A stretch of 33,958 nucleotides of DNA, from assembly GCA_024710805.1 (NCBI GenBank), contig JANJUB010000033.1, positions 1 through 33,958 of the forward strand, read 5' to 3'. The notes beneath the pieces were generated by a model that was not told the origin of the DNA, searched no databases, and saw only the letters and a list, made by a program, of their open reading frames with translations. A program made the translations under genes and the position numbers. Origin of the DNA: Fimbriimonadaceae bacterium. GTDB taxonomy: Bacteria > Armatimonadota > Fimbriimonadia > Fimbriimonadales > Fimbriimonadaceae. Position 1 is the first letter of the stretch, and the number at the start of each line of letters is the position of its first letter. Shown piece after piece: positions 1-33,958 of this stretch.

Positions 1-23
1 TTGCCTTGCCTGGAGACCGCCAA

Positions 24-377
24 ATGGCTAACAAAGGTGCGATTTTAGAGAGTGTTGTCGCGGGGAACCTGAAGAGTGACCTGCCTGAGTTTCGACCGGG
101 TGATACCGTTCGGGCGCACGTTAAGGTCCGTGAGGGCGGCAAAGAGCGAATTCAGATCTTCGAAGGGCTCTGCATCTCCATCAAGCACGGCGGCATCGCC
201 AAGACGATCATGCTGCGCAAGATCAGCAACGGCGTCGGCGTCGAGCGCACCTTCCCGGTCCACTCGCCGAACGTCGCTAAGTTCGAGGTCGTCCGTCACG
301 GCCGCGTTCGGCGCGCAAAGCTCTACTACATCCGCGACAAGGTCGGTAAGGCCGCCCGCATCAAAGAGCGCCGCTAA
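24..377 (+). CDS. rplS: 50S ribosomal protein L19
   Basis: This is ribosomal protein L19, a large-subunit protein at the interface with the 30S subunit. The 117 residues match the family length, and the family segments are visible: [13 protein letters not shown] near residue 23, the EGLCI stretch and the basic C-terminal region with [12 protein letters not shown] start at the ATG at 24 because MANKGA is the normal N-terminus and a GGAG lies nine bases upstream; an upstream in-frame TTG would add six unlikely residues. The signal peptidase gene begins three bases after the stop, so the two are probably co-transcribed. Any promoter lies left of the window. Confidence 0.97.
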
Positions 378-380
378 CCC

Positions 381-1262
381 GTGCTGGATTTCCTGGCTCA
401 GCACGAAGTCAGTTCGACTGCCGAGACGATCGATCGTCTCGCACGTACCCCGCTGAGTCAGGTCATGGTTTTGGTGGCGATCGTCACCGTCCTTCGGCTT
501 ACGATCGCTCCCTACTTGGCCAACGTTGCGCCCCATCGCAGGAGCGGACTCTATGCGGTCGCCAAGGTGTTCAACGAGTTCATGGACGCCATCGTCTATG
601 CCGGCGTCTTCGTGTTCTTGGTCATCCGCCCATTCGGCGTCCAAGCGTTCCGCATCCCCAGCGAATCGATGATCGACACCCTGCTGGTGAACGATTTCAT
701 CGTCGCCAACAAGATGATCTACCGCTACTCCGACCCGAAGGTCGGAGACATCGTGGTGTTCCGCCCACCGACCTACGCTTGCCGGCCGGAGCAAATCGAC
801 ACCGACGGCACGGTCAAGATCGACTTCATCAAACGCTGTGTTGGCGTCCCCGGTGACGTGGTCGAAATCCGGAATGGAACGCTGTTCCGAAACGGTCAGG
901 AGATGAGCGAGCCATACCTGAAGGCCAAGCCCGACTGGGACTTCAAGCTGGTCGACGTCAAGAACGTGATTCAGAACAACCCGAGCGGCCAGAATCTTTG
1001 GCCCCTCGCGATCGAGGGTGATCTGGTCAACCTTCCGACCGGGCGCGTCGCTGAGCCGTTCGTTCTCGAAGACACTTCGGTCATGGACCGGATCCGCGAG
1101 CTTCCCGCGGCGACTATCCCACCCGGGTTCTATCTGATGATGGGCGACAACCGACCCGGCTCCTTCGATGGGCGCGGTTGGGGACTCGTACCGCGCGAAG
1201 AGATTATCGGCCGAGCCGAGGTCATCTGGTTCCCCGCTGGCCGCTGGCGCAGCCTGCGCTAA
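381..1262 (+). CDS. lepB: Signal peptidase I
   Basis: Type I signal peptidase, the membrane serine protease that removes signal peptides from exported proteins. In 293 residues I see two hydrophobic segments (about 26-48 and 69-84), then the PSESM box with the predicted nucleophile Ser96, the FIKRCVGVPGD box with the general base Lys151, and the C-terminal MGDNRPGSFDGRGWG box. The catalytic Ser-Lys dyad is therefore intact. About 70 residues separate the Lys box from the last box, the usual place for family insertions. The start is a GTG three bases after the rplS stop, an rplS-lepB arrangement seen in several phyla. The many predicted exported proteins in this window are likely substrates. 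Confidence 0.95.
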   Translation: MLDFLAQHEVSSTAETIDRLARTPLSQVMVLVAIVTVLRLTIAPYLANVAPHRRSGLYAVAKVFNEFMDAIVYAGVFVFLVIRPFGVQAFRIPSESMIDTLLVNDFIVANKMIYRYSDPKVGDIVVFRPPTYACRPEQIDTDGTVKIDFIKRCVGVPGDVVEIRNGTLFRNGQEMSEPYLKAKPDWDFKLVDVKNVIQNNPSGQNLWPLAIEGDLVNLPTGRVAEPFVLEDTSVMDRIRELPAATIPPGFYLMMGDNRPGSFDGRGWGLVPREEIIGRAEVIWFPAGRWRSLR

Positions 1263-1297
1263 GCGATCTCAGCAATCTCGTTTGATCCTACTGGGCG

Positions 1298-1310
1298 TAC
1301 AATGGACGCG
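1298..1310 (+). promoter_or_regulatory. -10 box of a probable leaderless promoter
   Basis: TACAAT at 1298-1303 is followed by exactly six bases and then the GTG at 1310. The predicted transcription start is therefore the first base of the start codon. No convincing -35 box is visible. The same geometry recurs before several other genes in this window. Confidence 0.55.
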
Positions 1311-1930
1311 TGGAGGGTCGTCGCCTGGCAAGAGCATTCTTCGTTAGCATGGGGGTTCCCCTCCTCGTCGCAGGTTGCCTACCTAGCCCGGCCCGAACGC
1401 TCAAAGAGGCTGACTCACGGCTCCGCCTTGGAATGTCCCACCAAGAAGTAGCCGCGATGATCGGTGGCGAGGGCCCAGGCGAAGCGGTCACGGGCTCCTC
1501 AAGTTCCTTCCTCGGCGAACCGAAGTTTCCCTACCCTGTCGATGTTCCGAACACCCCAGCCGACCGCCGGGAGTACTTCATCGGGCCCGAGCTCGGTTTG
1601 GTTCTCTGCTACGTGGATGACAGATTGGTCGCATGGGCACTGTCGAAAAATCGATCACCGATCGAAGACAAAATCGCGTGCCTCAAGGTCGGACAGACCT
1701 ACGACGAAGTTCGCGAGATCATGGGGCCGGACCAAAGCAACCACCCCGGCTGGAACGGGAGATTCCTCGGCCGACGGCTCATGTACCACGAAGGCAGTTC
1801 CAGTCCGCTCACGGGAAGCCGAGGCGTACTGATCGACCTTCAGAGAGAAGTTGTGGTCAGCATCAAGACGGGCAAGTTCACGATCGGCCCGCGTCCGTGG
1901 GAAGTCGACTACGACCCGAAAGCAGAGTGA
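1310..1930 (+). CDS. Lipoprotein with two BamE/SmpA-like motifs
   Basis: A predicted lipoprotein of 206 residues. The N-terminus has Arg residues, a hydrophobic core and a lipobox LVAGC with Cys23, so it should be processed by signal peptidase II and anchored by lipid. Two copies of a motif typical of SmpA/OmlA/BamE-like domains follow: RLGMSHQEVAAMIG near residue 38 and KVGQTYDEVREIMG near residue 124, each a Gly-x-Ser/Thr turn leading into a helix. BamE-like folds occur in the outer-membrane assembly complex and in many unrelated lipoproteins, so a BAM role is not shown. The GTG start fits both the signal peptide and the -10 box six bases upstream; an ATG at 1349 would remove the positive n-region. 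It is convergent with the metH-like gene. Confidence 0.7.
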   Translation: MEGRRLARAFFVSMGVPLLVAGCLPSPARTLKEADSRLRLGMSHQEVAAMIGGEGPGEAVTGSSSSFLGEPKFPYPVDVPNTPADRREYFIGPELGLVLCYVDDRLVAWALSKNRSPIEDKIACLKVGQTYDEVREIMGPDQSNHPGWNGRFLGRRLMYHEGSSSPLTGSRGVLIDLQREVVVSIKTGKFTIGPRPWEVDYDPKAE

Positions 1931-1944
1931 GCTAACCGCCACCT

Positions 1945-1967
1945 GGGGAGGTTCTCCCCCTTCGGGG
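1945..1967. terminator. Overlapping hairpins between convergent genes
   Basis: GGGGAG (1945-1950) can pair with CTCCCC (1954-1959), and CCCC (1957-1960) can alternatively pair with GGGG (1964-1967) around a TTC loop. They lie in the 42-base gap between two convergent genes, where a bidirectional terminator is expected. No T-tract follows on either strand, so this is only a possible terminator. Confidence 0.35.
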
Positions 1968-1972
1968 TCGCT

Positions 1973-3907
1973 TCACACCATCGCGAACTTGCGCCGGTCG
2001 TACACCAAGTCGCTCGCGATTTGCCACGTCTCTTCCCCGATCTGGTTTTCGGGTTGGATCTTCGAGAAGTGCACGATCGCGCTCGTCAGCCCGGCCTCCC
2101 GAGCGTAGTGGAGGAATGCTGAGTTCAGCGCTACCCGTGCGGCGGGCTTTAGGCCGAAGCTGATGTTTGACACGCCTAAGATCGAGTTCACGCGGGGATG
2201 GCGCCGGTGAAGCTCGCGGATCGCGTCGATCGTCTCGACCCCCGCGCGACGGAACTCTTCGTCACCGGAACCCAAGGTGAACGTAAGAGTATCCACGAAC
2301 ACGTCATGATCCGGTAAGCCCGCCGCTCGGGTCGCGGCAAGCAACCGCTCCGCGATTTCGATCTTCTTCTCCGCGGTCTTAGCCATCCCGTCTTCGTCGA
2401 TGGTCAAGGCCACGACCCCAGCCCCATACTTCCGACAGAGCGCAAGCACCTGATCCACCCGTTCGCCGCCGTCCTCGTAGTTGATCGAGTTGATGATCGG
2501 CTTCCCGGCCAGGCACTGCAGCGCGGCTTCGATAACCGGCGTCTCGGTCGAGTCGATCATGATCGGAACGGTGATCTGTCGGTTGTAGGACGCCAGGAGC
2601 GTCACCATGTCGCGCCGCTCGTCGCGCCCGACGTATGCGGTGCACACGTCCAGCACGTGCGATCCCTCGGCTTCGAGTTCGCGGGCAAGCTCGGTCAGGC
2701 CCTCCCAGTTCTCCACTGCCAGCATCTCCCGGAACGCCTTGCTGCCATTCGCGTTCGTCTTCTCGCCTACGATGAGGTAGCTGACATCCTGGCGATACGG
2801 AACGAACTGATAGAGCGACGAACAACCCACGAGCGAGAGCGCGGCCGCCTGCTCGTCGGTGCTCATGTTGAAGTCGAACCCCGGAAACAGGTGGCGAACC
2901 TTGCGCCAATGGGCGGTGTCGTTGTGGCCCCGTCCACCGACCGTCGCGGCCACGGCGCGAATGTGGTCGGGGGTGGTGCCGCAGCAGCCACCGCACATCG
3001 CCACCCCAAAGTCGCGCACGAAGTGGTCGTGATGCCGGGCGAGTTCGTCGGGCGAGAGTTTGTACACCGCCTGCCCCTTCTCCATCACCGGCAGACCGGC
3101 GTTCGGCTGGACGGTGATCGGACGGGTCGAGTTCTGACCGAGGAACCGCACGTGGGGGGCCATCTCGACCGGACCGGTGGCGCAGTTCAAACCCACGGCG
3201 ACCACCGATGGGAACGCCTCGAGCATGTTCAGCGCGGCGCCCATCTCGCTGCCGAGGAGCATGGTGCCCGTCTGCTCCATGGTGACCTGAACGAACAGCG
3301 GCAGCTTGCGGCCCGTCTCGGCCATTGCGCGCTCTGCGGCGACGATGCCCGCCTTGACCATCAGAAGGTCTTGCAGCGTCTCGAGCAACAAGGCATCGGC
3401 TCCGCCTTCGATGAGTCCCCGAAACCCAAGTGCGTAGGTGTCCTCAAGCTCTTGCCACGTTGTGTTGCCGAGCGTGATGAGCTTCGTGCCGGGACCGAGT
3501 GCACCGACCACCCAGCGAGGTTTCGACGCCGAATGGGCGTCCGCCGCCCGGCGCGCGATCTGCGCCGCGGCGAGGTTGATGTCGTAAACGAGTTCGGGGA
3601 TGTCGTACTCGGCGAGCACGATCGAAGTCGCGCCAAAGGTATTGGTCTCGATGAGGTCGCTACCCGCAGAAAGGTAGCGCTCGTGAATCGCTTGGATGGC
3701 TTCCGGGCGGGTCAGGTTGAGCAGCTCGTTGCAGCCATCGAGCAAGGTGGTCCCCAGCCGCGCCGCCGCAGCTTCGACAGCCGCAGAACCCGAGCGCGGC
3801 ATGACGAAGGCTTCGTCGGTCAGGTTCGCGGCCTGAATCTGCGTACCCATTGCGCCATCCCATACGAGGACGCGCTCGGCCAAAGCCTCGAGAAGCGAGT
3901 TGCTCAC
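1973..3907 (-). CDS. metH: MetH-type methionine synthase lacking the cobalamin modules
   Basis: The first half of cobalamin-dependent methionine synthase as a free protein of 644 residues (full MetH is about 1200). Residues 1-320 are the homocysteine S-methyltransferase domain, with zinc ligands predicted at Cys242 (LNCATGP) and Cys308-Cys309 (GGCCGT). Residues 377-640 form the methyltetrahydrofolate-binding TIM barrel, with VGEKTNANGSKAF, DVCTAYVGRDE, MIDSTE and NSINYEDG. The protein stops at LVYDRRKFAMV, where the linker to the B12 cap domain normally begins. No B12-binding or SAM-reactivation domain occurs elsewhere in the window, and only 42 bases separate its stop from the convergent neighbour. 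Either a cobalamin protein acts in trans or the function has changed. The GTG start has GAGGGG just before it and lies seven bases after the upstream gene's stop. Confidence 0.88.
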   Translation of the reverse strand: MSNSLLEALAERVLVWDGAMGTQIQAANLTDEAFVMPRSGSAAVEAAAARLGTTLLDGCNELLNLTRPEAIQAIHERYLSAGSDLIETNTFGATSIVLAEYDIPELVYDINLAAAQIARRAADAHSASKPRWVVGALGPGTKLITLGNTTWQELEDTYALGFRGLIEGGADALLLETLQDLLMVKAGIVAAERAMAETGRKLPLFVQVTMEQTGTMLLGSEMGAALNMLEAFPSVVAVGLNCATGPVEMAPHVRFLGQNSTRPITVQPNAGLPVMEKGQAVYKLSPDELARHHDHFVRDFGVAMCGGCCGTTPDHIRAVAATVGGRGHNDTAHWRKVRHLFPGFDFNMSTDEQAAALSLVGCSSLYQFVPYRQDVSYLIVGEKTNANGSKAFREMLAVENWEGLTELARELEAEGSHVLDVCTAYVGRDERRDMVTLLASYNRQITVPIMIDSTETPVIEAALQCLAGKPIINSINYEDGGERVDQVLALCRKYGAGVVALTIDEDGMAKTAEKKIEIAERLLAATRAAGLPDHDVFVDTLTFTLGSGDEEFRRAGVETIDAIRELHRRHPRVNSILGVSNISFGLKPAARVALNSAFLHYAREAGLTSAIVHFSKIQPENQIGEETWQIASDLVYDRRKFAMV

Positions 3908-3914
3908 CCCTCTA

Positions 3915-5978
3915 TTATGGGGTTAACGTCAGGGTCATCGTCCTCACGTAAGGGCCGCGGTAGGCGATCAGGGTGACCGGCGTCGTGGCGGATACCGCGC
4001 TTGTCAAGACCGGAACATTGACGCTCGTCTCATTCTGTGGGATCGCGTAGCTCGACGGCAGCTGCACGAACAAGCTCGAACCCGAAACGAGCGTGATGCT
4101 GAACGACGCGGGAGCTGGCGCATTGAGCTCAAGTCTCATCGACGTACTTTGCCCACCTTGGAGTGTGGATTGCGCCAGCGCTGCCGAGGCAAGGAACGGC
4201 GCGTTCACCGCGACAAACACGGTCTTGGTGACCGCGCCGGTGGTGGCGGAAATGACACTGCTTTGGTTGACCGCTGTTGGAATCGTCGTGATCGTAAACG
4301 ACGCTGTGGTCGCTCCGGCGGGCACCGTAACGCCCGACGGCACGGTCACGCGGTTGGTGTTGGAACTGCTGAGGCTCACCCGCCGGCCTCCGGAAGGCGC
4401 GATGCCCGTCAAATGCACATCGCCTCTCATGGTGATCCCGCCGTACTGCACCTGGGGAGTCGCGGTAACCGATTGAATCAAGGGCGCGGCGAGGTCGAAG
4501 TTGGTCTGCAGGTTCAACCCGTCGTATCGTGCATTGATGATTGGCTTCGCGTTGATACCAACCGCCAACGTGTTGATCGAGAAGTTCGCACTCGATTGGC
4601 CCGCGGGAATCGTAACCGACGTCGGCACCGGAGCGGCGGCGTTGTTCGAGTACAGCAGGAACGTGGCTCCGCCCGTTGGGGCGGGGCGGTCGAGCGTCAC
4701 CGTGCCGGTGGCCACCTGCCCACCGATGGTAAAGGGTCCGGCAATCGAAAGTCTCGCGGGAGCTATCTGGGCAAGGTACTGTTCGAAGTACTGACCCTCG
4801 TTGCTCTTTCGGTACAGGACTCGCTGGTTGCCCGCAGCATCCACATGAACGTCGGCCACGTCCCAACCATCCATCGAAAGGGCGACCTCGGTGGTGTTCA
4901 TGATTTCTGCGGTTGCTTGGCTCGAGCGAATCGTCCGCAAGGAACGCGGGCCCTCATCCCTCCAGACAAATGCTCCGACGGCGTTGCCCGCGCCATCACG
5001 AGCCAAGCGACCATAGGTAGGGACCGGCAGCCCAAGATCGCGAACCGTGAGGTTGTTGGCGTCTACCTTGACCAACAGACATTGGGTAAAGGTCGAGAAG
5101 AGAAAGGCGGCTGCGGACGTGCCCAGAGGAGTTGCCCCTTGGAACGAGCCAACAGCATTCGTGCTGTACGTTTGGGCAACGCCAAACAACCCGGTCTGGA
5201 CATCGAATACGCGCGTGTAGAAGCCGAAAGCTTGGTTCAACTGCGCGATCGAGTAGGCCTTCACTGCGTCGTCCGCGAGAACCAGAGAGAACCCTTGTGT
5301 ATCGGGAACTGAGGTCGTCTTGAGATCAAACGTGTCCGTAACTCGCACGACCCACAGCGTTGTTCCGCCCGTCGTACTCAAGTTGGCAACAAAGTTGTCG
5401 GCTCCCCACCTTACAACCTGCCCTGGTCGCCCCACGAAGTTCTGGCTAAGGACGATTTGACTATCGCTCAACCGTCGCTTCTGAAGGAACATGTTGTCGG
5501 TTAGGAGGGCACTCTTGCCCGTGATGACGTAATGGGTATCGCCGAATGCGGCGCTCGTGACGTCGACGTAGTCATTGACTCCTAGCCATTCTCCGGACGA
5601 CCAGGTTGCCGTAGAGATGCTGTATCGGGACATCCGCGTGCGAAAACGAGAATCCGTGGAGTAGAAGTACGTCACCAAACAGTAGATGATGTCGCCACGA
5701 ATGGCGATATGCGCCCGAATCGGCTGATCCGTGGATCCCGACTGGGCCGCAACGTCGGAAATCAGCTGTCCGGATGCTGAGTATCGGCTCATGCGAAGCG
5801 CCGGCACGGCCGATGCGTTGTACGGCGTGGAGAACACGTAGAGGTCGCCATTCGTATTGGCGGCCAAGCGTAACACCGGACCGGTCTGCGGTTGTTTCCA
5901 CTGCAGACCTTGGGAGGAACCCAGCGTGACCGCCCCTAGGCCTGCGAGGAGCGAATAGACCACCACCAACCAACGCAT
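3915..5978 (-). CDS. Exported Ig-repeat protein, tandem copy A
   Basis: A large predicted surface or secreted protein of 687 residues, function unknown. It has a short basic start, a hydrophobic segment (LVVVYSLLAGLGAV) and a likely cleavage site before QGLQW. Residues up to about 407 are rich in beta-strands with repeated 'datum-like' motifs (GDLYVFSTP, IRGDIIYCLV, AFGDTHYVI) suggesting a beta-propeller-like fold. The last 280 residues hold three Ig-like or adhesion-type repeats, each with a 'VPxxVTIPAGxxSANFxI'-like strand pair, ending in LTLTP. Two paralogues follow upstream (6001-8076 and 8100-10178). I chose the ATG at 5978 because the -10 box puts the transcription start exactly there; in-frame starts at 5981 and 5996 exist. 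The metH-like gene starts seven bases after its stop. Confidence 0.75.
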   Translation of the reverse strand: MRWLVVVYSLLAGLGAVTLGSSQGLQWKQPQTGPVLRLAANTNGDLYVFSTPYNASAVPALRMSRYSASGQLISDVAAQSGSTDQPIRAHIAIRGDIIYCLVTYFYSTDSRFRTRMSRYSISTATWSSGEWLGVNDYVDVTSAAFGDTHYVITGKSALLTDNMFLQKRRLSDSQIVLSQNFVGRPGQVVRWGADNFVANLSTTGGTTLWVVRVTDTFDLKTTSVPDTQGFSLVLADDAVKAYSIAQLNQAFGFYTRVFDVQTGLFGVAQTYSTNAVGSFQGATPLGTSAAAFLFSTFTQCLLVKVDANNLTVRDLGLPVPTYGRLARDGAGNAVGAFVWRDEGPRSLRTIRSSQATAEIMNTTEVALSMDGWDVADVHVDAAGNQRVLYRKSNEGQYFEQYLAQIAPARLSIAGPFTIGGQVATGTVTLDRPAPTGGATFLLYSNNAAAPVPTSVTIPAGQSSANFSINTLAVGINAKPIINARYDGLNLQTNFDLAAPLIQSVTATPQVQYGGITMRGDVHLTGIAPSGGRRVSLSSSNTNRVTVPSGVTVPAGATTASFTITTIPTAVNQSSVISATTGAVTKTVFVAVNAPFLASAALAQSTLQGGQSTSMRLELNAPAPASFSITLVSGSSLFVQLPSSYAIPQNETSVNVPVLTSAVSATTPVTLIAYRGPYVRTMTLTLTP
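3918..4757 (-). repeat. 840-bp conserved Ig-like 3' module, copy A
   Basis: The 280 codons from ARLS to the terminal LTLTP of copy A. The same unit, exactly 840 bp with no net length change, ends copies B and C. Inside it three repeats start near unit residues 1, 94 and 188. Copy A is the most divergent of the three in the second repeat (GGITMRGDVHLTG where B and C have GGLTSTGTVTLTG). Confidence 0.8.
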
Positions 5979-5984
5979 CATCGC

Positions 5985-6012
5985 ATTATAAGCCAACTTT
6001 CTAAGGAGTCAA
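5985..6012 (-). promoter_or_regulatory. Promoter of exported-protein copy A (leaderless geometry)
   Basis: On the minus strand TTGACT (6007-6012), a 16-base spacer and TATAAT (5985-5990) form a near-consensus sigma-70-type promoter. The predicted start of transcription, seven bases after the -10, is the A of the ATG at 5978. The -35 box lies within the last codons (Leu-Thr-Pro-stop) of copy B. Confidence 0.8.
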
Positions 6013-8076
6013 CGTTAAAGTCATCACTCGAACGTACGGACCGCGGTAGGCGACGACCGTGACGGCGATCGTGCTGGTCACCGCGCTGGTGTTCACCGGG
6101 ACGTTCACGCTGGTCGCTCCTTGCGGGATCGCGAAGCTGCTGGGAAGGGTGACCAACGACGCCGCGCCCGAGACCAACGTGATCGTGTAGCCGCTGGGAG
6201 CAGGAGCGTTGATCGTCAGCGACATGGTCGTACTCAGTCCACCCTTAAGCGTCGTCTGCGCGAGCGTCGCGGTCTGGAAAATCGGCGCATTGACCGCCAC
6301 AAACACCGTGCGGGTCACTGCCCCGGTGGTCGCCGAGATCACCGAGCTGGCGTTCGCGAGTGTCGGAATGTTCGTAATCGTGAAGTTCGCGCTCGTCTGT
6401 CCCACGGGGACGTTCACGCTCGCGGGCACGGTGACGCGTGCCGTGTTCGAACTCGACAGCGCCACCGACTTTCCTCCCGTGGGGGCGGGGCCCGTTAGGG
6501 TGACGGTTCCCGTGCTTGTTAGGCCGCCGTATTGCACCTGCGGTGTCGCACTCACACTTTGAATCAGCGGAGCCGCAAGATCGAAGTTCGTCTGCAGGTT
6601 CAAACCGTCGTAGCGGGCGTTGATCGTCGGCTTGGCGTTGGCGGCCACGGCCGTGGTGGTAATCGTGAAATTGGCGCTCGCCTGCCCGGCGGGAATGGTC
6701 ACGGACGTCGGCACAACTGCGGAAGCGTTGTTCGAGTAGAGCAAGAACGTCGCTCCGCCCGCCGGAGCGGGCTGATCGAGGGTCACCGTGCCGATGGCGG
6801 GCTGCCCACCGACCGTGAACGGACCACCGACGCTCAGCCGAGCGGGATTGACTTGGGCCAGATATGCCTCGGCGTAGTAGGAGTCCTGGGCAATCTCGTA
6901 AACAAAGCGATGGCTGCCGGTAGCGTCAATCAACACATCGGCAACTCGTCGACCATTCCACGGCACCGCGAATGAGGTTGAGTTCATCGGCGCTCCCGTA
7001 GATCGAGAAAGCCTGACCGAGCGGATGAAGCGCTGATCAACGTTGTTCCAGCCCAGAACAGCTACCGAGTTGCCGTTCTCATCTCGACCCAGTCTTGCGA
7101 ATCCACCGCCGGGAACATCGAGAACATGGGCCGTGACGGAAGTGGGCGTGGCACGGAGGAACCAAGCGGTGCTTGCACTACTGATGAAGAATCCGGCTGC
7201 GTCGGAACCGTGGGGTTGTCCATCCCTGACAAACACGCTTGATCCCCCGCCGAAGTTGTAGGCGGTCGGGGACCCGAAAGTTCCGGCCGCGATATTGAAG
7301 CGACGTACGTACACGAACGTGCCGCTTGACCTTGAGAGTGAATAGAACGTCGAACCATCCGCGCTCAGCACCCCGTTGAAGAGCCCACCCGGGTCATATG
7401 CGTTGACTGTCTTCGTGTCTACGAGGTCACCGATCCGCATCACCATGAGTTGGCCGGGGCTTCCCGTGGTGGATCGATTGGCGATAAACGTGTCGCCGCC
7501 CGATCGAACGACCTCGCCGGGGTAGCCGGTGAAGTTGGACTGAAGAACGACCCCATTGTCGGAGAGGCGACGCTTTTGGTAGAAGCCTTGCTCGGCGGGG
7601 TAGTAGTCTCGGAAGCCCATGATGAAGTAGTGGGTATCCCCGAATGCAGCGGTCGTTGTCTCCATGAAGATGCCTGTGCCTTCGAGCCACTGGCCACCGC
7701 CCACCCAGTCTTGGCTAGGGATATCGTATACGTACATTCGTGTGCGCTCTACGCTTGAAGGGTCCGGCATCGAAATCAGGCAGTAGATCTTGTCCCCACG
7801 AATGGCAACAAAGCTCTTCGAGGGTCTACCTGAGGTCGATGCGGTGTAGGCGACGTTGGACTGCAACACACCTGCCGATGTAAAGCGCTGCATCCTGACG
7901 GTCAAGAGCCCAGACGGACTGTGCGGCATCGAGAAGACAAAGATATCTCCGCTGCTGTGAGCGACCGCTCGGGCAACGGACGGAGAGACGGGTTGCTGCC
8001 AGATCAGGCCCTGGCTCGTCGCCAGCGCCCCGAAAGCCGCGAATGCAAAAACAACGATGAGCCTAAGCCGAGCCAT
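6001..8076 (-). CDS. Exported Ig-repeat protein, tandem copy B
   Basis: Paralogue of the genes on either side; 691 residues, function unknown. The signal peptide is MARLRLIVVFAFAAFGA with probable cleavage before QGLIW. The N-terminal half aligns with copy A by eye (VFSMPH, AIRGDKIYCL, TAAFGDTHYFIMG, YQKRRLSDNGVVLQSNF), clearly related but much less similar than the C-terminal halves. The final 280 residues are the three Ig-like repeats ending LTLTP. The ATG at 8076 is preferred over an in-frame GTG at 8091 because it starts the basic n-region and fits the promoter at 8082-8111. The stop is 22 bases before the ATG of copy A, and that gap carries copy A's own promoter. Confidence 0.75.
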   Translation of the reverse strand: MARLRLIVVFAFAAFGALATSQGLIWQQPVSPSVARAVAHSSGDIFVFSMPHSPSGLLTVRMQRFTSAGVLQSNVAYTASTSGRPSKSFVAIRGDKIYCLISMPDPSSVERTRMYVYDIPSQDWVGGGQWLEGTGIFMETTTAAFGDTHYFIMGFRDYYPAEQGFYQKRRLSDNGVVLQSNFTGYPGEVVRSGGDTFIANRSTTGSPGQLMVMRIGDLVDTKTVNAYDPGGLFNGVLSADGSTFYSLSRSSGTFVYVRRFNIAAGTFGSPTAYNFGGGSSVFVRDGQPHGSDAAGFFISSASTAWFLRATPTSVTAHVLDVPGGGFARLGRDENGNSVAVLGWNNVDQRFIRSVRLSRSTGAPMNSTSFAVPWNGRRVADVLIDATGSHRFVYEIAQDSYYAEAYLAQVNPARLSVGGPFTVGGQPAIGTVTLDQPAPAGGATFLLYSNNASAVVPTSVTIPAGQASANFTITTTAVAANAKPTINARYDGLNLQTNFDLAAPLIQSVSATPQVQYGGLTSTGTVTLTGPAPTGGKSVALSSSNTARVTVPASVNVPVGQTSANFTITNIPTLANASSVISATTGAVTRTVFVAVNAPIFQTATLAQTTLKGGLSTTMSLTINAPAPSGYTITLVSGAASLVTLPSSFAIPQGATSVNVPVNTSAVTSTIAVTVVAYRGPYVRVMTLTLTP
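6004..6843 (-). repeat. 840-bp conserved Ig-like 3' module, copy B
   Basis: Second copy of the 840-bp C-terminal coding unit. By eye the protein is close to copy C over nearly its whole length; many differences at the DNA level are at third codon positions, so the similarity reflects protein constraint at least as much as recent duplication. Confidence 0.8.
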
Positions 8077-8081
8077 CGGCG

Positions 8082-8111
8082 AGTCTAGCACACGCCCGAT
8101 CAGGGCGTCAA
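8082..8111 (-). promoter_or_regulatory. Promoter of exported-protein copy B
   Basis: On the minus strand TTGACG (8106-8111), an 18-base spacer and TAGACT (8082-8087), five bases before the ATG at 8076. The -35 box again lies in the final Leu-Thr-Pro codons of the preceding paralogue (copy C). Little or no 5' leader is expected. Confidence 0.65.
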
Positions 8112-10178
8112 GGTGAGGGTCATCACCTTAACATGAGGGCCCCGATGAGCGACGAGGGTTACGGGGATCGTAGAGGTGACCGCACTCGTGTTGACCGGCA
8201 CATTCGCCGTGGTCGTGTTCTGAGGGATAGCAAAGCTCGAAGGCAGTTGGACGAACAGACTCGAACCTGAAATCAGCGCGATCGTGAAGCTCGCCGGCGC
8301 CGGGGCATTCAGGTTGAGCGTCATCGTCGTGCTGAGGCCACCCCTCAGGGTCGTTTGTGCAAGGGTTGCGGTCGTCAGGAAGGGCGCATTGACGGCCACG
8401 AATACGGTCTTGGTCACGGCCCCGGTGGTCGCAGAAATGACGGAACTGGCGTTCGCGAGCGTCGGAATGTTCGTGATCGTGAAGTTGGCGCTGATTTGCC
8501 CCGCGGGCACGGTGACATTTGCGGGCACCGTGACGCGCGCGGTGTTGGAGCTACTCAACGTGACGACCTTGCCTCCCGTGGGAGCCGGCCCGGTTAGGGT
8601 GACGGTTCCGGTGCTCGTCAGCCCCCCATATTGAACCTGGGGAGCGGCAGTCACGCTTTGAATGAGCGGCGCGGCAAGGTCGAAGTTCGTCTGCAGGTTC
8701 AGCCCGTCGTAGCGGGCATTGATCGTAGGCTTGGCATTGGCGGCAACCGCCGCGGTCGTGATGGTGAAGTTCGCGCTCGTCTGCCCTGCGGGAATGGTCA
8801 CGGACGTCGGGACAACCGCGGCCGCGTTGTTTGAGTAGAGGAGAAAGGTCGCCCCGCCAGTCGGCGCAGGTTGGTCGAGGGTCACCGTGCCCGTCGCGGG
8901 TTGGCCACCAATGGTAAACGGACCGGCGATGCTGAGCCGGGCCGGATCGACCCTTATCAATCGATAGGTTGGCTGGGCGTTGCCCGATCCCCCGGTTAGG
9001 CGCACTCCAACCAGAGTTCGAACTGAGCCTGTAGCGTCAACGTGAAAGTCAGCGAACTCCACAAGATCGGCCAGGCCAACCGAGACTCGGTTCATCTCGA
9101 GCACATTGCTACGGCGAAGGCGTACGAAACGGAGCGCGTCCCTGTCCCCACTGGAGAATCCGTAAACGGCGTTGCCCGACGAGTCTCTTCGGATTTTGCG
9201 CCGCAAATCGGCCCAGTTCGATGCGAGCTCATTCAGTTGCACCAGATTGAGTTCAGTGCGGCTGCAGCGGAGGATCGCCTCGACGTTCCCACCGGATTGT
9301 CCAGCCACCACCGCATCGGCCGTGCCAAGAGCTTCGTGCGCCGTGACATGGATCCAGAGCGCGGACGTCAGGGCGGTCAAGTAAGTCAAGTTGACGAGAT
9401 CGAAGGGGCGGACGTAGACCTGCCCTGAATATTGAACGATCAAGTAAGCAGTGGCCCCATCGCGGCTCACAACCAATCGTAGTCCTTCCAGATTGGCGGG
9501 AATCACCGTGCTGTGGCTTGAGACGTTGGTCGAAACAATCAACGTCGTGGCGGAGCCGAAGCTGCCGCCCGGCGTTCCGAAACTGGCGATAAAGACGTCG
9601 CCACTCTTCCAGGCTACATTGCTGTGCTCAGCGTTGGGGAGCAGGTGCGAAAGGGTTTGAGCGTTATCACTGTACCGATGCTTCCTGAGGTATCGAGCAC
9701 CGTTCGATTCACCGACGTAGCAAAATGTGCTTGTACCAAACGCAAGGGACTCCAGCGCAAGTTGATCTGAAGCAAGGGCATTGATGGCATAGTCCCATTC
9801 GTTGGTCGCAGTTGAGTACTGAAAATAGTAAACAAGGGATGGCGTCTCGGCGTTAGGATCACGTCCGGCACCAACAATATGGAGCACTCCACCCGCAAGG
9901 TGAACCCCGGCAACGTGCGAGTTGCGAATAGGCACGACACTGTGCTCCCTAGCACCTAAGAAGGCCCCACCTGGCGCATAGCGAATAACGGTCATCACCT
10001 GTTGCCGGTAGTTGTAGGGCCGCCAGGTGACCACATACGTGGTGCCGTCGTCGCCGACGGCGATCTTTGCACCCTCCATCGAATCCACGTGCTGGCTCCA
10101 GGCGACTCCCTGGCCTTGTGAGACACACCCCATTAGGATGAGCAGAAGGACCGTGACGAGCGTACGATAGCAGTTCAC
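8100..10178 (-). CDS. Exported Ig-repeat protein, tandem copy C
   Basis: Third tandem paralogue, 692 residues. From the GTG at 10178 the N-terminus is MNCYRTLVTVLLLILMGC, a signal sequence whose MGC could be a lipobox (Cys18) or simply precede cleavage before QGVAW. The N-terminal half is the most divergent of the three. The last 280 residues are the shared three-repeat Ig-like unit ending LTLTP. An open frame continues far upstream of 10178, but that part is opposite the M16 peptidase coding region and has no signal peptide, so I reject it. The -10 box exactly six bases before the GTG supports this start. It diverges from the peptidase gene. Confidence 0.75.
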   Translation of the reverse strand: MNCYRTLVTVLLLILMGCVSQGQGVAWSQHVDSMEGAKIAVGDDGTTYVVTWRPYNYRQQVMTVIRYAPGGAFLGAREHSVVPIRNSHVAGVHLAGGVLHIVGAGRDPNAETPSLVYYFQYSTATNEWDYAINALASDQLALESLAFGTSTFCYVGESNGARYLRKHRYSDNAQTLSHLLPNAEHSNVAWKSGDVFIASFGTPGGSFGSATTLIVSTNVSSHSTVIPANLEGLRLVVSRDGATAYLIVQYSGQVYVRPFDLVNLTYLTALTSALWIHVTAHEALGTADAVVAGQSGGNVEAILRCSRTELNLVQLNELASNWADLRRKIRRDSSGNAVYGFSSGDRDALRFVRLRRSNVLEMNRVSVGLADLVEFADFHVDATGSVRTLVGVRLTGGSGNAQPTYRLIRVDPARLSIAGPFTIGGQPATGTVTLDQPAPTGGATFLLYSNNAAAVVPTSVTIPAGQTSANFTITTAAVAANAKPTINARYDGLNLQTNFDLAAPLIQSVTAAPQVQYGGLTSTGTVTLTGPAPTGGKVVTLSSSNTARVTVPANVTVPAGQISANFTITNIPTLANASSVISATTGAVTKTVFVAVNAPFLTTATLAQTTLRGGLSTTMTLNLNAPAPASFTIALISGSSLFVQLPSSFAIPQNTTTANVPVNTSAVTSTIPVTLVAHRGPHVKVMTLTLTP
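8103..8942 (-). repeat. 840-bp conserved Ig-like 3' module, copy C
   Basis: Third copy of the C-terminal coding unit, from ARLS to LTLTP, identical in length to copies A and B. The fourth large exported protein at the right end of the window has related but diverged Ig-like repeats. Confidence 0.8.
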
Positions 10179-10184
10179 AGTTTC

Positions 10185-10190
10185 ATGATA
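10185..10190 (-). promoter_or_regulatory. -10 box of copy C (leaderless geometry)
   Basis: TATCAT on the minus strand with exactly six bases before the GTG at 10178. The -35 region is weak. It lies in the 60-base divergent region shared with the M16 peptidase gene. Confidence 0.6.
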
Positions 10191-10238
10191 ACGTAAGTTC
10201 TGCGGGTTTACAGCATGGCATCCGCCATAATCTCCCTG

Positions 10239-11477
10239 ATGTCCTCCCTGCAGAAGTTCACGCTGAACAACGGCGTCCGCGTCTTGGTCGAGCCCGTCGA
10301 CTATGTCCAGTCCGCCGCGATCGGTCTTTGGTGCCAAACGGGCAGCCGCCACGAGCACGACGACGAGGCCGGGATCACCCACTTGATCGAGCACATGCTC
10401 TTCAAAGGCACCGAACGGAGGACGGCCAAGGAAATCGCGGAAGCGATCGAGGGGCGCGGCGGCGCCTTGAACGCCTTTACCGACAAGGAAGCTACGTGCT
10501 ACTACTGCCGGACCTTGGCCGACGATGTGGAGAACGGCATCGACGTGCTGAGCGACATGATGCTGCACTCGCTCATCGACCCCGAGGAACTTGAGCGTGA
10601 GGAAGGCGTGGTCCTCGAAGAGATCAGCCGGAGCGAAGATGAGCCGGAATCGCACGTGCACGATGTTCACCTCGAGACTCGCTGGGCGGGGCACCCGCTG
10701 GGTAAGCCGATCATTGGCACCCGCGAGTCAGTCGCCGGATTTCGCCGGGATCACCTGACGAAATACATGGACCGCCGATACCGGGGGAGCAATGTGCTGC
10801 TCTCAGTTGCCGGGCGAGTCGACGTCGACCACGTCCGCGGTTGGGCCGAGCACTATCTTGGCGGTATTCAGGCGGGCAGCGAAGAAACGCCTTTGAGCAC
10901 TCCCGTCGGCAAGCCCGGCCGTCAGGAGATCGCCAAAGAAGTCGAGCAGGTTCACTTTTGCATCGGGACCGATGCGTGTTCGATCTACGACGATGCCATA
11001 TACACCTTGCGCCTGATGGACTCGATCCTCGGCGGGGGCATGAGCAGCCGACTGTTCCAGGAAATCCGCGAGAAGCGGGGCCTGGCCTACTCGGTGGGCA
11101 GCTATGGGATGAACTATTCGGCGGGCGGGGCGTTCACCATCTATGGCGGCACGAGCCTGAAGACCTGGGCTCAAGTGCAAGAGTTGGTGCGAGTGGAGAT
11201 CGACAAGCTGATCCACACCGGGCTCGAAGACGGCGAACTGGAACGGAACAAGAAGAACCTGAGCGGGCACATTGTCCTCGCCCTCGAAGGCATGAGCGCC
11301 CGAATGAACCGTATGGCCCGCAACGAGTTGATCTTCGGACGCGAGATCACGGTCGAAGAGACTCTCCAGAAGCTGAACGCCGTCACCGAGAAGCAGGTGC
11401 GCGATATGGCGGCCGATATCCTTGTCGAGGAGAAGATCAGCACGACCGCCTTCGGACCGTTTGACCATGCCGCGTAA
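10239..11477 (+). CDS. M16-family zinc metallopeptidase (processing-peptidase-like)
   Basis: A member of the pitrilysin/insulinase (M16B) family, related to mitochondrial processing peptidase and bacterial YmxG-type proteases. The inverted zinc motif HLIEH is intact, with a downstream acidic segment EREEGVVLEE for the third ligand. The second half carries SSRLFQEIREKRGLAYSVGSY, the region that closes the active-site clamshell. About 412 residues is normal for a single-chain M16B protein. I prefer the ATG at 10239 (MSSLQKFTLNNG), where the family normally begins and which follows a CATAAT at 10226-10231; an ATG at 10215 would add eight residues. The substrate is unknown. The next gene overlaps its end by 11 bases, so the two are co-transcribed. 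Confidence 0.88.
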   Translation: MSSLQKFTLNNGVRVLVEPVDYVQSAAIGLWCQTGSRHEHDDEAGITHLIEHMLFKGTERRTAKEIAEAIEGRGGALNAFTDKEATCYYCRTLADDVENGIDVLSDMMLHSLIDPEELEREEGVVLEEISRSEDEPESHVHDVHLETRWAGHPLGKPIIGTRESVAGFRRDHLTKYMDRRYRGSNVLLSVAGRVDVDHVRGWAEHYLGGIQAGSEETPLSTPVGKPGRQEIAKEVEQVHFCIGTDACSIYDDAIYTLRLMDSILGGGMSSRLFQEIREKRGLAYSVGSYGMNYSAGGAFTIYGGTSLKTWAQVQELVRVEIDKLIHTGLEDGELERNKKNLSGHIVLALEGMSARMNRMARNELIFGREITVEETLQKLNAVTEKQVRDMAADILVEEKISTTAFGPFDHAA

Positions 11478-13062
11478 CGATGGCTCGCTGACGCCTTACC
11501 GACTGGCCACCCAAGCGCGGTCGGAAGAGTTGCTGCTTCGGGAGATTGCCAAAGCGGCACTGGTCGAGTTCGAGATCGACGCGTGCGACATCTTTCTGAA
11601 GGTTGCCGATATGATGGTGCTGCGCGCCAGCACCACCGCTCCGGAGTTCGTGAACCGGGTTCGCCTGGGTCCGGGGGTCGGGCTCTGCGGCCGCGTTTTT
11701 GAGAATGGTCAGGCGTTGTTCGTCGAGCGTGGGGTTGAGAACCTGCCCGAATATGCTCGATATCCGGGGATCGACCACCCAGATTGGCAGGCGGCGGCGG
11801 TCCTTCCGCTTGAGTTCGACGGGCGCCGTTTCGGAGTCGCCATGCTCCGCCACCGGTTGGCCAAGAGGTGGCCAGTTTCCATTCAAGCGCGGCTCGGCGA
11901 ATGGGCGACGGGCACCGCAACCGCGGTGGCGATCTTCGACCACGCGCACACGGTCGGCACGCAAACCGGCACGCTTGGTGCCCTCAGCGACGTCAGCCGC
12001 ACCATCGCCAGCAGCCCCTACATCGAGGAAATTCTCCAGCTGCTGGTGAACCTGACCGCCCAGCGGTTCAACTACATCGTCGTGACCGTACGGCTGCTCG
12101 ACGAGGAACACCAAGAGTTGGTGCTCCGCGCCACCCAAGCCCCGGCCAAGGCCTACGCCAAGAAGCGCGCGATTAAGCTGGGCGAGTCGATCGCCGGTAA
12201 AGCGATTGCCGAGAACCGGCCCGTAGTGATTCCCGACGTACAGGTCGAGGCCAGCTACATTGGCCACGAACTGGCGATCGAGCAAGGGATGCGAAGCATG
12301 ATCTGCGTGCCGCTCACCATCCAGGATCGCGCGGTCGGCGTGATGAGTTGCTACACCGACGAAATTCGCGATTTCGCACCGGAAGAGATCGCCGCCCTCG
12401 AAACGCTGGCCAAACAGGCCGCCATCAGCATCGAACACGCGAAGCTCCAGGTACGCAGCACGCTGATGCAAGAGATGCACCACCGGGTCAAGAACAATCT
12501 GCAACAGGTGGCTTCCCTGCTTCGCTTGCAGCTACGCCACGGGCACTATAAGTCGCTTGAGGAGGCCATCAACGACTCGCTGGCCCGCATCCTTGCGATC
12601 TCCTCGGTCCATGATCTGCTCAGCCGCGAAGACCTCGACCACGTCGGCATCCGCAGTATCGCGGAGATGCTCGTTCAGCACCAGAAGAACTCGCTCATCC
12701 TCCCCGACCGGCGCGTGCGCTTCGATGTACGGGGCGACGACGTCCGGCTGGACATGGCACAGGCCACCCAGGTCGCCCTGCTGATCAACGAGTTGATCCA
12801 AAACGCGGTCGAGCATGGGTTCCATGAGACGATGGAGGGAGAGATCCACGTCACGGTCGAGCGCTCAGAACACGAGGTTTCACTGTGGGTGTCGAACTCG
12901 GGCGATCCGCTTCCCGAAGAGTTTGAGCCGGTTCGCGATGGCCGATTGGGGATTCAGATCGTGGAGAACTTGGCGAGGGCCTTGGGAGGGCGATTCAAGA
13001 TCAGCAACATCCTGGGATGGGCGGTGGCCGAGGTCAAGTTCCCGCATGGAGGTCTCGCCTGA
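11467..13062 (+). CDS. Soluble GAF-GAF sensor histidine kinase (HisKA_2 type)
   Basis: A cytoplasmic histidine kinase of 531 residues. There is no signal or membrane segment. Two GAF domains (about 20-165 and 178-325) precede an H-box MHHRVKNNLQQVASLLRLQ, in which His339, just before Arg, is the predicted phosphoacceptor. This is the HisKA_2/HWE-like type, as in mycobacterial PdtaS, rather than the HisKA type. The C-terminal ATPase has an N-box (INELIQNAVEHGF) and a glycine box (GRLGIQIVENLARALGG). Such kinases often partner ANTAR or stand-alone receiver proteins, but none is encoded nearby. The signal is unknown. Its ATG overlaps the last 11 bases of the M16 gene. Confidence 0.88.
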   Translation: MPRNDGSLTPYRLATQARSEELLLREIAKAALVEFEIDACDIFLKVADMMVLRASTTAPEFVNRVRLGPGVGLCGRVFENGQALFVERGVENLPEYARYPGIDHPDWQAAAVLPLEFDGRRFGVAMLRHRLAKRWPVSIQARLGEWATGTATAVAIFDHAHTVGTQTGTLGALSDVSRTIASSPYIEEILQLLVNLTAQRFNYIVVTVRLLDEEHQELVLRATQAPAKAYAKKRAIKLGESIAGKAIAENRPVVIPDVQVEASYIGHELAIEQGMRSMICVPLTIQDRAVGVMSCYTDEIRDFAPEEIAALETLAKQAAISIEHAKLQVRSTLMQEMHHRVKNNLQQVASLLRLQLRHGHYKSLEEAINDSLARILAISSVHDLLSREDLDHVGIRSIAEMLVQHQKNSLILPDRRVRFDVRGDDVRLDMAQATQVALLINELIQNAVEHGFHETMEGEIHVTVERSEHEVSLWVSNSGDPLPEEFEPVRDGRLGIQIVENLARALGGRFKISNILGWAVAEVKFPHGGLA

Positions 13063-13103
13063 GTTTCGTTCTGCCGAAGATGAACGTATTGATCCGCTGA
13101 ACG

Positions 13104-13130
13104 TATAATAGGGATTGAGGGCGCAAGCCC
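13104..13130 (+). promoter_or_regulatory. tatA promoter -10 and leader hairpin
   Basis: TATAAT at 13104-13109 lies in the gap before tatA; no good -35 is visible 16-18 bases upstream. In the leader, GGGC (13119-13122) pairs with GCCC (13127-13130) around a GCAA tetraloop. A clear AAGGAG precedes the tatA ATG. Confidence 0.6.
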
Positions 13131-13147
13131 CGCTATGAAGGAGCCAC

Positions 13148-13399
13148 ATGGGATTCCCAAATTTAAGTGAAATGTTAGCTTGGACCCTTGGTGGTCAGGA
13201 ACTGATCATCGTCTTGGTGATCATCCTCATCCTCTTCGGCGGAAAGAAGATCCCTGAACTGCTCCACGGCGTTGGCAAGGGCGTCGGCGAACTCCAGAAG
13301 GGCATCAACGAGGGCAAGCGCCAACTCGAAGACTCCTACCGCGAGGAACTCACCCGCAAAGAAGAGGCAGCGGTCGACGAGAAGGCCAAGCCGGCGTAA
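13148..13399 (+). CDS. tatA: Twin-arginine translocase subunit TatA/TatE
   Basis: The pore-forming Tat subunit, which exports folded proteins. The 83 residues have the standard plan: one N-terminal membrane helix (about 19-31, LIIVLVIILILFGG), the hinge FGGKKIPELLHGVGKGVGELQKG, which is the family signature, then a charged amphipathic tail. A strong AAGGAG stands six bases before the ATG. No tatC is adjacent, so the complex must be completed from elsewhere in the genome. TatA and TatB are hard to separate by sequence, but FGGKK favours TatA. Confidence 0.93.
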   Translation: MGFPNLSEMLAWTLGGQELIIVLVIILILFGGKKIPELLHGVGKGVGELQKGINEGKRQLEDSYREELTRKEEAAVDEKAKPA

Positions 13400-13543
13400 A
13401 ATTGCGAGATTTTGCGAAATTTCGTTAGATTTGTCGCGAAAGAAAGCGAGCGGATATCGCCTTTAACTCAGGATAATCCCGGCAGACTGCGGATAACTGC
13501 CTTTCCTTCAGGTTGCCTTTTGCGCCTTCGCGCTGGGTAACTT

Positions 13544-13568
13544 CTTGTCTATCCACGCTGGATACAAG
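13544..13568 (+). promoter_or_regulatory. Hairpin abutting the SD of the 3D-domain gene
   Basis: CTTG plus TATCCA (13544-13547, 13550-13555) pairs with TGGATA plus CAAG (13559-13568), a ten-pair stem with a two-base TC bulge and a three-base loop. The Shine-Dalgarno GGAGG at 13570-13574 begins directly after the stem. The hairpin could stack against or mask the ribosome site. The rest of the 179-base gap (13400-13578) has two GGATAA copies (13472 and 13491 areas) and no gene. Confidence 0.5.
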
Positions 13569-13578
13569 AGGAGGTTCC

Positions 13579-14211
13579 ATGCGCGAGAAAATCAAACGGG
13601 CTGCGGTCCCGGGGATGTTGCTTGCACTTTGCACATTCGCGGCGGCGGGTCCAACCAAACAAAAAATCGAGATCAAGGAGCACAAGAAGCCGCTCCCGTT
13701 CTCGGTGAAAGTAGAGTTTTCTAGAACGCTGGGCCGAGGTAAGACGGCCCTCAAGACCCAGGGCAAAGACGGCCACTTGATCACGTATTACGAGATCAAG
13801 ACGCTGAACGGCAAAGTCGTCAGCAAGCAACCGATCCGAACCCAACGCGTCGCTCCGGTCGATCACGTGATGCTGATCGGTCCAAGCGGATATCGAACCA
13901 GTCGTAGCGGTTTCACTCGTTCGCGGGTGCTCACGATGAGCGCGACCGGCTACGATATCAGCCCGCAGACGCTTCCCGGATCGACGGGCCGCACTGCAAC
14001 CGGCATCCCGGCTCGGTTTGGAGTCGTGGCGGTGGATCCGCGAGTGATCCCTCTGGGCACCTACGTCTATGTTGAAGGCTATGGATTTGCCTTGGCCGCA
14101 GACACCGGCGGAGCCATCAAGGGCAACAAGATCGATCTTTGCTTTAGCAGCCGCGCCGAAGCCCTCCGATGGGGACGTCGACCGGTTAAGGTCCACATCC
14201 TCAGCAAGTGA
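13579..14211 (+). CDS. G5 and 3D domain cell-wall protein
   Basis: A 210-residue exported protein. After a signal peptide (MREKIKRAAVPGMLLALCTFAAAG) comes a G5-like region (about 38-98, ending TQRVAPVDHV), which in other proteins binds cell-wall sugars. Residues 117-208 are a 3D domain, a double-psi beta-barrel related to lytic transglycosylase MltA and RlpA. The 3D signature is clear: MSATGYD, TATGIPARFGVVAVDPRVIPLG, ADTGGAIKGNKIDLCF, with Asp175 and Asp186 conserved. Peptidoglycan cleavage or remodelling is the likely role. The start has a strong GAGGAGG. The ksgA GTG overlaps its stop by four bases. Confidence 0.85.
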   Translation: MREKIKRAAVPGMLLALCTFAAAGPTKQKIEIKEHKKPLPFSVKVEFSRTLGRGKTALKTQGKDGHLITYYEIKTLNGKVVSKQPIRTQRVAPVDHVMLIGPSGYRTSRSGFTRSRVLTMSATGYDISPQTLPGSTGRTATGIPARFGVVAVDPRVIPLGTYVYVEGYGFALAADTGGAIKGNKIDLCFSSRAEALRWGRRPVKVHILSK

Positions 14212-14999
14212 ACCTCGCGCGCCCCGAGGAGTTGCGCGTCTTTCTGGATCGTCATGGCCTGAGTCCCAAGAAGGGACTTGGGCAACATTTTCTATGCTCC
14301 GAGCGAGTCGTCCGGGCGATCGTCTCCGCCGCCGGTGACCGATCGGTTCTCGAAATCGGCCCGGGGCCGGGCATTCTCACCCAAGCGCTGGCCGAGAACC
14401 AAACCGTACTCGCGCTCGAACTCGACGAGCGCATGCGCGTGCCACTTGGAGAATCCGCCCCGACTGCCGAGGTCGTGTTTGGCGATGCGCTGACGACCGA
14501 CTTGCGCGAACTGCTCGTCCGGCTGAAGAAGCCGCGCGCCGTGGTTTCGAATCTTCCCTACTACATCACCGGACCGCTGATGGAGCGGATTGCCGAGGTC
14601 AGCGACATGTGGGAAGTCGCCGTGCTGATGATGCAGCGCGAAGTGGCCAAGCGCATCCTGGCTCCGGTCGGCGACTCCGAGCGGGGAGCGGTGTCGGTTC
14701 GGATGCAGGCCGAGTTCGAGATTCGTCGCGTGTGCGAGGCGCCGGCGGGTGCATTCCTGCCACCACCCAAGGTGGACAGCATCGTGCTGGCTTTCGAGCC
14801 AGCGGGCGAGCGCATGCCCCTCGAAATGGTGGCGCTGGTCCGCGCCGGATTCACCCAGCCACGAAAGACGCTCGCCAACAACATTGGGGCGGCCGGATAC
14901 CCACGCGAGATCATCGTGGAGGCGGGTTTGGAGCCCAGTATCCGGCCTCATCAACTCAGCCTCTCCGCCTGGCGGAAACTGTATGAACTCTGCGACTAA
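14208..14999 (+). CDS. rsmA: 16S rRNA dimethyladenosine methyltransferase KsgA
   Basis: KsgA/RsmA dimethylates two adjacent adenosines in the 3' hairpin of 16S rRNA late in 30S assembly. Its motifs are in order: KKGLGQHFL (21-29), the SAM-binding EIGPGPGILT (49-58), an acidic ribose-binding ELDERM, and the catalytic NLPYYI (115-120). FLPPPKVDS and the C-terminal domain follow, giving 263 residues, a typical length. The GTG start overlaps the stop of the 3D-domain gene (GTGA), implying translational coupling. Confidence 0.96.
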   Translation: MNLARPEELRVFLDRHGLSPKKGLGQHFLCSERVVRAIVSAAGDRSVLEIGPGPGILTQALAENQTVLALELDERMRVPLGESAPTAEVVFGDALTTDLRELLVRLKKPRAVVSNLPYYITGPLMERIAEVSDMWEVAVLMMQREVAKRILAPVGDSERGAVSVRMQAEFEIRRVCEAPAGAFLPPPKVDSIVLAFEPAGERMPLEMVALVRAGFTQPRKTLANNIGAAGYPREIIVEAGLEPSIRPHQLSLSAWRKLYELCD

Positions 15000-15028
15000 G
15001 TCAGGTTCACGGGTAGGCTCTTGATTCG

Positions 15029-15379
15029 ATGACTGCGCTGATCAATGTTGCGATCGCCATTCTCGGTGTCCTCTCGATTGCGCTCGGAGCCCAAGCCTCT
15101 TTTGCTCCTCGCGAAGGACACACCGCCTCCCTCGTCTCGTTCATCGCCGGTGGCGCGATCGGCGTGTTGCTGCTCGCCTCGATCGCCCTTTGGAAGAAGA
15201 ATCCTCGGGCCGGACGAATCATGGCCTCGATCCTCTGCCTACTCATCATCGGGCGGTTCGCTCCGACCGTGGCCGAGAAGGGATTCTATCCCGGAGGCCT
15301 CCTGGTCGGAGCTTCCGCTCTCGTGTTCATCCTGTTGGTGGCCGGCCACCTCACGTCGAAGAAAGAATCCCGCGCCTAG
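15029..15379 (+). CDS. TMEM14-like small membrane protein
   Basis: A 116-residue integral membrane protein with four predicted helices (about 5-25, 35-54, 64-76, 88-107). The pattern GHTASLVSFIAGGAIGVLLL followed later by GRFAPTVAEKGFYPGGLLVG resembles the TMEM14 / UPF0136 family found in eukaryotic organelles, cyanobacteria and other bacteria. Its bacterial function is not established. The last four bases overlap the stop codon of the convergent gene. It probably continues the tatA-ksgA transcript, 29 bases after the ksgA stop. Confidence 0.65.
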   Translation: MTALINVAIAILGVLSIALGAQASFAPREGHTASLVSFIAGGAIGVLLLASIALWKKNPRAGRIMASILCLLIIGRFAPTVAEKGFYPGGLLVGASALVFILLVAGHLTSKKESRA

Positions 15380-16329
15380 TTCGGGATGTTTTCTCTCAGG
15401 TATCGGTCGCGGTGCATCACGTGCCCCACGAGGTTGCCGGTTGCACCGCCGATCGTATCCCGGTGGATGTACAGCGTGTAAACGAAGCAGTTGTCGCCCA
15501 CCATGCACGCAACCTGAACGAACACGCCTTTCGACACCCGGTACTGAAGCGCGGACTTCGTCGTGTCCGTCCACTCAACCGCACTCTCGGTGTCCCAAGA
15601 GGGGCTGGTGATATGCGTGCGCAACAACTTCACCGTAGGCTTGACCTTCGCTTCGTCGTACCGCTTCTCGGTGTCTTCGGCGAGGATCTTCGCCGCGAGT
15701 TGCTTGATCGTCGCCGCATCGCCGCCCTTGTACACATCGGGCTTCATCTTGCGGGATTTCAGGATCGCCCGCTCGACGACTTCTTGGTCAGCCACGAGTT
15801 TGGTGTAAAGCCCTTCGAGCTCCATCCGCCGCGCGTCGTCCGGAGGAAGCAGCTTGCGGATCGCCGCCATGTATTGGAAGAACTCTTCCATACGGCCCGA
15901 ACCGTGCATCAGAGGCTGTTGCTTGGTTCCTTGCGTCGCAATCCAAGCTTGGCCCTGCCGAATCTGAACCGCCACATCATCGACGATGTTTTGAATGCTC
16001 TGCTGATAGACCCGTAGCGACGTTCGGATGTCGTACTCGGCCTGCCGCAGCATCCAGTGAGTATCCGGCGGAATCTTGGTGGCAAGAAACTCCTCATAGA
16101 GCTTCTTCGCCTCCAGATAGTATTTGTGGGTCGCCAGAATCTTGTCGACATCCATGGTTGGAATGCCGAACTCGCCCTTAGATCCGGGCGCGGTGCTCGC
16201 CTTATACTCGTCAAGGCGTTTCGCCCAAGCCTCGGCCTGCGCTTCCTGAGATTGCCCGCCTTGGGCTACGACGGGTGCCGCAAGGGCGGCGGCAAAGATG
16301 ACGATTGGAATCAGCAACCGGAGTCGCAT
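15376..16329 (-). CDS. Exported protein of unknown function
   Basis: I do not recognise this family. The 317-residue protein starts MRLRLLIPIVIFAAALAAPVVAQ, a good signal peptide with an AxA-type site. The mature part is mostly charged and helical up to about residue 230, with long amphipathic stretches (KYYLEAKKLYEEFL, MEEFFQYMAAIRKLL). It ends in a short beta-rich section with two Cys residues (VACMVGDNCFVY). The ATG at 16329 is favoured by GAGGTGAGG just upstream; an in-frame GTG at 16338 is also possible. It is divergent from rpsD, whose promoter is in the shared intergenic region. Confidence 0.6.
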   Translation of the reverse strand: MRLRLLIPIVIFAAALAAPVVAQGGQSQEAQAEAWAKRLDEYKASTAPGSKGEFGIPTMDVDKILATHKYYLEAKKLYEEFLATKIPPDTHWMLRQAEYDIRTSLRVYQQSIQNIVDDVAVQIRQGQAWIATQGTKQQPLMHGSGRMEEFFQYMAAIRKLLPPDDARRMELEGLYTKLVADQEVVERAILKSRKMKPDVYKGGDAATIKQLAAKILAEDTEKRYDEAKVKPTVKLLRTHITSPSWDTESAVEWTDTTKSALQYRVSKGVFVQVACMVGDNCFVYTLYIHRDTIGGATGNLVGHVMHRDRYLRENIPN

Positions 16330-16406
16330 TGACCTCACCTCATTCGAAAGGCTACCGTCGCTGAACCTTGGAACTCTGTCCCTCGTTTCTTGGACACCAT
16401 GCTGGG

Positions 16407-16435
16407 TTGCCGATTCGGGGCCGGCGTGGTATAAT
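16407..16435 (+). promoter_or_regulatory. Promoter of rpsD
   Basis: TTGCCG (16407-16412), a 17-base spacer and TATAAT (16430-16435), with TG one base before the -10 (extended -10). This is the best housekeeping-type promoter in the window. The expected leader is about 25 bases. Confidence 0.85.
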
Positions 16436-16466
16436 CACTCTTCGCATCGCGCGTTTGGACACATCT

Positions 16467-17075
16467 ATGGCGACGTATCGAGGAAGAAAGCACGACATCT
16501 GCCGCACCGTTGGCTTCAACATTTGGGGTCAGGGTAAGGATCCGAGCAGCAAGCGCCCGTATCCGATGGGCCAACATGGTCCGAACCTGAAGGATCGGCG
16601 ACAGTCGGAGTACGGCGAGCAGCTGCTGGCAAAGCAGGTCATTCGCCGCTACTACAACATGCTCGAGCGCCAGTTCCACAACACCTTTAAGAAGGCTCAG
16701 CGGATGCACGGCAACACCGGTTTGAACTTCCTGCGCTTGCTGGAGCTTCGCCTGTCGACCGCCGTCTGGCGTCTCGGCTATGCCCGCACGATTTTCCAGG
16801 CCCGCCAGATGGTGTCGCACGGCCACATCACGGTCAACGGCCGCATGGTCAACATCTCCAGCTACCAGCTCCGCGTGGGTGATGTGATCGGCGTTCGAGA
16901 CCGCGACCAGAGCAAGGCGCTTGTTCGCGGCAACCACTACGAAGGTGCCGCCATTCCGGCTTACATGGATGCCGACGTGACCAACATGACGGGCAAGATC
17001 GTAGCCCTGCCCGAGCGCGAGGACTTTCCGAAGTTCTTCAAAGAGCAGTCCGTCGTCGAGTTTTACGCCCGTTAA
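16467..17075 (+). CDS. rpsD: 30S ribosomal protein S4
   Basis: S4 initiates 30S assembly by binding the 5' domain of 16S rRNA and often represses its own operon. The 202-residue product shows [28 protein letters not shown] and the S4 RNA-binding domain ([29 protein letters not shown]). Only one N-terminal Cys remains (HDICRTV), so the zinc-binding version is absent. The gene is free-standing, with its own promoter and terminator, rather than in the rpsM-rpsK-rpoA cluster where many bacteria keep it. An earlier in-frame start would run back through the promoter, so the ATG at 16467 is chosen. Confidence 0.96.
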
Positions 17076-17089
17076 TTCCTCCAATCATG

Positions 17090-17120
17090 GCCCCCTGTAC
17101 AGAGTTGTACGGGGGGCTTT
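17090..17120 (+). terminator. Intrinsic terminator of rpsD
   Basis: A 12-pair stem with one G-T wobble: 17090-17101 pairs with 17106-17117 around a GAGT loop, very GC-rich at the base, followed by TTT. It begins 15 bases after the rpsD stop. The short T-tract is its only weakness. Confidence 0.85.
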
Positions 17121-17335
17121 GCAATTTCGGCCTACCCTCATCGCCTAGGGGTAGCAGGTGGCCTCGTAATGGCGTGGGCGTTGATGCGCCTCCAGGCTCG
17201 CGAGGGCACGACTCATCTCCACCCACATAAGAACGCGGAGGTTCCGCGGAAGGTGGTACCCACGCACGGCCTCAATGAAGTCGATTGAGGACCGGTCGCT
17301 CGGCGGTCGCTCAGTTAAACGGGTAGAACCTAACG
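17121..17335. other. Intergenic region without a convincing gene
   Basis: About 215 bases between the rpsD terminator and the glycosidase gene. A minus-strand open frame (17145-17399) has no family resemblance I can name and runs into the glycosidase coding region. The octamer GGTCGCTC occurs twice close together near 17293-17312. GGTGGTACC near 17252 recalls a T-box core, but no specifier stem or tRNA-ligase gene is present. The -10 of the next gene lies at the right end. Confidence 0.5.
17324..17329 (+). promoter_or_regulatory. -10 box of the glycosidase gene (leaderless geometry)
   Basis: TAGAAC is followed by exactly six bases and the ATG at 17336. No clear -35 is seen. No Shine-Dalgarno precedes this ATG. 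Confidence 0.5.
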
Positions 17336-19102
17336 ATGCTCGCCGCGCTTGTCGGAACCGTCCTGTTGCAACAATCCCGCTTCGAACTCGCCTCGCCACT
17401 CATGGTCCCACCGGTGATGATCGATGCGATCAACTGCGGCATCGGCCTGGCTCAACAAATGGCGCGAGCGCGGGGACTCCAGGGCCGGGTGCTGTGGATC
17501 GACGGGACAGCGAACCTCGAGCGATGCAGCTCGGATGACCGCATCGAGCGGCTGGTCAAGCGGATCAAAGAGGTCGGCTTCAACACCATCGTTTACGACG
17601 TCAAGCCAATCTCGGGTCAAGTGCTGTATCCATCCAAGCACGCTCCCAAGATCGAGGAGTGGCGGGGCCAAACCCTGCCCAAGGAGTTCGATCCCCTCGC
17701 TTCGATGAGCCGGCACGCGAAGGCCAACGGGATGGAGTTGCTCATCAGCCTCAACGCGTTCAGCGAAGGGCACGCCCTGTTCAAGCGAGGCCCGGGCTAC
17801 GACAAGCTCGATTGGCAGACCGTCATCTACGAACCGCGCTTGATCCTATCCGACACCAATGACAAGAACGATAAGGTCTGGGCCCAACTGAACCCAAAGA
17901 TCAACACCATGCCGACGGGGGACGAGGTGTCCTCGTTCACCGACTCCAACCGTATCCAGAATCCAGATGACCAGATCTTCGCCGTGACGCTGGATCGGCG
18001 CAACCGCGTGGTCGATGGTTTTGAGTTCGGTGGGGTGGGACGTGGGGTCCCAACGATTCCCCAAGGCGGGGTCGCCTTGGTCGGCCGCGGGCGAGGTGCC
18101 GGTTTTCTGCGCGCTCGGGCCACCCCCGGCCGTCTCATCACCTTTGAGACGGCTCCGCAGTTTCTGCCGATCTCTGAGCGCCCCGAGCAGCAGTTCCCTT
18201 TGATCACCAACCCGAACCACCCCGAGGTGCGCGCGTACGGACTCGCCATCGTCGAGGAAATCATGCGCGACTACCCGGTCGACGGTATTGTCTATGACGA
18301 TCGCCTGCGGTACGGCGGCCTGAACGCCGACTTCAGCCCGCTCACCACTTCCCTCTTCGAGAAGCATATCGGCAAGAAGCTGCTGTGGCCCGACGACGTG
18401 TTCCGATACACGATCTCGCCTAGGCTCGAACGAGGCATCCGCCCGGGTCCCTACTTTGACGCCTGGATGGCATGGCGAGCCCAAGTCATGCAGGGTTGGG
18501 TGGACGTGGTTGGATCCAAGGTGCGCTCCATCCGTCCCGGAGCGAAGTTTGGCGTCTATGCGGGCAGCTGGTACGGCGACTACCAGCAGTACGGCAACAA
18601 TTGGGCGTCCCCTGAGTTCAACGCCGGATTCTGGTTCCTCACCAACGCGTACCGCAAGACCGGGTTCGCGCCGAAGCTCGACCTGCTGATGACGGGCTGC
18701 TACTACGGGATTCCGACGATCTTCGACGCCCTGCAAGCGGGCAAGCCGATCGGCCCAACGGTCGAAGCAGCCGGTCAGCTTTCCAACCGGGCCGTTCGCG
18801 ACACCACGTGGGCCTACGCGGGCATCTCGCTGAGCATGTTCAAGGACAATCCCGAGGGGCTAGCCAACGCCCTTCAGGCGGCTTGCGCATCGACCCAGGG
18901 CGTCATGGTCTTCGATCTGTCGCACGACATCGAGCCGATGTGGCCGGTGTTCGCACAGGCGTTCCGACGCCCAGCCAAGGCACCCCACCAGATTCCCGGA
19001 CTCATCGATGAGATCCGCAAGAAGCGCACATCGGTCGACGCTTTTGGCGGGAAGGAACCGCCGGTACCGATCAGTGCCGGCTCGGCGGGCATCGGGTTCT
19101 AA
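17336..19102 (+). CDS. Family-10-like glycosyl hydrolase (GHL10/DUF187 type)
   Basis: A 588-residue protein with a TIM-barrel glycosidase of the GHL10 (PF02638-like) group. Characteristic pieces are DRIERLVKRIKEVGFNTIVYDVKP (about 68-91, beta-1), VLYPSKHAPK, FDPLASMSRHAKANGMELLISLN (118-140) and the acidic DGIVYDDRLRYGG (316-328) at the barrel end. The stretch near residues 200-290 is an insertion relative to the core. The N-terminus has a short hydrophobic segment (MLAALVGTVLLQQS) that may be a weak signal peptide, so export is likely but unproven. The substrate is unknown; related proteins act on bacterial or plant polysaccharide. An AraC-type regulator gene ends at the same point on the opposite strand. 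Confidence 0.75.
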   Translation: MLAALVGTVLLQQSRFELASPLMVPPVMIDAINCGIGLAQQMARARGLQGRVLWIDGTANLERCSSDDRIERLVKRIKEVGFNTIVYDVKPISGQVLYPSKHAPKIEEWRGQTLPKEFDPLASMSRHAKANGMELLISLNAFSEGHALFKRGPGYDKLDWQTVIYEPRLILSDTNDKNDKVWAQLNPKINTMPTGDEVSSFTDSNRIQNPDDQIFAVTLDRRNRVVDGFEFGGVGRGVPTIPQGGVALVGRGRGAGFLRARATPGRLITFETAPQFLPISERPEQQFPLITNPNHPEVRAYGLAIVEEIMRDYPVDGIVYDDRLRYGGLNADFSPLTTSLFEKHIGKKLLWPDDVFRYTISPRLERGIRPGPYFDAWMAWRAQVMQGWVDVVGSKVRSIRPGAKFGVYAGSWYGDYQQYGNNWASPEFNAGFWFLTNAYRKTGFAPKLDLLMTGCYYGIPTIFDALQAGKPIGPTVEAAGQLSNRAVRDTTWAYAGISLSMFKDNPEGLANALQAACASTQGVMVFDLSHDIEPMWPVFAQAFRRPAKAPHQIPGLIDEIRKKRTSVDAFGGKEPPVPISAGSAGIGF

Positions 19103-19959
19103 TCGTAGTACGGCTCGGGCAGCTCACCCTCGGCAAGTCCGAGGATGTACGTGCGGTACTCGGTCGGGGTCAGGCCAAGCTCGCGGCGGAAACTGGTGGC
19201 GAAATTCTGCGGTGTGGAGTAGCCGAGTTCCCACGCGATGTCGCGCGTCGACGATCCCTTTTCCAGGAGGCGACACGCGGCGTCCAGCCGCTCGTGCAGC
19301 AGCCACTTGCCGGGAGTTTCGCCAACTTCGTCCCGAAAGGTCGCAGAGAGATGGCTCGTCGACATCCCCAAATCGTCCGCGACGTGATCGAGGCGAGGCG
19401 GATCGGCCAAATTCTGCTGCATGATCGCAATGGCGCGCTGGATGGGCTCGGAGATGACCTGCTGGTCGGTAAGCGAGTTGTGCATGTCGCAGACAAAGAG
19501 CGCCATCATCGCCGCGCTGGCCACCCCCGAGGTCTTCCGCGGTTGCAGGTGATAGTCGAGGACGTTATTCAACCGCTCGCCTGACGATGCTCTCATGCGG
19601 ATCACGTGCCGGTCGGCGCATTCATCGAGCATTTCGATCATGCCGTCTTCCAGATGCTCCTTCTTGAGTTGGGCCCACATGAACTCGCACTTTTGAAGCG
19701 CCGATTGAACGCCGCCATGAACTTCAAACGGGCGCGTGATGACCGCTTGCCCTGCTCGCACGCTCCAAACCCGATTGTCGAGGACTACATCGAACCGGCC
19801 ACGTCGGATGTAGTGCAACTCATAGGCATCGCCATGATGGTGGGGAGGTAACGCCAATCGCTCCGCCGCCCGGAACTTCGACCATCCAATGAGTCTCAGA
19901 CTGGGATGCAGGCAATGGTCCTCCCGAAAATACTTACGCCAAGGCTCATTCTGGAACAT
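19099..19959 (-). CDS. AraC-family transcriptional regulator
   Basis: A 286-residue AraC/XylS-type regulator. The N-terminal cupin carries HHHGDAYELHYIRRGRFDVVL and RAGQAVITRPFEVHGG, the sugar-sensing fold of this family. The C-terminal 100 residues hold the two helix-turn-helix units: LDHVADDLGMSTSHLSATFR and STRDIAWELGYSTPQNFATSFRR, followed by LGLTPTEYR. I prefer the ATG at 19959; an in-frame TTG at 19986 would add nine residues. Its stop overlaps the stop of the convergent glycosidase gene by four bases, so sugar-linked control of that or another polysaccharide locus is plausible but only inferred. Confidence 0.9.
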   Translation of the reverse strand: MFQNEPWRKYFREDHCLHPSLRLIGWSKFRAAERLALPPHHHGDAYELHYIRRGRFDVVLDNRVWSVRAGQAVITRPFEVHGGVQSALQKCEFMWAQLKKEHLEDGMIEMLDECADRHVIRMRASSGERLNNVLDYHLQPRKTSGVASAAMMALFVCDMHNSLTDQQVISEPIQRAIAIMQQNLADPPRLDHVADDLGMSTSHLSATFRDEVGETPGKWLLHERLDAACRLLEKGSSTRDIAWELGYSTPQNFATSFRRELGLTPTEYRTYILGLAEGELPEPYYD

Positions 19960-20031
19960 TGTTGTACCAAGAGTGTATGACTCCAAGCATAACTGAGAGT
20001 TCCGCCTGAAGACGCAGGATTTAGACAGGAT

Positions 20032-21144
20032 TTACGCGGAAACGCCGAGGCTGGCGCGGCGGGCCGCTCGGGCCCTCTCGATCGAAGCTTCATCGACCGC
20101 TCGCTCAAATGAACGGAAACCGGCGAGTCGAAAGCCGTGCTTATGAGCCCACTGCTGCGTGGTATCCACCTGCTCGACACTTACGTCCTTGCCTAGCGTA
20201 AATGACTCGGGACGATCTTCTAAAGCGAGCATAAACGTCTCGCTCATACAAGCATATGCCGTTTTAGGCGGGAAGCCGAAGCTGAAGTTGAACTCCACGT
20301 CACCCGGCACGGCAACGACTCCGCCTTCGATCACTAAGACGTCTGGGCGTTCCTGAGACACCCTAACCGAGACGTCGCGCGGGCGAGCCACATCGCAGAC
20401 GACCGCACCGGGCCGCAGATGCTCGGGGAGGATGACGTCCGCATCCGCCGAGGTCACGGTGATGATCGCGTCCGCTTCTTTGATCCTCGAGACATCGACC
20501 GTGGCGATCGCATTGGGAATCTCAGCCGCGACGGCTTCTGTGCGGGCCTGATCGCGTCCCACAAGAATGGTCCTGCCGAAGTCGCGTCCGAGAACAACTG
20601 CGCACGTCTTGCCAATCGAACCCGTGGCTCCGACCACGGCCAGGGTCGAATTCGCCGGCACGATCCCCAACAGGCCGCACGCCTGCAGGGTCCCCTCGAT
20701 GGCAGTCGCGACCGTGTAGCTGTTGCCGGTCGTGACCGGAATCGGCGAGCTCTTGGCGACAGTGATTCCGCCATCGCCAACCACGCTGGTGAATGCTCCA
20801 AGCCCGATGACCTGGGCACCGAGGTCGGCAGCCAACTGAGTGCATTCGATGATCCGCTTGTACGCAAGATCGACGTCGGCCATCATCTGTTTCGGCGTCA
20901 GCGGGCAGCCGATGAACCAGCCTTCGGTCTCGGCGCCGGTGATCGACTTGATGCCAGTGACGTGGCTCGCAACAACCGGGTGCTTGCGGGCAAGGAACCA
21001 CTCGAGCACGGCATCCGGCACGTATCGCGCGATCGGATACTTGCGGGCCGCGTCCTTGGGCTTCAAAGGGTGGATGACAAAGGCAAACTTGGTCACGCGA
21101 TGGAGCGGACTGTACCCGACATGACCCGTGCTACGTTCATCCAT
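20032..21144 (-). CDS. Acyl-ACP-reductase-like NAD(P)-dependent enzyme
   Basis: A 370-residue protein resembling cyanobacterial long-chain acyl-ACP reductase (AAR; COG5322), which reduces acyl-ACP to fatty aldehyde. Matching segments are FVIHPL near the N-terminus, LGAFTS (115-120; AAR has GGFTS), TTGNSYTVA (138-146; AAR has TTGNTHTA), and the Rossmann loop VVGATGSIG (160-168). Cys289 sits in YACMSETFMLALE and lines up with the AAR catalytic Cys in a FACFAEAMLLEFE context. This comparison is from memory, not an alignment. No aldehyde decarbonylase gene is adjacent, so the product may be an aldehyde, an alcohol precursor or something different. AAGGA lies upstream of the ATG. It diverges from the PhoR-like kinase. 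Confidence 0.75.
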   Translation of the reverse strand: MDERSTGHVGYSPLHRVTKFAFVIHPLKPKDAARKYPIARYVPDAVLEWFLARKHPVVASHVTGIKSITGAETEGWFIGCPLTPKQMMADVDLAYKRIIECTQLAADLGAQVIGLGAFTSVVGDGGITVAKSSPIPVTTGNSYTVATAIEGTLQACGLLGIVPANSTLAVVGATGSIGKTCAVVLGRDFGRTILVGRDQARTEAVAAEIPNAIATVDVSRIKEADAIITVTSADADVILPEHLRPGAVVCDVARPRDVSVRVSQERPDVLVIEGGVVAVPGDVEFNFSFGFPPKTAYACMSETFMLALEDRPESFTLGKDVSVEQVDTTQQWAHKHGFRLAGFRSFERAVDEASIERARAARRASLGVSA

Positions 21145-21199
21145 GCGGACGCGTCCTTAAGCTATCGAAGAGACTCAATCTGCATTTCCGTGGCCAGAG

Positions 21200-22420
21200 G
21201 TGGGCTTTGGCTTAGTGGCCGTTCTCTCTATCGTCGCGTTAACGGTGCCCGCGATGGTGGTGCCTGCAGTTGTCGGCGCAATCCTGGCCGCCTTTGCTTC
21301 CGGGATCGGATTCCAGCGGAGGACGCTGGGCGCCCGACGAGACCTTGAGCGTGAGCGAAGCCGGGCTTCCCTGCTCGAAGCCAAGCTGGATAGCCAGCGC
21401 AACGCGGTCGATCTTCTTGCTGAAGGACTCGAGATCGCGGTCTTTCTTTGCGACGCCCGCCCGATCATTCTCTACGCCAACCGCAAGGCGACCGAAATGT
21501 TCAAGTTCGAAAACCCGGTCGGACGAACGATGCTGGCCGTAACGCTATCGTATGACCTCGAGTCCCTCGTGACGGCGTGCGCCCAGACTCGCGAGAAGCA
21601 GCATGCCGAACTCACGTTTGCCTATCCCGACGAACGAACGGCGCTTGCCGAGGCGTGGATGGAGCCCGAGGGAGATCGCGTCTTCCTCTCCCTTTACGAA
21701 ACCACCGACCTCCGGCGGTTGGAGCGGGTGCGCACGGACTTCGTTGCCAATGTATCGCACGAACTTCGGACCCCACTGACGACCATCCGGGCCATGGCCG
21801 AAACCTTGCAAGACGAACCTGGTAACCGCGAGTTGCTCGATCGTTATCTGGCGAAGATCATCGCCGAGGTCGATCGACTGTCGCTCATTGCCAATGATCT
21901 TCTCATCCTGAGCGCCGCTGAAAGCAACCCCGTTCGCAAGCATGGGTGCAACATCGCCGAAGTGTTCCGCTCGGTGGTCCAACAGCTCGGTCCGAAAGCC
22001 CACGACAAGGGACTCAAACTGGAGTTCACGGGCCCAAGCGACTTAGTGATCGAGGCAAATCAAGCTCAGATGAGCCAGGTGGCCATCAACCTCGTCGACA
22101 ACGCGATCAACTACACCAGCGAAGGGTCCGTCGAGGTTGTCGTTCAGCCCGAGGGTGATCAGGTCGTGATCATGGTTCGGGATACCGGGATGGGAATCGC
22201 GAGCGAGCACCTGCCGAGGATCTTTGAGCGCTTCTACCGAGTGGATAAGGGACGGTCGCGCTCGACTGGGGGAACCGGCCTGGGTCTCAGCATCATCAAA
22301 CATATTGTCGAGGCGCATGGGGGTCAGGTCAACGTCCAGAGCGCACTCAATCAGGGCTCCACGTTCTTCATCCGCTTGCCGGTCGGGCACGCGAGCGAGC
22401 CCGAGATCAGCGAGGCCTAG
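21200..22420 (+). CDS. PhoR-like membrane sensor histidine kinase
   Basis: A 406-residue kinase with an N-terminal hydrophobic hairpin (about 3-36), a short coiled coil, a PAS-like domain (about 68-170, VFLCDARPIILYANRKATEMF), a HisKA H-box VSHELRTPLTTIRAMAETL with predicted phosphoacceptor His187, and a complete ATPase domain (N-box NLVDNAINYTS, DTGMGI, FERFYRVDKG, GGTGLGLSIIK). The plan is that of PhoR/WalK-type kinases. No response regulator gene is adjacent. Start choice is uncertain: the GTG at 21200 has no well-spaced SD, while GTG at 21215 lies 11 bases after AGAGGTGG. It is followed by the c-di-AMP riboswitch, which belongs to the next gene. Confidence 0.9.
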   Translation: MGFGLVAVLSIVALTVPAMVVPAVVGAILAAFASGIGFQRRTLGARRDLERERSRASLLEAKLDSQRNAVDLLAEGLEIAVFLCDARPIILYANRKATEMFKFENPVGRTMLAVTLSYDLESLVTACAQTREKQHAELTFAYPDERTALAEAWMEPEGDRVFLSLYETTDLRRLERVRTDFVANVSHELRTPLTTIRAMAETLQDEPGNRELLDRYLAKIIAEVDRLSLIANDLLILSAAESNPVRKHGCNIAEVFRSVVQQLGPKAHDKGLKLEFTGPSDLVIEANQAQMSQVAINLVDNAINYTSEGSVEVVVQPEGDQVVIMVRDTGMGIASEHLPRIFERFYRVDKGRSRSTGGTGLGLSIIKHIVEAHGGQVNVQSALNQGSTFFIRLPVGHASEPEISEA

Positions 22421-22454
22421 CGGAACCGAAGCTCCCATTGCAGAGTAACATAAC

Positions 22455-22606
22455 GGTGACGCCGAATCCAGTTTCGGAGCGGGGGACCCAACTTTGGGGG
22501 CGAATCGCGCAAGCGAAGGGTAGCTTTTGGCCCGAGCCCGTCAGCTAACCCCGTAGGCTTATCGAAAGAGGTTACGGCCTCTCTACGCGGCGCGGTTTGG
22601 ACGCGC
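22455..22606 (+). promoter_or_regulatory. c-di-AMP (ydaO/yuaA) riboswitch
   Basis: The segment matches the conserved core of the ydaO/yuaA aptamer (Rfam RF00379) in order: GCCGAATCC (22461-22469), GCGGGGGACCCA (22479-22490), TTGGGGGCGAATC (22494-22506), GAAGGGTAGC (22515-22524), and the hallmark CCCGTCAGCTAACC with CGTAGGC (22537-22558). This aptamer binds cyclic di-AMP in pseudo-twofold fashion and usually turns expression off. Downstream, AGAGG/CCTCT (22567-22582) and GCGCG/CGCGC (22590-22606) form two hairpins; the second ends at the base before the AAGGAG ribosome site. With no T-tract, translational control is more likely than termination. The only gene it can control is the one at 22622. 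Confidence 0.93.
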
Positions 22607-22621
22607 AAGGAGATTTTGCGT

Positions 22622-22963
22622 ATGAGCGAGAATATGGAACGATTCCGGTCGATGGACGGAAGCGATGGCTTCGTGATGAAGCCCTTTATTCACATCATCT
22701 TTCAGCGGGGCCCGGTCCCCGAGGTCGGCATCAACGGTTGCCGCATCGAAGACGTGATCGAGGTCTTGCAAGAGCGGCTGCTGGACCACCAGGGCCGCGA
22801 CTTGGGTTGTGAGGAGAATGCGGCGGCCCTGTATCACTTGGAGGCGGCCCACGAGGCATTGCTTCAAAGGCGCCGACGGCGCGAACAGCAGGGCGTCATC
22901 AACACGCGCGAAGGCCACGTCAGTGTTCCCTTGGCTGAAGTGCTCTCGGAAGCCGAGCGCTAG
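22622..22963 (+). CDS. Small protein resembling Tad1-type cyclic-nucleotide sponge
   Basis: A 113-residue protein with no signal or membrane segment. PFIHIIFQRGPVPEVGINGC and RIEDVIEVLQERL, then CEENAAALYHLEAA and a basic run RRRRRE followed by QGV, match a family of small phage and prophage proteins (FQxGPxxEVGVNG ... CRENALAxxxLEEA ... RTxxR). I believe this family includes the anti-Thoeris sponge Tad1 with its helical hairpin. Asn66, Arg83 and Arg87 keep the spacing I recall for the Tad1 ligand-contacting Asn92, Arg109 and Arg113; the Phe and first Arg of that set are replaced here by His and Glu. Assignment is from memory. The ATG has AAGGAG nine bases upstream. It is the sole target of the c-di-AMP riboswitch. 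Confidence 0.6.
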   Translation: MSENMERFRSMDGSDGFVMKPFIHIIFQRGPVPEVGINGCRIEDVIEVLQERLLDHQGRDLGCEENAAALYHLEAAHEALLQRRRRREQQGVINTREGHVSVPLAEVLSEAER

Positions 22964-22974
22964 CGGGCACCGAG

Positions 22975-23739
22975 TCAGTTGCCGACCGGGATCGTTTCGC
23001 GCTCGGTCGGCTTCTGCTTGGCCACGAGGGTATCGGTGTTGGCCCAGTCGTTGGCAATCGTAATCGGGGTGCCGAGATCGATCCAGTGCCAGATCCACTT
23101 GGCCGGGTTGCCCTCTCGGACCAACAGCCGAACACACCCGTGCGATGCCGGCCGCTTCGGCACACTCGGATAGCCGTGCATGAAGTAGCCGTTCCAGATT
23201 TGAACCGCCCACGGCATCGGTGAGTTGTCGTACTTGCGCGAGTAGCGCATGCGCGACTTCTCTGGCCCCGCCGACCAGGTGCCGTTGGGAGTGGTGTAGC
23301 CACGCCGTCCGGTTGAGACTCGGGTCTCGATGATGAGGCGGTCGCCTTGAAAAGCCCGGAGCTTCTGTTCGGCTTTGTTGATGACCACGCGCTTGGTGCC
23401 AAGCCGAACGATGAAGTCGCGGCCCTCGAACCAGATCGGAACTTCGTTGCCTTCGCGAGAACCGACTCCGACGCCTAAGGCGGTCAACTCGCGCAACCGT
23501 GCGAGCCGGGTTCCATCGAAGAGCAGGCGGGGCGTTTGGACCGGAGTCCCATTGACGTAGAAGCCGCCCTCATCGCTGGTCATGTCCCAGCCGACTCGAA
23601 ATCCGATTTCTTTGATCGGCACGAAGGTGATGCCCGGCTCATCGGCAAAGGTGATCCCGTCGATCACATCCACTTGAGCCTGGGCCATGGCCGAAGCAAC
23701 CGCCAACAACGCAACTGTCCGAAATCTCATCCCCTTCAT
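22975..23739 (-). CDS. L,D-transpeptidase (YkuD) with stalk-like N-terminal domain
   Basis: An exported peptidoglycan cross-linking enzyme. From the ATG at 23739 it has 254 residues: signal peptide (MKGMRFRTVALLAVASAMAQAQ), a domain like the copper-amine-oxidase N-terminal / stalk fold (about 30-75, FVPIKEIGFRVGWDMTSDEGGFYVNG), then the YkuD domain with FMHG (His188) and SHGCVRL, catalytic Cys202. The active site is intact. In-frame TTG at 23757 overlaps the preceding stop and ATG at 23730 is also possible; GACAAT stands seven bases before 23730. The gene converges on the riboswitch-controlled gene, 11 bases away. Confidence 0.88.
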   Translation of the reverse strand: MKGMRFRTVALLAVASAMAQAQVDVIDGITFADEPGITFVPIKEIGFRVGWDMTSDEGGFYVNGTPVQTPRLLFDGTRLARLRELTALGVGVGSREGNEVPIWFEGRDFIVRLGTKRVVINKAEQKLRAFQGDRLIIETRVSTGRRGYTTPNGTWSAGPEKSRMRYSRKYDNSPMPWAVQIWNGYFMHGYPSVPKRPASHGCVRLLVREGNPAKWIWHWIDLGTPITIANDWANTDTLVAKQKPTERETIPVGN

Positions 23740-23753
23740 TGTCGGCTCTTGAA

Positions 23754-24413
23754 TCAATCCCTTTCAGCGATCGGTTCTCCGCGATCCCACAGAGGCTCAT
23801 CCTGCAACGGGCGCATGATCAGAATGACCGCAGAGCCGCTGGCCGTCTTCGCGTGATTGAGCATGGCGATCCCGTGGATGCGCCGTCCGCGCCCCGTGAT
23901 CATCGGCACGCCGCCCGCATGCCCCATCTGCAGGCGTTGCGGCTCCCGAATGTAGTTCATGTGGTGGATCTGGTGGATAGCCCTAAGCTCCTCGGGGACG
24001 AATCGCTCGGCGGGGGTGCCGACCAGCGTCTCCTCAGGAACCTCGAGCATTTCGGCAGCCTGGGCATTCCCCAACTGGATGATCCCGTCATCGCCGATGA
24101 TCAGCATCGCTTCCGGCGCACTCTCGATGAACTGCTTGAAGACCGAGAGTTCACGGTCGAGTTGCTCTGACTTTGCCAGCAGTTGGTCGAGTTCTGCCTT
24201 CAGTTGGGCAACTCCAATTTCCGCGTTGGTCCGAACAAACGCGGCGACGAGTTCGGCCCGCGGGTGCGGCCCGAGCTTCGACCGGATCCGCAGCCAATAC
24301 GTGAGAACCGTAGATGGCGCGATGCCAATCTCGGCAGCGATGCCCTTGTCGGTATGGCCCTTCGCGGCCAGTTCAAGGATCAATCGCTCGCGCGGGGAAA
24401 GACTATCCGTCAT
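23754..24413 (-). CDS. LuxR-type HTH regulator with C-terminal PAS domain
   Basis: A 219-residue regulator with reversed architecture: the DNA-binding LuxR/GerE helix-turn-helix is at the N-terminus (LSPRERLILELAAKGHTDKGIAAEIGIAPSTVLTYWLRIRSKL, residues 5-47), then a coiled coil (about 67-90), then a PAS domain (about 93-200, APEAMLIIGDDGIIQLGNAQAAEML). LuxR regulators normally place the HTH at the C-terminus after a receiver or ligand domain. The motif order suggests PAS sensing of a ligand or redox state with no phosphorylation. The L,D-transpeptidase gene follows at once and may be in the same transcript. Confidence 0.85.
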   Translation of the reverse strand: MTDSLSPRERLILELAAKGHTDKGIAAEIGIAPSTVLTYWLRIRSKLGPHPRAELVAAFVRTNAEIGVAQLKAELDQLLAKSEQLDRELSVFKQFIESAPEAMLIIGDDGIIQLGNAQAAEMLEVPEETLVGTPAERFVPEELRAIHQIHHMNYIREPQRLQMGHAGGVPMITGRGRRIHGIAMLNHAKTASGSAVILIMRPLQDEPLWDRGEPIAERD

Positions 24414-24632
24414 CTGTCCCTATTTTTGCGTACACGGGGCCTCGCGCGCAAGGGCATTGAGCCTAGCTGTCCTAAGAATCAGCGACAAGAAACTAACGAT
24501 ATCGCTAGGTAAGGCTCGAGATCCACAATGGAGTCAGTTAGTTGCGCTGCTTTTAGGAGCTCTCTCAAGCTGAGGCGGTCGACATTCTAAACTCGCGGGA
24601 CCCTCCCTTCTGCGGACAAAGAGTCGGCCGCC
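24414..24632. other. Intergenic region with inverted repeats
   Basis: 219 bases between two minus-strand genes with no convincing coding frame. CTGAGGCGG (24570-24578) is repeated in inverse as CCGCCTCAG (24628-24636), the second arm inside the end of the HNH-like gene. AACTAAC near 24493 has an inverse copy GTTAGTT near 24537. No tRNA or known RNA family was recognised. It could hold a structured leader, a terminator or a small RNA. Confidence 0.4.
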
Positions 24633-25250
24633 TCAGGCTTTGCGCTCGCGAAGGAACGCCCGCCAGTCCCAGACTTCGGGATCATCGCATCTTCGTGCGG
24701 GAGGGTCGGCAAGGACTCTTCCGGCGATGTTTTGCCGAACCGACTCGGTCTCTCTCATGCGGAGGAAGGTCACGTCGCCAAACTCACGGACTCTGCGGCA
24801 GGCCTCACACACAGCGCCAAGGTTGATCGGACGGTTGCAGGCGGTCCTCAGGTGCTCGATCTGCCTCGCTTCGGCTCCGCAGGCATGACATCGGTGCTGA
24901 TCGCGCTCGAGCACTTTGGCGATCACCCGTTCGGGCACTTCGTGCAGACGCCTCGGATAGCCACCGCCAAGCAGCGCCCACAGCACCTGATCAAGCGCGG
25001 CTCGCCGATCGGCGTCGAGAGGTTCGTGTTTGACGACAAGCGCCCTGACTTGTCGGACAAAGGCCGACCGATCCCGGCAGGCGTCTCCGCAGTACGGCGA
25101 CCGGTCGCTTACCGCCAGCTCGCCACAAGCCGGGCAATGGTCAGAGGACCAGACAGCGGCAACCATCGGTGTGCCCGACAGGACCAGCCGTAGGACGGCG
25201 TCCTCCGATAGCGAGGCCCGCAGGTTGTCGACCGCCTCTTGCCACTGCAC
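24633..25250 (-). CDS. HNH-like zinc protein
   Basis: A 205-residue cytoplasmic protein with two zinc sites. The first (CPACG at 39-43, then YCGDAC 53-58) resembles the small CxxC...CxxxC finger. The second, RCHACGAEARQIEHLRTACNRPINLGAVCEACRR (split: Cys121, Cys124, His133, Cys148, Cys151), follows the plan of an HNH nuclease, with the metal-site cysteine pairs and the NLGAVCEAC that replaces NLxxLCxxCH. The final His/Asn of a classical HNH catalytic site is not evident, so nuclease activity is uncertain. The GTG start is supported by a -10 box TAAAGT exactly six bases upstream. It is divergent from the lipoprotein gene. Confidence 0.65.
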   Translation of the reverse strand: MQWQEAVDNLRASLSEDAVLRLVLSGTPMVAAVWSSDHCPACGELAVSDRSPYCGDACRDRSAFVRQVRALVVKHEPLDADRRAALDQVLWALLGGGYPRRLHEVPERVIAKVLERDQHRCHACGAEARQIEHLRTACNRPINLGAVCEACRRVREFGDVTFLRMRETESVRQNIAGRVLADPPARRCDDPEVWDWRAFLRERKA

Positions 25251-25256
25251 GCATCT

Positions 25257-25290
25257 ACTTTACTGGCCCGCGGCGGCTTCCGGGTAGCCT
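25257..25290. promoter_or_regulatory. Divergent pair of leaderless-type -10 boxes
   Basis: Minus strand: TAAAGT at 25257-25262, six bases before the GTG at 25250. Plus strand: TAGCCT at 25285-25290, six bases before the ATG at 25297. Two divergent genes share a 46-base region and both show the same spacing. -35 boxes are weak; a TTTACT at 25259-25264 overlaps the minus -10. Confidence 0.5.
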
Positions 25291-25296
25291 TCGTCG

Positions 25297-25731
25297 ATGT
25301 TCGCTCGCGCCGCCCTGCTCTTGACGGTCCTCTTGGCCGGTTGCTCGGCCCCCAAGGATGCCTCAAGCTCACTATCCTCGCCCCCACCCGATCCGCTCGA
25401 GGCACCCTTTGCGCAAGCGGCGAATGCCGCAGAGTGGCTTGTCAATCCCAAGCACACCTTGCGTGGCCTGTCTCCTGAACATGCTGTTCAGGTGTTGGGG
25501 GCGCTGAATCAGGCGGGAGCCGTCGAAGTCCGGGTGTCCGACATTGCGCCGGATCCCAACGATCCGAGTTTCAAGAGCGCGGGGACGGTTATGATCCAGT
25601 TCCCGACCTCCGAGGGCGCGCGGAAGCCCCTCTTCGACCTCTTTCGTGATCGAGGCATTCCCCTCGACGACCAAGGGCAGAAGTACCTTGAGGTCGAGGT
25701 CGGCATCCTTCGTCCGAATGCTCCCGGGTAG
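25297..25731 (+). CDS. Hypothetical lipoprotein
   Basis: A 144-residue protein not matched to any family I know. MFARAALLLTVLLAGCSAPK is a lipoprotein signal with lipobox LAGC (Cys16). A Ser/Pro linker (residues 22-34) precedes a compact alpha/beta domain of about 100 residues (HAVQVLGALNQAGAVEVRVSDI, AGTVMIQFP, GIPLDDQGQKYLEVEVGI). The start is given by the signal peptide and the -10 box six bases upstream. It is convergent with the next gene, with a seven-pair inverted repeat (25733-25739 and 25757-25763) at the junction. Confidence 0.6.
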   Translation: MFARAALLLTVLLAGCSAPKDASSSLSSPPPDPLEAPFAQAANAAEWLVNPKHTLRGLSPEHAVQVLGALNQAGAVEVRVSDIAPDPNDPSFKSAGTVMIQFPTSEGARKPLFDLFRDRGIPLDDQGQKYLEVEVGILRPNAPG

Positions 25732-25752
25732 ACACCCGAGCCAATCCGAGCC

Positions 25753-26469
25753 TTAATCGGGTGCCGTGTACTTGGCGGTACGGCGCATCGAGAACTCAGC
25801 GGAGATCGTGATCCCGTTCGTCGTGAACTGGGCGCCCCCGGAGGCAAGGACCGTGCGTCCATCGTCCTGGGCGACATAGAAGCGATACGGCTTGACCTGC
25901 TTGATGTCGCTCGCGTCAAACAGCGCCTCGATCAGGTAGGTCGGCGTGCCGTTAAGCTGGTGCGTTCCCCGGTAGACGTAGTTCACGCGCACGGTCTTGC
26001 CCCCGACCATAAATCGGCCCGGCCAGCGATCTCCAGGGCGAACCGGCTTATCGGGAAGAACGACATCCGAGGTCCCCTCGTCCTTTCCGGCCGGCACCCG
26101 AAAGTCGCCGATCGAAATCGCTAAGGTCCGGTGGCGATCATCGCGCTCCCACACTCCGTCGAAATCGAAGCTCTCCTTGAGCGCCGCTTCCCCGGCCTTG
26201 AACTCACCCGTCGTCTCGATGAGCACACTCTTGACGTCGGTCTCCCAAAAGAGCGTGTTCCCGACTTGCTTCCGGAACCGATCCTCCATGAAGATGCGGG
26301 CATCGACGGTGCTCTCCTGGGCCTCCATGTGGACCCGCATTTCGTAGGTCAGCACCAGCCGAGGGGTCGGACGAACCCGAATCTCTACCGGTGCGATCTG
26401 CACACCAACGACGAGAGCGTAAGCCAGCATCAGCGTCACGGTTAGTCTCGCTTTACCTGAGGACGCCAA
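25753..26469 (-). CDS. Exported protein of unknown function
   Basis: A 238-residue predicted exported protein, family not recognised. An N-terminal hydrophobic segment (LTVTLMLAYALVVGVQI) is followed by a beta-rich body (LVLTYEMRVHMEAQ, GDRWPGRFMVGGKTVRVNYVYRG) that ends MRRTAKYTAPD. It begins within the last 28 bases of the PilT-like gene upstream if the TTG at 26469 is used; this start gives Lys and Arg before the hydrophobic stretch. GTG at 26439 or ATG at 26430 would avoid the overlap but lose the positive charges. It is the last gene of the pilT run. Confidence 0.5.
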   Translation of the reverse strand: MASSGKARLTVTLMLAYALVVGVQIAPVEIRVRPTPRLVLTYEMRVHMEAQESTVDARIFMEDRFRKQVGNTLFWETDVKSVLIETTGEFKAGEAALKESFDFDGVWERDDRHRTLAISIGDFRVPAGKDEGTSDVVLPDKPVRPGDRWPGRFMVGGKTVRVNYVYRGTHQLNGTPTYLIEALFDASDIKQVKPYRFYVAQDDGRTVLASGGAQFTTNGITISAEFSMRRTAKYTAPD

Positions 26470-27656
26470 GGCTGTCCGCGGACGCCGCCCGACTTCGGAG
26501 GCTCGCCCGACTCAGGCGGCTCACCAAATGCCGGAGTCGAAGGCGGAGGCGGGGTCGACGCGGGATGTGCCTGCAGGTAGGCGTTTTCGCCCAACTCGAC
26601 CAGCCGCATGAACTCGCCGGGGTCTTTCGCCCGCGATCGCGCCTCTTCGAGGTCGACAATGCCCTTCGCCACCAGTTGAGCCAAAGACTGGTCCAGACTC
26701 TGCATCTTCTGCTTCATGCCCGTTTGGATCATCGAGCCGATCTGATAGCTCTTGTTCTCGCGGATGAGGTTGCGGATGGCGTTGGTCGCCACCAACGCCT
26801 CATAGGCGGCCACCCGACCGCGGCCGTCCTTGCGCCGCACCAGGGTTTGCGAAAGCACTCCGACGAGGTTGACGGAAAGCTGCGTCCGGATCTGCTGCTG
26901 CTGGTGGGTTGGGAACACGTCGATGATGCGATCCACGGTCTGAACGGCATCGACGGTGTGCAACGTTGCAAAGACCAAGTGTCCGGTTTCCGCCGAGGTG
27001 ATCGCCTGATGGATCGTCTCCAGGTCGCGCATCTCGCCGACGAGAATGACGTCAGGGTCTTGACGGAGCACGTACTTCAGCGCGTTGTAGAACGTGAGGG
27101 TGTCTTCGTACAGCTCACGCTGGTGGATGAGCGACTTCTTGTCGTCATGGACAAACTCGATGGGGTCCTCGACCGTCACAATGTGGACGGCCTGGGTCGA
27201 GTTGATCCTATCGATCATCGACGCGAGGGACGTCGACTTGCCAGAACCGGCCGGCCCCGTCACGAGCACCAAACCGCGGGGCTTGGTGATGAACTCGTAG
27301 ACCGCCGCTGGCAACATCAAGTCCTCCATCGACTTGACCGTGTACGGGATCACGCGGAAGGCGGCCTGGGTGCATCCTCGCTGCTGATAGACGTTGCCCC
27401 GGAACCGGGCGACGCCCGGGACCTCCGTCGCAAAATCGAGATCGTGTTCCTTGTAATAGCGCTTCTGCTGGTCCTCAGAGAACATCTGGAACAGCGCCTT
27501 CTGAAACTCATCGCTCGGGAAGGGCGGCTCGTCCTCTAGCTGCACCAGCTGACCGTAGACCCGCACGTACACCTTGCCGGTATCCGTCTTGAAGTGAAGG
27601 TCCGAACCGTCCATGTTGACGGTTTGTCTCAAGAGGCGTTCAATTCGTTCATGCAT
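26442..27656 (-). CDS. PilT-type retraction ATPase, copy 1
   Basis: A 404-residue type IV pilus retraction ATPase of the PilT/GspE superfamily, which drives twitching by depolymerising the pilus. Landmarks: N-terminal SDLHF (18-22), Walker A GPAGSGKS (134-141), Asp box VTVEDPIEFVH, Walker B ILVGEMRD (204-211), His box TGHLVFATLHT, and the PilT C-terminal motif AIRNLIRENKSYQI, which is conserved in retraction ATPases. An unusual C-terminal tail of about 40 residues is rich in Pro and Gly. The ATG overlaps the last bases of copy 2, so the two are translationally coupled. Confidence 0.93.
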   Translation of the reverse strand: MHERIERLLRQTVNMDGSDLHFKTDTGKVYVRVYGQLVQLEDEPPFPSDEFQKALFQMFSEDQQKRYYKEHDLDFATEVPGVARFRGNVYQQRGCTQAAFRVIPYTVKSMEDLMLPAAVYEFITKPRGLVLVTGPAGSGKSTSLASMIDRINSTQAVHIVTVEDPIEFVHDDKKSLIHQRELYEDTLTFYNALKYVLRQDPDVILVGEMRDLETIHQAITSAETGHLVFATLHTVDAVQTVDRIIDVFPTHQQQQIRTQLSVNLVGVLSQTLVRRKDGRGRVAAYEALVATNAIRNLIRENKSYQIGSMIQTGMKQKMQSLDQSLAQLVAKGIVDLEEARSRAKDPGEFMRLVELGENAYLQAHPASTPPPPSTPAFGEPPESGEPPKSGGVRGQPWRPQVKRD

Positions 27657-28740
27657 GGGTTGGTGTCTCCACGACTCCCCGCTTCTGGGCCATTCTCATG
27701 AACTCCGTGGGGATCGACGACTTGGCGATTGCCTGTTCAAACTCGACCTGGCCGGTCTCAACGAGTCGCAACAGATCGCTGTCCAGGGTCTGCATTCCTT
27801 CGTCTGCACCGGTCTGGATCTCGCTGTAGAGTTGGTGCGTCTTGCCATCGCGAATGAGCGTGCGGATCGAAGGTGTTACCGCCATCGCTTCAAACGCACC
27901 AACACGACCCTTGCCATCCTTGGTCGGAACCAGCGTCTGCGACAAAATGCCGCGGAGCGTAACGCTGAGCTGCGTACGAATCTGCGCCTGCTGGTCAGGA
28001 TCGAATACGTCGACGATACGGTCGATCGTTTGGGCTGAGTCGACCGTGTGGAGCGTCGACAGCACCAAGTGGCCGGTTTCCGCCGCGGTAATGGCGAGTT
28101 GGATGGTCTCCAAGTCGCGCATTTCGCCAACGAGGATGACGTCCGGGTTCTGCCGCATGACGTGGCGCAAAGCCTCGTGGAACGCGAAGGTGTCCGTCCC
28201 GAGTTCGCGCTGGTTTACGATGCACATCTTATCTTCGTGCACGTATTCGATCGGATCCTCGATCGTCATGATGTGCGCCTTCTGATTCAGATTGATGTGG
28301 TTGATCATCGCGGCGAGCGACGTCGACTTGCCCGATCCCGTCGGCCCGGTCACCAGGATCAAGCCCCGGGGCAGAAGCGCCAGCTTCTTGGTGACTTGAG
28401 GCAACCGCAGCTCGTCGATGGTGCGAATCTTATACGGAATGACACGGAAGACGGCACCCAAGCGATGTCGTTGCCAGAACATGTTGACGCGGAAGCGTGC
28501 CGCGCCCTCGACAAAATAGGAGAGGTCGAGCTCGCGCTGTTCGAACAACCGCTTCTTACGATCCTCGGAGAGCATCGCAAAGAGCAACTTCTCAAGTTCA
28601 GGCTCCGTGAGCGGAGGGGCGGGCAAGCGATGCAGCTCGCCGTGAATCCGCATGACCGGGGGTTGTCCCGCGGTCAAATGCAGGTCGCTCGCTTCACGAT
28701 TCACGAGATCCCGCAGCAGTTCGTCGATAACAAGGGCCAA
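27649..28740 (-). CDS. PilT-type retraction ATPase, copy 2
   Basis: A second PilT-family ATPase of 363 residues with an intact core: ASDLHLTAGQPP, Walker A GPTGSGKST (132-140), IMTIEDPIEYVH, ILVGEMRDLETI, TGHLVLSTLHT and a C-terminal SIRTLIRDGKTHQL close to the AIRNLI motif of true PilT. It is more similar to copy 1 than to copy 3. I start at the TTG at 28740 because GGAGGA lies six bases upstream and the protein then begins ALVIDELLRDL, the normal PilT N-terminus; a longer frame to 28842 crosses the terminator region. Its stop overlaps the ATG of copy 1 by eight bases. Confidence 0.9.
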   Translation of the reverse strand: MALVIDELLRDLVNREASDLHLTAGQPPVMRIHGELHRLPAPPLTEPELEKLLFAMLSEDRKKRLFEQRELDLSYFVEGAARFRVNMFWQRHRLGAVFRVIPYKIRTIDELRLPQVTKKLALLPRGLILVTGPTGSGKSTSLAAMINHINLNQKAHIMTIEDPIEYVHEDKMCIVNQRELGTDTFAFHEALRHVMRQNPDVILVGEMRDLETIQLAITAAETGHLVLSTLHTVDSAQTIDRIVDVFDPDQQAQIRTQLSVTLRGILSQTLVPTKDGKGRVGAFEAMAVTPSIRTLIRDGKTHQLYSEIQTGADEGMQTLDSDLLRLVETGQVEFEQAIAKSSIPTEFMRMAQKRGVVETPTHA

Positions 28741-28822
28741 GGTGCTTCCTCCGTCGGGCCGATTCTGGCGCCCATCTAGTTTAGCCCGAAGATCGTCCAA
28801 AGGGAGGAAGTCAACACCAAAC

Positions 28823-28856
28823 AAAAAAGCCCCACCCGGCAATCGCCGAATGGGGC
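28823..28856 (-). terminator. Intrinsic terminator after PilT copy 3
   Basis: Read on the minus strand: GCCCCA and CGGC pair with GCCG and TGGGGC in a two-part stem with small internal loops, followed by six T residues (28823-28828 on the plus strand as A). It lies just downstream of the copy 3 stop and separates copy 3 from copies 1 and 2, which have their own ribosome site and probably their own promoter (a TAAACT near 28780). Confidence 0.88.
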
Positions 28857-28875
28857 CCTTTGAACTCCGGCCAGC

Positions 28876-29970
28876 CTAGCGGCGGAGCATCTGCTTCAAC
28901 TCGGACTGGACGCCCGCATAGTTGAGCGCGGTCTGTTCGTCGATAACTCCCGCCTTAACGAACTTGTACAGCGACTGGTTCATGGTCTGCATGCCCCAGA
29001 AGTCGCCTTCGTTCATCAGGTCGTAAAGGTCGCTGAACTGGGCGTCTTCGATCTTCTTGCTGACCGTCGGCGTACACACCAGAATTTCCATGGCGCAAAC
29101 GCGGCCGTTGCCGTCCGCCCTGGGAACCAGCTTCTGCGAGACGATGAACCGCAACGAGTTCGCAAGCCGCATACAAAGGTGATCCTTTTCGTGCGGCGGG
29201 AACATGTTGATGATACGGTCCATGGTCTCGTAGGCCGAAGACGTGTGAACCGTGGAGAAGACCAAGTGGCCCGTTTCACCTGCTTGGAGCGAGGTTTGGA
29301 ACGTGGTGGCGTCGCGCATTTCACCGACGAGGATGACGTCGGGAGCTTCACGAAGGACGGCGCGCATGGCCGGCATAAAGTCTTCGGTGTCGATACCGAC
29401 TTCGCGCTGGGTCACGTAGCTCATCTTGTCGCGATGGACGAACTCAAGCGGATCCTCAATCGTGACGATGTGGCATGAGCGGTTCTGGTTGATCATGTCC
29501 AAGACCGCAGCGAGCGACGTGGTCTTGCCCGAGCCCGTGGGTCCGGTGAACAGGATCAGGCCCATCCGCGGATCGCCGAGCTTCTTCAGCGTCGGGTGGA
29601 GACCAAGATCGTCGATCGAGAGAATGTCGAGCGGAATGATACGACAGACGATGGCGTCGCTTCCCTTCTGCCGGTGCAAGTTGGCGCGGACGCGGCAGAG
29701 TTGCTTCCCCTCGTTGTTCGAAACCTCGAACGCCAAGTCCATTTCCCAGTGCTCTTCGTATTTACGGCGCTGGCGATCGGTCATGAGGTCATGGTTGATG
29801 CGCGTGGTGTTCGCCTCATCCATGACCGGCCATTCTCCGGGAACAGGCACCATCTTGCTGTGCTGGCGCATCATGGGAATCGAGTGCGCCTTGACAAAAA
29901 TGTCCGAGGCTCGCTCGTAGAATCCAATTTCGATCAGCTTGTGGATCGAGACTTCAGAAGGATTGACCAT
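28876..29970 (-). CDS. PilT/PilU-like ATPase, copy 3
   Basis: A third ATPase of the PilT group, 364 residues, the most diverged. Walker A is GPTGSGKT (133-140), then IVTIEDPLEFVH, ILVGEMRDATTF and TGHLVFSTVHT. The AIRNLI motif of retraction ATPases is replaced by VSKKIEDAQFSDLYDLM. The N-terminus (SDIFVKAHSIPMMRQHSKM) is also atypical. Similar secondary PilT-like proteins in other phyla support or modulate pilus retraction. The ATG at 29970 has GGAG 12 bases upstream, a marginal distance. It precedes the terminator and the copy 2-copy 1 unit on the same strand. Confidence 0.88.
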   Translation of the reverse strand: MVNPSEVSIHKLIEIGFYERASDIFVKAHSIPMMRQHSKMVPVPGEWPVMDEANTTRINHDLMTDRQRRKYEEHWEMDLAFEVSNNEGKQLCRVRANLHRQKGSDAIVCRIIPLDILSIDDLGLHPTLKKLGDPRMGLILFTGPTGSGKTTSLAAVLDMINQNRSCHIVTIEDPLEFVHRDKMSYVTQREVGIDTEDFMPAMRAVLREAPDVILVGEMRDATTFQTSLQAGETGHLVFSTVHTSSAYETMDRIINMFPPHEKDHLCMRLANSLRFIVSQKLVPRADGNGRVCAMEILVCTPTVSKKIEDAQFSDLYDLMNEGDFWGMQTMNQSLYKFVKAGVIDEQTALNYAGVQSELKQMLRR

Positions 29971-29990
29971 ATTCGACAGAACTCCAACAC

Positions 29991-30710
29991 CTAAGGCGTA
30001 CTCCGGGAACCGGATCGAAGGATCGCCAAGTATACCAACGCCCCAACGCCGAGCCCCGCAAGCACAAACAAGCCGATCAAAAGCGATCGACTCGGAGCGG
30101 TAGACGGGCTCTCTACCGGGGTTTGGTTCGACTTCGCGGCGTATTCGTCCGGAATGAGAATCTTCGAAGGGTCCTGAGAGTCGAGTCGAATCTGGTACTC
30201 GATGCCCGGTGGAGACACGCTCGCCCGCCCTTCCAAAGCAAGCACGTCGGTAATCGTGAGTCTTTGATGCATTTTGCCCGTGGGGCGCTCACCCTCGAAG
30301 GCAATCTTGAGGCCTCGGACCGTGTGGGGTTCCGGCGCACCGCAGAACGCACGGACGAGCGGTTGCAGGCGCACAATGCCCAGATCCCGTTCGATGAGCC
30401 CATTCACGGCAAACTCGGCGCGAACGAAGGAAACGCTCGCCTCCGTGCCTAGCTTCGGCGCCGTCACGACCAGCCCGCGGGCCTCGATTCCAAGTTCCCT
30501 TCCCAGAGCGACGACCTGTTCGCGCAGCAGAGCCGCCGGGTACTCCTTGGCAATCGCCGTCACCTGAACCATCTCCGCGCCCGTGCTGTGCTCGCGGACG
30601 ACAATCATGAGATCCGGGCGGACCGTCGAGAACAGACTGGAGCCCGCTGGATCTTGAGCGAAAGACCCGGCAAAAAGAAGGAGCAAAAAGCTAAGGAAAA
30701 AGGCCCGCAT
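29991..30710 (-). CDS. Exported protein with C-terminal membrane anchor
   Basis: Not recognised as a known family. The 239 residues start with a signal peptide (MRAFFLSFLLLLFAGSFAQ) and end with a membrane helix (about 210-230, LLIGLFVLAGLGVGALVYLAIL) followed by a short basic tail, so it should be a type I membrane protein with most of its mass outside. The middle has beta-strand-rich text (IEARGLVVTAPKLGTEASVSFVRAEFAVNG). It stands 20 bases upstream of PilT copy 3 and may be co-transcribed with it; a pilus-linked role is only suggested by position. Confidence 0.6.
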   Translation of the reverse strand: MRAFFLSFLLLLFAGSFAQDPAGSSLFSTVRPDLMIVVREHSTGAEMVQVTAIAKEYPAALLREQVVALGRELGIEARGLVVTAPKLGTEASVSFVRAEFAVNGLIERDLGIVRLQPLVRAFCGAPEPHTVRGLKIAFEGERPTGKMHQRLTITDVLALEGRASVSPPGIEYQIRLDSQDPSKILIPDEYAAKSNQTPVESPSTAPSRSLLIGLFVLAGLGVGALVYLAILRSGSRSTP

Positions 30711-30778
30711 CTACGGAACACTCTACCAGGGAATTCGTCGAACCGAAGCAAGATCCAGAGCCGTCAACCCTAGGCTGA

Positions 30779-30814
30779 AACGAAACATCTGAGATCGCTG
30801 AACGAAACATCTGA
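30779..30814. repeat. Phased direct repeat upstream of greA
   Basis: AACGAAACATCTGA occurs at 30779-30792 and 30801-30814, exact over 14 bases and offset by 22 bases, about two helical turns. It ends 30 bases upstream of the greA -10. The spacing on one DNA face suggests a dimeric or cooperative regulator site. No third copy is seen. Confidence 0.6.
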
Positions 30815-30844
30815 AATGTGCGTATAGCGTTGAAGACCATTGGT

Positions 30845-30850
30845 TATAAT
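30845..30850 (+). promoter_or_regulatory. -10 box of greA
   Basis: TATAAT, 24 bases before the TTG start of greA, followed by AAGGAG at 30862-30867. No good -35 lies 16-18 bases upstream, which fits a promoter helped by a regulator at the direct repeat. Confidence 0.7.
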
Positions 30851-30874
30851 GGCTGGACTTGAAGGAGTGCTTTT

Positions 30875-31393
30875 TTGAGCAACGTCACGATGAGCGAGTT
30901 GGAAATCACCCGAGACACCGGGCATATCACGTACCTGACCCCGGAGGGCTATGTGCGCCTCCAGGCGGAGCTTGAGCATCTGACCGTTGTCAAACGGCCC
31001 GAGATCGCTGACCGTATTCGAGAGAGCCAGCAACACGGCGAGTTCTCCGAAGACAACAGCGAACTCGATGAGGTCAAGTTTGAGCAGGCGATGGTCGAGA
31101 ACCGGATTGCCGAACTCAAAACGCTCTTCTCCGGAGCAGCCGCCATCGATCCCGAAAAGGTCTCAACCGATGTGGTCGGAGTGGCGAGCATCGTCTCGGT
31201 GCGGGACCTGGAGTTTGGCGACGAGTTCGAGGTTCAGGTTGTGGCCGGAATCGAGGCCGATCCGAACGAGGACCGCGTGAGCATCGAGTCTCCGATGGGC
31301 CAAGCACTGTTGGGGTTTGCCGCCGGACAAGAAGTGGAGTTCGAGTCGCCGAGCGGCCTCAAGCGGTACGCGATTCTCGCAATCCGCAAGTAA
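30875..31393 (+). CDS. greA: Transcript cleavage factor GreA
   Basis: GreA rescues backtracked RNA polymerase by stimulating cleavage of the nascent RNA. The 172-residue protein has the N-terminal coiled coil with the acidic tip ESQQHGEFSEDNSELDEVK, which carries the DxxE-type residues that reach the active site, and a C-terminal FKBP-like domain (about 100-172, ending SPSGLKRYAILAI). It is somewhat longer than E. coli GreA because of about 15 extra N-terminal residues. The TTG start is chosen since AAGGAG is seven bases upstream; the ATG at 30890 has no SD. It is followed by secE-nusG. Confidence 0.9.
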   Translation: MSNVTMSELEITRDTGHITYLTPEGYVRLQAELEHLTVVKRPEIADRIRESQQHGEFSEDNSELDEVKFEQAMVENRIAELKTLFSGAAAIDPEKVSTDVVGVASIVSVRDLEFGDEFEVQVVAGIEADPNEDRVSIESPMGQALLGFAAGQEVEFESPSGLKRYAILAIRK

Positions 31394-31424
31394 GATCGGG
31401 TAAAGTAGCGGCGTTCCCACCGCT

Positions 31425-31457
31425 TCTCGGACCCACCGGAGTTGGTGGGGTCCGAGA
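31425..31457 (+). promoter_or_regulatory. Strong hairpin in the secE leader
   Basis: TCTCGGACCCACC (31425-31437) pairs with GGTGGGGTCCGAGA (31444-31457) around GGAGTT, a 13-pair stem with one bulged G. CCCACC at 31416-31421 is a second possible partner for the same GGTGGG. No T-tract follows, and secE begins eight bases later. TAAAGT at 31401-31406 may be a -10 box for the leader. The element may attenuate or control translation of secE. Confidence 0.55.
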
Positions 31458-31464
31458 TCAGACT

Positions 31465-31707
31465 ATGGATGCGAACCAACCTCAAGCGCCTTCGTCGCTG
31501 CCCATCCCCAAGGTAAAACGGGGCGGGCTCAAGGGATATCTCACGGATGTCTCGCGCGAGCTGAAGAAGGTCGATTGGCCCCCGGTACCCGAAGTGCACC
31601 GCCTGACCGGCGTCGTGCTGTCGGTGCTCTTGCTCATCGCCGTTATCATGACCAGCATGTCGCTGATCGCCGATACGCTGATGCGAATCTTGCAGGGGAA
31701 TTTGTAA
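31465..31707 (+). CDS. secE: Preprotein translocase subunit SecE
   Basis: SecE is an essential small subunit that clamps SecY in the Sec channel. The 80-residue product has the single-span form: a basic amphipathic helix (LKGYLTDVSRELKKVDWPP), whose KKVxWP motif is the family signature, then one membrane helix (about 48-72). It is followed by nusG three bases after the stop, the usual secE-nusG pair. No SD is evident within the eight bases between the leader hairpin and the ATG. Confidence 0.95.
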   Translation: MDANQPQAPSSLPIPKVKRGGLKGYLTDVSRELKKVDWPPVPEVHRLTGVVLSVLLLIAVIMTSMSLIADTLMRILQGNL

Positions 31708-31710
31708 GCC

Positions 31711-32238
31711 ATGCCGAAGACTTGGTACGCCGTCCACACCATTGCCGGCCATGAGAACAAAGTCAAGGACGTTCTCACCCGCCGAGCCCAAGTTGAAGGC
31801 CTCTGGAACCTCGACATCTTCGAGATCCTCATTCCCACCGAGCGGGAACTGACCACCCGAGCGGGTAAGCGCGTCGAGCGCGACCGCAAGGTCTTCCCCG
31901 GTTACATCTTGGTGCAGATGTCCATGTCGGACGACGCCTATAAGCTGGTCAAGTCCACCAGCGGCGTGACCGGGTTCGTACAGAGCGGCAACAAGCCCGT
32001 TCCGCTCGAGGAATACGAAGTCCGCCGTATCATGACCAACCTCGAGACCAGCAAAGAGGTCCCGAAGGTCAGTTGGCAGAAGAACGACACGGTGCGCGTT
32101 ATCGAGGGCCCGTTCAGCGACTTCGTCGGCAAGATCGAGGAAGTGCTCACCGACCGCGAGAAGCTCAAGGTGCTCATCAACATCTTCGGCCGCGATACGC
32201 CGGTGGAACTCGAGTTCAGCTCAGTCGAGAAGATGTAG
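31711..32238 (+). CDS. nusG: Transcription termination/antitermination protein NusG
   Basis: NusG binds RNA polymerase, reduces pausing and links transcription to Rho or the ribosome. The 175 residues show the NGN domain (KTWYAVHTIAGHENKVKDVL, then KVFPGYILVQM, TSGVTGFVQSG) and the C-terminal KOW domain (VRVIEGPFSDFVGKIEEV). The usual downstream rplK-rplA genes are not here: nusG is followed by a promoter and an exported protein gene. Confidence 0.96.
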   Translation: MPKTWYAVHTIAGHENKVKDVLTRRAQVEGLWNLDIFEILIPTERELTTRAGKRVERDRKVFPGYILVQMSMSDDAYKLVKSTSGVTGFVQSGNKPVPLEEYEVRRIMTNLETSKEVPKVSWQKNDTVRVIEGPFSDFVGKIEEVLTDREKLKVLINIFGRDTPVELEFSSVEKM

Positions 32239-32248
32239 CTTCGAAGCC

Positions 32249-32278
32249 TTGGCGAACTGGCCCTTCTTCGGCTAAAAT
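32249..32278 (+). promoter_or_regulatory. Promoter of the right-edge exported protein (leaderless geometry)
   Basis: TTGGCG (32249-32254), an 18-base spacer, TAAAAT (32273-32278). The predicted transcription start is the A of the ATG at 32285, giving a leaderless mRNA. It lies in the 46-base gap after nusG. Confidence 0.7.
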
Positions 32279-32284
32279 GCCGAG

Positions 32285-33958
32285 ATGATCGCGACGTGGC
32301 TTAAGTCCTGCCTCGCAGGAATTGCTGTTCTTGGCGGGCTTTCGACGGCCCAGTCACAACTCAATTTGGTTTGGACTCGCTTCTATGCGAACCAGACATG
32401 GTTTGACAAAGTTGTTGTGGACGTCAACAACAACGTCTACTGTCTTGGGCGTCAGTACGCGCCGAGCGACACGATTCTCGTCAAGTACAACTCGAGCGGC
32501 ACTTACCAGTGGATCTACCGGATCATGCCGGGGGCGCCGATTGCCGACGTTGTTCCCGTCGGTCACGTTGTGGACTCGGCGGGATACACCTACATCTTCT
32601 ACCGCACGGGCACATCCGGGGCCCTTCGTGCCCGTCTTGACAAGGTCTCGCCGACCGGCACCTTGGTCTGGACTCGCAACATGGAAGATGCCGCCGGATC
32701 TTGGGTGAACTACACTCCCTACAGCATCGCGCTCGACAATCTTGAGCGGGTCTGTGTGGTCTACACCCGTGGGACATCGCTCGCCCTCAACCAATGGCGG
32801 TTCCGACGCTACAACGCCGCTGGCACCATCGAGGGCTCGTCGGTGACGACAGCCACCAAGACCGGCGCGGTAGCCAACCAACTCCAAGTTACCGCCAACG
32901 GCACCTCTATCTGGCGGTTCGGCGGTCTAGGTACCACGCCCGCGACAACGATCCATGCCTTCCCCGCACTGCCCTTCACGATCTCGATGCCCGACGCAAC
33001 CCACTTAGCCTACTCACCACTCCAAGGCGGCATGTTGTTCGGGGTCGGCAAAGTCTCCGGCAACTCGATTCGCCTCTACCGCACGAGCCTTACCGGTGGC
33101 ACAACGATTACCCGTCTTGCCACAGATATGGAGTTGACCGACCTGACCATCAAAGGAGTCCTGTGCGACAGCGACGGACGTTTCGTCATCCATGCGGTGG
33201 TCGATCCGGTGGCCTACGCGGAACGAGGAGCCCGGTGGGCATTCAAGTGGGAGGATCTGGCGACCCACGGTGACATCACGGGCTTCATTGGCGGCTATGA
33301 CGCAGCTCTGGCGGCCGATCGATTCGGATCGATCCTGAGCGCTTTTCGAACTTGGGGTCAGGACACCGTCGAAGCAAGCTTGGTCGATGCGATCAACTTC
33401 TGGACGACCAATGGCATCGTCACCCAAAGTTCCTACCGGTACGAGGCCTCGCACGTCGCGGTCAACTCCCGAGGATTCGGCGCAATGGTCGGCTACCGCC
33501 AGACCGGGGCCGGTGCGCAACCTACCGGCTTCGTGTGGTTCCTGCGCCAGAACGATCTCATGAACCTGACCGTACCGCTGGCGGAGTATCTCGGCGGCCA
33601 GACGATCAACGCCACCATTCGGCGGTATGTCTCGATGCCGACAAGCCTCACCGTCGATCTGTACTCGGACTCGACCTTCGCAACGGTTCCACCCAATGCA
33701 ACCATCGCCGCTGGAAACTCATCCGTTACCGCTCCGGTCACGTTGCTGCCTACGGCGGTCGATCGGTTTGTAACGCTCGAAGGCCGTAGCGACAACGAGA
33801 AGATCATCCGACGGCACAAGTTCATCTTGAAAGCCCCGCGGCCAACGTCCTTGGTTCTGTCTCCATCTAGCGTGAAGGGCAATACGAGCAGCACCGCTAC
33901 GGTCACGATGAACGGCAATGCGCCGAGCGGAGGTATCAGGCTCAACTTAGCGTCATCG
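32285..33958 (+). CDS. Large exported Ig-repeat protein, cut by the window end
   Basis: An open frame of 558 codons that runs off the right edge. It starts with a signal peptide (MIATWLKSCLAGIAVLGGLSTAQ, cleavage before SQLNLVW) followed by a beta-propeller-like region with 'VDxNNNVYCLG' and 'VDSAGYTYIFYRTG' type strands, resembling the N-terminal half of tandem copies A-C. From about residue 420 Ig-like strands begin (LTVPLAEYLGGQTINATIRRYV, then TSLVLSPSSVKGNTSSTATVTM), related to but more diverged than the 840-bp unit. The start is supported by the signal peptide and the promoter spacing. Its C-terminus is unseen. Function unknown. Confidence 0.75.
   Translation, partial: MIATWLKSCLAGIAVLGGLSTAQSQLNLVWTRFYANQTWFDKVVVDVNNNVYCLGRQYAPSDTILVKYNSSGTYQWIYRIMPGAPIADVVPVGHVVDSAGYTYIFYRTGTSGALRARLDKVSPTGTLVWTRNMEDAAGSWVNYTPYSIALDNLERVCVVYTRGTSLALNQWRFRRYNAAGTIEGSSVTTATKTGAVANQLQVTANGTSIWRFGGLGTTPATTIHAFPALPFTISMPDATHLAYSPLQGGMLFGVGKVSGNSIRLYRTSLTGGTTITRLATDMELTDLTIKGVLCDSDGRFVIHAVVDPVAYAERGARWAFKWEDLATHGDITGFIGGYDAALAADRFGSILSAFRTWGQDTVEASLVDAINFWTTNGIVTQSSYRYEASHVAVNSRGFGAMVGYRQTGAGAQPTGFVWFLRQNDLMNLTVPLAEYLGGQTINATIRRYVSMPTSLTVDLYSDSTFATVPPNATIAAGNSSVTAPVTLLPTAVDRFVTLEGRSDNEKIIRRHKFILKAPRPTSLVLSPSSVKGNTSSTATVTMNGNAPSGGIRLNLASS

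Follow-up and report, generated by a model that had tools for sequence, protein, structure and literature searches.

Sponge proteins of the Tad1/Acb2 fold are known from phage counter-defence, and Tad1 acts by soaking up cyclic-nucleotide signals. The window analysed here (the whole 33,958-nt stretch of DNA from an uncultured Armatimonadota bacterium of the Fimbriimonadaceae) raises the question of what such a protein would do in a bacterial chromosome, where a c-di-AMP riboswitch stands directly before the gene of a 113-residue Tad1-like protein.

The riboswitch and its leader

By homology, the leader of this gene is a c-di-AMP aptamer. RF00379 matched positions 22450–22575 of the forward strand over the full length of the model (1–134) at 88.1 bits (E 1.7e-19), where the gathering threshold is 38 bits, and this element was the sole Rfam match within the whole window; the sequence-only reading, which had named a ydaO/yuaA aptamer at this place, was correct on this point. 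The aptamer is also present in a congener (G001, the window's own genome being G000), and the Tad1-like proteins of the two are 97% identical. The congener record (L031, JADZEW010000008.1) is titled ‘Methanoregulaceae archaeon’, yet its gene content is that of Armatimonadota, and it is probably mislabelled. A literature search for c-di-AMP riboswitches of Armatimonadetes gave no paper. In the 3′ pseudoknot of the aptamer, the internal arm CUUUUG (22524–22529, forward strand) is complementary to CGAAAG (22563–22568), which lies within the 3′ arm CGAAAGAGG (22563–22571, forward strand), and a shifted 9-bp register of the arms, GUAGCUUUU/AGAGGUUAC, is possible as an alternative. Moreover, the arms covary among 79 riboswitches of the order, since arms of the same RNA form 7.01 bp on average compared with 6.12 bp for swapped arms (maximum of 400 swaps, 6.44 bp). 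The crystallised ydaO RNA carries an internal UCCUUCG and, complementary to it, CGAAGGA on the 3′ side, at the same places as the arms in the window (PMC5393176).

The distance from the 3′ end of the aptamer to the ATG is 46 nt. All elements of this leader are on the forward strand: CCUCUCU (22578–22584), a GC hairpin GCGCG-GUUUGGA-CGCGC (22590–22606) between this anti-SD and the SD, which has an identical stem and a different loop in G001, and the Shine-Dalgarno sequence AAGGAG (22607–22612), 9 nt upstream of the ATG. The CCUCUCU element has two possible partners, because its CCUCU part (22578–22582) is able to pair with AGAGG (22567–22571) of the 3′ arm, which would make the arm an anti-anti-SD, and its UCUCU part (22580–22584) is able to pair with GGAGA (22609–22613) of the SD. 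In RNA folding, holding the 3′ arm in the pseudoknot lowered the openness of the SD both in the window (0.65 to 0.06) and in G001 (0.86 to about 0.1); a change as large was matched by only 1 of 400 shuffles of the mid-segment in the window and by 2 of 400 in G001. No intrinsic terminator was found between the aptamer and the start codon, and control by a transcription terminator was rejected for this reason. Closure of the SD with the pseudoknot held, its rarity among shuffles and the missing terminator together fit translational repression by c-di-AMP, and the reading preferred by the RNA modelling, for the window as for the congener, is thus a translational OFF switch. Both modes have been described for the ydaO class: one published switch is a transcriptional OFF switch that is repressed by c-di-AMP (PMC6488665), and another is probably translational (PMC9960051).

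The folding results suggest that the leader probably switches between two states. At high c-di-AMP, the ligand-held 3′ pseudoknot would take the CGAAAGAGG arm, CCUCUCU would be left free to pair with the SD, and translation would be blocked; at low c-di-AMP, AGAGG would pair with CCUCU and the SD would open. Switching by folding was seen in G000 and G001 and was absent in the other linked leaders tested, and a general switching platform for all linked leaders was rejected on these grounds. A long-range pairing outside the aptamer, AGAGUAAC/GUUAC..CUCU, was also rejected, because G001 does not keep it.

A host homologue of phage Tad1

The gene behind this leader (22622–22963 including the stop codon, forward strand) encodes a protein of 113 aa (MSENMERF...SEAER) that is genuinely homologous to phage Tad1. 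With the single sequence, phmmer found gp184 (8y6v, E 2e-8), CmTad1 (8kbb, 2.6e-8) and cbTad1 (7uav, 3.7e-4) in the PDB, and a profile built from 33 relatives brought the values to 2.2e-14 for CmTad1, 1.1e-10 for gp184 and 8.1e-10 for cbTad1; phrog_2428 also matched the protein (E 1.1e-18). In the AlphaFold2 model (pLDDT 81), two long C-terminal helices, H42–57 and H64–90, match the Tad1 hairpin. The best Foldseek match was 8kbb (E 8.5e-6, 37% identity over 78 columns, rmsd 1.4), and only Tad1 entries were returned at E ≤ 0.001; VIA-align placed eight Tad1 entries on top with Z of 7.3–8.6, the next row having 5.9, and the list from BFVD, which holds predicted viral structures, was headed by proteins named Acb2/Tad1 hairpin (8.2e-7). 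Thus the likeness to Tad1 that the sequence-only reading had proposed holds in both sequence (phmmer 2.6e-8, profile 2.2e-14) and fold (8kbb, E 8.5e-6). The Pfam hairpin model PF24729 (Acb2_Tad1_hairpin), a search suggested by the sequence-only reading, gave no report at E ≤ 0.1 for the window protein or for 33 homologues. The same model also misses a protein of Vibrio phage VP-1 that BFVD names an Acb2/Tad1 hairpin protein, which indicates that the model is insensitive; the window protein is not assigned to this Pfam entry. No chain labelled Acb2 was among the PDB matches in the sequence, profile and fold searches, and this absence is not evidence.

The motifs FQRGP...EVGINGC, CEENA and RRRRRE noted earlier are all present in the ORF, and none of the 33 homologues departs from N66, R83 and R87, or from Q57, C63 and E65. 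In the 7uav chain sequence, the first three correspond to residues 93, 110 and 114, which are taken as N92, R109 and R113 of cbTad1 if the chain has one extra N-terminal residue. These are the residues that we take to be the ligand contacts of cbTad1, and the conservation proposed for N66, R83 and R87 agrees with the alignment. The position of Tad1 F82 is occupied by H56 in the window protein and by F in most homologues. The N terminus is ∼20 residues shorter than that of Tad1 and is modelled with low confidence, and the N-terminal sheet has two predicted strands compared with four in Tad1.

The neighbours of the gene belong to the host. A sensor kinase with PAS, HisKA and HATPase domains (21200–22420, forward strand, Pfam) ends 29 nt before the aptamer; no promoter-like site was found on the forward strand between the kinase gene and the Tad1-like gene, and co-transcription of the kinase and the Tad1-like gene is possible. 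Downstream, an L,D-transpeptidase of the YkuD type (22975–23757, reverse strand, Pfam PF03734, E 3.5e-20) is convergent, and beyond it lie a LuxR/PAS regulator and then type II/IV secretion ATPases. Pfam searches of the neighbours found no phage or defence genes. Because these are host genes, the locus is part of the host chromosome rather than of a prophage, as had been supposed from the sequence. A Tad1-like homologue was found in 68 of 291 Armatimonadota genomes, all of them in Fimbriimonadales and mostly in the window's own family, with one or two copies per genome that cluster on the tree, and the named homologue records are mostly from Fimbriimonadaceae and other Armatimonadetes. A plasmid search gave no Tad1-like homologue, and relatives on viral contigs are 35–39% identical; an origin from a prophage or plasmid was rejected, because the neighbours are host genes, plasmids gave no match and the viral relatives are distant. 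The Tad1-like gene is a host gene of the order Fimbriimonadales. The check for a diadenylate cyclase that had been proposed was positive, as the enzyme is encoded at C150 of the window's genome and was found in 60 of 61 relatives, nearly always as a single copy.

Recurrent linkage and the small helical ORFs

A co-oriented RF00379 element within about 1 kb upstream of a Tad1-like gene was found in 16 genomes from eight genera (eight genomes in g30, two in g1, and one each in g24, g11, g8, g17, g21 and g19). About 0.02 cases are expected by chance, and chance linkage was rejected for that reason; because the linkage recurs in eight genera, it is not an accident of one assembly. The linkage label changes five times on the protein tree by parsimony, at least two of these changes being forced by well-supported branches, and shuffled labels need 13.8 changes on average. 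At the majority of the other Tad1-like loci, even a threshold of E < 0.5 gave no riboswitch within 1.5 kb, hence control by c-di-AMP does not extend to the family in general; most g30 genomes also have a second, unlinked Tad1-like copy.

Among the 16 linked genomes, the riboswitch is directly before the Tad1-like gene in the window and the congener only, and one or two ORFs, each about 90–130 aa long, intervene in the remaining 14. Relatives of these intervening ORFs are helical proteins encoded singly after other c-di-AMP riboswitches in the order. The small helical ORFs gave no Pfam, PDB-sequence or specific fold match, and the window genome's own small helical protein is modelled as a three-helix protein with no specific structural match. 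In the window's genome, a riboswitch precedes a small helical protein without significant Pfam match at L078 and L080 (C184 and C117), and the same arrangement occurs at L057, L082, L084, L044, L088, L106, L112, L115 and others. The small helical families behind Fimbriimonadales riboswitches are of about 90–110 aa and about 130 aa, and these riboswitch-led families are possibly a c-di-AMP regulon of the order. At L044 of G007, one c-di-AMP riboswitch is followed by two tandem small helical ORFs, the second of which resembles the ORF directly before the Tad1-like gene in G017 and G131. Tails that end in F-S-S/A or EFSATGA are found at the C termini of Tad1-like proteins (G017, G149, G151 and genus g19) and in the 130-aa family (L088, L114, L115). 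At six further loci (L048, L050, L067, L091, L093, L102), the first large ORF behind RF00379 looks like hisB (imidazoleglycerol-phosphate dehydratase) from a reading of the sequence, with the riboswitch about 200–290 nt upstream; this would be an unusual target.

Function, alternatives and known systems

Acb2 binds 3′,3′-cAA with high affinity and Tad1 binds it weakly (review PMC12043709), and Acb2 of T4 binds 2′,3′-c-di-AMP with a Kd of about 62 nM (PMC12657218). This published binding, together with the place of the gene in a c-di-AMP regulon, makes it most likely that the Tad1-like protein binds a cyclic nucleotide. From homology, the protein would on balance adopt the helical hairpin of Tad1, in which the N/R/R residues are conserved, and bind a cyclic nucleotide in an oligomer. 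That the aptamer, the OFF switch and such a cyclic-nucleotide-binding hairpin are all present together has slightly less than an even prospect. The best explanation of the locus is a host gene in the c-di-AMP regulon whose product is a Tad1-family protein with putative cyclic-nucleotide binding. Several observations weigh against this explanation. Most Tad1-like loci lack a riboswitch, and in 14 linked genomes small helical ORFs separate the switch from the Tad1-like gene; many of the order's riboswitches control ORFs of this kind at sites that have no Tad1. The binding of c-di-AMP reported for Tad1 is weak, the N terminus is shorter than that of Tad1, PF24729 gives no report, and the switching model, which works for the window and its close congener, fails for the other leaders tested. 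As for the ligand, a TIR_2 domain occurs once in the window's genome, so that gcADPR-type signals are also possible. It is a tentative proposal that the bound signal would be c-di-AMP, in which case the protein would lower free c-di-AMP further when it is already low. Because c-di-AMP represses a tested ydaO-type switch (PMC6488665) and the leader models as OFF, a sponge would then make a double-negative, self-reinforcing loop. Of the feedback loop proposed by the sequence-only reading, the parts, riboswitch and Tad1 homologue, stand, but the models would give the loop a double-negative rather than a homeostatic sign, so that the earlier reading was probably wrong on the sign. Feedback by a sponge is plausible, though clearly short of probable.

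There is a modest chance that the protein is a receptor or effector instead of a sponge, made at low c-di-AMP to signal the c-di-AMP that is left, or another cyclic nucleotide, to a partner; the small helical proteins encoded in its operon are possible candidates for this partner. The order of switch, small helical ORF(s) and Tad1-like gene is kept in several genera, related small ORFs recur behind other c-di-AMP riboswitches, and the low, tree-clustered copy number agrees with this role, but the window and the congener have no intervening ORF, and the known relatives act as sponges. The recurrence of these ORFs without Tad1 behind riboswitches of the order, and the many Tad1-like genes without a switch, also suit an improbable alternative in which the riboswitch serves the small helical protein(s) and the Tad1-like gene is a passenger, joined to the switch in g1 by deletion of the intervening ORF; however, the linkage is kept over eight genera, and the leaders of two species are matched to the SD of the Tad1-like gene, with both stems conserved and the loops varied.

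Homology to phage sponges could instead point to a domesticated anti-defence gene (anti-CBASS or anti-Thoeris) that restrains cyclic-nucleotide immunity of the host, the c-di-AMP switch being secondary. All 13 genomes of the family with a SMODS CD-NTase carry a Tad1-like gene, a weak association (hypergeometric 0.014, a value that ignores relatedness). Nevertheless, 50 of the 63 genomes of the family that bear a Tad1-like gene have no SMODS match, there are no phage or defence neighbours and no plasmid copies, and the viral relatives are just 35–39% identical. The SMODS match is absent from the congener and from the window's genome, which makes a defence-related role less likely, and we regard domestication as unlikely. 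It is very improbable that the fold was kept as a structural or protein-binding module while ligand binding was lost: the shorter N terminus and H56 at the F82 position would agree with a loss, but most homologues have F there, and N66, R83, R87, Q57 and C63/E65 are invariant across the family.

Riboswitch and host Tad1-like gene are a genuine pairing of two known kinds of part that is apparently undescribed. The novelty is in the combination and the host setting, and neither the fold nor the RNA class is new. The pairing suggests that bacteria use the Tad1 fold inside their own signalling, and a conserved host version, which gene order connects in eight genera with a signal reportedly bound by Acb2 in vitro, is a directly testable case of this fold in housekeeping signalling. 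A cellular Tad1-family protein may be a buffer or receptor of c-di-AMP in core signalling, with c-di-AMP-repressed synthesis that reinforces low c-di-AMP. If true, this would be, to our knowledge, the first c-di-AMP sponge in a host regulon. It would link phage sponges with a host protein family. The pairing also bears on the direction of descent, whether phage sponges came from host proteins or the reverse, and brings a target of a new type into the c-di-AMP riboswitch regulon.

Compared with Tad1 (Thoeris anti-defence 1, which as a hexamer takes up gcADPR, CDNs and CTNs; CmTad1 8kbb, cbTad1 7uav/8kbe, gp184 8y6v), the window protein has homology over residues ∼18–97 (E 2.2e-14) and shares the helical hairpin and the N/R/R ligand-type residues, whereas it differs in its N terminus, with ∼20 residues fewer and two predicted strands, and its gene is chromosomal in the host, conserved in Fimbriimonadales, under a c-di-AMP riboswitch and without defence neighbours. 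With Acb2 (anti-CBASS 2) it has a hairpin superfamily in common by name (Pfam PF24729, ‘Acb2/Tad1, hairpin domain’), and Acb2 is reported to bind 3′,3′-c-di-AMP and 2′,3′-c-di-AMP; in contrast, PF24729 does not report the window family, the searches gave no direct match to an Acb2 chain, and beta strands are predicted in the window protein but are missing from the Acb2 protomer. The riboswitch element itself has the complete consensus of the ydaO/yuaA class (RF00379), including the pseudoknot arm, and its control is probably translational, similar to the proposal for nlpC of C. glutamicum (PMC9960051), but the gene that it targets codes for a putative cyclic-nucleotide-binding protein and not, as is usual for the class, for cell-wall hydrolases, K+ transport or osmolyte functions.
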